The notes under the pieces are model-generated. The model did no database searches. It saw only the letters and a program-made list of their open reading frames with translations, and was not told the origin of the DNA. Shown here in pieces: positions 1 through 64,000 of a DNA stretch of 64,000 nt (positions within the stretch are counted from its first letter, which is position 1; every line of letters starts with the position of its first letter). The stretch spans positions 2,336,501-2,400,500 of the forward strand of contig NZ_BPIM01000001.1 in assembly GCF_026004115.1 (NCBI RefSeq), written 5' to 3'. The DNA is from Meiothermus sp. Its GTDB lineage: Bacteria; Deinococcota; Deinococci; Deinococcales; Thermaceae. The position numbers and the translations under genes were made by a program.

Positions 1-28
1 CCCTCGGCTCCACCAGGTCCAGGACGAT

Positions 29-69
29 AAAAATCCGAGGGTTGGTTGCCTCGGATTTTCGTTTTTTTA
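29..69 (+). terminator. intrinsic terminator
   Basis: An 11-bp stem (AAAATCCGAGG at 30-40 with CCTCGGATTTT at 49-59) closes an 8-base loop and is followed by a T-run at 62-68. It probably ends a rightward gene lying before the window. The arms are also A/T-symmetric, so it could act in both directions. Confidence 0.75.
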
Positions 70-193
70 GCGCACCTGGAATCAAGCCTGGCCACTTGAA
101 TTGTGGTGCCAAATAAGGCCTATCAAGAAGAAGATAGGGAACGATAACCTTACCAGTTGTTTGTCAAAGACGTTCTCATGCCAAAAAAAAATC

Positions 194-568
194 GTCATTC
201 CAAGGAGGCGTAGCCCACGAAGAATCTGATAACCCTATGGGCAGGAGAAAGGTATTCATACCGGATTCAATAAAGATAATCATCCAAACCAAAGACCCCC
301 AGAGGCTATCTTTTTGAATCCTAGAGCACACCCCTCCCGAACGGTCGGCGAAAAAAGCGTCTCCCTTCCAAAGGGGCTTACGCCCTCCGCTACGCGGATA
401 ACTTCCAAGGGGCGGTATCGCCCTCCGCTACGCGGATAACTTCCAAGGGGCGGTATCGCCCTCCGCTACGCGGATAACTTCGGCCCTGTTAGTTCGCCGC
501 CATACGGCGCCGAACTAACCGAATCTGGTATCAGAGTGCACAAGATTCCTTGCTGTGCTCGGAATGAC
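194..568. repeat. outer inverted repeat interrupted by a MITE-like element
   Basis: The left arm (194-227) begins GTCATTCCAAGG and ends GAAGAATCT. The right arm (543-568) is its approximate reverse complement, AGATTCCTTG to GGAATGAC. The sequence between them is mostly the repeat at 258-531. The simplest reading is an older palindromic repeat into which the second element inserted. I see no coding potential in 70-618. Confidence 0.5.
258..531 (+). repeat. MITE-like repeat R1, copy a (long form)
   Basis: The element starts ATACCGGATTC and ends GAATCTGGTAT, an imperfect terminal inverted repeat. From left to right it holds a first palindrome whose second arm is TATCTTTTTGAATCC (about 317-331), then three tandem 37-38 bp units (366-402, 403-440, 441-478), then a GTTAGTTCG/CGAACTAAC hairpin. 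Each unit contains the small palindrome CCGCTACGCGG. Copies b to e lie elsewhere in the window. No transposase is present, so it looks non-autonomous. Confidence 0.85.
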
Positions 569-618
569 CATCTCGGGGCTGCAATTTATGCGTGAAATGC
601 AGAGGCGCAAGCTATCGG

Positions 619-1661
619 TTAACCCATCCAAATCCTCCAGAGCGCACCCCCCAGCCCAAACAAGCCTAGCAGGGGGAGGGGAGGAAATTTTCGTAGCAAA
701 AGGCCCAGGGCCAGCAGTGTGAACAACCACTCTGCCCATCCCACCAGGGTTTCGTGTCCCAGCAGCCACAGCGCCCAGCCAATTAGTCCCAAGGCCGCTC
801 CAGAGGCGCCGGTTAGAAAGGCTTCGGCCAGGGGATGACCCTGTAGGCGCTGCAGGATGCCGGCTACCAGGAAGGTAAACACAAACGAGGGCAAGAAAAT
901 GCCAAGGGTTGAAAGAAGTGCGCCCGGTATGCCCGCTGCCAGGTAGCCAGCGGCTGTGGCTGTGGTGAGCAGGGGGCCTGGCGTAATTTGCCCCAGGGCC
1001 AGCGCGTTCAGAAGTTCGCTCGAGGTGAGCCAACCTCGGGTTACCATGTCCTGCATCAGGCCCATCAGCACATACCCCGAGCCAAAAAGGGTCGAACCCT
1101 CCAGCAAGAAGAACCAGAATAGACCGATAGGTTCCACGCTCAACGCGGGAACCCGACTCAACATCCATATCAAACCCAGCAGTAGTACCACCCCCCACTC
1201 CACCAGACCCAACGCGGCCAGCGCCAGGCCCGCCAGCGCTAGCATCCAGGTCGGGGGTTTTTTTGGGGTTTCGGGAGTAAGTCCCACAGGGCCTGGGCAA
1301 TCAGGGCGATCACGCCTAGCTTGAGCCCCAGAAAAGCGCCCTGTATCAACGGGAGCGAGGCAACCTCCTGGTATAGCGCTACCAGCAAGAGGGTGACCAG
1401 TGCGGCAGGCACAATAAACCCCAAACCAGCCAACAACAAACCCCAGAGTCCACCCCTGGCATGGCCCCAAAGCATCGCCGTTTCGGTGGAGTTGGGGCCC
1501 GGAATCAGGTTGACGGCAGCTAACATTTTCCTGTACTCCTCTTTACTTACCCATTTACCTTCACCCACCAGCAGCCGCTGAAAGATTGCAAAATGGGCGG
1601 CAGGGCCTCCAAAGGCAGTAAGCCCCAGCCAGGTAAAGGTTTTGAGAATGGCCCCGTGCAC
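619..1661 (-). pseudogene. chrA: chromate transporter ChrA, split by a frameshift at an A7 tract
   Basis: Two reading frames together make one chromate ion transporter (CHR family) of about 345 residues. The N-half (1661 down to 1239, ATG start) has the CHR signature LGLTAFGGPAAH and the NLIPGPNSTE loop, and stops after LPKPQKNPRPGC. The C-half continues in another frame to 619, with GSGYVLMGLMQ, the second loop QITPGPLLTT and several hydrophobic segments. The frames meet near 1255-1262, where the coding strand reads CCCC, seven A, CCCCC. A one-base change there restores a continuous protein. It could be a true frameshift mutation, a sequencing error, or slippage expression, which Thermus relatives are known to use on A-runs. 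A natural pair of short-chain CHR proteins is less likely because the C-half has no own start with a ribosome site. Confidence 0.75.
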
Positions 1662-1695
1662 CTCCTGAGTGTACAGGCCCAGGTGATTCTGAGTC

Positions 1696-1724
1696 TTGAC
1701 CGGTGGCGTGCTTATCGGTATTGT
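1696..1724 (+). promoter_or_regulatory. promoter of the first peptide ABC operon
   Basis: TTGACC (1696-1701), a 17-bp spacer and TATTGT (1719-1724) lie 25 bp before the binding-protein ATG. A strong AAAGGAGGT ribosome site follows. The spacing is ideal for the housekeeping sigma factor. Confidence 0.6.
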
Positions 1725-1748
1725 TGCAACGTATCGAAAGGAGGTCTC

Positions 1749-3320
1749 ATGAGGTTAATAAAAGCAGTTGGGCTTATTGCGGCATTGAGTCTGGGCGGTG
1801 TCCTGGCCCAGGATCGCACCCAGACCCTGATTTACGGTGGGGACTGGTCGGATCTGATTACCATGGATCCACAGGTTTCCTACGAGTTTTCCGGGGGGCT
1901 GGTCACCGACAACCTGTACGAAACCCTGGTCAAGTACGAGGGGGCCGACCTCTCGACCCTGAAACCAGGTCTGGCCGAGAGCTGGAAGGTGGATCGGGGG
2001 CGGGATACCTGGGACATCACCTTCCGCTTGCGCCGGGGCAGCAAGTTTTCCAGCGGCAACGAGGTGACGGCCAAGGACGTGGTCTATACCTTTGAACGGG
2101 CCCTGGCCATCAAGGGGCCGGGTTCTTTCCTCTTTACCGAAATTGCCCAGCTGAAGCCGGGGGCCACCAAGGCCGTGGATAACTATACGGTGGTGGTCAG
2201 CATTCCCAAAACCGCCTCGCCGGGCTCCTTCCTTTCGATTTTGACCTTCAACATCGGCGGTATCGTGGACTCCGAGACGGTGCAGAAAAACGCCAAAGGC
2301 AACGACTTTGGCAAGGAATGGCTCACCAACAACTCGGCGGGCTCGGGTCCCTTCCGGCTGGTGCGTTGGGACCGGGGGTCGCAGGTGCTGTTGGAAGCCA
2401 ACCCCAACGCCCGCGTCAAGCCCAAGCTGCAACGGGTCATTCTGCGTGAGATCAAGGAGCCTGCGGTGTTGCGCACGGCCCTCGAGTCCGGCGAGATTGA
2501 TATTGCCGAGGGGCTGACCCCCGAGGCTTTGCGGGCGCTGTCCAACAACCCGCGCTTCCGTACCCTCAAGGCCGACAGCCTGCGCCTGAACTACCTGGGC
2601 ATGAATGTAAAGGAAGGTAGCCCCTTTGCCAATAAACTGGTACGGGATGCCGTGCGCTACAGCATCAACCAGGACGAGTTGGTGAACGGGCTTGTGCAGG
2701 GGAACGGCACCAAAATCCAGACCTTGATTCCCAAGGGCCTGCTGGGCTACGACCCCCGCACTCCTTATACTTTTGACCCGGCAAGGGCCAGGCGCTTACT
2801 GGCTCAGGCGGGGTATCCCAATGGCCTCGAGTTCGAACTCCTGGTCAGTACAGGTATCTGCGGGGGCGGCATCCCCTGTGCGGACATCGCCGCCAAGATT
2901 CAGTCCGACCTGGCCAAAGGCGGCTTCAAAGCCAACGTGAAGGCCATCGCCAACGCCGAGGTGCTGCGCACCTACCGTGCCCAGAACCACCAGATGGTGC
3001 TGGTCGGCTGGAGCCCCGACTTCCCCGACCCCGACGGCAACGCCACCCCCTGGGCCGACTTCAACGCCCGCAGTCTGGCCTGGCGCAACGTCTGGAACGA
3101 TCCCACCGCCATCCGGCTGGCCAACCAGGCCGCGCTGGAAACCGAGCCGGCCAAGCGGGTCGCGCTTTATCGCCTCCTGACCGATTACGTGCTCAAAAAC
3201 GGCCCCTACGCGGTGCTCTATCAGCCCTCGGTACCGCTGGGTCTCTCGGTCAAGGTCGAAGGGTACGTGCGCAACGCCCAGGGCCAGGTGCGCTTCGAGA
3301 ACATCAGCAAACAACCTTGA
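1749..3320 (+). CDS. ABC transporter substrate-binding protein, family 5 (oligopeptide/nickel type)
   Basis: A 523-residue periplasmic solute receptor for an importer of the DppA/OppA class. The first 20 or so residues (MRLIKAVGLIAALSLGGVLA) form a signal peptide. The family-5 fold is recognisable from residue 28 onward: MDPQVSYEFSG, ADLSTLKPGLAESWK and VTAKDVVYTFERAL. I chose the ATG at 1749 because it has a perfect AGGAGG site and makes the signal peptide the N-terminus; the open frame extends further upstream without a signal. Two permease genes follow. No lipobox is seen. The substrate cannot be told from sequence; dipeptides, oligopeptides and sugars are all bound by this family. Confidence 0.92.
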   Translation: MRLIKAVGLIAALSLGGVLAQDRTQTLIYGGDWSDLITMDPQVSYEFSGGLVTDNLYETLVKYEGADLSTLKPGLAESWKVDRGRDTWDITFRLRRGSKFSSGNEVTAKDVVYTFERALAIKGPGSFLFTEIAQLKPGATKAVDNYTVVVSIPKTASPGSFLSILTFNIGGIVDSETVQKNAKGNDFGKEWLTNNSAGSGPFRLVRWDRGSQVLLEANPNARVKPKLQRVILREIKEPAVLRTALESGEIDIAEGLTPEALRALSNNPRFRTLKADSLRLNYLGMNVKEGSPFANKLVRDAVRYSINQDELVNGLVQGNGTKIQTLIPKGLLGYDPRTPYTFDPARARRLLAQAGYPNGLEFELLVSTGICGGGIPCADIAAKIQSDLAKGGFKANVKAIANAEVLRTYRAQNHQMVLVGWSPDFPDPDGNATPWADFNARSLAWRNVWNDPTAIRLANQAALETEPAKRVALYRLLTDYVLKNGPYAVLYQPSVPLGLSVKVEGYVRNAQGQVRFENISKQP

Positions 3321-3327
3321 ACAAGCC

Positions 3328-3378
3328 AGGGTTCAGGGCTCAGGGTACCGCTCAATAAGGCCCTGGGCTCTGAACCCT
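3328..3378 (+). other. intercistronic stem-loop
   Basis: AGGGTTCAGGGCTCAGGG (3328-3345) pairs with CCCTGGGCTCTGAACCCT (3361-3378) over 18 positions with two wobble or mismatch sites, around a 15-base loop. There is no T-run. In ABC operons such hairpins often protect the abundant binding-protein message from 3' decay. It also occupies the place where the permease ribosome site would be. Confidence 0.6.
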
Positions 3379-3389
3379 AAGCCCTGACT

Positions 3390-4397
3390 ATGTTTTCTTA
3401 CTTTATCCGCCGCTTGTTTTTTGTGGTTTTTGTGGCCTGGGGGGTCACATTTACAACCTTCTTTATCGCCAATGTGGTGCCGATTGATCCGGCCATTGCG
3501 GCTCTGGGCGACAACGCCCGTGAAGAACAAATCCGGGAATTCCGTGAACGCTACGGTTTAGACAAACCCATCTGGCAGCAGTACCTGATCTACATGGGCC
3601 GCTTACTTTCAGGTGACCTGGGCAATTCCCTCCGCACCGGGCGGGCTGTACTCGAGGATTTGAAGGAGTTTTTCCCGGCGACCCTCGAGCTCTCGGTGGC
3701 CGCCTTTCTTGTCACCTTGCTTTTAGGGGTGCCTGCCGGTATTCTGGCTGCTCTTCGGCAAAATAAGGCTTCCGATGTCACGGTGCGGATCCTGGCCTTG
3801 ATCGGCGGCGCAACGCCGGTATTTTTTCTGGCGGTGTTGCTCCAGTTTGTGCTGGCCCGACAGCTTGACCTTCTGCCGGTACAGGGGCGGCTGGATGGGT
3901 TTACTTTTCCACCACCCAGGGTGACCGGCATCATGGGTATAGATGCCTTGCTGGCCCGTGACTGGCCTGCATTTTTGGACTCGCTGCGGCACCTGGTGCT
4001 GCCGGCTTTTGTGCTGGGGATGTTCTCTGCGGCCATTCTGGCCCGCATGACCCGTGCGACCATGCTCGAGGTTCTCTCGCAAGACTATATCCGTACCGCA
4101 CGGGCCAAAGGGGTGCCGGGGCGTGCGGTGGTGTTTCGCCATGCCCTCAAAAATGCTGCCTTGCCCGTTCTGACTTTGCTGGGGGGCTTGCTGGGTGGCC
4201 TGCTCTCCGGGGCGGTGCTGACCGAGACCATCTTTAGCTGGCCCGGCATTGGGCGCTATGTCACTCAGTCCGCAACCAGCCTGGACTTTCCAGCGGTGAT
4301 GGGGGTTACGCTGCTGGTGGGGCTGGTGTACGCTCTCATCAACCTGGTGGTGGACTTGCTCTATGCCTTCCTAGACCCCAGAATCCGCTATGCCTGA
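3390..4397 (+). CDS. ABC transporter permease, DppB/OppB type
   Basis: A 335-residue inner-membrane permease. The N-terminus MFSYFIRRLFFVVFVAWGVTF is the first membrane segment typical of DppB. The EAA loop that contacts the ATPase lies near residues 227-247 (DYIRTARAKGVPGRAVVFRH). The C-terminus DLLYAFLDPRIRYA is the usual end of this family. It sits 69 bp after the binding protein and 15 bp before the second permease. No Shine-Dalgarno is visible, so translation may depend on the hairpin or on reinitiation. Confidence 0.93.
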   Translation: MFSYFIRRLFFVVFVAWGVTFTTFFIANVVPIDPAIAALGDNAREEQIREFRERYGLDKPIWQQYLIYMGRLLSGDLGNSLRTGRAVLEDLKEFFPATLELSVAAFLVTLLLGVPAGILAALRQNKASDVTVRILALIGGATPVFFLAVLLQFVLARQLDLLPVQGRLDGFTFPPPRVTGIMGIDALLARDWPAFLDSLRHLVLPAFVLGMFSAAILARMTRATMLEVLSQDYIRTARAKGVPGRAVVFRHALKNAALPVLTLLGGLLGGLLSGAVLTETIFSWPGIGRYVTQSATSLDFPAVMGVTLLVGLVYALINLVVDLLYAFLDPRIRYA

Positions 4398-4412
4398 CCA
4401 AGACGAGAAATC

Positions 4413-5267
4413 ATGGCTGCTGTAGTTTCTACCAACCGTCCTGCTCGGCCACTCCGGCGTTTCTTGCGCAACCCGGGGGGTCTGATTGGGCTATTTTTGC
4501 TGGTGCTGCTGGTTCTGGTAGCCCTGCTGGCTCCCCTCATTGCCCCCGATCCCATTAGCCAGAACATTGCCCAGCGCCTTCAGCCCCCCTCGGTAGAACA
4601 CTGGCTCGGTACCGACCAGCTAGGCCGCGATGTATGGGCCAGGGTGGCGCACGGGGCAGGCATTTCTCTTCGCGTTGGGTTTGGCGTGGTGATATTGGCG
4701 GTTCTGCTGGGGGTTTTGGTCGGCTTGTTGGCCGGCACGCTGGGTGGTGCCTGGGACAACCTGCTGATGCGCCTGACCGACATCTTTTTTGCCTTTCCCT
4801 CGCTGATTCTGGCAATGGCCATTGCGGCAGCCCTGGGGCCCAACCTCAACAACACCATCGTCGCGGTAGCGCTGGTGAGCTGGCCCATCTATGCCCGGCT
4901 GGTGCGGGCCAACGTGCTGGCCCTGCGCGAGCGCGAGTTTGTGGAGGCGGCCCGTGCGCTAGGGGCTCCACAGAGTCGCCTGATGCTGCGCCACCTGTTG
5001 CCCAATACCCTAACGCCTGTGTTTGTGCAGGCCAGCTTCGATGTGGGTGGGGCTATCCTGACCGCCGCCGGCCTCTCGTTCATTGGCTTTGGAGCCCAGC
5101 CCCCCACCCCGGAATGGGGGGCCATGGTCTCCGAGACCCGCAGCTACATTGCCGAGGCCATCTGGGCGCCTACTGCGCCTGCTATCGGCATCCTGCTGAC
5201 CGTGCTGGCCTTCAACCTGCTAGGCGATGCCTTGCGGGATGTGCTCGATCCGCGAGGCAGGGACTGA
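4413..5267 (+). CDS. ABC transporter permease, DppC/OppC type
   Basis: A 284-residue inner-membrane permease that pairs with the preceding DppB-like protein. It has the N-terminal membrane segment LIGLFLLVLLVLVALLAPL, the DppC motif HWLGTDQLGRDVWARV (about residues 63-78), the EAA-type loop FVEAARALGAPQSRLMLRH, and the end LGDALRDVLDPRGRD. No ATP-binding subunit follows in the window, so this importer must borrow an ATPase encoded elsewhere. Confidence 0.93.
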   Translation: MAAVVSTNRPARPLRRFLRNPGGLIGLFLLVLLVLVALLAPLIAPDPISQNIAQRLQPPSVEHWLGTDQLGRDVWARVAHGAGISLRVGFGVVILAVLLGVLVGLLAGTLGGAWDNLLMRLTDIFFAFPSLILAMAIAAALGPNLNNTIVAVALVSWPIYARLVRANVLALREREFVEAARALGAPQSRLMLRHLLPNTLTPVFVQASFDVGGAILTAAGLSFIGFGAQPPTPEWGAMVSETRSYIAEAIWAPTAPAIGILLTVLAFNLLGDALRDVLDPRGRD

Positions 5268-5310
5268 GCCCAGGGGCAAGACCCGTTTCTTCAAACCTGG
5301 GGTGTCGAGT

Positions 5311-5829
5311 ATGTCGAAGATTGAGATCGCAGATTTGAAAATAAAGCCCGCTTCGCTCGAGGAGGTTGAGGTCGCCTGCGATATCCTGCAGGAGGCCGCC
5401 CGATGGCTCATGGCACGGGGCGAGACGCTCTGGCACCTCGATGAGCTAACCCCCGAACACTTTCGCCCGGTGGCCCAACAAGGCGAACTCTTCCTGGCTT
5501 ACTTGAATTTGCGGGCGGTCGGGACGTTTACTTACCAACTCTCGGATCCGCTATTCTGGCCTCGAATTCCTGCCGGTACCTCGGCTTTTCTTCACAAGGT
5601 AGCGGTTCGGCGCGAGGTGGCTGGACAGGGCGTGGCTATAGCGATGGTGGCCTGGGCGAAGGAACAGGCCAGGGCTGCTGGGCTTTCTTACCTGCGTCTC
5701 GATACCGACTTCAACCGCCCCAAGCTACGCAGCTTTTACGAGCGCTTGGGTTTTACTTGCGTTGGAGCAAAGCAGCTGACCCGTTTGGGATACCCCTTGC
5801 ATGTTGCGTTATACGAGTTGAAACTTTGA
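5311..5829 (+). CDS. GNAT family N-acetyltransferase
   Basis: A protein of about 172 residues with the GNAT fold. The acetyl-CoA segment is visible as FLHKVAVRREVAGQGVAIAM, followed by helix AWAKEQARAAG and the strand-turn LRLDTDFNRPKLRSFYERLGF, both typical of the family. The ATG at 5311 has no good ribosome site; the in-frame GTG at 5302 is an alternative. It starts 43 bp after the permease gene and may be co-transcribed. The acyl acceptor is unknown. Confidence 0.8.
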   Translation: MSKIEIADLKIKPASLEEVEVACDILQEAARWLMARGETLWHLDELTPEHFRPVAQQGELFLAYLNLRAVGTFTYQLSDPLFWPRIPAGTSAFLHKVAVRREVAGQGVAIAMVAWAKEQARAAGLSYLRLDTDFNRPKLRSFYERLGFTCVGAKQLTRLGYPLHVALYELKL

Positions 5830-5834
5830 CGGCT

Positions 5835-6010
5835 CATGCCAAATCCACATTAACCCCTGGCCTTCTCCAGGAGGGAGAAGGTGGCGACACCCCGACCGCG
5901 CTATTTACAAACAGCGATAGGAACACGCTTGACTGCACCTGGGTGTCGCTGGATGAGGGCGCTTGGGAAGACCCTTAAGGCTTACTGTCCAAGTGAAGTT
6001 GGTATCAACT
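5835..6010 (-). repeat. dispersed repeat R2, copy a
   Basis: On the minus strand this runs from GATACCAACTTCAC to GTGGATTTGGCAT. It contains the hairpin CCTTCTCC/GGAGAAGG and a stretch CTGTTTGTAAATAGC. Its ends form an imperfect inverted repeat (ATACCAACTTCAC and ATGCCAAATCCAC). A second copy at about 39884-40234 matches over most of its length but is interrupted by an R1 element. It appears non-coding. Confidence 0.6.
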
Positions 6011-6461
6011 ACAAGCCCCCACAGCCCACCGGGGCTGAGGGATTCCGAGTCATGCGCCACTCACCGGAACGCAGTTGTCCGGCCTCGTAGTAGATGTGGC
6101 GTGGGCTGCTCAGGTCTTCGGGGTCGCCGAGCGAGGCCAGGGCTACCTCTAAGGCCATGCACTGCTCGAGGCTGGCGCCAACCGTGTAGAGCTGCCCCTT
6201 CTGTGGCATCTCGGCCAGGGCAAAGCCATCACTCAGGCTGACCCACTGATGCAGCTTAACCAGCACCGCACAACCATGGGCTCCCTGTGCCTTTACGTTC
6301 ATCACCTGACCGGTGGCGGTGTACGTGCGGTAGGGGCTTTGAATGTCTGTGCTAGCAGGCTGTGGGTTGTTATGGCTTCGCATCCACAGACTTCCCCCCA
6401 TCGCCAGGACGGCCAGGGCGGCAACCCCCCCTGCGATTCTCCACGGTCTAATCCAAACCAC
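6009..6461 (-). CDS. hypothetical membrane-anchored protein
   Basis: A protein of about 150 residues with no family I can name. One hydrophobic segment (residues 8-26, IAGGVAALAVLAMGGSLWM) would anchor it, leaving an extracytoplasmic domain. That domain holds three Cys residues (in HGCAVLV, EQCMAL and the C-terminal GCGG). The start assigned is a GTG at 6461 next to an AAGAAGG-like site; the true start could be slightly different. The gene is alone, downstream of methylmalonyl-CoA mutase on the same strand after about 180 bp. A secreted, possibly disulfide-bonded protein is an inference. Confidence 0.55.
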   Translation of the reverse strand: MVWIRPWRIAGGVAALAVLAMGGSLWMRSHNNPQPASTDIQSPYRTYTATGQVMNVKAQGAHGCAVLVKLHQWVSLSDGFALAEMPQKGQLYTVGASLEQCMALEVALASLGDPEDLSSPRHIYYEAGQLRSGEWRMTRNPSAPVGCGGL

Positions 6462-6640
6462 CTTCTTACCATTAGGCCCAATTGGGTTTGGGATGGGTGT
6501 GAGGGCTGGCTAAAGGGGGGCTTTAGTTAACGGGGTTGGGTTGGAACGCAAGTGTAGAAGACCGGTGGATGACTGCGCTTTGCCCCGAGGGACTCAGGGC
6601 CCGACAGCAACCCATGGCCCCTGCACTTCGGCCCTCCTGC

Positions 6641-8197
6641 TCAGTAAGAGGGTTGGTACTCCCCCCACTCCTCGCGCAGAACGCCACAGATTTCGCCCAG
6701 GGTGGCGTGGCGACGGAAACCGTCCAGGATGTAGGGCATCAGATTATCCCGACCCCTTGCCGCCTGGCGCAGGGCCTCCAGAGCATTACCTGCCGACTGC
6801 CCATCCCGTTTGGCCCGGAAAGCCTGAATCTGGGCTCTGCGGCGGCTGCCCAGTTCGTCGCCGATCTTTTGCACCGGGGTGTGTTCGTTGAGGGGAGACT
6901 CGGGGTTGTTGAACCGGTTGATGCCCACAATCACCCGCTTGCCGTTCTCGACCTGGCGCTGGAACTCCCAGGCCGACTCTTCGATCTCCTGCTGGAAAAA
7001 ACCCGCCTCCACTGCCGCAACGGCACCCCCCAGCTTGGCAATCTGATCCAGATAATCCTGGGCCTCTGCCTCGAGCTGATCGGTCAGGTGCTCCACGTAG
7101 AAGCTGCCCCCCAGCGGGTCTACGGCGTGGGTCACGCCGGACTCGTAGGCTAGGATTTGCTGGGTGCGCAAGGCCAGCAAAGCGCTTTTCTCGGTGGGCA
7201 GCCCCAGCGCTTCGTCGTAGGCGTTGGTGTGCAGGCTCTGGGTTCCACCCAACACCGCCGCCAGGGCCTGGTAGGCGGTGCGCACCACGTTGTTGAGAGG
7301 TTCTTGCGCAGTGAGGGTGGAGCCGCCGGTCTGGGTGTGAAAGCGCAGCATCCAGCTTTTGGGGTCTTTGGCGTTGAACTCGTGGCGCATGATGCGGGCC
7401 CACATGCGCCGAGCAGCGCGAAACTTGGCGGCTTCCTCGAGGATGTCGTTGTGGGAGGCAAAGAAGAAAGAAAGCCGGGGTGCAAAAGCATCCACATCCA
7501 GCCCTGCCTCGATGGCCGCACGTACATAAGCCATGCCGTTGGCCAGGGTGAAGGCAATTTCCTGGGCGGCGGTGGACCCCGCCTCGCGGATGTGATACCC
7601 CGAGATACTGATGGTATTCCAGCGAGGCACTTTTTCGCCGCAGAAGGCAAAAACATCGGTAATGAGGCGCATGGAAGGGCCCGGGGGATAGATGTAGGTG
7701 CCGCGGGCAATATATTCCTTCAGGATATCGTTCTGGATGGTGCCGCCCACTTTGTCCCAGGTTACGCCCTGCTCTTCGGCAACCAGCAGGTAAAGCGCCA
7801 GCAGCATGTTGGCCGGGGCATTGATGGTCATGCTGGTGGTCACCTTGTCTAGCGGAATGCCGTCGAGCAGGGTTCGCATGTCCTCGATGGAAGCAATCGA
7901 AACCCCTACTTTACCCACCTCCCCCACGCTTAGGGGGTGGTCGGGATCCATGCCGAGCTGGGTGGGCAGGTCAAAGGCCACCGAGAGACCGGTCTGGCCT
8001 TGCGAAAGCAGGTAGCGGTAGCGGGCGTTGGACTCCTCGGCGCTGCTGAAGCCGGCGTACTGCCGCATGGTCCAGGGGCGCTCGGTGTACATCCTGGGGT
8101 AGACCCCCCGCGTGAAGGGATACTCCCCAGGGCGGCCCAGCCGCTCCTGGTATCCCTCGGGCAGTGATTCAAACAGGTATTCTACTGTGGCTTGCAT
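6641..8197 (-). CDS. methylmalonyl-CoA mutase, large (alpha) subunit
   Basis: A 518-residue catalytic subunit of the B12-dependent enzyme that interconverts methylmalonyl-CoA and succinyl-CoA in propionate and branched-chain catabolism. It begins with the substrate-tunnel region ([33 protein letters not shown]). The TIM-barrel motifs follow: [26 protein letters not shown] and [17 protein letters not shown]. It ends about residue 518 without the C-terminal B12-binding domain, as in the two-subunit enzymes of Thermus and archaea. The small subunit must be elsewhere. An AGGAGGG site precedes the ATG. Confidence 0.95.
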
Positions 8198-8302
8198 AAG
8201 CCCTCCTTGTCTTGATGGCGTGCCTCGAGCCCATAGGAACCCAGAACCAGGTTCTGGGATGGGTGGTTTTGCAAGGCGGTGTAACGCTCATTGCCGGATG
8301 GT

Positions 8303-8467
8303 TTAGAAAACCAGGTACAAAAGCAGCAGCACCAGTGCGGCGGCGCCGAAGATCAACAACAGCGGGGGGAGCAAGATCGAGTAAGCAGCCATCACCAGGG
8401 CCACAAAATCCTTCCAGTCGGGCTTGAGTTCGCCTTGCTTTGCTTCTTGGTTTTTGGACTCTTGCAT
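8303..8467 (-). CDS. small membrane protein, hypothetical
   Basis: A protein of about 54 residues. A charged N-terminus (ESKNQEAKQGELKPDWK) is followed by one long hydrophobic segment ending LLPPLLLIFGAAALVLLLLYLVF, probably one or two membrane passes. The ATG at 8467 was chosen because the alternative upstream ATG at 8509 adds a less hydrophilic leader and almost touches repeat R1-b. No ribosome site is clear for either. Function unknown. Confidence 0.5.
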   Translation of the reverse strand: MQESKNQEAKQGELKPDWKDFVALVMAAYSILLPPLLLIFGAAALVLLLLYLVF

Positions 8468-8511
8468 ACTTTGATTGTAACGCTTTGCAAAGATGCATTC
8501 AGCCCCCACTA

Positions 8512-8678
8512 TTACCAGATTCGATTAGTTCGGCGCCATCCGTCGCCGAACTAACCCGACCGAAGTTATCCGCGTAGCGGAGGGCGATACCGCCCCTTGG
8601 AAGGGAGTGCTCTAGGATTCAAAAAGATAGCCTCTGGGGGATCTTTGGTTTGGATGATTAACTTTTTGAATCCGGTAT
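8512..8678 (-). repeat. MITE-like repeat R1, copy b (one internal unit)
   Basis: This is a reverse-orientation copy: it opens with TACCAGATTC and a TTAGTTCGGCG hairpin, then a single partial copy of the 37-38 bp unit (GTTATCCGCGTAGCGG to CCCCTTGG). It ends with the first palindrome (AAAAAGATAG to CTTTTTGAATCCGGTAT). It is shorter than copies a and d because it lacks two internal units and part of the linker. Confidence 0.8.
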
Positions 8679-8761
8679 ATCCCGCTTTTCGAGGTGGCCG
8701 GATAGGGCATTTCGTACCTGAACGTGTAGCCAGAGCGGCCCTTCACCTGGTTGACCAAAGC

Positions 8762-8791
8762 CTGACACACGTCCCAGCTTGCCCGTATACT
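8762..8791 (+). promoter_or_regulatory. promoter of minD-minE
   Basis: CTGACA (8762-8767), an 18-bp spacer and TATACT (8786-8791) lie 57 bp before the minD GTG. A GGAGGA ribosome site sits just before that start. Confidence 0.5.
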
Positions 8792-8848
8792 AAAGCCAGC
8801 TTGTAGTAGTCTGAGCCAGTCTGGCTTAAAAACCCTGGAGGATTTAGC

Positions 8849-9652
8849 GTGAATGCCCGTGCAATTGTGGTGACTTCGGGAAAAGGTGGGGTAGGGAAGA
8901 CCACCACTACAGCCAATGTGGGAGCGGCATTAGCCAGGTTGGGCGAGAAGATAGTGGTAGTGGACGTGGACGTGGGTCTGCGCAACCTGGATGTGGTAAT
9001 GGGGTTGGAAGGCCGGGTCGTTTACGACCTGATTGACGTGATCGAGGGGCGCTGCAAGCTGCGCCAGGCCCTGATCCGCGACAAGCGCGTCGAGGGGCTG
9101 GCCTTGCTTGCGGCCTCGCAGACCAAGGACAAGGAATCTCTCGACCCTGAGAAGTTCCGCCAGATTGTGCGGGCCTTGCTGGAAGAGGAGGGCTTCGATC
9201 GGGTCCTCATCGACTCGCCAGCTGGCATCGAGAAGGGCTTCCAGACGGCGGCCACGCCTGCGGAAGGGGCCCTGGTGGTGGTGAACCCGGAAGTCTCGAG
9301 CGTGCGCGACGCCGACCGCATTATTGGGATGCTGGAAGCCCGCGAAATCCGCGAGAACTTCCTGGTGATCAACCGCTTGCGCCCCAAGATGGTGCAGCGC
9401 GGCGACATGCTCTCGGTAGAAGATGTGGTGGAAATCCTGGGCATCAAGCCCATCGGGATTGTGCCCGAAGACGAGAGCGTTTTGGTTTCGTCCAACCAGG
9501 GCGAGCCGCTGGTACTCAAGAACGGTACGGCCGCGGGTAAGGCCTTTTTAGAGATAGCCCAGCGGGTGCGGGGCGAGGACGTACCTTTTGCACCCCTGAA
9601 CGATTCACCGGGCTTTCTGGGCACGCTGCGCCGCCTGTTTGGGGGTAGATGA
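8849..9652 (+). CDS. minD: septum site-determining ATPase MinD
   Basis: A 267-residue ParA/MinD-type ATPase that binds the membrane and positions the division septum. The deviant Walker A motif GKGGVGKTTTTANVG is at residues 11-25. The switch and Walker B regions follow in VVDVDVGLRNLDVVMGLE and FDRVLIDSPAGIEKG. The last residues (GFLGTLRRLFGG) form the amphipathic membrane-targeting helix. The GTG start follows GGAGGATTTAGC. It overlaps minE by 4 bases (ATGA). No minC is adjacent. Confidence 0.97.
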   Translation: MNARAIVVTSGKGGVGKTTTTANVGAALARLGEKIVVVDVDVGLRNLDVVMGLEGRVVYDLIDVIEGRCKLRQALIRDKRVEGLALLAASQTKDKESLDPEKFRQIVRALLEEEGFDRVLIDSPAGIEKGFQTAATPAEGALVVVNPEVSSVRDADRIIGMLEAREIRENFLVINRLRPKMVQRGDMLSVEDVVEILGIKPIGIVPEDESVLVSSNQGEPLVLKNGTAAGKAFLEIAQRVRGEDVPFAPLNDSPGFLGTLRRLFGGR

Positions 9653-9885
9653 TGGGCTGGTGGCCTTTTGGTGCGAAAAGCAGCAAGGATACCCTGAAAG
9701 ACCGGCTCAAGGTGGTGCTGGCCTACGACCGGGCCCACCTGAGCCCGGGCATGGTGGAACAGCTCAAGCAGGACCTGTTGGCGGTGCTGAAGCGCTACTT
9801 CCCCGATGAAGAAAACCTTTCCATCCATGTCGAAACCATCGACGACAAAATGAAGCTCCAGGCCGATGTGCCCATTCCGAAGTAA
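9649..9885 (+). CDS. minE: cell division topological specificity factor MinE
   Basis: A 78-residue protein that stimulates MinD ATPase and drives it off the membrane. The N-terminal region includes the short amphipathic start (MGWWPFG) and the anti-MinCD helix DTLKDRLKVVLAYDRAHLSP. The topological-specificity domain follows, with LLAVLKRYF and the strand ENLSIHVET. It starts in the 4-base overlap with minD; a second ATG lies one codon on. Confidence 0.93.
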   Translation: MMGWWPFGAKSSKDTLKDRLKVVLAYDRAHLSPGMVEQLKQDLLAVLKRYFPDEENLSIHVETIDDKMKLQADVPIPK

Positions 9886-10058
9886 GGTTTAGCTGAAAGC
9901 CAAAAGCCAGAAGCTGAAGGTGTTCTCTAAAAAGGTTTTACGGTACAGGGATCGTCTGAATCCGACTCCTGACTCTCAGTAGCGGGGTTGAGTCTTTGAA
10001 GCTTTTAGCCTTCGGCTATTTGCTAAACTTGAAAACTGGCGGCAACCGGGTGCGAGAC

Positions 10059-10733
10059 CTATTTGTTGCTTTTGAGCTCGACCTCGAGCGCCTCGAAGTT
10101 TTGTTCCTGACGTAGCTCCACCTCACCTTGCTTTTTAGCTTCCAGGAGTGCTGCAAAAGCCACGGTTTGTTCGCCCCAGGTGCGAAAAGGCAAACCGGCA
10201 AACAAAGCCCGACGAACACCCCACAAAAAGCCCTTGATGCGTTCCCAGGCTTCGCGCAGGCCAAAGGTCTCGCGCTCGAGCTGAAGTTCGGCCCGCCGGG
10301 CGAAGGGCTCTACCGCCCGGACCAGCATTTGCAGCGGCATGGGCCGCAGGCGACGGTCTTTGGGTAAAGGAGAGGGAGGTACTGCCAGGACACGGGCCCG
10401 TTCCCGCGAGCGCTGCTCGAGGAAGGCGATGGCTTCTTCCAGAGCCAACAGGGTCTCCAAGAAAGCCGGGGCGCTTTCCTCCTGCAGTTCTTCGTCCTCG
10501 GCCAAAACAACCTGTGGACGTTTGGCAAAAGCTCTTAGCTTGAAGAGTAGAAGCTCGGCCAGAAGGGGTAGTAGTTCACTTCGCTCGGAAAGCCCCAGGG
10601 CCTGCACCTGGGCTAAGGCCTGGTCGGTCAGGGCCAGCACGGGCAGGTCTTTGGCGGCAATTTTGCCCTTGCGTACCTGCTCGGAAAGCTCTCTGGGCGT
10701 TCCTCTAAAGCCATCGAAGGTGAGCGTGATCAC
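10059..10733 (-). CDS. scpA: segregation and condensation protein A
   Basis: A 224-residue kleisin that links two SMC arms. The N-terminal SMC-binding region is seen in TLTFDGFRGTPRELSEQVRKG with DLPVLALTDQALAQV, and LLPLLAELLLFKLRAFAKRP matches the conserved helix of the family. The C-terminal winged-helix part is around FAALLEAKKQGEVELRQEQNFEALEV. The usual FxGPLDLLL motif is degenerate here. It lies 9 bp after trpS in the same direction, an arrangement also known from Thermus. scpB is not in the window. Confidence 0.85.
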   Translation of the reverse strand: MITLTFDGFRGTPRELSEQVRKGKIAAKDLPVLALTDQALAQVQALGLSERSELLPLLAELLLFKLRAFAKRPQVVLAEDEELQEESAPAFLETLLALEEAIAFLEQRSRERARVLAVPPSPLPKDRRLRPMPLQMLVRAVEPFARRAELQLERETFGLREAWERIKGFLWGVRRALFAGLPFRTWGEQTVAFAALLEAKKQGEVELRQEQNFEALEVELKSNK

Positions 10734-10742
10734 GGTCGTTAA

Positions 10743-11783
10743 TTATTTGGCGAGGACCTTTCCCTGTTGCCGGAGTCCTGTCCCATGGCCCCTGGCCCTG
10801 AGCAGGCCAAACTTTTCCCGTACCTCTTCCATGGTGGCCTGGGCGATGCGGCGGGCTTTGGCGGCACCGTCCTCGAGGGCGTCCAGCACCCGATCGGGGT
10901 TGGCTCGAAGCTCGGCGGCCTGTTCGCGGATGGGCCGCAGGGTTTTCATCATCTCCTGCATCAAAAGCTGTTTGACCACCAGCGTACCGATGCCCCGGCG
11001 GCGGTACTCCTCTTTGAGTACCTCCACCAGCTCGGGCGGAGCGAAATACTGCAAGAACTTGAACACCACGCTTCTCTCGGGGTCGCCGGGGTCGGAGAGG
11101 CGGATGCGCGCCGGGTCGTCGGGCATGGTGCGAATCTTAGCCCAGATGCTTTCCTCGTCCTCGAGTATCCCGATGGTGTTGCCCACACTTTTGGACATTT
11201 TGGCTTTGCCATCTATGCCGGGCACGCGGGGTGCGTTGGGGTTCAGGTAAATGTTGGGTTCGGGGAAGGTTTCCCCGTATTCCTGGTTCCAGCGCCGGGC
11301 AATTTCGCGGGTGAGTTCCAGGTGCTGGGTTTGGTCGTCGCCAACCGGCACGGTGTCGGCTTTGTAGATCAGAATGTCGGCGGCCATCAGCACCGGGTAC
11401 ATGAGCAGCCCTGCGGGAACCGACTCGAGCTTGGCGGCTTTGTCCTTAAACTGGGTCATGCGGGTCAGGTCGCCATAGGGGGTTTGGGTGGTGAAAATCC
11501 AGGCCAGCTCGGTGTGCTCAGGCACGTGCGACTGCACGAATAGAATGACCTTGTTGGGATCGAGACCCGCTGCCATGTTCACCAGGGCCGCATCGAAGGT
11601 ACGCCGGGCCAGCAGGTCTTTGTCGTAGGCCGCGGGGTTGGTGGGGGCGTGGTAGTCCACAATGCAGTAGATGGCGTTCTGCCCCAGCTTTTCTCCCAGG
11701 GCGATGTAGTTGACCATAGCGCCCAGGTAGTTGCCGATGTGTAAGTCGCCAGTGGGCTGAAAGCCGGAAAAAACGCGCTTCAT
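10743..11783 (-). CDS. trpS: tryptophan-tRNA ligase
   Basis: A 346-residue class I aminoacyl-tRNA synthetase that charges tRNA-Trp. The HIGH motif is GDLHIGNYLGAM (about residues 13-24) and the KMSKS loop is KAKMSKSVGN (about 196-205). The AIYCIVDYHAPT and VGDDQTQHLELTREIARR motifs bind substrate. The ATG is eight bases after a -10-like hexamer, so the message may be leaderless or nearly so. Confidence 0.97.
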   Translation of the reverse strand: MKRVFSGFQPTGDLHIGNYLGAMVNYIALGEKLGQNAIYCIVDYHAPTNPAAYDKDLLARRTFDAALVNMAAGLDPNKVILFVQSHVPEHTELAWIFTTQTPYGDLTRMTQFKDKAAKLESVPAGLLMYPVLMAADILIYKADTVPVGDDQTQHLELTREIARRWNQEYGETFPEPNIYLNPNAPRVPGIDGKAKMSKSVGNTIGILEDEESIWAKIRTMPDDPARIRLSDPGDPERSVVFKFLQYFAPPELVEVLKEEYRRRGIGTLVVKQLLMQEMMKTLRPIREQAAELRANPDRVLDALEDGAAKARRIAQATMEEVREKFGLLRARGHGTGLRQQGKVLAK

Positions 11784-11791
11784 AGCAGTTC

Positions 11792-11821
11792 AGAATAACA
11801 GGGTTGGTGCTTTTTGCACAA
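11792..11821 (-). promoter_or_regulatory. promoter of trpS-scpA
   Basis: On the minus strand TTGTGC (11816-11821), an 18-bp spacer and TATTCT (11792-11797) end eight bases before the trpS ATG. This spacing would give a transcript starting at or next to the start codon. Confidence 0.5.
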
Positions 11822-11869
11822 ATGAAAACCAAAATCGTAGCAAAATACGTATGCTAACATAGGCCGAGC

Positions 11870-12424
11870 ATGAGCTTCGAAGCCTTCTCTGACGAAGCGT
11901 TGCTGGCCTTGGTGGCCAAAGGTGAAGAGGCCGCCTTGCAGCAACTCTTTCGACGTTACGCGGGGGCTTTTCTGGGACTCGCAAGGCGTATGGGCCTGGA
12001 CTCGAGTACCCGGGAGGACGTGGTGCAGGAGGTTTTTAGCAAAGTTTGGAAAAACGCTCCGGATTTTGACCCCAGGAGAGCTTCGGCAAGAGCCTGGCTT
12101 CTGGCCGTAGCCCACCACACCACGGTGGATTTCGTGCGCCGCCTGGAAGCCCGGCCCCGACCCCTAGAACCCAGTGAGGACGAGCCTGAAGCCTTCGATC
12201 TTCCAGGCCCCGGTCTTGATGAGGAGCGCCATCTGGATCGCATTCGCCTTCGCCAAGCTCTGGCCCGGCTGGCGCCCGAGGAACGCGAGGTCATCGAGGT
12301 GCTATTTTACCAAGGATATGCCCACCAAGAAGCAGCCGTTAAGCTAAATATCCCCCTGGGAACCCTAAAAACCCGGGCCCGGAGGGCGCTTTCCCGCTTG
12401 AAGGAGGAGTTGCGTGAAGCCTGA
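11870..12424 (+). CDS. ECF-family RNA polymerase sigma factor (SigK-like)
   Basis: A 184-residue group 4 sigma factor. Region 2 spans about residues 24-92, with LFRRYAGAFLGLARRM, EDVVQEVFSKVWKNA and ARAWLLAVAHHTTVDFVRR. Region 4 spans about 120-178 with the helix-turn-helix LAPEEREVIEVLFYQGYAHQEAA and GTLKTRARRALSRL. It overlaps the anti-sigma gene by 11 bases, so the two are translationally coupled. It resembles sigma factors paired with RskA-type anti-sigma factors, which respond to redox or envelope stress. It is divergent from trpS. Confidence 0.93.
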   Translation: MSFEAFSDEALLALVAKGEEAALQQLFRRYAGAFLGLARRMGLDSSTREDVVQEVFSKVWKNAPDFDPRRASARAWLLAVAHHTTVDFVRRLEARPRPLEPSEDEPEAFDLPGPGLDEERHLDRIRLRQALARLAPEEREVIEVLFYQGYAHQEAAVKLNIPLGTLKTRARRALSRLKEELREA

Positions 12425-13031
12425 AGAGGTGCGAGAACTCCTGCCCTTGTACGCACTTGGCGCCTTAGAACCAGCAGAGCGGGCGCGGCTCGAGGCAGCC
12501 CTCAAGAACTACCCCCAGCTTTGGGCCGAAGCCCGTGCCCTACAAGAAACCGCGGCCGACCTGGCCGAACTGGTATCCCCGGCCCCAGTACCCACTAATC
12601 TGGAGCAGAGGGTTATGGCTCGCATAAAGCCGGTCCGCCGCCTGGTCTTGCCGGTCTGGCTAGCCAGAGCCGCGGCGCTGCTGTTGCTGCTGGGACTAGG
12701 CTACACCGGTGGGTGGAGTGCTTTCTGGTTAATTAATCTAAGCGACCCCCAGACCCGCGTGGTGGCCTTGGCTAGCCCCAAGGGTGAAGGGGTGGGCCGG
12801 GCTATACTGCTAAAGGATAATCGTGTTTTAGTGTTGCTTAACCGCTGGCCTCCCCAGGGCCAGGTTTTCCAGGCCTGGGGACTGGCTCAAGGAAGCCCCG
12901 TTCCCCTTCCTACCTTCCGCACCCCGCTCAAGACCTTGCGCCTACCCCCAGGGGCTCAAGCGGTGGCGGTCTCGCTCGAGCCCCCCGGTGGCAGTCTCCA
13001 GCCCACCACCCTGCTGGGCCTACCCCAGTAA
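12414..13031 (+). CDS. RskA-like transmembrane anti-sigma factor
   Basis: A 205-residue anti-sigma factor. The N-terminal zinc-finger-like helical domain (EVRELLPLYALGALEPAERARLEA) would hold the sigma factor in the cytoplasm. One membrane segment lies near residues 76-101 (LPVWLARAAALLLLLGLGYTGGW). The outer RskA domain follows (QVFQAWGLAQGSPVPLPTF and GAQAVAVSLEPPGGS). GTG start inside the sigma gene with AAGGAGG just before it. No HxxxCxxC zinc site is visible. Confidence 0.88.
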   Translation: MKPEEVRELLPLYALGALEPAERARLEAALKNYPQLWAEARALQETAADLAELVSPAPVPTNLEQRVMARIKPVRRLVLPVWLARAAALLLLLGLGYTGGWSAFWLINLSDPQTRVVALASPKGEGVGRAILLKDNRVLVLLNRWPPQGQVFQAWGLAQGSPVPLPTFRTPLKTLRLPPGAQAVAVSLEPPGGSLQPTTLLGLPQ

Positions 13032-13077
13032 CTTTCCGGACCAGCTTAAGCGCGCGGACGGTGCCGTGCGCTGTATT

Positions 13078-13086
13078 TGTTATGAT
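13078..13086 (+). promoter_or_regulatory. extended -10 promoter candidate for the exported-protein genes
   Basis: TGTTATGAT is an extended -10 (TG, one base, TATGAT) 82 bp upstream of the first ferritin-like gene. No -35 hexamer at the proper distance matches TTGACA, which fits an extended -10 promoter. I see no evident ECF-type AAC/CGTC pair. Confidence 0.35.
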
Positions 13087-13168
13087 CTGCAGCCCGCTGG
13101 TCGGTCCTGGCAGGCTGGGTTAATCCAAACACCTCCCCACCTGCGAACGGCAGGGTGGAGGTGCAAAA

Positions 13169-13801
13169 ATGGAAACGCAACCCCAAAACCTGGCCCGTCG
13201 GCAGTTTGTAAAAGTCTTGACCGTTACCGGTATCTCTACGGCTATAGCCCACAGCCTGGTGGGCCAGGCCCTGGCACAGTCGCAGGGCGTTGGCGATCTG
13301 GACGTGCTTAACCTGGCCCTTACTGCTGAATACTTGGCCACCGACGCCTACACTCGAGCCCTCACGGTAAACTACCCCAGCGAGATTCGGGATTATCTGG
13401 CCGAGGCCCTTAAGCACGAGGAAGCCCACGTTAAGGCCCTCACCGACACCATCCGGGGTCCATTCAACGCCATGCCGGTGGCCCGCCCGCAGTTTACCTA
13501 CGGGGATCTGCAGTTCAATACAGCCAACCGTCTCAAGGTGCTGGAGACTCTGGTGGCCCTGGAGACCGCCTTTACCGGGGCCTACCTGGGGGCTATCCCT
13601 CTAATTCAGAGCAAGGCGGTACTCTCGGCAGCGGCCAGTATTGCCATGAACGAGGAGGCTCACCTGGCTGTACTGCGCGACTCGGTGCTGAGCCTGGGTG
13701 GACGGGTGGAAGGCCCCCAGACCCCGGTAGGCCGGGCTTTCGCCGCTGCCATTACTCCCCAGCAGGCTACTCAGGCTGTGCAGAGCTTTATCCGCAAGTA
13801 A
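13169..13801 (+). CDS. Tat-exported ferritin-like domain protein
   Basis: A 210-residue protein. A twin-arginine signal (LARRQFVKVLTVTGISTAIA) occupies residues 8-27, with a cleavage-like ALAQ at about 35-38. The mature part is a four-helix ferritin-like domain: helix 1 has LNLALTAEYLATDAY, helix 2 ALKHEEAHVKALTD, helix 3 VLETLVALETAFTGAYLGAI and helix 4 AASIAMNEEAHLAVLRD. The Glu and ExxH residues at the usual places suggest a di-iron or similar metal centre. It follows the sigma/anti-sigma pair on the same strand by 137 bp and precedes the CHRD gene by 12 bp. Confidence 0.85.
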   Translation: METQPQNLARRQFVKVLTVTGISTAIAHSLVGQALAQSQGVGDLDVLNLALTAEYLATDAYTRALTVNYPSEIRDYLAEALKHEEAHVKALTDTIRGPFNAMPVARPQFTYGDLQFNTANRLKVLETLVALETAFTGAYLGAIPLIQSKAVLSAAASIAMNEEAHLAVLRDSVLSLGGRVEGPQTPVGRAFAAAITPQQATQAVQSFIRK

Positions 13802-13813
13802 AAGGAGACCCAC

Positions 13814-14317
13814 ATGCAGCGCCGTAAGTTTCTTGGGGGTGTGGGCGCCAGCTTGGTGGCGCTAGGCCTGGGTAGCGTAGCGTCCCAGAGCATGAGCGGC
13901 GCAGTGCGGGCAGTGGTGTTGAGCGGGGCCGAGGTAGTACCCAACCCGACTAACACCATGGCCCTGGCGGTGGTGCGCCTGGAGCTGGTGGGTTCTACCC
14001 TGAGCCTCCAGGGTGCGGTGGCCAACCTGGCCGGGGCATTCCGCGATTATACCCGCGACCCGGTGGATGATCCGGCCCTCAACGCCCGTCTGACCAGCGC
14101 TGTGCACCTGCACCGCGGCCCCAAAGGGCAGAACGGCCCCCTGTTGCAGGCCCTCAAGGTGATGAGCGCCGCGGATGGTCGAAGCGCTACCTTTATGGAT
14201 CGCATCGATCTAAGCCTGGATGACCTGAACCGTTTGTACCGCGGGGAACTCTACTTTGACATCCACACTGCGGCCTTCCGGGCAGGAGAGTTACGGGGAC
14301 AGATTCAGATTATGTAG
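13814..14317 (+). CDS. Tat-exported CHRD domain protein
   Basis: A 167-residue protein with a twin-arginine leader (MQRRKFLGGVGASLVALGLG) and one CHRD domain. The domain is recognised by VLSGAEVVPNPTNTMALAVVRLE near its start, the HLHRGPKGQNGPLL region and the C-terminal LYRGELYFDIHTAAFRAGELRGQ. CHRD domains are named after the chordin protein and have unknown function in bacteria. It sits between two ferritin-like genes, with spacings of 12 and 9 bp, clearly one transcription unit. Confidence 0.88.
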   Translation: MQRRKFLGGVGASLVALGLGSVASQSMSGAVRAVVLSGAEVVPNPTNTMALAVVRLELVGSTLSLQGAVANLAGAFRDYTRDPVDDPALNARLTSAVHLHRGPKGQNGPLLQALKVMSAADGRSATFMDRIDLSLDDLNRLYRGELYFDIHTAAFRAGELRGQIQIM

Positions 14318-14326
14318 GAGGTGGGT

Positions 14327-15220
14327 ATGAACCGCAGGGACATGCTTAAGCAAACAGGACTGATGGGTACCGGCCTGGTGCTTGGGGGTGTGATGGGGGC
14401 TTGCGCCACCACCCCCGGCATGAGCCAGGGCCCCAACCAGGATGTGGCTATTCTCAACTTCGCCCTCAACCTGGAGTACCTCGAGGCGGCTTTTTATCTG
14501 GCCGCGGTAGGCCGGATCAACGATATTCAGAGCATTGGGGGCAATGCCCAGATCAAACTGCCCGCGGGCTTTAGTGGTACCAGCCCAGTTCCGGGTATGA
14601 GTGCGGACATACTCGAGTACGCCCAGGAGATTGCCGAAGACGAACTGGCCCACGTCAAATTCCTCCGCCAAGCCCTGGGGTCGGCCGCGGTAGACCGCCC
14701 CGTTATTGACCTCGATCAGGCCTTTAAGAATGCTGGAAGTGCTGCCAGTGGTGGGGCCATCACCAACTTTGATCCCTTTGCCAACGAACTCTTCTTCATT
14801 CACGGGGCCTTCATCTTCGAGGATGTGGGGGTGACCGCCTACAAAGGTGCGGCCAAGCTAATCACTGATAAAAACAATGTGCTAGACCCTGCCGCCGGCA
14901 TTCTGGCGGTGGAGGCCTATCACGCTGGGCTCATCCGACTGCTCCTGCACGATCGCAAGGATATGATGGTCACCTCGAGCCTCACCGTAGCGCAGGTGGC
15001 ACAGGCCATCAGCGACCTACGCGGCAGTGTGGGCGGAGGCAAGGACGAAGGCATCACCAGGATGGGCAAGGCCAACCTGGTTGCTGCTGATTCCAACGCC
15101 GTAGCCTATGGGCGCACCCCTAGCGAGGTACTGAAAATCGTCTATCTCACCGGCAACGCGGGCGTGAGCATGGGCGGCTTCTTCCCCATGGGCCTTAATG
15201 GCAGTCTCAAAACTACCTGA
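14327..15220 (+). CDS. Tat-exported ferritin-like domain protein (PCC13-62-like)
   Basis: A 297-residue protein with a leader MNRRDMLKQTGLMGTGLVLGG followed by VMGAC, so a lipobox-like cysteine is possible (about residue 26). The body resembles the ferritin-like desiccation-related PCC13-62 family: ILNFALNLEYLEAAFYLAAVG, IAEDELAHVKFLRQALG and a third helix region GILAVEAYHAGLIRLLL. The ATG at 14327 was chosen over GTG 14321 because AGGAGGT lies at the correct distance. It closes the operon; a strong terminator follows at 15236. Confidence 0.87.
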   Translation: MNRRDMLKQTGLMGTGLVLGGVMGACATTPGMSQGPNQDVAILNFALNLEYLEAAFYLAAVGRINDIQSIGGNAQIKLPAGFSGTSPVPGMSADILEYAQEIAEDELAHVKFLRQALGSAAVDRPVIDLDQAFKNAGSAASGGAITNFDPFANELFFIHGAFIFEDVGVTAYKGAAKLITDKNNVLDPAAGILAVEAYHAGLIRLLLHDRKDMMVTSSLTVAQVAQAISDLRGSVGGGKDEGITRMGKANLVAADSNAVAYGRTPSEVLKIVYLTGNAGVSMGGFFPMGLNGSLKTT

Positions 15221-15235
15221 GCCCAGCCCAGCCGA

Positions 15236-15263
15236 CCGGGCGGCTAACGCCCGGTTTTGTTTT
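15236..15263 (+). terminator. intrinsic terminator of the ferritin/CHRD genes
   Basis: CCGGGCG (15236-15242) pairs with CGCCCGG (15248-15254) around GCTAA, followed by TTTTGTTTT. Confidence 0.85.
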
Positions 15264-15318
15264 GCTGGTGCTGGCCTACGACGAGACGTTTTCAATGCAC
15301 CTTGAGCTGCGCCCTAAA

Positions 15319-16817
<1,499 letters not shown>

Positions 16818-16821
<4 letters not shown>

Positions 16822-19028
16822 GGTAGCACCTCCCTGAGCGGCTGCTCCCAGGCCCGGCGCAGGGCCTCCACGGGCCAGGTAATCTGCTCTTTGGGCAGCA
16901 GGAGGGTGAGGTGATCGCCACCCACCTGGCCCAGAACGCTGTGCGGAAGACCGTAGGCCTCGAGCACTTTTACCGCCTGTTGCAGGTGGGCCTGGTCAAC
17001 GCTGAAGAGGATACGGCCGGGTGCCTCGCCGTAGAGCAAGGCATCGGGCCGGGCCTGGCTACGCAGCTCGAGGGTGGCCCCCAGGCCGTAGGGCAAGCAC
17101 ATCTCGGCCAGCGCCACCGCCAGCCCCCCTTCGGCTACGTCGTGGGCGGTATGTACCCAGCCCCGCTCGATCAGGTTGCGGATGGCGGCCTGGGCCTGGG
17201 CCTCCATGGTCAGGTCGAGGGGCGGCGGGCTTCCGGCTTCCTGGCCGTGCATCACCCAGAGGTACTCGGAAGCACCCAGGTGTCCTTCCGGGCTGCCGAT
17301 CAGCACCACAAACTCGCCCGCTTTTCGTAGGCCCAGTTCGGCCCGGCGCTCCACCTCCTCCAAAAGCCCTACCACCCCCACCATGGGGGTGGGCGGAATC
17401 CGGTAGTTGGGGCCTTCGTTGTAGAGCGAAACATTGCCCGAGACCACCGGCAGACCCAGCGCTGCCGAGGCTTCCGCTAGGCCCGCGATGGTCTCGGAGA
17501 GTTCAAAGTAGCCCTGGGGCGTCTCCGGGTTGCCGCAGTTGAGGCCATCGGTATAGGCGAGCGGTTTACCGCCCACCACGCTCACGTTACGGGCTGCTTC
17601 GGCCAGGGCGTGCATGGCCCCCAGGCGGGGCGAGAGCTTGCTGTAGCGGGGGTTGGCGTCCACCTTGACCGCCAGACCCCGCCGGGTGCCCTTAATGCGC
17701 AGGATCGCTGCGTCGCCCTTTCCGGGCACCAGCACGGTATTGGTGCCTACCTGGTGGTCGTAGCGCTCAAAGATGGGGGCCCGGCTGCACAGGTTGGGCG
17801 AGGCCAGAAGCCGAAGAAGTATCCCCTGCAGGTCGGAAGGCATCGGCAAGGCGCTCAGGTCGGCCTGCCTGAGCCGGGCCAGGCCGGGGTCCTCCTGGCC
17901 CTCGCGGGTGTAGGTGGGGCAGTCGGCCAGGGCAAAGGTGGGCACCTCGGCCACCACCTGGCCCTGGTGGAGCACCCGAAAGACCGGCGGGGCAATCGTG
18001 TGGGCTACCGGGACCGCATCCAGACCGTAGTGGGCGGCCAGGGCTTCCAGCTCTTTTTCCTTGCCCGGACGCGGCACCAGCACCATGCGCTCCTGCGACT
18101 CCGAGAGCATCAGCTCGAGGGGATTCATGCCCACCTCGCGCTGGGGCACCAGGTCGAGGTTAAGCTCGAGGCCCAGCCCCGACTTGTGGGCCAGCTCCGA
18201 GAGGGAAGAGGTGAGGCCGGCGGCCCCCATGTCCTGCACCCCTTCTACCAGATCCCGCCGAATGGCCTCCAGCGTTACTTCCAGGGTCAGCTTGCCCATG
18301 AAGGGGTCGCCCACCTGCACGCTGGGCCGCTTGGACTCGTTTTCTTCCGAGAGCTCTTCCGAGGCAAAAGCCGCCCCCCCAATCCCGTCGCGTCCGGTTT
18401 TGGAGCCCACGTAGTAGACCGGACGCGAAAGCGAGGCCCGGCTTTTCTTGAGTTCATCGGCCCGCAGCAGCCCCACGCACATGGCGTTCACCAGGGGGTT
18501 CTCCTGGTAGTCGGGGTGGAAGTAAACCTCGCCTCCCACCGTGGACACGCCAATGGCGTTGCCGTAGTGGGCGATGCCCTCCACCACCCCCCGCACCAGG
18601 TAGCGGGTGCGGTCGCCTTTGGGGCCTTCCAGCTTGCCAAAGCGCAGCGAGTTCAGAAGTGCAATGGGCCGGGCCCCCATGGCCACGATGTCACGGATAA
18701 TACCCCCCACCCCGGTGGCCGCTCCCTGCACCGGTTCGACCGCCGAAGGGTGGTTGTGGCTCTCGATTTTGAAAGCCACTGCCCAACCCTCGCCAATCTC
18801 CACCACCCCCGCGTTCTCACCGGGGCCCTGAAGCACCGCAGGCCCTTCCTTGGGCAACAACTTGAGCAAGGGGCGGGAGTTTTTGTAGGAGCAGTGCTCG
18901 CTCCACATCACCTTGAACAAGTAGAGCTCGAGGCGGCCTGGTTCACGGCCCAGAAGCCGCACAATCTCCTGGTACTCGTGCAGGGGGATGCCGGTTTCCT
19001 GAAGAAGGGGGGGCAAGGTTTCTTCCAT
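16818..19028 (-). CDS. purL: phosphoribosylformylglycinamidine synthase subunit PurL
   Basis: A 736-residue synthase subunit of the three-protein FGAM synthase (PurL-PurQ-PurS), the short form found in Gram-positives and Thermus. Visible motifs include LFKVMWSEHCSYKNSRPLLK near the N-terminus and the ATP/substrate region KIESHNHPSAVEPVQGAATG. DMGAAGLTSSLSELAHKSG and VVSGNVSLYNEG lie in the middle and C-terminal half. It overlaps its upstream neighbour (a HAD gene) by one base and purF by four. Confidence 0.97.
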
Positions 19029-19777
19029 TACATAACCCTCGGTGGATGCCCGATGACTTCCTTAAGGAGGGGAATAAGCTCTAAGTGGTTGCCCACGCGG
19101 GCGGTGGGCTCGGGCTGCCCGTTGCGGTGGGCATGTCCGGTGTACAAAACCGCGTAGGGATAGTCGGTCTGGAAGGCACCCCCAATGTCGGTTCGGGGAA
19201 TATCGCCGATGTGCAGAGCTTCTTGCGGTTTGACCCCCATTTCGTCGAGGGCCGTGAGGAAAGCCTGGGGTCTGGGCTTGACCACCCCGGTCTCGTCGGA
19301 GAAGGAAAAACCACTAAAAAGGTCGTGGAGCTTGTACCGCTTGAGCTGCTCGCGCAGGATACGCCCGGTCGAGACGCCGGTATCAGAGACGATGCCCAGC
19401 CTGTAGCGCTGGGCCAGCTGCGGCAAAGCTTCCAGCGCCCCCGGTAAAGGAACGAGGGTGCCCTCTAGGGCCGCCTCCACAATGCGCTGGGTGGTCAGGG
19501 CGATGTGGCCTTCGTCGTAGGGCAGACCCAAGTAGCCAAAAATACGGGCCACCCGGTCGAAGGGGGTCATGACCTGCTCGGCCATCCAGGCGGCGTCGAA
19601 GTCGAGGGCGGCCTGCCGCCATGCGGCCATCACGGCATCCGGTTCGGCGGGAATACCCGCTTCGGAGGCCGCATCCAGCAGGATTTCGTTGCGCAGGTTC
19701 TTGATGTGTCCGGCATATTCCGGCCCTTCGGTAAAGAGGGTGCCCCAGAAGTCGAAGGTAATTGCTTTGATGGTCAT
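19028..19777 (-). CDS. HAD superfamily hydrolase embedded in the pur operon
   Basis: A 249-residue haloacid dehalogenase-type protein. Motif I is ITFDFWGTLF, which has Asp but lacks the second Asp of the usual DxD because Trp is in its place (FDFWGT, as in several dehalogenase/phosphatase members). Motif II is LGIVSDTG, the Lys of motif III lies in TGVVKPRPQAFL, and motif IV is ALHIGDIPRTDIGGAF. The last matches the HIGD-x-DIxGA family form. It lies between purQ and purL, sharing one base with purL. A phosphatase acting on a nucleotide or side-product is plausible, but substrate specificity cannot be read. Confidence 0.85.
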   Translation of the reverse strand: MTIKAITFDFWGTLFTEGPEYAGHIKNLRNEILLDAASEAGIPAEPDAVMAAWRQAALDFDAAWMAEQVMTPFDRVARIFGYLGLPYDEGHIALTTQRIVEAALEGTLVPLPGALEALPQLAQRYRLGIVSDTGVSTGRILREQLKRYKLHDLFSGFSFSDETGVVKPRPQAFLTALDEMGVKPQEALHIGDIPRTDIGGAFQTDYPYAVLYTGHAHRNGQPEPTARVGNHLELIPLLKEVIGHPPRVM

Positions 19778-19808
19778 ACCGCTACCTCCATGTCACTTGT
19801 TGCCTGGC

Positions 19809-20513
19809 CTACGCCACAACCTCGAGGGCCTGCTTCAGGCTGGTAAAGAAGGGCAGGCCGTCGGCAGATCCCAAAAGGTTTTCCACGGCTCGCTCGGGGT
19901 GGGGCATCATCCCTAGCACGTTGCCCTGTTCGTTGACGATGCCCGCGATGTTATTCAACGAGCCATTGGGATTGAAACCATCCCCCTCTTCCGCAGGGGA
20001 CGAAGGGGATGGAACGTACCGGAACACCACCTGCCGGTTTTGCTCGAGCCGTTCCAGCGTCTGGGCGTCGGCGTAGTAGCGCCCCTCGCCGTGGGCAATG
20101 GGAATCTTGAGCACCTGCCCTGGCTGGTAGCTTGCGGTAAAAGGCAGGTCGGTGCGCTCGACACGCAGGTACACATCCTTGCAGGTAAAGTGCAGGTTGG
20201 TGTTGGCCAAAAGCGCCCCCGGCAGCAGCCCGGCCTCGGTGAGCACCTGGAAGCCATTGCAGATACCCACCACTGGGTATCCTTGCTCGGCCAGCCGACG
20301 CACCTCCTGCATCACCGGCGAGAACTTGGCCAAAGCCCCGGCCCGCAGGTAGTCGCCATACGAGAAGCCGCCCGGCAGAATGGCGGCCTGGAAGCCCTCG
20401 AGGCTCTTTTCGGCGTGCCAGACCAGCCCGGCTTGAAGCCCCACCAACCGAAGCGCCCAGACCGCATCCTGGTCGCAGTTGGAGCCGGGAAACTGAATGA
20501 CCGCTACCTTCAT
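19809..20513 (-). CDS. purQ: phosphoribosylformylglycinamidine synthase subunit PurQ
   Basis: A 234-residue class I glutaminase that supplies ammonia to PurL. The start [21 protein letters not shown] is typical. The oxyanion region is [15 protein letters not shown], the nucleophile elbow [11 protein letters not shown] (Cys about residue 89), and the catalytic His/Glu pair sits in [17 protein letters not shown] at 20513 overlaps the purS stop by 4 bases. Confidence 0.96.
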
Positions 20514-20761
20514 GCCAGTTCCTTGACCGCTTCGACCATAAACACTTCCATCACTGGATTGGCTAGGGCTTTGCCGATGTTGTGGGCCATGGCAAAGGCT
20601 TCCGCCTCGCTGCCAGCCTCCACTTCCATCTCCAGCACCCGCCCCACCCGCACGTTCTGGGCCTTGAATTGGAGCCCCTGCAAAATGCTCTCTACAGCCC
20701 GTCCCTGGGGGTCCAGGATGCCGTCTTTCAGCTCGATCAAAAGGGTTACATGGTATTTCAT
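20510..20761 (-). CDS. purS: phosphoribosylformylglycinamidine synthase subunit PurS
   Basis: An 83-residue small subunit that holds PurL and PurQ together. It matches the family over its whole length: [20 protein letters not shown] at the N-terminus, [20 protein letters not shown] in the middle, and [16 protein letters not shown] at the end. The ATG at 20761 lies 8 bp after purC, giving the normal 80-85 residue length. Confidence 0.95.
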
Positions 20762-20769
20762 AACATGTT

Positions 20770-21504
20770 TTAGGCCGAAGGCGCTGCCTGTACCCGCCGC
20801 AGCACCTCTTGGTAGGCTTCCTCCACCCCGCCCAGATCGCGACGGAAGCGGTCTTTGTCCATTTTTTCGCCAGTGCCCACCTCCCACAGGCGCATGGTAT
20901 CGGGCGAGATTTCATCGGCCAGCACAATAGCCCCGCGCTCGTCGGTAGGGGCCGCAGAGTGCAGGAGCCGGCCAAACTCCAGCTTGAAGTCAACTAGCTC
21001 GAGGTTGCGCTGGGCAAAATACTCTTTTAGCAAGGCATTCACTTTCAGGGCCAGCTCCTTGATGCGCGCCAGCTCGCTGCCGTTCACCAGGCCCAGGGCC
21101 AGCGCGGCGTCGTCGTAGATCAGCGGGTCACCCAGGGCATCGTTTTTGTAGGAAAACTCCACCAGCGGATAGGGCAAGACCCGGCCTTCCTCCACCCCGT
21201 AGCGCCGGGAAAAGCTTCCGGCGGTGCGGTTGCGCACAATCACCTCCAGTGGCACAATCTGCACCTGCTTCACCAGCATCTCCCGCTCGGAAAGCTGGCG
21301 GATGAAGTGGGTGGGGATGCCGTGCGCTTCCAGGTAGCGGAACAAAGCTGCCGAAACCTGGTTGTTGACCACCCCCTTGCCAGCAATCTGGGCCCGCTTC
21401 TGCCCGTTAAAGGCGGTGGCGTCGTCCTTGAAGTAGACCCGCACCACCCCCGCCTCGGGGCCCGGATAGATAACCTTAGCTTTCCCCTCGTATAGTTTCT
21501 CCAT
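20770..21504 (-). CDS. purC: phosphoribosylaminoimidazole-succinocarboxamide synthase
   Basis: A 244-residue SAICAR synthetase that joins CAIR and aspartate using [18 protein letters not shown] is the usual N-terminus with the Gly-rich loop. [19 protein letters not shown] and [12 protein letters not shown] are conserved substrate motifs, as is [14 protein letters not shown]. It is 82 bp downstream of purB and 8 bp before purS. Confidence 0.97.
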
Positions 21505-21586
21505 CTTAACCTCTTTTGCCTGGGCGCTCCCTATATCCTGGCGAATCCTGGTCGTGTGAACGGGTATCTTTCTTTATAGTACCCCT

Positions 21587-22897
21587 CTACAGCCCAAAAC
21601 GGGCGTAGATGGTATCCACATGCCGCAAAAAATAGCTGGGGTTGAAGGCCTGGGCCAGCGCCTCTCCCTTGAGTGGACAGGCTGGGTCGGCCTCGAGCAG
21701 TTCCCGAAAATCCTGCCCTTTTTCCCAGCTTTCCAGGGCGTTGCGCTGAACTAACTCGTAGGCGGTGGTTCGATCCAGGCCGGACTCGATCAAAAACCCC
21801 AGTACCCGCTGGGAGTACACCAGCCCTCGGGTCAGGTGCAGGTTATGGGCAATGCGCGCCTCGTAGACCACCAACCCCTGCAAAACCCGCTTGAGACGGC
21901 GCAGCATGTAGTGGGCCAGGGTGGTGGAGTCGGGCAGAATCACCCGCTCCACCGAGCTGTGCGAGATGTCGCGCTCATGCCAGAGAGCCACGTTCTCGAG
22001 TTCAGCCTGCAGGTTGCTGCGCAGGAGCCGCGCCAACCCCGAGATATTTTCCAGCGCCACCGGGTTTTTCTTGTGCGGCATGGAGGAGGAGCCGGTCTGC
22101 TTGTAGCTAAAGGGCTCCTGTGCTTCCAGCACCTCGGTGCGCTGTAAATGGCGTAACTCCACCGCGATGCGCTCTATATTGGCTCCCAGAATGGCCAGGG
22201 CCCCCATCAGTTCGGCATGGCGGTCCCGCGGCACTACCTGGGTGGAAACCGGCTCGATCTGAAAACCCAGCTTCTGGGCCACCCATGCCTCCACGGCAGG
22301 CTCCACATGGGCATAGTTCCCCACCGAACCGGAAATCATGGCCACCCGGATGCCTTCGCGGGCTTTTTGCAGACGTTCACCATCCCGCAGCAAAGCCGCA
22401 TAAAACGCCAAAAAGCGCAACCCAAAGCTGGTGGGCTCGGCATGCACGCCGTGGGTGCGCCCGACCGCAGGCAGGTGCTTGTACCGGATGGCCAAACTCT
22501 TCAGGGCCTCCTGCACCTGAGCCAGTTCCTGCTCGACCAGGCCCAGGGCCTCCGAGAGCAAGACATTTTGGGCGGTGTCCACCACATCGGTGCTGGTCAG
22601 GCCCAGGTGCAGCCAGCGGGCCACTTCAGCGTCGCCGGTCCATTCGGTCAGGGCGCGGGTAAAGGCCACAATATCGTGCCGGGTCTCGGCTTCAATTTCA
22701 TCCACGCGCCGGGCAAAAGCCGCATCAATCGGTTTCTGGCGTAGCGCGTCGCGCAAGCGCTCGGCGGTCTTGGGCGGCACCTGCCCCAGCCCTTCCCAGG
22801 CTTCCAGGGTCAGAATTTCCACCTCGGCCCAAGTCTGGTACTTACGGGCCTCGCTCCACAGGGCTTGCATCTCGGGGGTTTGGTAACGCTCAATCAT
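21587..22897 (-). CDS. purB: adenylosuccinate lyase
   Basis: A 436-residue fumarase/aspartase superfamily enzyme acting twice in purine synthesis (SAICAR to AICAR, adenylosuccinate to AMP). The signature loop is TGSSSMPHKKNPVALENIS, with the catalytic Ser in SSMPHKKNP. GRTHGVHAEPTSFGL carries the general acid His. HLGLTSTDVVDTAQN is also typical. First gene of the pur operon; 225 bp of non-coding DNA separates it from a divergent HAD gene. Confidence 0.97.
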   Translation of the reverse strand: MIERYQTPEMQALWSEARKYQTWAEVEILTLEAWEGLGQVPPKTAERLRDALRQKPIDAAFARRVDEIEAETRHDIVAFTRALTEWTGDAEVARWLHLGLTSTDVVDTAQNVLLSEALGLVEQELAQVQEALKSLAIRYKHLPAVGRTHGVHAEPTSFGLRFLAFYAALLRDGERLQKAREGIRVAMISGSVGNYAHVEPAVEAWVAQKLGFQIEPVSTQVVPRDRHAELMGALAILGANIERIAVELRHLQRTEVLEAQEPFSYKQTGSSSMPHKKNPVALENISGLARLLRSNLQAELENVALWHERDISHSSVERVILPDSTTLAHYMLRRLKRVLQGLVVYEARIAHNLHLTRGLVYSQRVLGFLIESGLDRTTAYELVQRNALESWEKGQDFRELLEADPACPLKGEALAQAFNPSYFLRHVDTIYARFGL

Positions 22898-23122
22898 AGC
22901 CCCAAGCCCCCTTCACTGCCAAAAGACATTTTTTGTTTTATCACAAGGGATCACTTGTTGTCCGTCATTGCCTCGCAGGACAATCTGGTGAACAACGTCA
23001 AGAGACTATCACGCCTCAAAGGTCGGAGCAACCACGCTTGCAGTGTAAAGTCGTTAGCCATAACGGGTCACTTGATGCCGCAAGCTACCGATCTTTTCAC
23101 AATGCCGGTTTAGTATGAACTC

Positions 23123-23809
23123 ATGATTCGTGCAGTGTTGTTCGATGTCGGTGACACACTCATCCTGGGGCACCCCAGGTACTGGCTTTTGCCCATTTTG
23201 CAAGCTAAGGGCATTGCTCAGCAGGCCGACCTGAAGCGGCTCCCCCAGGCCATGCAGGATGCCTATACTCACTATTCAGACCATCACATGAGCGCTACCG
23301 ACGAGGCTGCGGCCCTCTCATTTTGGCGGGCCTTTCACCGGGAAGTTATGAACGGCATCGGACTGGGGGCTTATGCCGATGAGGTAGCCGATTATCTGAA
23401 GGAAAACTGGCAAAGCCCGCATGTGTGGCCCCTTACACCTGGAGCCAAAGAGGTGCTGGTAGCCTTGCGTAACAAGGGGTTCAAGCTGGGGGTGGTATCC
23501 AACTGGGACTGGACACTGCCGGGGGTTTTGCAGGCCACAGGGCTGGCAGATTTTTTTGACTATATCGGGGTTTCGGCCCTGGAAGGCGTAGCCAAGCCCG
23601 ATCCGCGCTTTTTCCAGATTGTGCTGAGTAAGCTAGAGATTCAACCCCATCAGGCCATCCATATCGGCGACTCGGAGGACGACGTCAAAGGTGCCCTGGC
23701 CGCCGGGGTTCGACCGGTGCTGTTTGACCCCTACAAGCAAAACCCCAATGCAATTGGCGACCTGGCCTGGGTGGTGGAGTATGCCACTGGCCGCGAAGAC
23801 AGGCCGTAA
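23123..23809 (+). CDS. HAD superfamily hydrolase
   Basis: A 228-residue HAD-type phosphatase. Motif I is AVLFDVGDTLI (Asp 8 and Asp 12 type DxGDT), motif II LGVVSNWD, motif III EGVAKPDPRFFQ with its Lys, and motif IV AIHIGDSEDDVKGALAAG. The cap domain is the alpha-helical C1 class. It is monocistronic, starting six bases after TAGTAT, which suggests a leaderless message. The substrate is unknown. Confidence 0.85.
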   Translation: MIRAVLFDVGDTLILGHPRYWLLPILQAKGIAQQADLKRLPQAMQDAYTHYSDHHMSATDEAAALSFWRAFHREVMNGIGLGAYADEVADYLKENWQSPHVWPLTPGAKEVLVALRNKGFKLGVVSNWDWTLPGVLQATGLADFFDYIGVSALEGVAKPDPRFFQIVLSKLEIQPHQAIHIGDSEDDVKGALAAGVRPVLFDPYKQNPNAIGDLAWVVEYATGREDRP

Positions 23810-24109
23810 TACCATCCTGGCTAGTGGTCTGGTAACCAGGAATTCGGTATGCACTATAGTCCCTCCCGATGAGTCGCACATTGCAATTTTGGGCAGTCAA
23901 CGTGCCTCAAAACGTGCCGTAAAACAAGTTACCGGTGCACTGGGATGCTCTTCACACTATCGGAGGTAGGGGATAGGGGGTAGAGGCTTAGAAATGCACC
24001 ACATGCTTCTCACCATCCTCCATCTTGTGCATCGCTGTAAGTTGGCAACACACCTGAAGTTGGTATAAGTCCCTTGACCCCAACCCCTCGAGCCCACAGA
24101 CTGGTCTAC
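23810..24109. other. non-coding gap with small palindromes
   Basis: No reading frame here looks real. An imperfect palindrome (ATACCATCCTGG at about 23810 and CCAGGAATTCGGTAT at about 23837-23852) may act as a terminator or be a small repeat. Near 24052-24066 the string GAAGTTGGTAT resembles the end of repeat R2, perhaps a remnant. Confidence 0.35.
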
Positions 24110-24466
24110 ATGAGCGTTCGCAAAGCCATCTGGGGCGACAACTTTGAGGCCATCGAGCAGACCCTTACCGAGGTAGACCCCGATTTATATACCTATATCC
24201 GCGATTTCGCTTATGAAGAGGTGCTGGCCCGCCCCGGCCTGGACTTGAAGACCCGCGAACTGCTGGCCATTACCAGCCTGATTGCCCTGGGGGCTCCCAA
24301 GGAAATCGCCACCCACCTGGAAGGAGCCCTGCGTAACGGCGCCACCGAGCAGGAAGTGCGCGAGACCATCATCCAGTCGGCGCTGTTTGTGGGCTTTCCC
24401 AATGCCCTGGGGGCCATGAAAACCTTTCATGCCTTGTTGCGCAAGCGCCATGCTGCGGGGGAGTAA
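24110..24466 (+). CDS. carboxymuconolactone decarboxylase family protein
   Basis: A protein of about 118 residues with the all-helical AhpD/CMD fold. LDLKTRELLAITSLIALGAPKEIATHLEGALRNG is the core, with the CMD consensus at its start. TEQEVRETIIQSALFVGFPNALGAMKTF is the second conserved helix pair. No CxxC is present, so it is not a typical AhpD peroxidase; it is closer to decarboxylase or unknown CMD proteins. I chose ATG 24110 rather than the upstream TTG. Its stop shares a base with the Nudix gene start. Confidence 0.85.
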   Translation: MSVRKAIWGDNFEAIEQTLTEVDPDLYTYIRDFAYEEVLARPGLDLKTRELLAITSLIALGAPKEIATHLEGALRNGATEQEVRETIIQSALFVGFPNALGAMKTFHALLRKRHAAGE

Positions 24467-24933
24467 TGCTGGTTAACGTGCTGGTGCTGCCGCTGGATCG
24501 GCCCCAGCACCGTGTCTTGTTGGGTTTCAAAAAGACGGGTTTTGGGGCAGGCAAGTACGGGGGTTTTGGTGGAAAGCTCGAGGTCGGTGAGACCCTGGCC
24601 GTGGCTGCTGTACGCGAGCTACAGGAAGAGTCGGGCTTGCTGGCCAAACCGCACAACCTCTGGTATGCGGCCCAACTGGAGTTTTTGTTTCCAGCTTGTC
24701 CGGATTGGAACCGCACCGTACACGTGTTCCGCCTCGAGTTCTGGGAGGGCGAGCCCCAGGAATCTGACCAAATCCGGCCCGAGTGGTTCGGCCTAGACGA
24801 ACTCCCCCTGAAGCAGATGTGGGCCGATGTCCCCTACTGGCTGCCCCAGATATTGCAGGGCAACAGGCTAAAGATGCGTTTCACCTACCGCCAGGATAAT
24901 CAGACGGTAGAGCTAGTTGAAGAACTCGAGTGA
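24466..24933 (+). CDS. Nudix hydrolase (MTH1/MutT-like)
   Basis: A 155-residue Nudix pyrophosphatase. The Nudix box GX5EX7REUXEEXGU is met by GGKLEVGETLAVAAVRELQEESGLL (about residues 35-59), which coordinates Mg2+. The GFGAGKYGGFGGK stretch before the box and the WNRTVHVFRLEFWEGEP strand after it resemble the 8-oxo-dGTPase MTH1 group. A role in cleansing oxidised nucleotides is likely but not proven. It starts in a TAATG overlap with the CMD gene. Confidence 0.85.
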   Translation: MLVNVLVLPLDRPQHRVLLGFKKTGFGAGKYGGFGGKLEVGETLAVAAVRELQEESGLLAKPHNLWYAAQLEFLFPACPDWNRTVHVFRLEFWEGEPQESDQIRPEWFGLDELPLKQMWADVPYWLPQILQGNRLKMRFTYRQDNQTVELVEELE

Positions 24934-25059
24934 AGGCACAGGAAGCCAAAAGGCACCAGCCTCGTACCAAACCTACATTGCTCCTCTCGCGTTCTCCTCT
25001 GGGTGGGAGAAAAGACCAGGCCATTTTTTCCGTGCGGATCGAAGCTCGGCAACTGCGGC

Positions 25060-25306
25060 TCATATTGCCCCACTGTAGGAGGCAGCCCAGCCCTTGAAGG
25101 ATCTTCCCATATTTGTAGAGGAGAGCCCCGGTGAAGTAGCCTGCGGTCTGGCCGTCTTCCTGGATGACTGCCACCACTGGCTAGGCGCCCTGGGTATGGC
25201 GGAGGAACTCGAGCCAGGGCCGGGTCTGAAAGATGACCCGGTCTGGAAAAGCCTCGAGGGCATCCCAGGGAACCTGCTCGAGCGATAACCATTGAAAAGA
25301 AATCAT
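25060..25306 (-). pseudogene. degraded FemAB-like peptidyltransferase/GNAT fragment
   Basis: From ATG 25306 the minus strand encodes about 41 residues (ISFQWLSLEQVPWDALEAF, then FQTRPWLEFLRHTQGA) and then an in-frame TAG at 25181-25183. The same frame resumes as PVVAVIQEDGQTAGYFTGALLYKYG. A further frame change gives GWAASYSGAI and a stop at 25060. The order of these blocks matches the N-terminal part of FemAB-type proteins (FQTPxWL, then GYFTG, then GWxTSYMGF). It has a nonsense codon and a frameshift, and lacks the rest of the protein. Confidence 0.5.
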
Positions 25307-25388
25307 CAAGCCCTACCTGGACGAAATATAGCGCTAGATACACGGTTCTCCTGGTTCAGATATGGCAGCGATAGAACCCGGCCTCCAG

Positions 25389-25417
25389 TTGACTTTGCCT
25401 GTAGGCTGTGCTACTCT
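25389..25417 (+). promoter_or_regulatory. promoter of the cold-shock gene
   Basis: TTGACT (25389-25394), a 17-bp spacer and TACTCT (25412-25417). Transcription would start near 25424 and leave a 5' leader of about 45 bases with AGGAGTAGTAA before the ATG. Leaders of cold-shock genes commonly carry structure. Confidence 0.65.
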
Positions 25418-25468
25418 TCATTGTCCCCCTAAAACCAGCAGGTTTCAGTAGGACATTAGGAGTAGTAA

Positions 25469-25675
25469 ATGAACAAAGGTACTGTTAAGTGGTTCAACGC
25501 GGAAAAAGGTTACGGTTTCATTGCCCAGGAAGGTGGTCCCGATGTGTTTGTGCACTTCACCGCCATCCAGGGCCAGGGCTTCAAGAGCCTTAACGAAGGA
25601 GATCGCGTAGAGTTCGAGATCGAACCCGGTAAGAATGGCAAGGGCCCCCAAGCCAAGAATGTGAAAGTGGCGTAA
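25469..25675 (+). CDS. cold-shock protein, CspA family
   Basis: A 68-residue OB-fold RNA/DNA-binding protein. [18 protein letters not shown] contains RNP1 (KGYGFI) and [10 protein letters not shown] is RNP2. The rest ([25 protein letters not shown]) matches the CSD. It acts as an RNA chaperone at low temperature or as a constitutive single-strand binder. It has its own promoter and terminator. Confidence 0.96.
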
Positions 25676-25690
25676 CCATACCGCAAGCCA

Positions 25691-25719
25691 AAGCTCCCCG
25701 GTTTTAGGGGGGCTTTTTT
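25691..25719 (+). terminator. intrinsic terminator of the cold-shock gene
   Basis: AAGCTCCCC (25691-25699) pairs with GGGGGGCTT with one wobble, around GGTTTTA, then TTTTT. Confidence 0.8.
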
Positions 25720-25741
25720 GTATTTAGTCCAAACGGATTAT

Positions 25742-25772
25742 TTGAAGCTCGAGGATTGATTTATCGTATACT
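25742..25772 (+). promoter_or_regulatory. promoter of the desaturase gene
   Basis: TATACT (25767-25772) is a good -10. TTGAAG (25742-25747) is 19 bp upstream, a little long. AAGGAG precedes the ATG at 25807. Confidence 0.5.
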
Positions 25773-25806
25773 GCCCCCATTCAAGCGTAATCAGCAAGGA
25801 GCACCT

Positions 25807-26886
25807 ATGACTGAAGAACAGCATCTACGAGAGTACACCAAGGCCCTAAAAGCCCGACTGCCCCGTCACTTTTTTGAGCCAGTTCCGGCTCGGCTGGCCT
25901 ATCTGCCGGTATTTCTGGCCCTGTTTGGTTTGTGCACATGGGGCATTGTGGCAACCCCCTATGTCTTGCTCAAACTACTGTTGTCCCTTGGCATCGGATA
26001 CTCGTTTATCGGGTTGGGCTTTCTGGCCCACGAAATCTTGCATGGTGCCGTGACCAAGAACCCTGTGGTGCGCTCAGTTACAGGAACCATCGCCTTTTTG
26101 CCGCTGATGGTGGGCGCCAGACTATGGCGCAAGTGGCACAACGTCGAACACCACGGCCACACCCAACACCCCGAAGACGACCCCGACGCTATGGGGGCCC
26201 TGGAGTCGGCGATCCAGAAGCCCTTCGTAAAGTGGATGTTCCGTCAGGTGCCTGCATTGCGTAGCTTCTTCCTGTTTTTCTCCTTTACGTTCTGGTTTAC
26301 CTTGCACGCCCACATGATGTTCCGGCGTTTTTTGCCCGACTTCAAGCCTGCCGAGCGCCCCATTGTAGTATTTCAGGCGATATTACCGGTGCTGGTCTGG
26401 CTCCTGGTGCTCTTCATGGTGGGGCCCCTCAACTTCTTGTTTGTGTTTGTGATTCCCTGGCTGCTGGCCAACTTCATTGCCATGAGCTTCATCGCCACCA
26501 ACCACCTGCTCAACCCCATTACCGAGACCAACGATCCGCTGATGAACAGCCTGACTGTGCGCAACCCGCGGTGGCTCGAGTGGCTCACCCTGGGCTTTGG
26601 CTACCATATCGAACACCACGTGTTTCCGGCGCTTTCTCCCAAATATGCCCACGTGGTGGCACAAAAAATCAAAGAGCTCTGGCCCGAGCGTTACAACGAA
26701 CTGCCCCACTGGAAAGCTTTGTTTTATCTGTGGAAAACCCCGCGCCTCTACCGCGACCACCGCAATCTGATTGAGCCGACTACCGGCCATGTGTTTGGAA
26801 CCCTGGGATTTGGGCTGAATGACAGCAAGATCAAGCAACCCAAATCCTCCCGGCGGGGGCTGGGCAAAAAAGGACTTGGGGAGTAG
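25807..26886 (+). CDS. fatty acid desaturase, membrane di-iron type
   Basis: A 359-residue integral membrane desaturase. The three histidine boxes are present: HEILHG (about residue 75), WHNVEHHGH (about 111-119) and HIEHHVFP (about 265-272). Hydrophobic segments flank them (LLKLLLSLGIGYSFIGLGFLA, FFLFFSFTFWF, VWLLVLFMVGPLNFLFVFVI). The ATG at 25807 follows AAGGAGCACCT. It introduces a double bond into membrane acyl chains or a related lipid such as a carotenoid; the exact substrate is not readable. The gene after the cold-shock gene fits a temperature-response theme, though each has its own promoter. Confidence 0.9.
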   Translation: MTEEQHLREYTKALKARLPRHFFEPVPARLAYLPVFLALFGLCTWGIVATPYVLLKLLLSLGIGYSFIGLGFLAHEILHGAVTKNPVVRSVTGTIAFLPLMVGARLWRKWHNVEHHGHTQHPEDDPDAMGALESAIQKPFVKWMFRQVPALRSFFLFFSFTFWFTLHAHMMFRRFLPDFKPAERPIVVFQAILPVLVWLLVLFMVGPLNFLFVFVIPWLLANFIAMSFIATNHLLNPITETNDPLMNSLTVRNPRWLEWLTLGFGYHIEHHVFPALSPKYAHVVAQKIKELWPERYNELPHWKALFYLWKTPRLYRDHRNLIEPTTGHVFGTLGFGLNDSKIKQPKSSRRGLGKKGLGE

Positions 26887-27365
26887 GCGCCTGGTCAGTG
26901 TGCCCCGAAAAGCCATTGTGGGTACTGCGCCATAGAGCTTTCTGCAACACCACTGGGCTCCCCGAAACATCGGCGGCTGGCCCTAGCAAAATACTTCAGT
27001 TGAGCTGTCCTGGTGACCATGAAGTCAAGCTGAAGGGGAAGCTATCCAGATCATCCTGCCCGCTTGAGGGGTTGGTGACTGCCTGAATTGCTTTGTCGGC
27101 CCGCGCCCCACATGCAATGAACAGTCTGCAGTCATGGAAGAGACACCAGTGGGGCAGGTGTATAAAGTAATACAGCGTCGTAGAGATGGCTATACCTGGG
27201 GATTTGCCCTTCTATGGCAACCCCACCCTTACCCTCCCCTGCTAGGGGAGAGTAGGCAGTGTATGGGGGTCTATACGACGCTGCAATTAATGGTGAGAAG
27301 CACTCCAGGTCAACACTTTACACACAGGACAAACAGATATTCCCCGTGGCAGTACGAACAGTTTC
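26887..27365. other. non-coding gap
   Basis: About 480 bp with no convincing gene. It holds the inverted-repeat element at 27168-27290. The rest shows no clear promoter, RNA or terminator. Confidence 0.4.
27168..27290. repeat. small inverted-repeat element (R3)
   Basis: The ends TAATACAGCGTCGTA and TACGACGCTGCAATTA are imperfect inverted repeats of about 16-19 bp. The interior holds CAACCCCACCC and the hairpin CTCCCCTGCTAGGGGAG. It resembles a MITE, and an interior of the same kind is found at 51102-51218. Confidence 0.45.
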
Positions 27366-28268
27366 CTAACCGATTCTGAAGGTTGAATGCTTGGCCTTGT
27401 GGTCGGGTTCTACGTGTATGGTGGTATGAACGCCGTCTATCTGCGCTTTCAGGGCATTCTCGAGCCGGTCGCAAATCTGATGGGCTTGCTCCACCGAGGT
27501 GCTCCCTGGCACCACTAAATGAAACTCCACAAAGGTGCGTGGCCCTGCCCGGCGGGTTCGAAGGTCGTGGATTTCCAGTACTTTGCCTTCGGAAGCCAGG
27601 CCCCCCAGGGCATAGTTGAGGGCATTGCGTATATCGGTCAACTCATGCTCGGGAACGGATTCGTCCATCAGACCGCCCACAGAATCTCGCACCAGGCGCC
27701 AACCCACCCACAAGATATTGACGGCTACCGCAATGGCCAGCAACGGGTCGAGCACCCACCAGCCGCTTAGCCAGGCCAGCCCAATTCCCGCAAGTACCCC
27801 CACCGAAGTCCAGACATCGGTCAGAATGTGCTGCCCATCGGCCACCACGGCGGGCGAACGCGCTTTGCGCCCACTTCGGATCAAAAACCAGCCCAGGAGG
27901 GCATTGAGCCCTGAAGCCCCCAGCGAAACCAACATCCCCGTGCCCAGCTCGGTGATGGGTTCCGGTGTGATTAGTTTGGGCCAGGCTTCCCACACAATAG
28001 CCAGGGCGGCCAGCACAATCAAAACCCCCTCCAGCACTGCCGAAAAGTATTCGGCCTTGGTGTGACCGTAGGGATGATTGTTGTCGGCGGGGCGGCGCGA
28101 AACCAGCACCGCAATCAGAGCGGCTCCTGCTGCCACAATATTGACCACAGACTCGAGCGCGTCGGAATAAAGGGCTACCGAACCAGTAAGTGCATAGGCC
28201 AGCCACTTCAGGCCAAACACCACCCCCGCTACCACGAGGCTCAAGGTTAGTACACGGACGGGGGTCAT
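27366..28268 (-). CDS. cation diffusion facilitator family transporter
   Basis: A 300-residue inner-membrane metal exporter (Zn2+, Fe2+, Co2+ or Mn2+/H+ antiport). It has the CDF motif ALYSDALESVVN, with the metal-site SD..LES, and HPYGHTKAEYFSAVLEGVLI with the HPxGH of TM3-TM4. A second pair of metal ligands lies in ADGQHILTDVWTS (HxxxD). The C-terminal cytoplasmic domain starts near residue 200. Start chosen at ATG 28268 because it puts the first hydrophobic helix at the N-terminus; an open frame extends 30 codons further. Confidence 0.9.
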   Translation of the reverse strand: MTPVRVLTLSLVVAGVVFGLKWLAYALTGSVALYSDALESVVNIVAAGAALIAVLVSRRPADNNHPYGHTKAEYFSAVLEGVLIVLAALAIVWEAWPKLITPEPITELGTGMLVSLGASGLNALLGWFLIRSGRKARSPAVVADGQHILTDVWTSVGVLAGIGLAWLSGWWVLDPLLAIAVAVNILWVGWRLVRDSVGGLMDESVPEHELTDIRNALNYALGGLASEGKVLEIHDLRTRRAGPRTFVEFHLVVPGSTSVEQAHQICDRLENALKAQIDGVHTTIHVEPDHKAKHSTFRIG

Positions 28269-28429
28269 GGGGTCTTTAAGTGGCAGGGGTTGTTGGGGTC
28301 GGTATACTTCATGACCTAAAACCGATTGGATCGGAAAAAGATCGAACTTCGCCCTCAACTATAAATCGGACGGGATGAGATAAAAAGTCCCGGTTGAGAA
28401 TTGGGCCGACTCAAGGCAGCCTTCCACAC

Positions 28430-28455
28430 AAAAAGGCCCCCTGATAGGGAGCCTT
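28430..28455 (-). terminator. intrinsic terminator of the tuf-rplA operon
   Basis: On the minus strand AAGGCTCCC pairs with GGGGGCCTT around TATCA, followed by TTTTTG. It lies just beyond the rplA stop codon, so rplJ and rplL are not part of this transcript. Confidence 0.85.
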
Positions 28456-28470
28456 CGTGGCTGGAGAATC

Positions 28471-29164
<694 letters not shown>

Positions 29165-29172
<8 letters not shown>

Positions 29173-29599
29173 GGGGCACCCCCGTCACTTCTACACCCAT
29201 CGCGCGGGCCGAACCGGCAATCTGGCGAGCGGCGGCTTCCACATCGTTGGCGTTCATATCAGCCATTTTTTGCTTGGCAATCTGGAGGCACTGCTCCCAG
29301 GTGAGCTGGCCCACCTTTTCACGCCCGGTCTTGCCCGAACCCTTTTCGATCCCGGCGGCCTTGCGAATCAGGTAGGAGGCCGGGGGGGTCTTGGTGATGA
29401 AGGTGAAGGAGCGGTCGGAGAAGATGGTGATCTCTACGGGCACAATGGCGTCGCCCATGCTGGCGCTGGCAGCGTTGAACTGCTTCACGAACTCCATGAT
29501 GTTGGCCCCGTGTTGCCCCAGGGCCGGGCCTACCGGCGGCGCAGGCGTGGCCTTGCCCGCCGGAAGCTGCAGTTTGACCATAGCAGCTATTTTTTTCAT
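29165..29599 (-). CDS. rplK: 50S ribosomal protein L11
   Basis: A 144-residue protein at the GTPase-associated centre. The [25 protein letters not shown] start, the [13 protein letters not shown] block and the C-terminal rRNA-binding part [21 protein letters not shown] are diagnostic. Ribosome site AGGAGG lies before the ATG. A 168-bp gap separates it from nusG. Confidence 0.97.
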
Positions 29600-29767
29600 T
29601 AGTACTTCCTCCTTTTATGATTTCCCGCTACCTGCGGGGGTCGGCTCCCACGAACTTCGTGGTCTTATCGCCTTGGCGCTTTCGCGCTTGCTCATAGCTG
29701 ATAGCAAATAACCAGAGGCTACGGGGTTTCGCTATCAGCAATCGGCCATTGGCTATTGGCGCTCGCG

Positions 29768-30325
29768 CTATGCGCGAACCACCTGCGAGAACTCCAGCTC
29801 CACTGGGGTTTCGCGCCCGAAAATAGATACCAGCACCTTGACCTTCTGGCGCTCGAGGTTGACCTCGCCCACCACGCCGGTAAAGTCGGCGAAGGGACCG
29901 GAGGCCACCCGTACCACGTCACCTTCCTTGAAGGTGACCTGGGGCTTGGGGGCTTCTTTCTTGCCAGCCAGACCAGCGATCTCCAGCAAGTGCTGTACCT
30001 CGTCTGGGGTCAGGGGCACGGGGTGGGTCGCAGTGCCCACGAAACCGGTCACGCCAGGGGTATTGCGTACCACTTCCCAGGCTTCGTTGACCTCGCCTGG
30101 CGTATCGCCCAAATCCACCAGCACATAGATGTAGCCCGGGTAGAGTTTGCGGCGCACCACGTCTTTTTTGCCCCCCTCGCGGTGCTCCACGACCTCCTCG
30201 GTAGGAATCAAGACCTGGAAGATCTTGTCCTGCATACCGAGGGCCTTCACCCGTTGCTCGAGGTTCTGCTTGACCTTGTCCTCGTAGCCTACATAGGTGT
30301 GGACGGCGTACCATTCAATGCTCAT
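29768..30325 (-). CDS. nusG: transcription termination/antitermination factor NusG
   Basis: A 185-residue transcription factor. The NGN domain ([44 protein letters not shown]) binds RNA polymerase. The KOW motif is [24 protein letters not shown], near residue 135. Follows secE by 16 bp. Confidence 0.97.
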
Positions 30326-30341
30326 AGTTCACACCAGGACA

Positions 30342-30560
30342 TCAGGGCAGGCGCACCGTGATGAAGCGGAAGATGGTGTCGATCAGCCCCAGAACTACCA
30401 TGGCCACCACTGCAAAGACCAGGATAACCTGGGTGGATTCGATGATTTCCTGGCGGGTAGACCAGGTGACACGGGAAAGCTCGGCGCGGGCCTCGCGGAA
30501 GTAGTTGACAATCCGAGCACCGAGGGGGCGCTTTGGGGCGGCGTTTTGCTCTTGGGCCAT
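30342..30560 (-). CDS. secE: preprotein translocase subunit SecE
   Basis: A 72-residue single-pass subunit of SecYEG. The conserved amphipathic helix is FREARAELSRVTWSTRQEI, followed by the membrane segment VILVFAVVAMVVLGLIDTIFRFI. It lies between rpmG and nusG. Confidence 0.94.
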   Translation of the reverse strand: MAQEQNAAPKRPLGARIVNYFREARAELSRVTWSTRQEIIESTQVILVFAVVAMVVLGLIDTIFRFITVRLP

Positions 30561-30570
30561 ACAATCCGCC

Positions 30571-30735
30571 TTAGACCTTTACTTCCTTGTGGGGCAGGTG
30601 CTTGTTGCACCAGGGGCAAAACTTCTTGAGCTCGAGCTTGGCCGTAGTGTTGCGACGGTTTTTCTCAGTCGCATAATTGCGGCGTTTGCACTCGGTGCAC
30701 TCCAAGAGCAGCTTGATTCGTACATCGCTTGCCAT
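30571..30735 (-). CDS. rpmG: 50S ribosomal protein L33
   Basis: A 54-residue protein. [26 protein letters not shown], and [21 protein letters not shown] match L33 over the whole length. The pairs CTEC and CPWC make it the zinc-binding (C+) form, which matters for zinc economy in the cell. The usual tuf-rpmG-secE order is kept. Confidence 0.95.
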
Positions 30736-30756
30736 GTCATTCCTCTTTCAGCCTTC

Positions 30757-30787
30757 GGCCCAGTCAGACTTAGAGCCTGACCGGGCC
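30757..30787 (-). other. stem-loop between tuf and rpmG
   Basis: GGCCCAGTCAG (30757-30767) and CTGACCGGGCC (30777-30787) form an 11-bp stem around a 9-base loop. No T-run follows. It probably helps RNA processing or uncouples tuf, which is needed in large excess, from the downstream genes. Confidence 0.5.
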
Positions 30788-30809
30788 AGCAAGCTTATAT
30801 TTTACCACG

Positions 30810-32027
<1,218 letters not shown>

Positions 32028-32074
32028 TTGTGTTGCCTCCTTTGGCTTCCGCTAAGGTATTTCCTTTTCAGGAA

Positions 32075-32106
32075 CACACCGCCCGCAGCGGTGGACGGGC
32101 GGTGTG
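32075..32106 (-). other. stem-loop between tRNA-Thr and tuf
   Basis: CACACCGCCCG (32075-32085) pairs perfectly with CGGGCGGTGTG (32096-32106), around a 10-base loop. There is no T-run. It sits five bases beyond the tRNA CCA end and probably guides cleavage between tRNA and mRNA parts of the transcript. Confidence 0.55.
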
Positions 32107-32110
32107 GGTT

Positions 32111-32186
32111 TGGAGCTCGGGATCGGGCTTGAACCGACGACCTCACCCTTACCAAGGGTGTGCTCTACCAGCTGAGCTACCCGAGC
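32111..32186 (-). tRNA. tRNA-Thr (anticodon GGT)
   Basis: A 76-nt cloverleaf. The acceptor stem is GCTCGGG/CCCGAGC, and CCA is encoded. The anticodon stem CACCC/GGGTG encloses TTGGTAA. The T-arm contains GGTTCAAGCC. Fourth tRNA of the cluster. Confidence 0.96.
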
Positions 32187-32215
32187 ACCTGAGGTGTTCG
32201 CGCACATAGCGCTTC

Positions 32216-32291
<76 letters not shown>

Positions 32292-32315
32292 ATTGGACGC
32301 GCCTTTAAGGCGCAT

Positions 32316-32401
<86 letters not shown>

Positions 32402-32404
32402 TTG

Positions 32405-32480
<76 letters not shown>

Positions 32481-32542
32481 CCGGCTTGCTGTTCTTCCGA
32501 TGGTTGCTTTGGACAGAGGGGTTGAACCTCGTCCAAGTCGTA

Positions 32543-32571
32543 AGGTTACACCACGCGCGAGGGGCTGTCAA
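32543..32571 (-). promoter_or_regulatory. promoter of the tRNA-tuf operon
   Basis: On the minus strand TTGACA (32566-32571), a 17-bp spacer and TAACCT (32543-32548). A perfect -35 with ideal spacing suits a strong stable-RNA promoter. Transcription would begin about 55 bases before the first tRNA. Confidence 0.75.
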
Positions 32572-32654
32572 GCCGAACAAAGGCCGTAAGCAAGCCAAAG
32601 CCTGACACCTTGGGATCCGCGTTCCAGCATCTGGAGGTCTGGTACAGTACGGGC

Positions 32655-33998
32655 ATGCAAATTACTCCTTTTGGGGCGGCCCAGACCGTGACCGGTAGCT
32701 GTCATTTGGTTGAACACCGGGATTTCAGATTGTTGCTCGATTGTGGGGCCTACCAGGGGGCGGACGAAGAGCGCAACGAGGAGCCTTTTGGTTTTGACCC
32801 CCAGCGCATAGATGCAGTGCTAATTTCGCACGCTCACAACGACCATATTGGACGCTTGCCCTTGCTGGTGCGTCGGAGCTACAGGGGCCGGGTGTATGTG
32901 ACCGAGCCCACCCGGCTGATTTTGCCGGTAATATTGCAAGATTCGCTCAAGCTGATGCAGGAAGAGCGCGAGCGCCTGGCGCGCAAAGGACGTGAGGTGC
33001 CCCCCTTGTCCTGGGACGAAAAAGACCTGGCCGAGCTCTATGGCCGCCTGGAAGAGGTCACCTATTACCAGACTCAGAGCCTGGGGCCATTCCGTTACCG
33101 TTTGCGCGATGCGGGCCACCTGCCGGGTAGTGCCTTTATTCAGCTTGAAGCCGATGACAAGACCCTGATTTTCAGCGGTGACCTGGGACACCGGCGCAAG
33201 GATGTGCTCACCGACCCCGATTACCCCGCCCAGGTAGACCTGATGGTCTGCGAAGGAACTTATGGCGACCGCTCCCACCGCCCCTTTGCTGCCACCCTGG
33301 AAGAGTTCGCCGACATTCTAAACGGGGTGCTGAGCCAGGAGGGCAAGGTGTTCATTCCGTCGTTTGCCCTCGAGCGCACCCAGGAGATTCTGTTTTATAT
33401 CCGCGAGCTCGAGCAGCGGGAGGCCATTCCTGTGGTTCCGGTGTTTGTGGACTCGCCCATGGCCTCCAAAATCAGCGAGATTTACCCAAAAGTGCGGGAC
33501 TTCTTTAGCACTGAAGTGCAGCACATCTATTCGCATGGGCTTGATCCCTTTCGTCCCAGGCGCCTCGACTACACCCAAAGCGTGGAAGAGTCCAAAGCCC
33601 TCAACTTGATGAAAGGGCCCCTGATCATAATTGCCGGCAACGGGATGCTTTCCGGTGGGCGCATCCTGCACCACCTGCGCCACGGCCTGCCCGAGGCAAA
33701 AAATGCGGTCATCATCACCGGTTACCAGCCCAGGGGGGGCCTGGGCGAGCTACTTATCCATGGCGCCGAGACAGTGCGGATGTTCGGCGAAACCGTTAGG
33801 GTACGGGCCAAAACCCATACCCTGGGGGGTTTTTCGGGCCATGCGGGCCGCGATGAACTGCTCGACTGGCTGGACAGTGAGAAGCGGGTGGCGCTGGTAC
33901 ACGGCGAGGTGGACAAACTGCAAAGCCTGGGTCAGGCTCTGCGTGAGCGTGGCAAAGAGGCTTTTTTGGCTGAGTGGGGTAAACCCATAGAAGTTTAG
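32655..33998 (+). CDS. metallo-beta-lactamase fold, beta-CASP ribonuclease
   Basis: A 447-residue two-zinc nuclease of the RNA-specific beta-CASP group (close in style to Thermus TTHA0252). The HxHxDH motif is ISHAHNDHIGRLP (about residues 57-69). DAGHLPGSAF and FSGDLGHRRKDVL supply further ligands. The beta-CASP domain covers roughly 190-400, with GNGMLSGGRILHHL and HTLGGFSGHAGRDELLDWL, which carries the late His motifs. ATG 32655 follows TACAGT closely, so it may be leaderless. Probably an RNA-processing endo/exonuclease. Confidence 0.92.
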   Translation: MQITPFGAAQTVTGSCHLVEHRDFRLLLDCGAYQGADEERNEEPFGFDPQRIDAVLISHAHNDHIGRLPLLVRRSYRGRVYVTEPTRLILPVILQDSLKLMQEERERLARKGREVPPLSWDEKDLAELYGRLEEVTYYQTQSLGPFRYRLRDAGHLPGSAFIQLEADDKTLIFSGDLGHRRKDVLTDPDYPAQVDLMVCEGTYGDRSHRPFAATLEEFADILNGVLSQEGKVFIPSFALERTQEILFYIRELEQREAIPVVPVFVDSPMASKISEIYPKVRDFFSTEVQHIYSHGLDPFRPRRLDYTQSVEESKALNLMKGPLIIIAGNGMLSGGRILHHLRHGLPEAKNAVIITGYQPRGGLGELLIHGAETVRMFGETVRVRAKTHTLGGFSGHAGRDELLDWLDSEKRVALVHGEVDKLQSLGQALRERGKEAFLAEWGKPIEV

Positions 33999-34170
33999 GG
34001 GGGTTGTGGAATCCAGCGCACAGCCTATTCAAGGCCATTTTGCGCTGCTGAGGGCTCACAAACTTGACATGACCGGGTTGAATGGGGAAGTGAGGCAATA
34101 GCAAGGTTTCTGACTATAGAACCGTAGGTACTGAAGTTACCAGGGTTGACTTGACTACAGGGGGTAAGGG

Positions 34171-35025
34171 ATGAAGAAAAGTATAGCCTGGGTGGGAGCG
34201 ATGGGGCTGGCCTGGGCCCTCGCTCAGGATGGTGTGGGCTCTGTACCCTGGGCGGTGGGAGGGGTGCAGCAACCCGCGCTGTTGCGGGTGAGTGAGCTGC
34301 GCAGCCTTTTGGAGCCCAAAGGGGTGCGTTTCAACGAGACCGGTATCCTGGGGCGCTACCTGCTCGAGGTCAGATTCCCCCAGACCGCCAACGGCCTGTA
34401 CCTGCGGATGGTCAGCCAGAACGAAATCGCCTATGCTGTTTTTGACGACCTGTTCATTAATCTGGCCCAGGTGGATCTGGGCATCCGTACCCCGGTTCGG
34501 GTAGAGGGCTGGGCCAACCCTGTGATTACCATTGGGCCCACGGTTTTCAAGCTGGGCACTGCCCGCAATCCGGTCAATCCCTACCTGGGCTACATGTATC
34601 TGGCCCGCAAGGCCTTGATTGACCGGAGCGATGCGCCCCCCTACCTGGCCAAACTCCTTGATGAAGACCCCAAGGCCCGGCGCTGCCTGCACGAGTTGCG
34701 GGTGAGCGACCCCGCCGGAACCGTCTATGCGGCGGCCAGCCGGGTCTGGGCCGAGGCCAACCTTAAGGCACCCTACGACAAAATCCCCGACTTCGCTAAG
34801 CCGGCAGCTTTTCACGTGGGGGCCGTACAAAACGGTCGTATTCGCCTGTTGCTGCCGGGCGAATCGGCCAGTTATGCCAGCAGCCTGCCCAACTGGGAAA
34901 AGGCGCGCGACCGGGAAACGCTGATCCTGATCAAACTTTCGGGCCGGGTGGTGGATTTGCAGGCTGAGTACCAGGTGGTGGTACCGCCGCAGGGCCGCAG
35001 CCGAGCCCTTCGCTGTGCGCCCTAG
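34171..35025 (+). CDS. secreted hypothetical protein
   Basis: A 284-residue protein with an N-terminal signal peptide (MKKSIAWVGAMGLAWALAQ). I do not recognise the family. The mature part is mixed alpha/beta, with two Cys residues (in ARRCLHELR and ALRCAP) that could form a disulfide. The ATG follows GGGGTAAGGG. It stands alone, converging on a histidine kinase with 34 bp between stops. An extracytoplasmic location is an inference from the leader. Confidence 0.7.
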   Translation: MKKSIAWVGAMGLAWALAQDGVGSVPWAVGGVQQPALLRVSELRSLLEPKGVRFNETGILGRYLLEVRFPQTANGLYLRMVSQNEIAYAVFDDLFINLAQVDLGIRTPVRVEGWANPVITIGPTVFKLGTARNPVNPYLGYMYLARKALIDRSDAPPYLAKLLDEDPKARRCLHELRVSDPAGTVYAAASRVWAEANLKAPYDKIPDFAKPAAFHVGAVQNGRIRLLLPGESASYASSLPNWEKARDRETLILIKLSGRVVDLQAEYQVVVPPQGRSRALRCAP

Positions 35026-35059
35026 CGACAGCTTCTGGGTGCTGGTATGCCTTCAAGCG

Positions 35060-36649
35060 TCAAAAGGGCAGTTCGGCGCGTACAGTGGTGCCCTGGTGCT
35101 CTACCGACTCGACTGTAAAGCGTCCGCCCCGGGCCTCGACCCGTTCGCGCATCTGGGTCAGACCAAAGCCACCCATGCCGCTTGCCGAGTCTGAGACTTT
35201 GAATCCCTTGCCGTTGTCGCTGATCTCCAGCACACCGCCCCGCTCACCCAGCGGCGTGATCTTGACCTGCACCAGGCCAGGCCTGCCGTGCTTGGCAGCA
35301 TTAGTCAGCGCCTCTTGCAAGACCCGGAAAAATACCAACTCGGAAGCCTGCGAGAGCTCGATTTTTTCCGGTAGGATCAGGCGCACCCGGAAGCCCGCCT
35401 GCTCGGCAAAAGCACTGGCATAGCGCCGCACCGACTCCAGAAAGCCATAGCGCTCCAGATCAATGGGCCGCAGGGCAAATATGCTGCGCCGTACCTCCCG
35501 TATCTGGCCCCGCAGGGCCTCCTTGACCTGCTGGAGTTCTTCGACGGCACGCTGTAAGTCGGTTTGTAATAGCCGTTCGGCCAGGTCGAGTTTGAGGGCC
35601 ATAAAGGCCAATGCCTGGGCGATGCCGTCGTGGATTTCGCGGGCAATGCGATTGCGCTCCTCGGTGAGGGCCAGTTCCTCGGCCCGCAGATAGGCCTGGG
35701 CATTGCGGACCGCCAGCGCAACCTGGGCGGCCAGAAAGCGCAAAAAGGGTAGTCTCTGGCGCAGGTTGTCGGCCTCACCCTGAACGAGCAGCAGGCCAAT
35801 GGCGGTCTGTTGGTGTAGCGGCACCGCCAGCAGGTTGTCCCGCACAAACACCGGGGCTTCCAGGGCTTCCTTCCACTGGTGCTCGGGTACAAAGGCGTAG
35901 GGGGGAAGCTCGAGGTCTCGCAACACCTGCGGCTGCAAGAAATTCTCCTCATCCAGCAACAACACCCCACCCCCGCTGGCCCCGGCCCAGGCCAGGATGC
36001 GCTCCATCAGGCGCTGCAACAAGCGCTCTAGGTTGGCTTCGGCGCGCAGGGCCTGGTCTACTTCGTAAAGGGTGAGCAGGTCGCGGCTGCGGGCACGAAC
36101 GGTGTCCAGTGCCCCGGCAATTTCGGCTGCCAGCACTTCCAAAAAACTCTTCTCCTCGCCCGAGAGCGGGCGGGGCGGGGCCACCTCGAGCTTGCCTTGC
36201 ATGCCCGGCAAGGGCAGTTCGTAATGCGGCACGGCTTGGCCCTTGAAGCCGGGTGAGGTTGCCCGAACCCCCTCGAGGGTCAGCGCGGCCTCCATTCCCA
36301 GCGCTTGCGCTACCTCCTGTACCACTGTGGTCAGGGCTTGCTCGAGGTTGTCGGCTGCCGAGGCCCGCTTGAGGATGTTGCCGATGGCCTCGAGCCGCCG
36401 GTTGGCCGCTTCCAGAGCACGCTGAGCGCGTTCTCGGTCTTGTACCTGCTGGGCAATCCACTCCAGGGTCATCCAGGTGACCAGGGGCCCTACCAGGCCA
36501 TAAAAGCCCAACCGCAGCCAGAAGGCCACCGGCTGGCCCTGATAGGGCTCGAGGGAAAGCTCAAAAAGCACCACCACCAGCACAATGACCAGCGGCAGAA
36601 TCAGCCGGTAGAGCCTGATTAGACGATAAAGGCTGGGGATGGGCTCCAT
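35060..36649 (-). CDS. sensor histidine kinase (NarX/LiaS type) with GAF domain
   Basis: A 529-residue kinase. Two or three membrane segments lie in residues 10-65 (LILPLVIVLVVVLFELSL and LRLGFYGLVGPLVTWMTL). A coiled coil follows (ERAQRALEAANRRLEAIGN). GAF-like regions lie at about 85-330. The HisKA_3 dimer motif ALTEERNRIAREIHDGIAQA contains the phospho-His (about residue 341). The HATPase domain is at the C-terminus, with TNAAKHGRPG (N box), ISDNGKGF (G1) and GGFGLTQMRERVEARGG (G2). No response regulator is adjacent, so it is an orphan here. Confidence 0.9.
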   Translation of the reverse strand: MEPIPSLYRLIRLYRLILPLVIVLVVVLFELSLEPYQGQPVAFWLRLGFYGLVGPLVTWMTLEWIAQQVQDRERAQRALEAANRRLEAIGNILKRASAADNLEQALTTVVQEVAQALGMEAALTLEGVRATSPGFKGQAVPHYELPLPGMQGKLEVAPPRPLSGEEKSFLEVLAAEIAGALDTVRARSRDLLTLYEVDQALRAEANLERLLQRLMERILAWAGASGGGVLLLDEENFLQPQVLRDLELPPYAFVPEHQWKEALEAPVFVRDNLLAVPLHQQTAIGLLLVQGEADNLRQRLPFLRFLAAQVALAVRNAQAYLRAEELALTEERNRIAREIHDGIAQALAFMALKLDLAERLLQTDLQRAVEELQQVKEALRGQIREVRRSIFALRPIDLERYGFLESVRRYASAFAEQAGFRVRLILPEKIELSQASELVFFRVLQEALTNAAKHGRPGLVQVKITPLGERGGVLEISDNGKGFKVSDSASGMGGFGLTQMRERVEARGGRFTVESVEHQGTTVRAELPF

Positions 36650-36676
36650 GCAAAGAGATTATAGAACCGAACCCAC

Positions 36677-37450
36677 TTACCCTTCCGGGTCAGTCTTTCG
36701 CCGTCCGTGCTGGGCATACCAACGGCTTTGATGTAAAAATCCCCGCAAAAACTGTACCTCGCCCGGGGTCAGGCTGGCCTTATGCAGCAGTCGGCGAAAG
36801 CGCCGGACGGCATAGGGCAGGCGGTTCTCGTCGGTAAAGCCGATGCGCAGGATGTACTCGCGCAGGTCGTCGAAGAGCTGCTGCAGGGCAGCCTGCTCGG
36901 CTAGCGGGGGGCGGTCGGGGGCGGGCGGAGCCGAAGCGGCGCCGAAAATCTCATAGCAAAGCAACAACACCGCCTGGGCCAGGTTGAGGCTGGGCTGCTT
37001 GGGTGCAGTTGGAATGCGTACAATTAGCTGGGATAGGTCGATCTCCTCGGTGGTCAGGCCCGAGGTCTCGCGCCCGAAAACCACCGCTACCCTGCCCTGC
37101 GGTGCGACCTCAGCTACCCGCTGGGCCATCGGCCTGGGCCCCACTACCGGCCCGGTGTAAATTTCCCGTTCCCGCACGGTGGTGCCCACCACCAGCCGTG
37201 CATCGGCTACGGCCTCGGGGAGGGCTTGTACTACCTCGAGGTTGTCTAGAATCTCTTCGGCGTGTACCGCCAGACGGTAGGCCATGGAGCCCCCGGGGCG
37301 CAGGGCCAGATCCTCCAGCACCCGGGGTTCGGGGGCTACCAGCCACAAGTCCGAGATACCAAAGTTTTGCATAGCGCGTGCGGCGGCCCCCACGTTCATG
37401 GGTTCTTGGCTGCCTACCAGCACAATACGAACGTTCTCAAGCCAATTCAT
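36677..37450 (-). CDS. TrmH/SpoU family RNA 2'-O-methyltransferase (TrmJ-like)
   Basis: A protein of about 257 residues. The SPOUT knot is shown by IVLVGSQEPMNVGAAARAMQNFG at the N-terminus, VVFGRETSGLTTEEIDLSQ in the middle and IPTAPKQPSLNLAQAVLLLCYE, which binds AdoMet. The C-terminal helices match TrmJ, which methylates position 32 of tRNA, but other TrmH-type enzymes are possible. Start taken at ATG 37450; an ATG 8 codons earlier (37474) is also in frame. Confidence 0.88.
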   Translation of the reverse strand: MNWLENVRIVLVGSQEPMNVGAAARAMQNFGISDLWLVAPEPRVLEDLALRPGGSMAYRLAVHAEEILDNLEVVQALPEAVADARLVVGTTVREREIYTGPVVGPRPMAQRVAEVAPQGRVAVVFGRETSGLTTEEIDLSQLIVRIPTAPKQPSLNLAQAVLLLCYEIFGAASAPPAPDRPPLAEQAALQQLFDDLREYILRIGFTDENRLPYAVRRFRRLLHKASLTPGEVQFLRGFLHQSRWYAQHGRRKTDPEG

Positions 37451-37533
37451 CGGCTTTAGCCTAACGGCAAACACTTGCTGCGTGAAGGCTTCCGGGGCAG
37501 GGTGTAAAGCGTATCAGCATAGCTTCCATTGGC

Positions 37534-38217
37534 TCAGGTTGTCTTGCGGAGGCGCTCTAGTCCATCCAGCACAATCTCGAGTCCAATTCCAAACTCTTCA
37601 GCGTAATCGTAGCCTGGTTTGAATACATGTTCGCTAGCCATCTCGACCAGGTACGGATATTCCCCCGCAGCTACCTCGGCCATAATGCTTTCGGCGGCGG
37701 GGCCTGCCTCCTCGAAGGTATTGAAGGGCAGGTTGAGCTGCTGCAAAACAAAGCCATACACATAGCTATCCAATAGCGAGTAGGCATGGGCGGCGGCTGC
37801 CACCGAGAAGCCATTTTTGCGGAAGCACTCGAGTACCGCATTGTGGTGGCGTAGGGTTGCCGGGCCAGGCGAGGTGCGCGATTCCATCAGCCCCAGGGCC
37901 CAGCGGTGGCGCACCAGAGCGGCCCTAGCGGAGTGCGCCCTGGTCCGAATCCTGCTCCTCCATTCGCCCGCTGGGGGTAGCTCAATCTCGGCAAACACCC
38001 GGTCAATCATGCCGTCCAGAAGCCGATCCTTGTTGGCGAAGTGGTAGTAAAGCGACATGGCCTCCACCTCAAGCTCCAGCGCCAGGCGGCGCATGGTGAG
38101 AGCCTGTATACCCTCCTGGTCGGCTATTTCCAGGGCTTTTTGTAAAACCCGTTCGCGGCTCAGTTTGGCTTTAGGCTCGGTTTTTAGCCCGGATGATTTG
38201 GCGGATTTCGGGGTCAT
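37534..38217 (-). CDS. TetR family transcriptional regulator
   Basis: A protein of about 227 residues. The N-terminal helix-turn-helix lies in KLSRERVLQKALEIADQEGI and ALTMRRLALELEVEAMSLYYHFANKDRLL. The C-terminal half (from HRWALGLMESRTSPGPATLRH on) resembles the TetR C-terminal class of tetracycline or multidrug-type repressors. It is divergent from an MDR-type oxidoreductase, with two palindromic operators between them. A TTG upstream at 38238 is an alternative start. Confidence 0.9.
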   Translation of the reverse strand: MTPKSAKSSGLKTEPKAKLSRERVLQKALEIADQEGIQALTMRRLALELEVEAMSLYYHFANKDRLLDGMIDRVFAEIELPPAGEWRSRIRTRAHSARAALVRHRWALGLMESRTSPGPATLRHHNAVLECFRKNGFSVAAAAHAYSLLDSYVYGFVLQQLNLPFNTFEEAGPAAESIMAEVAAGEYPYLVEMASEHVFKPGYDYAEEFGIGLEIVLDGLERLRKTT

Positions 38218-38231
38218 AACGCGACGCTCTA

Positions 38232-38260
38232 TTGACAATCTTACACTGTAAGGCTAGTCT
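38232..38260 (+). promoter_or_regulatory. promoter of the oxidoreductase gene
   Basis: TTGACA (38232-38237), 17 bp, TAGTCT (38255-38260). The first repressor palindrome lies in the spacer, so binding should block RNA polymerase directly. Confidence 0.65.
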
Positions 38261-38289
38261 GTAAAATAACCTTACAATGTAAGGCTAGT
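38240..38289. promoter_or_regulatory. twin TetR operators
   Basis: Two near-identical 19-bp boxes, CTTACACTGTAAGGCTAGT (38240-38258) and CTTACAATGTAAGGCTAGT (38271-38289), each contain a palindrome CTTACA-n-TGTAAG. They repeat with a 31-bp period, about three helical turns, so two dimers could bind one face of DNA. They cover the promoter and the 5' leader. Confidence 0.8.
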
Positions 38290-38304
38290 TAGGAAAGCTG
38301 AAAT

Positions 38305-39345
38305 ATGGACACAACCGCCAAACCGCAATCCAATGCCAGTGTACGCACCATGAAAGCCGCTATACGCACTGAGTATGGCCCGCCTGGAGTGCTCCACATG
38401 GCCGAAGTGCCAAGGCCCACCCCGAAAGACACCGAGGTGTTGGTCAAGATTTTTGTCACCACTGTCACTTCGGCTGATTGCCGTCTGCGCAGCTTGAATG
38501 TACCTGCCGGGTTCGGGCTGATTGTCCGCCTGGCCATGGGGATGTGGCGGCCTCGTCAAACGGTGCTGGGCAGCGAGTTCGCCGGAGAGGTAGAAGCCAT
38601 AGGGTCAAAAGTGACGGGTTTTAAGGTAGGCGACCGCGTGTTTGGGATGAGCGGAGCTAGCATGGGGGCCTACGCCCAGTACAAGTGTGCCGCAGAGGAT
38701 GGCCCACTGGCGCACATTCCGCCTAACCTGAGTTATGAAGAGGCTGCAGCCCTGCCCTTTGGCGGAACCACCGCTCTGGACTTTTTTCGGCGGGGCGGGC
38801 TCAAAGCAGGCGACCGTCTGCTGGTCAACGGGGCCTCTGGGGCGGTAGGGGTGGCCGCGGTGCAGCTTGCTCGAGACCTGGGGGCAGATGTAACAGCTGT
38901 GTGTAGCGGTAGAAATGCTGAACTGGTACTTGAACTGGGGGCCTGCCGGGTGGTGGACTATACCCGGCAAGACTTTACCCGACTGGGGCAGACCTATGAC
39001 GTGATTCTGGATACGGTGGGCACAGCTCCTTTTGTCAGGAGTAAGCCGGTGCTACGCAAGGGTGGGCGCTTGCTGCTGGTGCTGGCGACCCTGGCGCAGA
39101 TGCTCGCGGCTCCCTGGGAGTCGCTGGTGGGGGGCCGAAAGATTGTGGCCGGGCCGGGCAGCGAACGGGCCGAGGATGTGCGCTTACTGGCAAAGCTGGC
39201 GCAAGAAGGCCGCCTGAGGCCGGTAATTGACCGCCGCTATTCGCTCGAGCAGATTGCCGAAGCCCACAGTTATGTGGAAACCGGGCGCAAACGGGGAAGT
39301 GTGGTGCTCACGGTGCAACACGAACCCCACGCAACGCGCTCATGA
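38305..39345 (+). CDS. NAD(P)-dependent quinone oxidoreductase/alcohol dehydrogenase (zinc-free MDR)
   Basis: A 346-residue medium-chain dehydrogenase. An N-terminal GroES-like domain (MKAAIRTEYGPPGVLHMAEV, LGSEFAGEVEAIGSKV) precedes the Rossmann fold (GDRLLVNGASGAVGVAAVQLARDLG). The DYTRQDF and YDVILDTVG motifs fit the quinone reductase/reticulon-4-interacting group. The catalytic Zn ligands of true ADHs are not evident. It is controlled by the adjacent TetR protein and may reduce a toxic electrophile. AGGAAAG lies before the ATG. Confidence 0.88.
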   Translation: MDTTAKPQSNASVRTMKAAIRTEYGPPGVLHMAEVPRPTPKDTEVLVKIFVTTVTSADCRLRSLNVPAGFGLIVRLAMGMWRPRQTVLGSEFAGEVEAIGSKVTGFKVGDRVFGMSGASMGAYAQYKCAAEDGPLAHIPPNLSYEEAAALPFGGTTALDFFRRGGLKAGDRLLVNGASGAVGVAAVQLARDLGADVTAVCSGRNAELVLELGACRVVDYTRQDFTRLGQTYDVILDTVGTAPFVRSKPVLRKGGRLLLVLATLAQMLAAPWESLVGGRKIVAGPGSERAEDVRLLAKLAQEGRLRPVIDRRYSLEQIAEAHSYVETGRKRGSVVLTVQHEPHATRS

Positions 39346-39454
39346 GCTTTGCGGATTTGCCCCAAAAAAAATACCAAGGAACCTCAGCGCATCAAGCCGG
39401 ATGCATGGTCGTAAGCTGCGAAACTCATTCATATCGTTTGTAAGGAGTACGCGT

Positions 39455-39877
39455 ATGGAACTACCACAAAGGGCGTTGGAAGACATCAAGGTCAATATGA
39501 AGCTGAAGCTTGCGGCATTGTGGGCGAGTTTTATGTTTTTTTACATCTATGTAGATTATTTCCACTTATACATGCCGGGCTCCATAGAAGAAATGCTCGC
39601 AGGAAAAGTGTTTATGTTTGACATTACACAAGTCTTTCTGCTTATGGCAATGATTTTTGTGGCAATTCCTGCCCTTATGATTTTCCTTTCGGCTGCCTTG
39701 CCAGCTAGAGTAAATCGTTGGACCAACATCATTGTGGCTGCGGTATATATTCCTTACATGTTGTTCAATTTGGCTGGTGAAGCCTGGGTACACATGTATT
39801 TTGCTGCAGCTGTAGAAGTGGTTCTTCTTTTGCTAATTATGCGTTATGCATGGAAGTGGCCTAAACACGAAGCATGA
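39455..39877 (+). CDS. DUF6326-like membrane protein
   Basis: A 140-residue protein with four probable membrane segments: LAALWASFMFFYIYVDYF, VFLLMAMIFVAIPALMIFL, IIVAAVYIPYMLFNLAG and AAVEVVLLLLIMRYAW. It resembles the DUF6326 family, function unknown. The ATG is preceded by TAAGGAG. Its base and codon use is clearly more A+T-rich than its neighbours, which suggests recent acquisition. Confidence 0.75.
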   Translation: MELPQRALEDIKVNMKLKLAALWASFMFFYIYVDYFHLYMPGSIEEMLAGKVFMFDITQVFLLMAMIFVAIPALMIFLSAALPARVNRWTNIIVAAVYIPYMLFNLAGEAWVHMYFAAAVEVVLLLLIMRYAWKWPKHEA

Positions 39878-39883
39878 ACCGAT

Positions 39884-40234
39884 ACCAACTTTACCTGTAC
39901 AGTTAGCCTTGAGCGTCGTCTTTAGCCCCCTCATCCTAGGCGAGTCGCTTACGCGATTCTGATGCAAGCACATACTAATACCGGATTCAAAAAGATAGTC
40001 ATTCAAACCAAAAAATCCAGAGGCTATCTTTTTGAATCCCAGAGCACTCCTTTCAGTCGGGTTAGTTCGTCACTGAACAGTGACGAACTAACCGAATCTG
40101 GTATAAGCCGTAACCTGGGCGAACCCCAGGAGCAGTCAATTGCGTTCCCTTCACTGTTTGTAAATAGCATAATCGGGGTGTCGCCACCTTCTCCCGCCCA
40201 GGGGAGAAGGCGAGGGGTTCATGTGGATTTGGTA
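39884..40234 (+). repeat. dispersed repeat R2, copy b (interrupted)
   Basis: It begins GATACCAACTT and ends GTGGATTTGG, like copy a at 5835-6010 in reverse orientation. Shared blocks include CCCTCATCC, GCAGTCAA, CTGTTTGTAAATAGC and GTGTCGCCACCTTCTCCC. The centre differs: an R1 element (39978-40104) with flanking sequence sits where copy a has a few bases. Confidence 0.6.
39978..40104 (+). repeat. MITE-like repeat R1, copy c (no internal units)
   Basis: A 127-bp short form: ATACCGGATTC, the first palindrome, a short linker, the GTTAGTTCG/CGAACTAAC hairpin, and GAATCTGGTAT. The tandem 37-38 bp units are absent. It lies within R2-b. Confidence 0.85.
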
Positions 40235-40247
40235 AAAGAGCACAACC

Positions 40248-40537
40248 ATGCGGGCTGGTGAGAAGCTCGAGGAAGCGGAGTTTCCCACTGAGTCGGCGGT
40301 CTTTCGGTAGGGGCAGCAGGCGGTGGTGTGCGAGGCCGATGGCAGAAACTATATTGCCTAACCCTACCGCATCAACTATTTGTGGGGCTTGCTTGGGCTG
40401 TTTGTGCAGGCGGCTCGGCTCAACACCCTGGCGGCCGCCTGGCTACTGCGGGGGCGAAGCTCAGCACATCGAGTGAAGGTGATTGGGGCTGGAGGTTGTA
40501 CGAAGGCACAGAATCAAAGTGTGTGGGGTGCATGCTG
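40248..40537 (+). pseudogene. degraded coding remnant (uncertain)
   Basis: From ATG 40248 one frame reads MRAGEKLEEAEFPTES and GQQAVVCEADGRNYIA, with in-frame stops at TAG and TAA between segments. The pattern A-D-G-R-x-Y-I recalls the N-terminal region of class III aminotransferases, but the match is weak. No complete gene is visible. It is equally possible that this is ordinary non-coding DNA. Confidence 0.2.
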
Positions 40538-41347
40538 CTAGGGTGATATCCTGGGCGATCCACGCTCGAGGCCCCTTCCTAGCGCAGCTAAAGCCAGTAC
40601 GCTCGAGGTAATCAGTAAACCCGGGGGCAAGGCCCACCAGGGCCAGGCACCGTTCAGGAAAGAACCCCGTACCTGAGCGTAAAAAAGAATACTGCCCCAG
40701 CTTTTTTGGGTGGGGTCGCCCAATCCTAAGAAACTCAAGGAGGACTCCAGTAAAATTGCACTGGAAGCCAGGGCAATAAGCTGCGCAAAAGCCACCGGAA
40801 AAACGGCGGGCAGCAAATGAAATCGTGCTATATGCAGGCTACTCGCCCCCAGCGCCACAGTAGCCTCCACATAGGTCATGCCCCGCACGGCAAGCACCAC
40901 CGAACGAATCACCCTGGCAGGCCGGGCCCAGGAAACCAGGCCGATCAAAAGCACCAGATTCCACAGGCTCGGGCCCAGATAGGCTGCAATCACAATGGCC
41001 AGGGGCAAAAACGGTATTACCAGCACCAGATCGGCCAAACGCATCAGGGCTGTACCCAGCCATCCTGTACTGTAGCCAGCCACCAAACCTATCGTCAGAC
41101 CCAGTAATAGAGCGATAAACGCTGCCGAAAAACCTACCACGAGTGAGATACGGCCACCGGTAAGTAGCTCAGATAAAATGTCCTGTCCGAGGTCGTTGGT
41201 TCCGAGCCAGTGTTGGGCCGAAGGGGGTTGAAATGGCCTGGCGACCACTTCTTTGGGGTCGTAGGGAGCCAACCATGGCCCCACAAGGGCCAGAGCAACA
41301 AGAAACCCCAGCGCCAGCCAGGTACCTGGTAGATTACCCTTCCGCAT
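40538..41347 (-). CDS. ABC transporter permease, DppC/OppC type
   Basis: A 269-residue permease, final gene of the second peptide-type ABC locus. It contains HWLGTNDLGQDILSELLTGGR, the DppC signature (about residues 43-63), the EAA-loop region TYVEATVALGASSLHIARFHLLP and a C-terminus ALGRGLERGSPR. The ATG at 41347 was chosen over a longer open frame because it begins directly at the first membrane helix. It overlaps the DppB gene by 14 bases. No ATPase gene follows. Confidence 0.88.
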   Translation of the reverse strand: MRKGNLPGTWLALGFLVALALVGPWLAPYDPKEVVARPFQPPSAQHWLGTNDLGQDILSELLTGGRISLVVGFSAAFIALLLGLTIGLVAGYSTGWLGTALMRLADLVLVIPFLPLAIVIAAYLGPSLWNLVLLIGLVSWARPARVIRSVVLAVRGMTYVEATVALGASSLHIARFHLLPAVFPVAFAQLIALASSAILLESSLSFLGLGDPTQKSWGSILFYAQVRGSFLNGAWPWWALPPGLLITSSVLALAALGRGLERGSPRISP

Positions 41348-42302
41348 GCCGCACCCTGGGGTCAAGCCAGGTATACAAGACCTCGGCCAGCAGATTAAAA
41401 ACCACCACCGAAAGACTGAAAAAGAGCAATAATCCCTGCAGTACAGGGAAGTCCCGGGCGCTTGCTGCCTCGTATAAAAGCCTACCCAGACCCGGATAGG
41501 AGAACACCGTTTCAACCACCACTGCGCCAGCAACTAAACTTCCCAAACCGAGCATAAACAAGGTCACTATCGGTAAGGCTGCGTTGCGCAAGGCGTGTTT
41601 GAAGACTACTTGACGCTCGGGCAGACCCTTAGCCCTGGCCGTGCGGACATAGTCCTGGTGAAGGGTGTCTATCATGGCGTAGCGCACAACCAAGTACAGG
41701 CCCGCCAGGCTGGTGAGGGTGAGGGTCAGGGCGGGTAGCACCAGGTGGCGCAGAATATCCAGCACCCAGGCCCATCCCTCGAGGTTGGCCCAGGCAGTAT
41801 GGGCCCCATAAACGGGCAATAAAGGCCAGTGCACCGCAAACAAAGCTATCAGAAGCATACCTAGCCAGAAGCCAGGCATGGCATCCAGCAGAACAGCACT
41901 GACAAAACTGGTGCGGTCGAGCAAGCCCCCACGGTATCGGGCCGAAAGCACGCCGAGCAGTAGACCCAGGCCTGAAGACAGCAGCAAAGCCGTACCTGAG
42001 AGCAAGAGCGTCCAGGGTAGGCGCTCAAGAATGATTTGCAGAACCGGCTGTCGGCTTTGGAAACTCTGACCCAGATCCCCACGCACGAGGCGGCCCAGAT
42101 ACAGCCCAAACTGCTCCCATAAGGGGCGCTCCAGGCCATACTGCACCAATACCCGTTGTCGCTCCTCTGGGCTTAAGCGGCCCACCTCTTCCCCCAAAAT
42201 GTAAAGCAAAGGAGAACCAGGCATGGCCCTGGGTAGGAAAAAGTTAATTCCCAGAGCCAGCACGAGTACCAGGAGGTAGGGCAGGCTACGTAGCAGCATC
42301 AA
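41334..42302 (-). CDS. ABC transporter permease, DppB/OppB type
   Basis: A 322-residue permease. The N-terminus MMLLRSLPYLLVLVLALGIN is the first membrane helix, and the typical loop YGLERPLWEQFGLYLGRLVRGDLG follows. The EAA-like segment YVRTARAKGLPERQVVFKHALRN is near residue 220. It ends VLYTWLDPRVRHAEG. The gene overlaps the binding protein by 4 bases (ATGA). Confidence 0.9.
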   Translation of the reverse strand: MMLLRSLPYLLVLVLALGINFFLPRAMPGSPLLYILGEEVGRLSPEERQRVLVQYGLERPLWEQFGLYLGRLVRGDLGQSFQSRQPVLQIILERLPWTLLLSGTALLLSSGLGLLLGVLSARYRGGLLDRTSFVSAVLLDAMPGFWLGMLLIALFAVHWPLLPVYGAHTAWANLEGWAWVLDILRHLVLPALTLTLTSLAGLYLVVRYAMIDTLHQDYVRTARAKGLPERQVVFKHALRNAALPIVTLFMLGLGSLVAGAVVVETVFSYPGLGRLLYEAASARDFPVLQGLLLFFSLSVVVFNLLAEVLYTWLDPRVRHAEG

Positions 42303-43864
42303 GGTAGAAAGGAGAACTTATTCAGAATGCCCTGTCCGCGCTGGAACTTCCAGCCATCGTAAACCGAAGGTCGCACCGCGTAAGTGGCATCGGGGTACCA
42401 CAGGGTTAGGAACGGTAGATCGCGTGCGACCAGCGACTGTACCCTTGCCGCCAGCAACTTTCGCTCGGCCAGGTCCACCGTAGTATTGAGCCGCTCGGTC
42501 AGGGAATCCACCGTGGCGTTGGCATAGCCCCCGATGTTCAGGTTGCCCAGGGCCGGCTTGGAATGAAACATGCCCCTCAGATTGGCTTGGTTGATTACGG
42601 GGGCCGACCATCCAAACATGGCCAGGCTGTAGTTGCGCCCCTTGGAAACATCGAACTCTGGCCAAACCCGGTCGGTCAGGGTGTTGGGCTCGAGCGCTCT
42701 TACCTGGAAAACAATGCCTGCCGGGCGTACCTGCTGGGCTATTAGCTCGGCAGCGCGCAGCCGTATGGGGTTATTGGCTGGAGCCAGAAGCTCGAACTCG
42801 AGCCTCTGACCGTTCTTCCCAACGCGAACCCCATCGGATCCTCGGCGATAACCCAACTGCTCAAGGCGCTGCTCAGCCTGGGGCAAACTGAGGCGCGGGT
42901 ACTGCCCAGCCTCGGGGCTGTACAAAGGTGACTGGGGGTGCAAGAAGCCCGGGCTGCCCACCGTAGCCTGGCCCAGCAGTACCGTATCCACGACGGCCTT
43001 GGGGTCAACCAGTCCAGCGATTATCTGTCGAAACGCGGGCTGGTTGAAAGGAGCTACGGTGGTGTTGAACTGCAACAAGTTGCTGGTAAACAAAGCTCCT
43101 CTGAGCAGGCGAAAACTGGGGTCGTTGTCAAACTGCGAGATCAATTCTGGTAAAAGTTCGCGTGAACTTGCGGCAATCTGCCCGGCCCGCAACGCTTGGA
43201 AAGTCGCGGTGGCCTCACGGATAATCACCACCACCAGACTCTTTGGAGCCACCGTGCCGCCAAAATAGCTGGGGTTGGCCTCAAAGCGATAGGACTGACC
43301 AGGCCGAATCTCCACCAGTTTGAAGGGCCCGCTACCGATGCTGTCGCGATGCGCCTTGGGATCGGTGATATTTTCCCAGATGTGCTTGGGAAGAATGGGC
43401 ACATCTGCCAGGGTGGAAAGTTCAAAGTTGCCTTCAGGGCGTGGAAGGCTAATTTGTACGGTACGTGCATCAGGGGTACGGATCTGGCTGATGCTTCGCA
43501 CGGCGCTGGTAAAGCGGCTCACCACAGGGTATCGACGATAGTATTCGTAGGTAAACTTTACATCGTCGCTGGTGAGGGGCTTTCCGTCGTGCCACTGAGC
43601 ATTTTTGAGCCGGATCGTCCAGTCCCGGCCTGCGTTGGTAACACGCACCTGTTCGGCCAGCCAGGGCTTGGGCAACCCGTTGATATCGGGAATCATCAAG
43701 GTATCGTAGACCAGCGATAGCAGGTTGTAGCCTGGATAGCCGGTCACGTAGGTAAATGGGGTCAAAAAGCCTTCTTCAGCCGGGATGGCCAGCACCAGTT
43801 GCTGGGCCCTGCCCAGGCTCAGGACAATCAGCAGGAAAATCAGGAACCTGTTCACTTTATCCAC
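42299..43864 (-). CDS. ABC transporter substrate-binding protein, family 5
   Basis: A 521-residue solute receptor. Signal peptide VDKVNRFLIFLLIVLSLGRA (GTG start, after GGAGGTTTGAGC). Family-5 features are VTNAGRDWTIRLKNAQWHDGKPLTSDDVKFTYEYY in the first domain and AEQRLEQLGYRRGSDGVRVGKNG in the second. Its ligand is unknown; it is only distantly similar to the binding protein at 1749. The methyltransferase gene stops two bases upstream. Confidence 0.88.
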   Translation of the reverse strand: MDKVNRFLIFLLIVLSLGRAQQLVLAIPAEEGFLTPFTYVTGYPGYNLLSLVYDTLMIPDINGLPKPWLAEQVRVTNAGRDWTIRLKNAQWHDGKPLTSDDVKFTYEYYRRYPVVSRFTSAVRSISQIRTPDARTVQISLPRPEGNFELSTLADVPILPKHIWENITDPKAHRDSIGSGPFKLVEIRPGQSYRFEANPSYFGGTVAPKSLVVVIIREATATFQALRAGQIAASSRELLPELISQFDNDPSFRLLRGALFTSNLLQFNTTVAPFNQPAFRQIIAGLVDPKAVVDTVLLGQATVGSPGFLHPQSPLYSPEAGQYPRLSLPQAEQRLEQLGYRRGSDGVRVGKNGQRLEFELLAPANNPIRLRAAELIAQQVRPAGIVFQVRALEPNTLTDRVWPEFDVSKGRNYSLAMFGWSAPVINQANLRGMFHSKPALGNLNIGGYANATVDSLTERLNTTVDLAERKLLAARVQSLVARDLPFLTLWYPDATYAVRPSVYDGWKFQRGQGILNKFSFLP

Positions 43865-43866
43865 GC

Positions 43867-44541
43867 TCAAACCTCCAGGCGGTAGTGTCCACGGATGGTG
43901 ACGCGCCAGCCCCGCTCGGTAGGCACAACCACCTCGTCGGTAGGAAGCACAGGCACAAAACCCCATCCACCCACCCAGTTATCCAGCTCATGCGCCTCGA
44001 ACATCACCTGAAAGCGACCCGAAGCCCGCCGATAAACATGCGCCTCTGAAGTGCTATTCAAGGCTTGGCCGTCCAGGTTGGAGCGGGGGCTATGCTGGCT
44101 TATAAGCATCTCTCCGCCCACTTTAAGAACCCGGGTGATGGCCTTTAGGGTACGCTCCCACTCGGCCACGCTCTGGGAATAGTGCAGCACCCCAAAAGCC
44201 AACACAAAGTCGAAAAAACAGCATGGAAAATCGCCAAGATCGTGCATTTGTCCCTCGAGCACGCGCTGTTCGGGCCTGGCCAGGTAGGGTTGTAGTCGCT
44301 GCCGAGTATGCAAAACCATAGCCCTGGAGGCATCGAGGGCGTAGACCTCCAGGCCGCGCTCGGCCAACCAGACTGTATTGCGTCCACCGGCGCAGCCCAA
44401 GTCAAGCACCCGGGTAGCGGGACTGGCATTCTGCAGGCGCGCTACCATGCGGGTATCGGGGGCCTTTTGGGCAAAGCATTGGATGGTGTCGGGGCGATCC
44501 CAGACCTGGCTGTGTTGAGTAGTCTTATCGCTTCGATACAT
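43867..44541 (-). CDS. class I SAM-dependent methyltransferase
   Basis: A protein of about 224 residues with AdoMet motif I VLDLGCAGGRNTVWLAERG and motif II LEVYALDASRAMV. Motif III region FDFVLAFGVLHYSQSV is followed by ITRVLKVGGEMLISQHSP. It begins inside the end of the LuxR gene (17-base overlap) and is followed at once by the binding protein, so the four genes are likely one transcript. The acceptor is unknown; modification of the transported ligand or a quorum-like molecule is only a guess. Confidence 0.85.
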   Translation of the reverse strand: MYRSDKTTQHSQVWDRPDTIQCFAQKAPDTRMVARLQNASPATRVLDLGCAGGRNTVWLAERGLEVYALDASRAMVLHTRQRLQPYLARPEQRVLEGQMHDLGDFPCCFFDFVLAFGVLHYSQSVAEWERTLKAITRVLKVGGEMLISQHSPRSNLDGQALNSTSEAHVYRRASGRFQVMFEAHELDNWVGGWGFVPVLPTDEVVVPTERGWRVTIRGHYRLEV

Positions 44542-44782
44542 CTGGGCTCTGCTCCTTGAGCTGGATGTAGCCCTCGGCAAAGCGCTTGAGCTCGTTGGGT
44601 TTGTGTAGTCCCAACTTACGCATCACTTTGCTTCGGTGCAGGCTGACCGTGTCGATGGATATGGTCAATGCCTGGGCAATCTGGGGGTTGGTGTAACCGC
44701 GGGCAACCAACTCGAGCACCCGCCGCTCAGCGGGCGTGATGAGCTGTCGGCGGCATCTGCCGCAATGTATGTTTGGTAGCAT
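44525..44782 (-). CDS. LuxR-type helix-turn-helix protein, single domain
   Basis: An 85-residue protein made of little more than a GerE domain: LITPAERRVLELVARGYTNPQIAQALTISIDTVSLHRSKVMRKLGLHKPNELKRF. The N-terminal 15 residues include CGRC, a Cys pair. There is no receiver or ligand-binding domain. Repeat R1-d begins 10 bp upstream, so the native promoter or a longer N-terminus may have been lost, or the element supplies the promoter. Start codon ATG at 44782. Confidence 0.78.
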   Translation of the reverse strand: MLPNIHCGRCRRQLITPAERRVLELVARGYTNPQIAQALTISIDTVSLHRSKVMRKLGLHKPNELKRFAEGYIQLKEQSPDVSKR

Positions 44783-44791
44783 ATAGACCTC

Positions 44792-45063
44792 ATACCGGAT
44801 TCAAAAAGATAATCATCCAAACCAAAGACCCTCAGAGGCTATCTTTTTGAATCCTAGAGCACACCCCTCCCGAACGGTCGGCGAAAAAAGCGTCTCCCTT
44901 CCAAAGGGGCTTACGCCCTCCGCTACGCGGATAACTTCCAAAGGGGCTTACGCCCTCCGCTACGCGGATAACTTCCAAGGGGCGGTATCGCCCTCCGCTA
45001 CGTGGATAACTTCGGCCCTGTTAGTTCGGCGCCGTATGACGCCGAACTAACCGAATCTGGTAT
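44792..45063 (+). repeat. MITE-like repeat R1, copy d (long form)
   Basis: Starts ATACCGGATTC and ends GAATCTGGTAT. Three tandem units of 37-38 bp are present, two of the AAAGGGGCTTACG type and one of the AAGGGGCGGTATCG type (copy a has one and two). One base change (CTACGTGGATAAC) distinguishes the third unit. Confidence 0.88.
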
Positions 45064-45076
45064 CACTGGTTATCTG

Positions 45077-45568
45077 CTACCGTCGCTCTACCTTTAGCTC
45101 GAGCGCGGCTTCCTGTTCGCCCTCGAAGATGAGCCGAATGGGCAGTCGTTCTCCTTCTTTGAGGGGCCGCTTAAGTCCCATCAGCATCAAGTGCTTGCCC
45201 CCCGGCTGCAACACCAGCTGACCGTTTTTAGGTAGCAAGAACGACTTCACCTCACGCATACCCTGGATGGTCTGCCCCGATCGGGTTTCGCGGTAGTCCT
45301 CCATCAACATCACCATCTCGGCTACCGGGCTGCTGGCCCCTACCAACCGGAGATCGCGTCCCAGGGGGTTTCGCACGGTGAGGTAGACGGTAGTATCGCG
45401 CAAGCTGGACGGTACCTGCCTTATCCAACCCTCAATTAAACGAAGCTGTATTGGGGTCAGGGGGCCCCGGGACGGTGCCCCTCCATGACCCCCATGACCA
45501 TGGCCCTGGTGTTGCTGAGACCAGCCCAGCCCCAGCGCCAAAAAAAACATCGTGGCTATCGCACGCAT
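45077..45568 (-). CDS. periplasmic copper chaperone, PCu(A)C family
   Basis: A 163-residue exported protein: signal MRAIATMFFLALGLGWS, then a His-rich stretch HQGHGHGGHGG. The PCu(A)C core is seen in VYLTVRNPLGRDLRLVGASSP and GGKHLMLMGLKRPLKEGE. In the canonical H(M)X10MX21HXM motif the later MX21HXM part is intact (M of QGMREV, then KHLM). The first ligand is replaced by a longer loop with MVMLM. The protein probably delivers Cu(I) to cytochrome oxidase or copes with copper in the envelope. Confidence 0.88.
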   Translation of the reverse strand: MRAIATMFFLALGLGWSQQHQGHGHGGHGGAPSRGPLTPIQLRLIEGWIRQVPSSLRDTTVYLTVRNPLGRDLRLVGASSPVAEMVMLMEDYRETRSGQTIQGMREVKSFLLPKNGQLVLQPGGKHLMLMGLKRPLKEGERLPIRLIFEGEQEAALELKVERR

Positions 45569-45589
45569 TCTTGACCTCGCATGGCCCGA

Positions 45590-47023
45590 TCAACCAATGG
45601 CCTGTTTTAACACCGGGATGCGCTGGATGATTAGATAGTCCAGCACCAGCACCAGCAGCAGCGTAGCCCCTGCTGCCGGGAAGAAGATGCTCATGGCGAT
45701 AATCAGCGCTACTGCGCCCTTCCACAAGGGCAGGTTTTTGGGCATCGGCGGCGCGGCCAGGCGGAAGACCCCCGCCGGGCGACGCAGCCACCACATGGCC
45801 ACCGCCGCTACGCTGGCAACCAGTATCAGCAGACAGAACAGTGCGTTGAGGGCCTGGCTCCACCAGCCGTAGGTGCCCAGGTGCAAGGCAATGCCCGAGG
45901 CCATGGCCTTGGCACCCAGGCTGTACTGGCTCCAGCCAATGTCGGCCAGCACCTTACCGCTGTACTGGTCAATGTGCAGGGTACGGTCCTTACGGGCATC
46001 GGTTACATCGCGGCTCATGCTCGAGGCCGAGACCGTCCAGACCCCCTCTTTGCCCCTGGGCATGGCCACCCAAAAACCGTAGTTCACGCCGTTGCCCCGC
46101 ACATACTGGATCACCGTGTCCAGGTTCACCGGGGTCCCGGCGGGGATGCCGTCCTTACCGGCCATCGAGCCCGAAAGGGGCAGTTTGCTGTTCTCCAGGT
46201 TCCAGGGCACCAGCTTTTCGCCCGTGCGGTTCAGGCTCTCCAGATTCTGGTTACTCTTAGGCACATCGTTCCACATCTGCTCGGGAAAGGTATTCCACGC
46301 TTGCACGTATTTATCGCCCCAGATGCCCGTCCAGGCCAGCCCGGTAAAGGCGAAAAAGACCACGATCAGAGATACCCAAAACATGGGAACGCTGTGCAGG
46401 TCTTTCCAGTAGGTACGTCCGCGGACCTTCAGGCGCGGAATCAGGGAGCCGTACACCCCCTGATGGTTGCGGGGCCACCACAAGTAGAGCCCAGTGACCA
46501 CCAACAAGACCATCAGGCTGGCCGCTATCTCGATGAGCAGGTCACCCAGGTTCACTTTGCCCACCAAAGGCAGCGCCACTTCCTGCTTGACCAAGAGGGT
46601 GCCGTGGATGTTGGTGGCGATATTTTCCCAACGGCTGGCGTTGTCTACCTCGCCCAGCACGGCCAGGGTGTAGGGGTTGACAAAAACCGTAAGCTCTTGC
46701 TGGCCCTGCTCCAGCGCTACCTGAGAGGAGCGGTTGGGCTCGAGGTTGGGCCTGAAGCGCTGGATGGTGGCTTCTGGATAGGCCTTGCGCACGGCCTCGA
46801 GCTGGGCAGAATAGGGCTGCAGGGTACCTTGCGGCTGCGCGAACATCCGGTCACGGTACTGCAGGTCCTCGATCTGGGGGGTAAACAGGATAACCAGCCC
46901 GGTCAGGGCCAGCATCACCATGAAGGGAATTACGTACAGTCCGGCGTAAAAGTGCCAGCGCCAGACCGACAGATACAGTTTGTGTGGAGCTTTTTCAACC
47001 CCTGCTTGGGGGGCAGCTTGCAT
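45590..47023 (-). CDS. PepSY-associated transmembrane protein
   Basis: A 477-residue membrane protein with the PepSY_TM architecture. The first helix follows the conserved WRWHFYAGLYVIPFMVMLALTG. Later membrane segments are FYLWW-type (MVLLVVTGLYLWWPRN), VFWVSLIVVFFAFTGL-like and HLGTYGWWSQALNALFCLLILV. LYLWWPRN and the His residues are typical of the family, which is linked to ferric or metal reduction. It lies 21 bp before the PCu(A)C gene in the same direction. Confidence 0.88.
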   Translation of the reverse strand: MQAAPQAGVEKAPHKLYLSVWRWHFYAGLYVIPFMVMLALTGLVILFTPQIEDLQYRDRMFAQPQGTLQPYSAQLEAVRKAYPEATIQRFRPNLEPNRSSQVALEQGQQELTVFVNPYTLAVLGEVDNASRWENIATNIHGTLLVKQEVALPLVGKVNLGDLLIEIAASLMVLLVVTGLYLWWPRNHQGVYGSLIPRLKVRGRTYWKDLHSVPMFWVSLIVVFFAFTGLAWTGIWGDKYVQAWNTFPEQMWNDVPKSNQNLESLNRTGEKLVPWNLENSKLPLSGSMAGKDGIPAGTPVNLDTVIQYVRGNGVNYGFWVAMPRGKEGVWTVSASSMSRDVTDARKDRTLHIDQYSGKVLADIGWSQYSLGAKAMASGIALHLGTYGWWSQALNALFCLLILVASVAAVAMWWLRRPAGVFRLAAPPMPKNLPLWKGAVALIIAMSIFFPAAGATLLLVLVLDYLIIQRIPVLKQAIG

Positions 47024-47171
47024 GGTATCTCCTTTGGCAACGAAGCAGACTCTACTTGACCGTTATTGTGGCTCTTACGATTCGGCCAGGCGCATGACCT
47101 CATCCCAGGGCAAGGCCAGGTCAGTTAAAGGCTCACTTTTCTGGGGCGCCAGGCCAAAGAATTGCTTGGAT

Positions 47172-47552
47172 TTATGCCAGAGGAGGTGCTCGAGCAGCGA
47201 TGCTCTGGATAAAAACATCCTGCACCAGGGCCGAGACAACCGGAAGTAACCGGACAAACTGCAGGTTGGCAAACCGGCTTTGCGAAGGTTCCAGCTCTTC
47301 TACCGGCAGAAGATGTACAAAGCAGAGCGGTCCGTGCTCGGGTGGGTGGGATGGGTCGGAATGATTGGAAGCATCGGCGCCCGGGGTACAAAGCTGCGCC
47401 AGGTTGAACTCGGTGAGTTGTTGCTCGGAGGCCCAGGTGCCGTACATCAGCACACCCCGCAGCCCCAGCTCGCTGGAGACCAGCAGCAACAGCAGGGCCA
47501 GTAAGACGGCTAGCCCTCTCAGGCGTGCGGCACGGATGTCAGCGGTGGGCAT
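47172..47552 (-). CDS. hypothetical protein, DUF2946-like, Cys/His motif
   Basis: A 126-residue protein. One membrane segment lies at residues 12-30 (GLAVLLALLLLLVSSELG). The outer part has LCTPG, then a HS..SHPPEH cluster and GPLCFVH, giving a Cys/His set like that of DUF2946 proteins near copper genes. I infer metal binding from this spacing alone. It precedes the PepSY gene by 148 bp. Confidence 0.55.
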   Translation of the reverse strand: MPTADIRAARLRGLAVLLALLLLLVSSELGLRGVLMYGTWASEQQLTEFNLAQLCTPGADASNHSDPSHPPEHGPLCFVHLLPVEELEPSQSRFANLQFVRLLPVVSALVQDVFIQSIAARAPPLA

Positions 47553-47596
47553 AGGGGTTCAAATCTTCGAAGCCAAACCTTGGCGGAGATTATAGC

Positions 47597-48697
47597 TTAA
47601 CAAGCGCAGCGCGAGGTACAGCAGTCCGCCAGGTCATCGGCCCACATGCCCCGTTTGCGGTAGACCTCGAGGGGGGCCGTATCCACCCCCAACCTTCTGC
47701 CAATAGCCTCGGCCACGACAGGGAAGCGGGCCCGGAACTTGTAGATAAAGCAGAAAGCCGTGTCTCGGTGCTGCACTTTAGGGCCTACCAGAAAAAGCCC
47801 TGGGGTGCGGATAGACTCGTCGGAGGCTTCGTGCAGGAGGGGCGCGGAACCCTTCCATTCAAACAACCGCTGTACCGGTTCGAACCCTCCCTCGAAGCCG
47901 GTGGCCAGGATGGGTGGGGTGGGGCTTTGAAGCACCCCGTTGGCGTGGTACACCTGGAACTGGCCGTTGGCCCGGGTTATTCGGGTAGCTTTTAGCCTGA
48001 GCAGCTCGAGCCGACCGGTTTCCAAAGCCTCTCGGAGCCGCTCGAGGGTATAAGGGGAGACGTCCTGACTCGGCTCACCGGTGCTGCGCTTCCAGGGCGC
48101 ATTGGGGTCGAGGATCTGCACCCGCTTACCCAGCCGTACCAGGTGGTAGGCTGCATCCAGCCCCGACTCGTACCCACCGATCACCGTGTAGGCCTCACCC
48201 TCTAAAGCGGCCCAGCTTTTCACCCTAGCATAGGGCAGTGCAAGCCGCGCCCCTTGCAGGTCCTGACGGGGAAACTGGAACTCCCCGGTGGCCCAGATCA
48301 GAAAGCGGGCTTCAAAAGAACCTCGAGTGGTCTCTACACGAAACCCCTCCGAGAAAGTTCGCACGTGCTCAACCGAAGTCCTCTCCGCAACGGCAAGCTC
48401 GTAGTGACGTGCCAGGGCCCGTAGGTAGCGGGCGTAGGCGACCCCGCTGGGATGCTCTTGTCCCAGGGAATAGGCCGGGGATGTCTTTGGCGTGAGGGCG
48501 TTGAGGTCTGTCAGGCCGAAAGCGTTGGCAGTAAAACTTGGGGTGATAAAGCGGGTCTCCCCAGGCCAACGGCGAAAAGAGGAACCTATGACGTTCCGTT
48601 CTACAATTCGCAGGTCTAGGCCCAGCCTTTGCAGGGCCAGCGCTACCCCAAGGCCGGCGGCGCCTGCACCCACAATCAGAACCTGTGTACGTTCCAT
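47597..48697 (-). CDS. FAD/NAD(P)-binding oxidoreductase (flavin monooxygenase-like)
   Basis: A 366-residue protein. The FAD Rossmann motif is VLIVGAGAAGLGVALALQRLGL at residues 6-27. A second dinucleotide motif is AYTVIGGYESGLDAAYHLVRLG (about 167-188). FRRWPGETRFITPSF between them recalls FMO and N-hydroxylase proteins. The last residues ADCCTSRCAC carry four Cys residues, a rare tail that might bind metal. It starts 75 bp after aztD. Confidence 0.85.
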   Translation of the reverse strand: MERTQVLIVGAGAAGLGVALALQRLGLDLRIVERNVIGSSFRRWPGETRFITPSFTANAFGLTDLNALTPKTSPAYSLGQEHPSGVAYARYLRALARHYELAVAERTSVEHVRTFSEGFRVETTRGSFEARFLIWATGEFQFPRQDLQGARLALPYARVKSWAALEGEAYTVIGGYESGLDAAYHLVRLGKRVQILDPNAPWKRSTGEPSQDVSPYTLERLREALETGRLELLRLKATRITRANGQFQVYHANGVLQSPTPPILATGFEGGFEPVQRLFEWKGSAPLLHEASDESIRTPGLFLVGPKVQHRDTAFCFIYKFRARFPVVAEAIGRRLGVDTAPLEVYRKRGMWADDLADCCTSRCAC

Positions 48698-48712
48698 ACT
48701 CCAAGAAAGGCA

Positions 48713-48731
48713 CCTCCCCCCGTGGGGGAGG
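48713..48731 (-). other. intercistronic stem-loop
   Basis: CCTCCCCC (48713-48720) and GGGGGAGG (48724-48731) form an 8-bp stem with a 3-base loop between the AztD-like and flavin gene. A weak T-run (TTTCTT) follows on the minus strand. It could attenuate or stabilise the transcript. Confidence 0.4.
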
Positions 48732-48772
48732 CCATGAAAACTTGACTCACTGCCCTCGGCCTACAGCTTGCC

Positions 48773-49918
48773 CTAGTGACGTACACCCTCCACCGCCAAC
48801 CAGGCCAGGCTGGCGGGGACACCCCCCACCATAAACCGGCGTTTGATGTTGAGCTCGGCCAGATCTATTTCAAGGATCTCGCCGCTTTCGGGCAGGGTGA
48901 CCCAGGCCAGGCCATCGCCCAGCGCCATACCTGGGCGCACCGCGCCCTCGCCAGAGGCGGTGATGGCCGGGGTGACCCCAAGGCTCTTGATGACCTTGCC
49001 GCTGCTGGCCTCGAGGGTATGCAGCTTCCCGTCTGCGGTGAGTACCGCCAGCAGGCCGTCCTTGTCAAAGCCGAATAGCACTGGACTGGCCGGAAGGGGG
49101 TAGGGCGTTATCTGGGTATCAATGCGGGCCAGGCCCTGTCCGAAGTTCCCGATGAAGAAGGGGTGCTTGGGGTGGCTTACAAGCGTACCTACACGAACCC
49201 GCTCAGGGGTTCCGGCAGGATTAGACAGTTTGCGGGCCACAAAGCCGCTGCCCCTTTGCTCCAGCAGCAACACCCCATCGGCGCACCCATAGGCCACGGT
49301 ATTACTCAGCACCGCCTGACCGTGCAGGCGCGGGCAGCCCTCAAACTGGGTGACCTTACGCCCGCCATGGGTAAACACCTCCACCACACCCCGGTTCAGG
49401 CTGCCCGCCAGGACTACCTGCTCCAGGGCTACCGGCGCTCCGTGGTCGGGCGCGCCCGTAGCAATCTCGCGGAACTCGGGTAGCAGTCCGAGTTTTTTGG
49501 CCTCGAAAACAGCCATCGTGCCGTCGCCGTCGTTGTAGACGACGATCTGGTTGCCATGGCTTTTGAAGTGGGTGGGCTTGGGCCCGGTGTGCAGGGTGGC
49601 CCAGATGTAGGGGGTTTGTACGACCAGGTCTTTGTGGTCGCCGTGGTCTTCCAAACCCAGACCGCTGTACACAACGCTTACGCGGTCTTGCGCGCGGTGA
49701 ACTGCAAAGGCGTACTGACCCCCAGGGGCAGGATAGACACTGGACGGGCCGGGTACGGTAAAGCGGCCTACCAGCTCTCCTTTTTCCAGATCCAGTACCT
49801 GCACCAGTCCGGCCTTGCCATCGCCGATCACCAGGCGGCCTGGGTGGCTTTCCTCACCCGCCACAGCCACACTTCCCCACAAACCCAAGGCAAACAAACT
49901 GAACAAAACAAGCCTCAT
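48773..49918 (-). CDS. aztD: AztD-like zinc metallochaperone (beta-propeller)
   Basis: A 381-residue exported protein: signal MRLVLFSLFALGLWGSVAVAG. The mature part has a repeated strand pattern as in AztD, the periplasmic chaperone that passes zinc to AztC. The sequence LGLEDHGDHKDLVV near residue 90 matches the His-rich metal region of AztD, and THFKSHGNQIVVYNDGDGTM is a second family feature. The ATG follows GGAGGTTGAACG. A palindromic operator lies 20 bp upstream. The identification rests on these motifs and the adjacent SBP gene. Confidence 0.68.
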   Translation of the reverse strand: MRLVLFSLFALGLWGSVAVAGEESHPGRLVIGDGKAGLVQVLDLEKGELVGRFTVPGPSSVYPAPGGQYAFAVHRAQDRVSVVYSGLGLEDHGDHKDLVVQTPYIWATLHTGPKPTHFKSHGNQIVVYNDGDGTMAVFEAKKLGLLPEFREIATGAPDHGAPVALEQVVLAGSLNRGVVEVFTHGGRKVTQFEGCPRLHGQAVLSNTVAYGCADGVLLLEQRGSGFVARKLSNPAGTPERVRVGTLVSHPKHPFFIGNFGQGLARIDTQITPYPLPASPVLFGFDKDGLLAVLTADGKLHTLEASSGKVIKSLGVTPAITASGEGAVRPGMALGDGLAWVTLPESGEILEIDLAELNIKRRFMVGGVPASLAWLAVEGVRH

Positions 49919-49938
49919 CGTTCAACCTCCCACGATAT

Positions 49939-49954
49939 TGATAACGCATTATCA
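49939..49954. promoter_or_regulatory. Fur/Zur-type palindrome upstream of aztD
   Basis: TGATAACGCATTATCA has 6-bp arms TGATAA/TTATCA around four bases, in the context ATTGATAA to TTATCATTT. The same form is found before aztC. Fur-family regulators use AT-rich palindromes of this kind. Confidence 0.65.
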
Positions 49955-49970
49955 TTTATTAGACAAGTCC

Positions 49971-50957
49971 CTATCTTGCAAAGGCGGTGCAAAGATTCAG
50001 TCCATTGAAGCGCAACAGCTCCAGATAGGTCGGCACCTGAGGGGTTAGGGTATCCGAAAGCAGGGTAATCACCCGAGCGCCGGTGGCCTCGGCCAGGGTG
50101 CGGGCCTCGCCGGCAGCAAATTGGGGTTCGGTGGCGATTACCTGCACCCCTTCTTGTTTGATTCGCAGAGCCAGCTCGCTTAGGGCCCGTGGACCCCTTT
50201 GTTGCCCCACGAAGCTGGCCAGACTGCCCACCACTTCGAAGCCGTAATGACGAGCAGCATAGCGGAAGGCGTCGTGCTGGACTACAATCCGGCGACGGTT
50301 TGGCGGGATGGCAGCCAGGCAGGCCTTAATCTCGCTGTCGGTGGCCTCGAGCCGTTGGAGGAAGTCCGTACTCCGCCGGACATAGAAGTTATGGCCAGCC
50401 GGGTCGAGTTTGCTTAGCACACCCTGGATGCGCTCCACATACAGCCGAGCATAGGAAGGGTCAAGCCATAAGTGGGGATCGCAAAGGCCATGGCGGTGTA
50501 CTTGCAGCCCCTGTTCTATCTCGGCCCTACGCTCTGCTTCAGTAAGGCAGAGTAGGTTGGGAAGCCCTTCCGCCAGAAGTACCGTGCGGGCTCCCTGGGG
50601 AAGGCCAGCTTGCAATTTTGACAGGAACGTTTCCAGGTAAAGCCCGTTGGCAAAAAGCACCCGTGCCCCTGCCAGGGCCCGTACCGTAGAGGGGCGGGGT
50701 TCGAAGCTATGCGGATCGGCCCCCATAGGCACGACCACTGCAAGCCGAACCCGCCCAGCACCTACTTCCCGCACCAGATCCCCCAGGATGGGCGTCGTGG
50801 CAGCTACGTTCAGACCTTGGGCCCATGCTGCTGTGGGCAGGAGGAAAAAAAGAAATATCGCCAGTCCGACAAAGACCTTAGTTCCGATTACCGCGCTTAA
50901 ATCACAGGCAAAACCAGTTTTTTGGGCCAACCAGGGGCCAGAGGTAAAAAGAAGCAT
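49971..50957 (-). CDS. aztC: zinc ABC transporter substrate-binding protein (AztC/ZnuA-type)
   Basis: A 328-residue cluster A-I solute receptor. After a 20-residue leader the signal segment is VFVGLAIFLFFLLPTAAWA. Metal ligands are likely the His in GADPHSFEPRP (about 82), CDPHLWLDP (about 159), VVQHDAFRYAARHYG (about 224), and an acidic residue in IATEPQFAAGEA. AztA and AztB (ATPase and permease) are absent from the window. A palindrome overlaps its promoter region two bases before the ATG, so the start may be leaderless; the long N-terminus leaves the start uncertain. Confidence 0.85.
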   Translation of the reverse strand: MLLFTSGPWLAQKTGFACDLSAVIGTKVFVGLAIFLFFLLPTAAWAQGLNVAATTPILGDLVREVGAGRVRLAVVVPMGADPHSFEPRPSTVRALAGARVLFANGLYLETFLSKLQAGLPQGARTVLLAEGLPNLLCLTEAERRAEIEQGLQVHRHGLCDPHLWLDPSYARLYVERIQGVLSKLDPAGHNFYVRRSTDFLQRLEATDSEIKACLAAIPPNRRRIVVQHDAFRYAARHYGFEVVGSLASFVGQQRGPRALSELALRIKQEGVQVIATEPQFAAGEARTLAEATGARVITLLSDTLTPQVPTYLELLRFNGLNLCTAFAR

Positions 50958-50959
50958 AT

Positions 50960-50975
50960 TGATAATAGATTATCA
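50960..50975. promoter_or_regulatory. Fur/Zur-type palindrome between aztC and a divergent gene
   Basis: TGATAATAGATTATCA, with arms identical to the box before aztD. It overlaps the -10-like TATTAT of aztC on the minus strand. It lies only 20 bp before the divergent ATG at 50996, so it could control both directions. Confidence 0.7.
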
Positions 50976-50995
50976 TTTAGGGTAGATTGAAAACT

Positions 50996-51040
50996 ATGAA
51001 GGTCGCTTACGTGTTCGTCTCCCCCCGTTCGGCCAGTTAT
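50996..51040 (+). pseudogene. 5' fragment of a gene truncated by repeat R1-e
   Basis: An ATG opens MKVAYVFVSPRSASY and then runs straight into the MITE end. This start resembles DsrE-family proteins of thermophiles, though 15 residues are too few to be sure. It is divergent from aztC with the shared operator, as a real gene would be. After the repeats no continuation is visible, so the 3' part is gone. Confidence 0.45.
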
Positions 51041-51106
51041 ACCGGATTCAAAAAGATAATCATCCAAACCAAAGACCCCCAGAGGCTATCTATTTGAATC
51101 CGGTAT
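51039..51106 (+). repeat. MITE-like repeat R1, copy e (solo hairpin)
   Basis: A 68-bp minimal form: ATACCGGATTCAAAAAGATA pairs with TATCTATTTGAATCCGGTAT around 28 bases. It shows that the left palindrome alone can exist as a separate unit. TA dinucleotides at the ends suggest a TA target as used by IS630/Tc1-type elements. Confidence 0.85.
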
Positions 51107-51218
51107 GAAAGGGCATTCGGCCAGGCCCTGAATCAGCAGGCTGCCTGTAGGGGCAGGTCAGCAACCCCACCCAACCTCCCCTGCAGTCTGGGGGAGGAAC
51201 AATAGAACCTTTCATACC
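51102..51218. repeat. inverted-repeat element adjacent to R1-e
   Basis: GGTATGAAAGG (51102-51112) and CCTTTCATACC (51208-51218) are perfect 11-bp inverted repeats. The interior holds CAACCCCACCC and a CTCCCC/GGGGGAGG hairpin, like the element at 27168-27290. Together with R1-e it fills the gap up to ilvD. Confidence 0.5.
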
Positions 51219-51269
51219 CAAGCTTGATGCGGGTCTTTTTTGTTTTTACCCATTTCTTGATGCTAGGGC

Positions 51270-52934
51270 TCACTCCGGCTTCACTAGCACCGCCCCTTCG
51301 CGCGCACTGCTCACCAGCGCCGCGTACCGTGCAAACAGCCCGGCCTTGTAGTGGGGCTTGGGAGCCTTCCAGGCTTTGGCCCGCTTGGCCAACTCTTTTT
51401 CCGAAACTTCTAGGTTCAGAATGCCTTTATCGCAGTCTATGGAGATAATGTCGCCCTCCTTGACCAGTGCAATGGGGCCACCGACAAAGGCTTCAGGGGC
51501 CACGTGCCCGATCATCAGACCCTTGGTGCCGCCGCTGAAGCGCCCGTCGGTTACCAAAGCTACGTGGGGGCCCAGCCCCTCGCCCACCAGGGCCGAGGTT
51601 ACCGAGAGCATCTCGGGCATGCCGGGGGCCCCCTTGGGGCCTTCGTAGCGAATCACCACCACGTCGCCGGGTTTGATTTGCTTCTTGAGTACCGCCTTCA
51701 TGGCGCTTTGCTCGCCATCGAAGACGCGGGCCGGGCCCCGGTGCACCTTGGTCTCGGTGCCGGCCAGCTTGAGCACCGCGCCGTCTGGGGCCAGCGAGCC
51801 CTTGAGCACCCGCAGGCCGCCCTCGAGCTTGAAGGGTTTGCTGGCTTTGGTTACCACCTTCTGGCCTTTGGTTTCCCTGGCGTTTTTGGTTTCCTGCCAC
51901 AAGGTCTTGCCGCTGACGGTCATCTGGTCGCCGTCAATTAGCTCGCCTTCAATCAGGCGGCGGATAATCAGGGGAATGCCACCAGCCTCGTAGAGCTCCC
52001 AGGCGGTGTACTGGCCCCAAGGGCGCATGTCGGCAATCACCGGAGTTTTGCGGGAGATTTTGTCGAACTCCTCCAGCGTCAGCTTGATCCCCGCTTCCTT
52101 GGCGATTGCCAACAGGTGCAGCACTGCATTGGTGGAGCCGCCCGTGGCCGCCACCGCTGCGATGGCGTTGGTGAAGCTCTTCTTGGTCAGAAAGCTCCTG
52201 GGGGTGCGGTTGTGCTTGATGGCGTCGGCCAGTATCTGCATGGCCCGGCGCCCGGCGGGCTTCTTCTCGGGGTGCACGGCGGGGATGGCGTTGTAGCCGA
52301 TGGGGGAGAAACCCATCACCTCCAGCACCATGGCCATGGTGTTGGCGGTGTACTGCCCACCACAGGCCCCTGCGCCGGGGATGGCGGTGCGCTCGACGGC
52401 CTCGAGCTGCTTCTCGTCAATCTTGCCTGCTGCGTACTGGCCCACAGCCTCGAACACGCTCACCACAGTCTGGGCCTTGCCGTTCAGGTAGCCGGGGGCA
52501 ATGGAGCCGCCATACAGCACCAGGCTGGGCACGTTGGCCCGAATCACCCCCATCATGCCGCCGGGGTTGGTCTTATCGCAGGCCACCAGCGCCACCATGC
52601 CGTCGTACAGATACCCCTGGGCAATTAGCTCGATGGCGTCGGCGATCACCTCGCGGCTCACCAGTGAGCTGCGCATCCCGATGGTGCCCATGCTGATGCC
52701 GTCGGAGATGGCCGGAGCGCCGAACTCGAAGGTCTGGAAACCGGCCTCTCTGGCCCCGATTTTCAGGTCGGCGGCCAGGTCGCGCAGGTGGTAGTTGCAG
52801 GGCATCCCTTCGGTCCAGGTATTCACGATGCCCACCCAGGGAATCTTGAACTCCTCATCGCCGATGCCCACCGCGCGGAGCATGGCGCGGGCGGGGGCTT
52901 GTTGAGGGCCTAGTTTGATGATATCCGAACGCAT
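51270..52934 (-). CDS. ilvD: dihydroxy-acid dehydratase
   Basis: A 554-residue Fe-S enzyme making the 2-oxo acids of valine and isoleucine. [21 protein letters not shown] is the N-terminus. Cluster ligands are expected in [13 protein letters not shown] and [14 protein letters not shown]. The C-terminal [22 protein letters not shown] is the family signature. ATG 52934 follows AGAGGT. The open frame continues upstream, but only this start gives the normal N-terminus. Last gene of the branched-chain cluster. Confidence 0.97.
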
Positions 52935-52965
52935 AAGTACCTCTTTTTGTAAAGAAGATGTTGCC

Positions 52966-53712
52966 CTATAAATCCTGTACAGAGGCAATTTTACCGTGGA
53001 AACGCCGGGGGTCGGCCTCGAGGATCCGCACCAAGGCTCTGGCGGACTGCTCAGGGGTGAGAACGCGCCCTTGGGCTTGGTAGCCCTTGAACAGGGGGCG
53101 CAGGGTCTCGCTGGCGCTTCCCTGGGCTTCGCGGAGTTGTTTTTGCATGTTGGTTTCCACAATGCCGGGACGGTAGGTGAAGCAGGTCACCTCGGGGGCC
53201 TCGATGGCCAGTTGCCGGGCCAGGTGTTCTTCGGCCGCTTTGGCAATGGCATAGATACCCATGCCCGGGATGTTGTGCTCGGCCACCCCCGAACCCAAAA
53301 ACACCGCAACGCTACCGGGCTGGCGGATCAGGTGGGGATAGGCGAAGCGGGCCAGCTGATAGCCGCCCTTGACGTTCGAATCCATGATTTCGTCGTACTG
53401 CGACTCGATCAGTTCGTAGGCCAGCGGCCCTGCATTCAGGATGCCGGCATTGTGAATGAAGCCCACAAAGCTCCCGATTTGGAGCGCCTGGGCGACCAGG
53501 GCCTCGGCCACGGTACTATGGGCGGCGCTCCCGGCCACCGACTCGCAGCGCACTCCCAGGTTGCGTGCCTCGTCGCGCACAAACTCGAGGGCCTTCTGAT
53601 TACGGGCCCCGAGGACCAGGTGGGCCCCGGCCCTGGCGAGCTCGAGCGCCAGCGCCTCGCCGATACCCCGGCTGGCCCCGGTGATGATGAAGGTCTGGTT
53701 CTTAAGTTTCAT
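52966..53712 (-). CDS. short-chain dehydrogenase/reductase
   Basis: A 248-residue classical SDR. The cofactor motif is ITGASRGIG at residues 10-18, and [15 protein letters not shown] follows. The active-site pair is Tyr-x-x-x-Lys in [13 protein letters not shown], with Ser in [11 protein letters not shown]. It lies between leuB and ilvD, 31 bp before ilvD and 57 bp after leuB. Its place in a leucine/valine operon is unexplained; the substrate is unknown. Confidence 0.88.
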
Positions 53713-53769
53713 GCTTCTGTGTATACGCTGAATTGCCCAAAACCGCCAGGGACAGGTGAGTGCAGAGGT

Positions 53770-55442
<1,673 letters not shown>

Positions 55443-55655
55443 CTACTTGCCCTCCTTATCCCTGAAAAAACCCAGGATGCCCCAGATGCCCGCAATTGCG
55501 GCCACCGCACACAGGGCAAACCCCACCACAAAAACCACCCAGCTGAGTACCGGGTTGGTTTGCAGGTTGCCCAGCCAAAGCCCCAGGGTGGCAATAGACA
55601 GCAGCACCGAGACCACCACCAGCACCACCCCTCGAATCAATTCCTTTGTAGACAA
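55443..55655 (-). CDS. small two-pass membrane protein, hypothetical
   Basis: A 70-residue protein with two hydrophobic segments (GVVLVVVSVLLSIATLGLWLG and VLSWVVFVVGFALCAVAAIAGIWGILGFF) and a charged tail FRDKEGK. It lies between leuC and leuD, with its stop codon next to the leuD ATG. I do not know the family. Its position suggests co-transcription; it could be an assembly or export factor, but nothing shows that. Confidence 0.7.
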   Translation of the reverse strand: MSTKELIRGVVLVVVSVLLSIATLGLWLGNLQTNPVLSWVVFVVGFALCAVAAIAGIWGILGFFRDKEGK

Positions 55656-55714
55656 ACAGACCTCTCCTTCGGGCTTTACCTAGACGATTGTGCCCTTTGA
55701 TTACTTTACAGACC

Positions 55715-57139
55715 CTACGCACCCACCAGCTCACTGACCCCAAACACTTCCCGCGCATCGCTTACCTGGCCGGTTACGGCGGCGGCCACCACCATCACCG
55801 GCGACATCAGCACGGTGCGTCCGGTGGCGCTGCCCTGTCGGCCCTTGAAGTTGCGGTTGGAGGAAGAGGCGCACAGCTCGTCTCCGACCAGCTTGTCGGG
55901 GTTCATGGCCAGGCACATGCTGCAGCCCGCACCGCGCCATTCAAACCCGGCCTCGCGGAAGATTTCAGCGATGCCCTCCTCTTCGCACTGCCTGGCTACC
56001 TGCTGGGAGCCCGGCACCGCAATGGCCCGCACCCCCGGGGCTACCTTGCGGCCCTTGAGGTACCTGGCAGCTTCGCGAAAGTCGGAGATGCGACCGTTGG
56101 TGCAGCTTCCCAGAAAGGCCACATCCACCTTCACCCCCTTGATGGGCTGGCCGGGCCGGAGCTTCATGTGCTTGAGGGCTTCTTCCAGACCGGCCCGTTC
56201 GGCCTCGGGGTAGAGGGCGGGGTCGGGGACGCGGTCGGTGATGGCGCAGCCCTGGCCGGGGTTGATGCCCCAGGTCACGGTGGGGGCAATGTCCTCGGCG
56301 CGGATGTTCACTATGTCGTCGTAGTGGGCGTCGGGGTCGGAGGCCAGGGCCTTCCAGCGCGCTACGGCCTGCTCCCATGCCTCGCCTTTGGGGGCATAGG
56401 GCCGGCCTTTCAGGTAGTCGAAGGTGGTCTGGTCGGGGTTGACGTAGCCGATGCGGGCTCCCCCCTCGATGCTCATGTTGCAGACGGTCATGCGCTCTTC
56501 CATACTGAAGTTGTCAAAGACGCTGCCGCCGTATTCATACGCATAGCCGATGCCCCCGTTCACCCCCAGCACCTTGATGATGTGCAGGATCACGTCCTTG
56601 GCGTAGACCCCGGGGCGCAGCTTGCCGTTCACGTTAATCCGCCGCACCTTGAGTTTGCTCACCGCCATGGTCTGGGTGGCCAGCACATCGCGTACCTGGG
56701 TGGTGCCAATGCCAAAGGCGATGGCCCCGAAGGCCCCGTGGGTAGAGGTGTGGGAGTCGCCACAGGCGATGGTCATGCCGGGCTGGGTGATGCCGTTTTC
56801 CGGGCCAATCACGTGTACAATGCCCTGCTGGCCTGAAGTCACGTCAAAAAAGGTAATGCCGAACTCCTGCACGTTCTTGCGGAGCTGGCGGATCATCTCG
56901 TCGGCCTGGGGGTCGGCGAAGGGTTCTGCAAGCGAGTGCGTGGGCACGATGTGGTCTACCGTGGCGAAGGTGCGCTCGGGGAAGCGCACCTTGAGGCCGA
57001 GGTCGCGCAGCATCCCGAAAGCCTGGGGGCTGGTGACCTCGTGGATCAGGTGGGTGTCGATGAAGAGCTGCGTTTGCCCGTTGGGCAGCGTGCGCACCGC
57101 GTGGCTCTCCCAGACTTTTTGGTACAGACTTTTTCCCAT
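55715..57139 (-). CDS. leuC: 3-isopropylmalate dehydratase large subunit
   Basis: A 474-residue aconitase-type enzyme. The IPMD motif [33 protein letters not shown] is near residue 115. Cluster cysteines are likely in FLGSCTNGR and [12 protein letters not shown]. First structural gene of the leucine operon, with AAAGGAGG 14 bp upstream; an attenuator precedes it. Confidence 0.97.
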
Positions 57140-57175
57140 GATTGTTTTATGCCTCCTTTGTCCGAAACCTTGAGC

Positions 57176-57204
57176 AAAAACCCCAGAGACGTTTTGCTCT
57201 GGGG
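57176..57204 (-). terminator. leucine operon attenuator terminator
   Basis: CCCCAGAG (57181-57188) and CTCTGGGG (57197-57204) form an 8-bp stem around 8 bases. Followed on the minus strand by TTTTTG. It stands between the leader peptide and leuC. The loop-side AGCAAA can instead pair with TTTGCT just after the leader stop, a possible antiterminator. Confidence 0.8.
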
Positions 57205-57221
57205 CCTATGACGGCAGCAAA

Positions 57222-57272
57222 CTAGACCCCTCGAGCGGGGCGTAGTAGGCGCTGCGCAACGGGGTCCGTCAT
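57222..57272 (-). CDS. leuL: leucine operon leader peptide
   Basis: A 16-residue peptide MTDPVAQRLLRPARGV with two adjacent Leu codons, CTA CTA (57243-57248), before its stop. CTA is an uncommon Leu codon in this GC-rich genome. The ATG lies seven bases after TATACT, so the message has no leader and the ribosome starts at the 5' end. A stalled ribosome on CTA-CTA under leucine shortage would favour readthrough into leuC. The arrangement, not homology, supports the call. Confidence 0.7.
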   Translation of the reverse strand: MTDPVAQRLLRPARGV

Positions 57273-57279
57273 TGCCAGG

Positions 57280-57309
57280 AGTATAAAGTTTGGTATACCA
57301 AAACGTCAA
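57280..57309 (-). promoter_or_regulatory. promoter of the leucine operon with embedded operator
   Basis: On the minus strand TTGACG (57304-57309), 18 bp, TATACT (57280-57285). The spacer contains the perfect palindrome TTTGGTATACCAAA (57289-57302), a likely repressor or activator site. Confidence 0.7.
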
Positions 57310-57383
57310 GCCTCGTTGAACTTCTCTGTAGCGCCTATCTTGCTGTGGTGTTAGGCCCTGGAAGCGGGTATCCTACAGCCAAG

Positions 57384-58190
57384 ATGCTGCTCACGCGGCT
57401 GGGACAAGGGCGCGAGGCCGAGGTATATGCCTGGGCCGACGGCTACGTGCTGAAGCTGTTCTGGCCGGAGTTTTCTCAAGCCGATGCTGAACTCGAGGCC
57501 CGTCTTACCCAGCAGGTCTGGCTGATGGGGGTACCCTCCGCCAAGGTAGAGGACGTGCTGGAGTTTGAGGGTCGCTGGGGCCTGGTTTTGCAGTGGATCA
57601 AAGGGGTTCCGCTCACCGACTACATCCAGACCGACCCCACCCGCTTGCGCTTTGCAGCCCAGATGCTGGGGGCCTTGCATCGACAGCTTCACAACAAAGC
57701 GGCCGGACATTTGCCGTCCCAGCGGCTTCACCTCATGCGGCGTATCGAGGCCAGCCGACTACCGCTCGAGCTGCGGACGGCCCTGCTCAATCATCTGGAG
57801 CGCCTGCCCGATGGAACCGCGCTGTGCCACGGCGACTTTCACCCCGAGAACGTGCTGATTGGGGAAGACGGGGTATATGTGGTGGACTGGCCCAATGCCA
57901 TGCGCGGCAACCCCCTGGCCGATATGGCCCGGACTACCCTCCTGGTGCTTTATAGCGAACTCCCGCTCGACCTGCCGGGGCGCGAAGAAATCATGCACCA
58001 GCGGGAGTTGTTTTACCAGACCTACCTCGAGCACTACCAGACCTTCTCGAGCCTCGACCTAGCCCAGCTAAAGTCCTGGATGCCCATTGTGGCAGCAGCC
58101 CGCCTGCGCGAGAACATTCCTGCCGAGGAGCCTCGCCTGATGCAACTGATTGAAGAGGGCCTGCAGCTACAGGGTGAACCCTCTGAATGA
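57384..58190 (+). CDS. phosphotransferase (APH/choline kinase family)
   Basis: A 268-residue kinase-like protein. The lobe begins LLTRLGQGREAEVYAWADGYVLKLFW with the invariant Lys. The catalytic loop is ALCHGDFHPENVLIGEDG and the Mg motif VYVVDWPNAMRGNPLADMART. These are the HxDxxxxN and D-W motifs of aminoglycoside/choline kinases. Resistance is not implied; many act on unknown metabolites. Start ATG 57384; an in-frame codon 13 positions upstream is also possible. Confidence 0.88.
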   Translation: MLLTRLGQGREAEVYAWADGYVLKLFWPEFSQADAELEARLTQQVWLMGVPSAKVEDVLEFEGRWGLVLQWIKGVPLTDYIQTDPTRLRFAAQMLGALHRQLHNKAAGHLPSQRLHLMRRIEASRLPLELRTALLNHLERLPDGTALCHGDFHPENVLIGEDGVYVVDWPNAMRGNPLADMARTTLLVLYSELPLDLPGREEIMHQRELFYQTYLEHYQTFSSLDLAQLKSWMPIVAAARLRENIPAEEPRLMQLIEEGLQLQGEPSE

Positions 58191-58250
58191 CTTTGTTACA
58201 CTGAAGGTCTGTGTGGCCCCGGAATCCCTCCGGCCGGCCTCGAGGTTCGC

Positions 58251-59573
58251 ATGAAAACAAACATCATCACCTATGGCTGCCAAATGAACGAATACGACAC
58301 CCACCTTGTGAAAAGCGAGCTGGTATCGTTGGGCGCGGAATTTGTAGATACCTGGCAGGAGGCCGATTTTGTGCTGGTCAACACCTGCGCGGTGCGCGGC
58401 AAGCCCGTCGAGAAGGTGCGCTCTTTGCTGGGCGAGCTACGCAAAGAGAAAGAAAAACGGCCCTTGCTGGTCGGCATGATGGGCTGCCTGGCCCAGCTCG
58501 AGGAGGGCCAGCAAATTGCCCGCAAGTTTGAAGTAGATGTGCTGTTGGGGCCGGGTGCTCTGACCGAAATTGGTAAGGCGATCGAGTCCAAACACAGGTT
58601 CTGGGACTTGAGCTTCCGCGAAGAACTGACCCACCACCTGCCCCCCGCGCCCCAGGGGGCCCTCTCGGCGTTCGTGAGCATCATCCGGGGCTGCAACCAT
58701 CACTGCACCTACTGCATCGTGCCCACCACGCGGGGCCCCGAAGTCAGCCGCCACCCCGACCTGATTCTGCGGGAAATTGAACAGCTCAAGGCTGCCGGGG
58801 TCGTGGAAGTGACTTTGCTGGGCCAGAACGTCAACTCCTATGGCAACGACCAGCCCGGCTTTCCGAGCTTTGCCGAGCTTTTACGGATGGTGGGCCAGAT
58901 GGGTATTCCCCGCATCAAGTTCACCACTTCCCACCCGGTCAACTTTACCGACGACGTGATTGCCGCTATGGCCGAGACCCCGCAGGTCTGCAACTACATC
59001 CACCTGCCGGTGCAGTCGGGTTCTAACCGGATTTTGCGCCGCATGGCCCGCGAGTACCGGCGCGAATGGTATCTGGATCGCATCCGGGCCATCCGCCAGG
59101 CCATGCCCGAGGTGGTGCTCTCTACCGACATCATTGTGGGTTTTCCCGGCGAAACCGAAGAAGACTTCCAGGAGACCCTTTCCCTCTACGATGAGGTGGG
59201 CTACGACAGCGCCTACATGTTCATCTACTCCCCCCGCCCCGGCACCCCGAGCTACAAGCACTTCCAGGACTTGCCCCGCGAAGTCAAGGTGGAGCGGCTT
59301 CAGCGGCTCATCGAAAAACAAAAAGAGTGGAGCTACCGCCAGAACCAGCGCTGGGTAGGCAAGACCGTAGAGGTATTGGTGCGGGGCGCGGCCAAGGATG
59401 AGAGCTACGCCGAGGGCCACACCCGGGGCAACCACCCCACCCTTGTCCCGGCGGCCCAGGCCCCCCGTCCGGGGCTGTACCAGGTGGTGGTGAAGCAAGC
59501 CACCCCGCATATGCTGTTTGGCGAGGTGGTGGGGGCTGAGGAAGCTGCTACCATTCCCCTCTTGATGGCGTGA
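58251..59573 (+). CDS. miaB: tRNA-2-methylthio-N6-isopentenyladenosine synthase MiaB
   Basis: A 440-residue radical SAM methylthiotransferase that makes ms2i6A37 in tRNA. The N-terminal MTTase domain has [19 protein letters not shown] and MMGCLAQ. The radical SAM cluster is [17 protein letters not shown] (CxxxCxxC, about residues 145-161). A TRAM domain lies at the C-terminus ([11 protein letters not shown] to LFGEVV). It overlaps the next gene by 4 bases. Confidence 0.97.
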
Positions 59574-60466
59574 GAACAGACGCCGAAATTGTGGTGATCG
59601 GGGCCGGAATAGCCGGTCTTGCTGCGGCCCGGGTGCTGCACGAAGCCGGCAAAGAGGTGCGGGTGGTAGCCCGCGAACTGGGCCAGGCCAGCCGGGTGCC
59701 GGATGCGCTTTTGAACCCGGTGCGGGGCAAACGTGGCACGGTGGCCCCCGAGGCCGAAGAGGCCCTGGAAGCCCTCTGGGACTTTTACCCCCGTTTTGGG
59801 CCGGTACGCCGAGGCATTCTCAGGCCCGTGCCCGAGGCGGATAGGGGTGTGTGGATGGGCAAGCTCGAGGGCCGTCGGATTCCCCACGAGTGGCTGGACG
59901 AGGGCCTCTACCTGGAAAACGCGGGCTGGCTTCAGACCACCCCCCTGCTGCACCGGTTGGCTGAAGGTCTGGACATTCTCTACACCGAGGTAGGAGGGCT
60001 CGAGCACACCACCCTATATCTGCGAACCCCCGAACGCCGCACCCTGCACGCGGGCCTGGTGGTGTATGCCGGAGGGGCCAGCGGGGCGCACCTGGTGGGC
60101 CTGGGGGGGCGGTTTACGCCGGGTTCGGTGCTCCAGACCCAGGAGCACTTCAAGCAGGCCCGTTCGTATGGGGTGTACGTGGCGGGGCACAGCCTGGGGG
60201 GTAGCTATTTGCCCCATCAGCACACCTACACCTCGCATCAGACCGAGCCGCACGAAATCGAGTGGCTGCTTTCGGAGGCCGAGAAGCTGCTGGGCTACCG
60301 GCCTGCGGTGGGCTCAAGCTGGGCCGGGGTGCGCTACCGGCTCGATAGCCACTACCTCAAAGAGATTCCCGGCGGCTATGCCCTTACCGGTTTTGGTTCG
60401 GCGGCGTATTTCTACGCTCCGCTCTATGCGCATCGGCTCCTGAAGCGCATCCAGGGGAAATCCTGA
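59570..60466 (+). CDS. FAD-dependent oxidoreductase, DAO family
   Basis: A 298-residue flavoprotein. GTG start, overlapping miaB. The dinucleotide motif is [27 protein letters not shown] at residues 7-33. It lacks a long substrate cap and ends in a DAO-like half ([43 protein letters not shown]). It resembles the FAD part of MnmC or D-amino acid oxidases. Coupling to miaB could point to tRNA modification, but this is a guess. Confidence 0.82.
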
Positions 60467-60479
60467 TAGACTGAATGCC

Positions 60480-61274
60480 ATGCGGCAGTACCACGAGCTG
60501 ATGCAATACGTGCTCGAGCGCGGGGTAGATAAGTCCGACCGTACCGGGGTGGGCACCCGCTCGGTCTTTGGCTACCAGATGCGCTTTGACCTGTCGGAGG
60601 GCTTTCCGCTGGTCACCACCAAAAAAGTTCATTGGAAGAGCGTGGTGTACGAGCTTCTGTGGTTCTTGCGGGGCGAGACCAATATCCGCTTTTTGCGTGA
60701 AAACGGGGTAACCATCTGGGACGAGTGGGCCAACGCGGAAGGTGAGCTGGGCCCGGTGTACGGTAAGCAGTGGCGCAGCTGGGAAGGTGCAGACGGCCAG
60801 ACCCTAGACCAGATGGCCTGGGTGGTGGAAGAAATCAAGCGCAACCCCGATTCGCGCCGGCTGGTGGTGAGCGCCTGGAACGTGGCCGACCTGCCCAAAA
60901 TGGCCCTGGCCCCCTGCCATATTCTGTTTCAGTTTTATGTGGCCCAGGGGCGGCTTTCCTGCCAGCTTTACCAGCGCAGCGCCGACATCTTTTTGGGGGT
61001 ACCCTTCAACATTGCTTCGTACGCACTGCTGACCCTTATGGTGGCCCAGGTGACGGGTCTGAAGCCGGGGGAGTTCATTCACACCCTGGGTGATGCCCAC
61101 CTCTACCAGAACCACTTTGTGCAGGCCCGCTTGCAGCTCTCGCGCGAGCCCCGGCCTTTGCCTACGGTGCGGCTCAACCCTGCGGTGCGGGATTTGTTTG
61201 CTTTTACCTTTGAGGATATTGTCCTTGAGAACTACCACCCCCACCCGCGCATTGCCGCGCCGGTGGCAGTTTGA
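60480..61274 (+). CDS. thyA: thymidylate synthase
   Basis: A 264-residue ThyA that methylates dUMP to dTMP with methylenetetrahydrofolate. The catalytic Cys is in [14 protein letters not shown], and the signature begins upstream at [21 protein letters not shown]. Folate and dUMP contacts are in [24 protein letters not shown]. Its product dihydrofolate is recycled by the next gene, 3 bp downstream. No strong ribosome site is seen. Confidence 0.98.
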
Positions 61275-61277
61275 GTT

Positions 61278-61769
61278 ATGGGCCGGAAGATTGCCCTGGT
61301 GGTGGCCATGGACAAGAACCGGGCCATTGGCCAGGGTGGCGCGCTGCCCTGGCGCCTGCCCGACGACCTCAAGCGCTTCCGTGCCCTCACCCTGGGCAGG
61401 ACCGTTCTGATGGGGCGTAAAACCTATGAGAGCATCGGGCGGCCGCTCCCCCAGCGCCGCAACGTGGTGCTCACCCGCGACCCCGCTTTCAGGCCCGAGG
61501 GCCTCGAGGTCGTGCATTCGCTGGAAGAGGCCCTGAAACTCGGCGATGAGCTCATGGTCATCGGTGGTGGGGAGGTCTATGCCATGTTCTTGCCCCTGGC
61601 CACCCACCTGCACCTGACCCTGGTGGACGCCACAGTGCCCGATGCCGATGCCTTTTTCCCCCAGTGGGACAGCGCAGAGTGGCGGGAGGTCTACCGGGCC
61701 TTTCACCCCTCTGACGAACGCCACCCGTTTGCTTTTAGCTATGTGGATCTCGAGCGCGCCAGAGTCTGA
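61278..61769 (+). CDS. folA: dihydrofolate reductase
   Basis: A 163-residue reductase of dihydrofolate. The N-terminus KIALVVAMDKNRAIGQGGALPWRLPDDLKRF carries the Met20-loop equivalents and the catalytic Asp (DDLK). The NADPH site is MGRKTYESIGRPLPQRRNVVLT. The GGGEVYAMFLPLATHLHLT region completes the fold. Transcribed with thyA; the stop converges with the next gene with two bases between. Confidence 0.96.
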   Translation: MGRKIALVVAMDKNRAIGQGGALPWRLPDDLKRFRALTLGRTVLMGRKTYESIGRPLPQRRNVVLTRDPAFRPEGLEVVHSLEEALKLGDELMVIGGGEVYAMFLPLATHLHLTLVDATVPDADAFFPQWDSAEWREVYRAFHPSDERHPFAFSYVDLERARV

Positions 61770-61771
61770 GC

Positions 61772-62542
61772 TTACTCTCCGCCGCCGTCGGCACCTTCCG
61801 AGGCATCCGCGCCGCTGTACACATCGCCGAAGGCCTGATCCAGGGTTTTGAAGTCGGCTTCAAAAGGGCGGTCTTCGTCGTGACCATCCCAGGTGGGAAA
61901 AACCACTGAATCTCCACCACCTTCTGGTCGCACCCTATGATTGAGTTGCCGCAAGTGGAGCTCTAGTTCAGGCATGAGGAGGGCAGGCCCCAGGCTGACC
62001 ATCAGAACTGCAACGTGAGTGGGGTCATCTTTGAAAAGCCGAGTCCGACGGGCCAGGGCCATGTGGTGTTCGAGTCGTTTCTTGTACTCCAGGCCCGACG
62101 CAGTGAGCCCATAATGGGTGGCCCTGAACAGCCCCAGCACCTTTTTTGTTTGGGGCTCGAGCAACCCCTGTGCCAGCAGACCGGGCAGAATGATTCTTTG
62201 CTTGAACCTTTCGTAGTTTTGACCGTGTTCTTTTTGTAGCTCCTTGAGCACATGCCCTAGCTCTGGGCTGTGCCGACTGGCACTGCGAAGATCACCTAGC
62301 AAGCCATCCAAGACCCGGTTGTTTGGACGTTCGCCGCTACTTATGTGCAGGAAGGGGTGGGGCACCTCCTTCCCCAGCCATCCACGCCTCAAGCGCTTTT
62401 CCAGACGTACCAGCCCCAAGGCTAGTAGTTCCTTGAGCCCCACCTTAAGGGCCTCCTTTGCTTCCACGCTGGGGTTTAGCAACACCAGCAGTTCGGTCGC
62501 ACTTAGGTTTTGTCTGATCACCTCATTCGTTGGCTGTACCAT
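61772..62542 (-). CDS. hypothetical protein
   Basis: A 256-residue soluble, helix-rich protein I cannot assign. The N-terminal LSATELLVLLNPSVEAKEALKVGLKELLALGLVRLEK suggests a winged-helix-like fold, and TKKVLGLFRATHYGLTASGLEYKKRLEHH in the second half looks like another. The tail (SGADASEGADGGGE) is acidic and Gly-rich. No signal peptide or membrane segment. AAGGAA precedes the ATG at 62542. It is convergent with folA and divergent from nothing nearby; clp ends 160 bp away. Confidence 0.65.
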   Translation of the reverse strand: MVQPTNEVIRQNLSATELLVLLNPSVEAKEALKVGLKELLALGLVRLEKRLRRGWLGKEVPHPFLHISSGERPNNRVLDGLLGDLRSASRHSPELGHVLKELQKEHGQNYERFKQRIILPGLLAQGLLEPQTKKVLGLFRATHYGLTASGLEYKKRLEHHMALARRTRLFKDDPTHVAVLMVSLGPALLMPELELHLRQLNHRVRPEGGGDSVVFPTWDGHDEDRPFEADFKTLDQAFGDVYSGADASEGADGGGE

Positions 62543-62704
62543 ACATTCCTTCAGGGACTTGACCGAAAAAAAACGGTGTGCGTTTGCTCCGCATCGAAAT
62601 CAGGTTGGGTTGAGCCGAGGGTTGATTTCGCTGGATTTGCTTCATTCAATTACCTAAATTCAATATGGCCGAGGAATGTCAGGGTTCGGTCACTTAGAAC
62701 CATC

Positions 62705-62734
62705 AAAAAACCCCCCTGAACGCAGGGAGGCTTT
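62705..62734 (-). terminator. intrinsic terminator of the clp gene
   Basis: On the minus strand CCTCCCTG and CAGGGGGG form an 8-bp stem with loop CGTT, followed by TTTTTTG. It lies 15 bp beyond the Clp stop codon. Confidence 0.85.
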
Positions 62735-62748
62735 TGGGCTGGCTTTGA

Positions 62749-64000
62749 TCAGGCCAGACCCAGGCTCAACTCTTCTTCCTCGAAGGCGATGTCGCCGTCC
62801 TTGAGGGTCACAAATAGGATGCGGCCAGGGCGCGAGAGAAGCTCGAGCGAGAGCGGGTCTTCGATTTTTTCTCGAATCAGGTTGCGCAAGATGCGGGTGC
62901 TGCCCTGCTTGGGGGCTTGCCCAACCAACCAGGCAGCCACAGATGGGTCGAAGCGGACAAGCTTTTCGCGCGACTCGAGCTCTTTGGCGATGTCCTCGAG
63001 CATAATTTGCGCGACCTGCACCAGCTCAGCCTCGCTCAGGTTGCGGAAGCGGATGACCTCGTCGAGGCGATCGAGGAACTCGGGCGTAAAGATGGCCTTG
63101 AGCGGGCTCTCGGTGTCCACCTCACGGTTGGTGAAGCCAATGGCCGGCCCCACGTTGAAGCCGGTGTTGGAGGTCATGATCAGAATCACCCGGCGGAAGT
63201 CCACGGTGCGACCTAGACCGTCGGTGAGGCGGCCCTCGTCGAGCACCTGCAAGAAGGTGTTGTAGATGTCCGGGTGGGCTTTTTCAATTTCGTCGAGCAG
63301 CACCACACTGAAAGGCTGGCGGCGCACGGCCTCGGTCAGGCGGCCCCCTTGCTCGTAGCCCACATAGCCCGGTGGGGCCCCAATCAGCTTGGAGATGGAG
63401 TGGGGTTCCTGGAACTCGCTCATATCAAAGCGGATCAGGGCCCGCTCGGAGCCGAACAGCACCTCGGCCAGGGCCTTGGCCAGGTGGGTCTTGCCCACCC
63501 CGGACGAGCCCACAAACAGGAAGCTGGCCGAGACACGGGTACGCCCGCCCAGCCCCACCCGGCTGCGCCGCAAGGCCGCGGCCAGGGCCTCGACGGCCTC
63601 TTTCTGGCCAATCACCCGCTTGTTGAGCTCCTCTTCCAGGCCAAAGAGCTTGCTGTCGTCCTTGTCGTCCACATAGACGCCACCCCAGGAGTCCACCACA
63701 CTCTCGATGTCCTCGCGGGCCACCAGGGGGGTGCCATCTTCGTCCATGGCTACCGGCAGACCCAGCGAGTCGTTGAGACGCACCCGGCTGGCGGCTTCGT
63801 CGATCAGGTCGATGGCTTTATCGGGGAAGTTGCGTCCCGGCAGGCTGCGTATACCAATCTTGACCGAGAGGCCCAGGATTTCGTCCGGGATCACCACCCC
63901 GTGGTGAGCCTCGTAGCGGGGACGCAGGCCCTTCAAAATCTCCAGGGTTTCCTCTGGGGAGGGTTCCAACACAATCACGGGCTGGAAGCGGCGCTCGAGG
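62749..64000 (-). CDS. ATP-dependent Clp protease ATP-binding subunit, ClpC-like (5' part outside window)
   Basis: The last 417 or so residues of a double AAA+ unfoldase. The frame is open to the window end: LERRFQPVIVLEPSPEETLEILKGLR is the end of the first ATPase domain. A short linker rather than the long ClpB coiled coil separates it from D2. D2 has Walker A FVGSSGVGKTHLAKALAE, Walker B VVLLDEIEKAH, sensor IMTSNTG and IGAPPGYVGYEQGG. The GPAIGFTNRE loop may be the ClpP-docking tripeptide IGF. The C-terminus ends EEEELSLGLA. It probably feeds ClpP, as in ClpC. Confidence 0.9.
   Translation of the reverse strand, partial: LERRFQPVIVLEPSPEETLEILKGLRPRYEAHHGVVIPDEILGLSVKIGIRSLPGRNFPDKAIDLIDEAASRVRLNDSLGLPVAMDEDGTPLVAREDIESVVDSWGGVYVDDKDDSKLFGLEEELNKRVIGQKEAVEALAAALRRSRVGLGGRTRVSASFLFVGSSGVGKTHLAKALAEVLFGSERALIRFDMSEFQEPHSISKLIGAPPGYVGYEQGGRLTEAVRRQPFSVVLLDEIEKAHPDIYNTFLQVLDEGRLTDGLGRTVDFRRVILIMTSNTGFNVGPAIGFTNREVDTESPLKAIFTPEFLDRLDEVIRFRNLSEAELVQVAQIMLEDIAKELESREKLVRFDPSVAAWLVGQAPKQGSTRILRNLIREKIEDPLSLELLSRPGRILFVTLKDGDIAFEEEELSLGLA

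Follow-up and report, generated by a model that had tools for sequence, protein, structure and literature searches.

What does the short open reading frame upstream of leuC do in this Meiothermus genome, and could a peptide translated from the very 5' end of an mRNA control the leucine operon? The window, i.e. the whole stretch of 64,000 nt that was analysed, carries the operon on its minus strand, to which all window coordinates below refer. The leader is followed by a terminator, leuC (3-isopropylmalate dehydratase large subunit, 55715..57139, start at 57139), a small hydrophobic ORF of 70 amino acids in the leuC-leuD interval (55443..55655), which is presumably co-transcribed, leuD (54837..55442) and leuB (53770..54822), the last two named from reading of their translations. 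leuC is the first gene that would be regulated, and the nearest named LeuC is that of M. granaticius (94 % identical).

The promoter consists of a -35 element TTGACG (57304..57309), of which TTGAC is shared by the Meiothermus-type sequences and most of those from Thermus, and a conserved -10 element TATACT (57280..57285) 18 nt from it. The leader ORF MTDPVAQRLLRPARGV, 16 codons plus stop (57222..57272), starts with an ATG at 57272-57270, seven bases (CCTGGCA) past the -10 element, and ends with UAG at 57224-57222. No Shine-Dalgarno sequence precedes this ATG, whereas leuC has a full one, AAAGGAGG, at 57152..57159. This combination, a start codon 5-10 nt downstream of a -10 element and lacking a Shine-Dalgarno sequence, is what is expected of a leaderless gene. 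Leaderless genes account on average for 39 % in Deinococcus-Thermus and are recognised by a TANNNT hexamer some 12 nt ahead of their start (PMC3160421); the same signature is described in PMC12340547, the main text of which does not mention attenuation. The first-pass annotation had placed the peptide at the 5' end of the mRNA. The order TATACT, seven bases, ATG on which it relied stands, while the transcription start itself is predicted from this promoter geometry; we infer that it lies at the ATG or within a few bases of it, and that the leader is leaderless or nearly so.

The adjacent CTA CTA leucine codons of the 16-codon peptide, already pointed out in that annotation, were confirmed as codons 9 and 10 (57243..57248, read from 57248 to 57243). 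In the large ORFs of the window CTA makes up 0.65 % of all codons and 5.4 % of the leucine codons. The range first assigned to the locus, 57222-57309, covers the promoter and the ORF, but the functional unit reaches further, to 57176, where the T run of the terminator ends.

Between the peptide and leuC lies an intrinsic terminator (57176..57204), as had been claimed, with the stem CCCCAGAG (57204-57197) and CTCTGGGG (57188-57181) followed by TTTTT (57180-57176). It is present in both the minimum free energy and the centroid fold, and the z-score of the leader was -2.99; a simple terminator scan of the region gave no match, although folding and comparison show the terminator. In the RNA this stem (segments 3:4, CCCCAGAG/CUCUGGGG) has two rivals. 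Segment 1, CCCC (57237..57240), follows directly after the leucine codons and pairs with GGGG (57230-57227) of segment 2 to form a protector hairpin. Segment 2, GGGGTCT (57224..57230), overlaps the end of the leader ORF and can pair either with segment 1 or, as the antiterminator GGGGUCU/AGGCCCC, with segment 3 (AGGCCCC, 57201..57207), part of which lies in the terminator's 5' arm. A leader ORF with leucine codons, a terminator before the first structural gene, and an antiterminator set against the terminator and a protector hairpin are thus all found.

The position of a ribosome decides between these helices when only the RNA free of the ribosome is folded, at 37 and 55 °C, for an assumed distance of about 13 nt between the first base of the A site and the leading edge. 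The antiterminator had a probability of 1.0 when the A site held CTA9 or CTA10 and RNA polymerase stood at or just past the end of segment 3; without a ribosome its probability was 0 and hairpin 1:2 held; and with the ribosome at the stop codon the terminator (1.0) was the sole helix formed. With the assumed footprint, a ribosome stalled at the leucine codons hides segment 1 and leaves segment 2 free, while one at the stop codon hides segment 2. In the complete RNA at equilibrium the terminator wins over the antiterminator, also when a ribosome is stalled. Because equilibrium always favours the terminator, the switch would have to be kinetic and decided during transcription, as is usual for attenuators.

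The following course of events would agree with these results. Transcription would start on the leader ATG or a few bases from it, and a ribosome would initiate there without a Shine-Dalgarno sequence. With charged tRNA-Leu plentiful, the ribosome would pass CTA CTA, reach UAG and cover segment 2, so that the 3:4 terminator would halt RNA polymerase ahead of leuC. Under leucine shortage the ribosome would stall with CTA in the A site, covering segment 1; segment 2, just beyond its leading edge, would then pair with segment 3 while segment 4 has yet to be transcribed, pre-empting the terminator and allowing leuC and the genes after it to be transcribed. In RNA that is not translated, 1:2 and 3:4 would form and transcription would terminate. 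In our judgement it is very likely that the leu leader is a leucine-responsive, ribosome-mediated transcription attenuator, with a peptide read from an mRNA that is leaderless or nearly so.

Conservation of the leucine codons in relatives, proposed as a check in the first-pass annotation, was examined and agrees with this reading. LeuC was found in 50/50 family genomes searched, and all of them, as well as two Thermaceae MAG contigs, have a short ORF that ends before a terminator upstream of leuC (52 leaders). Leader ATGs were selected by a TANNNT hexamer 5-10 nt before them; such a hexamer was present in 51/52, the exception (L111) having no clear -10 element. The peptides are wholly different between lineages (LLRPARGV, ILGPRAPWA, FLLDLGRAGPA, LTPAPRG) and form several unrelated sets, such as MPTWVKQPLLSPARGV, MRGISCILGPRAPWA and the Thermus form MRRGFLLDLGRAGPA. 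CTA occurs in 51/52 leaders, in several genomes as a single codon only, and accounts for 78 of the 101 leucine codons (77 %) in the 44 distinct leaders, compared to 1.5 % of those in 30 leuC genes. In 33 of the 44 distinct leaders, 21 nt separate the last CTA from the stop codon; L097 and L099 have an earlier stop, yet the distance from CTA to segment 2 is still about 14 nt. The one leader lacking CTA, L102 (G019), has CTG in its place and, ahead of the terminator, some 76 nt of inserted sequence, possibly a sign of attenuator decay.

The helices are conserved as well. For the 12 closest leaders, pairing was complete in the antiterminator (100 % of cells, with six of its seven pairs counted) and reached 95 % in the terminator. 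No covariation was seen within this group, where the helices are almost invariant, and for this reason within-group covariation counts are uninformative. Between lineages both antiterminator strands change. When each segment 2 of 10 lineage representatives was paired with every segment 3, with representatives and arms chosen by hand, cognate pairs had a mean of -19.7 kcal/mol and swapped pairs -14.7 kcal/mol (permutation p = 5e-5). In per-sequence shuffles of the antiterminator, p was at most 0.05 in 48 % of leaders, with a median of 0.058; the Thermus leaders were only borderline since shuffling their GC-rich strands still leaves good pairing.

Beyond the family, leuC leaders with a close -10 box and CTA codons were found in most of the genomes inspected from two further families of the order (f4 and f5), exemplified by MTYARTLTLIPPPRG in f4 and the longer MRIRRRLRSINWHMTNLLVINGAVVA in f5, and no leuC leader was seen in three genomes of another (f3). 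Many f5 (Trueperaceae-type) leuC leaders (L231, L233, L240-L251, L262, L263 and L267) carry an Arg-rich RRRL motif with hydrophobic residues and Q/A before the leucine codons, which may reflect conservation at the level of either the peptide or the RNA.

It is conceivable, but unlikely, that the attenuator is the same and the mRNA is not leaderless, with transcription starting further upstream to give a 5' UTR or with another start being used. Distances of 9-10 nt between the -10 element and the ATG in some relatives do imply a UTR of a few bases. However, the promoter scan detected a single site at the leu leader (10/12 matches, 0.1 expected), a Shine-Dalgarno sequence is absent before the leader ATG and present in full at leuC, and almost every family genome has retained the spacing of 7-8 nt although the sequence itself has turned over completely.

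It is still less probable that the promoter is mainly under the control of a repressor and that the leader adds basal termination only. This reading draws on a perfect palindrome, TTTGGTATACCAAA (57288..57301), a putative operator between the -35 and -10 elements. It is the sole perfect copy in its own genome, and an exact copy occurs in 17/18 genus genomes. TTGAC followed by GGTATACC within 12 nt was found in 18/18 genus genomes, compared to three control matches over all 18, and the TTGAC-N-GGTATACC loci that were read (L281-L310) are mostly leader-bearing promoters of leuC, ilvB or hcs. Against it, the palindrome is absent from Thermus leu promoters, which retain the Leu-codon attenuator, and neither CTA codons nor complementarity between segments 2 and 3 would be under selection if the terminator were only basal. 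The two layers can also coexist. The GGTATACC palindrome of the Meiothermus leu, ilv and lysine promoters is probably a repressor site for branched-chain and lysine synthesis, and the repressor likely acts together with attenuation at the leu promoter. One candidate for the cognate repressor, a GntR-type gene (L165) near one GGTATACC copy, was rejected because it precedes an apparent tripartite tricarboxylate transporter gene, and no regulator is claimed for GGTATACC.

Very improbable is a T-box or metabolite riboswitch governing the terminator, with the ORF incidental. The leader is indeed structured and has a terminator, but it is too short for a T-box, and the ORF, its frame and its rare leucine codons are conserved while the RNA sequence varies. 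At gathering thresholds Rfam gave no match in the leader region, neither to the leucine leader families nor to the T-box, and only tRNAs across the window. A chance ORF before an ordinary terminator is hardly credible, since, common as 16-codon ORFs are, and with p ~6e-4 for adjacent CTA CTA alone in such an ORF, the presence of the leader in 50/50 family genomes and, beyond them, in two families of the same order makes a chance origin untenable.

The leucine attenuator is not the only candidate of its kind in this genome. Sibling leaders were examined one gene at a time and by eye, less thoroughly than the leu leader; gene names other than ilvB come from similarity to E. coli proteins, and asd was named by reading the translation start. 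The ilvB leader MFSTGSLILVVMGLVITGPMGDLV (L170, upstream of 1501; G000:C1 ~2847330-2847518) has the codons LILVV..LVI and the arrangement TTGACA..TAAACT, 10 nt, ORF and terminator, and this leaderless-type attenuator for branched-chain amino acids is kept in Meiothermus-type genomes (L201-L222). Upstream of trpE, the leader MVRTAQVKGWWWP (L190, ~600-760, reverse complement) has its ATG nine bases downstream of a -10-like CAGACT, contains three tandem Trp codons (WWW) and is followed by a GC-rich stretch and a T run that we read as a terminator. The homocitrate synthase (hcs) leader MIVSAKKPSAGGLV (L197, L295) carries tandem AAA AAA (KK), may alternatively be GTG-started and one codon longer, and is likewise followed by a GC-rich stretch and a T run; leaders like it occur in L283, L291, L296 and L307. 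The asd leader MVWYTTTTT (L169 ~1470-1600), seven bases past TATTGT, has five consecutive Thr codons, then hairpins and a T run, making it a candidate threonine attenuator. No comparable leader was seen before leuA, hisG, pheA or hom in the same genome. Taken together, we lean towards the view that leaderless attenuators are a general and old mode of control for the amino-acid operons of the order (leu, ilv, trp, hcs, asd), and that in Meiothermus a shared repressor on the GGTATACC spacer operator adds a second layer of control to leu, ilv and hcs.

If this is true, ribosomes would load onto a bare 5' AUG quickly enough to set the fate of RNA polymerase within about 100 nt. These leaders provide a clean natural system for studying the speed of ribosome loading on leaderless RNA and its coupling to RNA polymerase. 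They also add unannotated leader peptides, and an Rfam covariance model could be built from them. A survey confined to four Rfam attenuator families suggested that amino-acid attenuators are gamma-proteobacterial in origin with few transfers (PMC3766115); here a leucine attenuator of unrelated sequence, leaderless in form and with siblings for other amino acids, is retained throughout Thermaceae and in two further families. In the literature covered, outside which most subscription papers fall, we found no paper on a leu attenuator of Thermus or Meiothermus.

The first-pass annotation is supported on attenuation by the matching and conserved antiterminator; leaderless attenuation as such has precedents. 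The classical leuL leader of the E. coli and Salmonella leuABCD operon resembles the leu leader in its Leu-codon peptide, its protector, antiterminator and terminator segments and its terminator before the leu genes. It differs in being preceded by a Shine-Dalgarno sequence on a leadered transcript, in having 28 codons instead of the 16 of the Meiothermus leader, with its ATG near the predicted 5' end and no Shine-Dalgarno sequence, and in being annotated upstream of leuA, whereas the first gene in Meiothermus is leuC. Closer in descent, the T. thermophilus lysine cluster (hcs) is reportedly under leader-peptide attenuation; its leader, from the same family, is said to be similarly short, with tandem regulatory codons and a terminator before a biosynthesis gene, but to have Lys-Lys codons and different helices, and it is this hcs type that MIVSAKKPSAGGLV of the present genome matches. 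In C. glutamicum, attenuation of ilvBNC involves a leader peptide that, according to Morbach et al. 2000 as cited in PMC10272879, is formed without a ribosome binding site, like that of leu; the codons are for branched-chain amino acids, however, the host is an actinobacterium and the RNA (ilvB-II motif) is different. The polycysteine sORFs of mycobacteria, in the summary of Canestrari et al. 2020 given in PMC9031893, are likewise leaderless short ORFs that act as attenuators, their codons sensing an amino acid and controlling a downstream operon, but the amino acid is cysteine and that review describes control of downstream translation and not the terminator/antiterminator switch of Meiothermus. 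The kind is thus known already from Corynebacterium and Mycobacterium and, reportedly, from the lysine genes of Thermus, and it is the breadth and the predicted leaderless design, not the mechanism, that are remarkable here.
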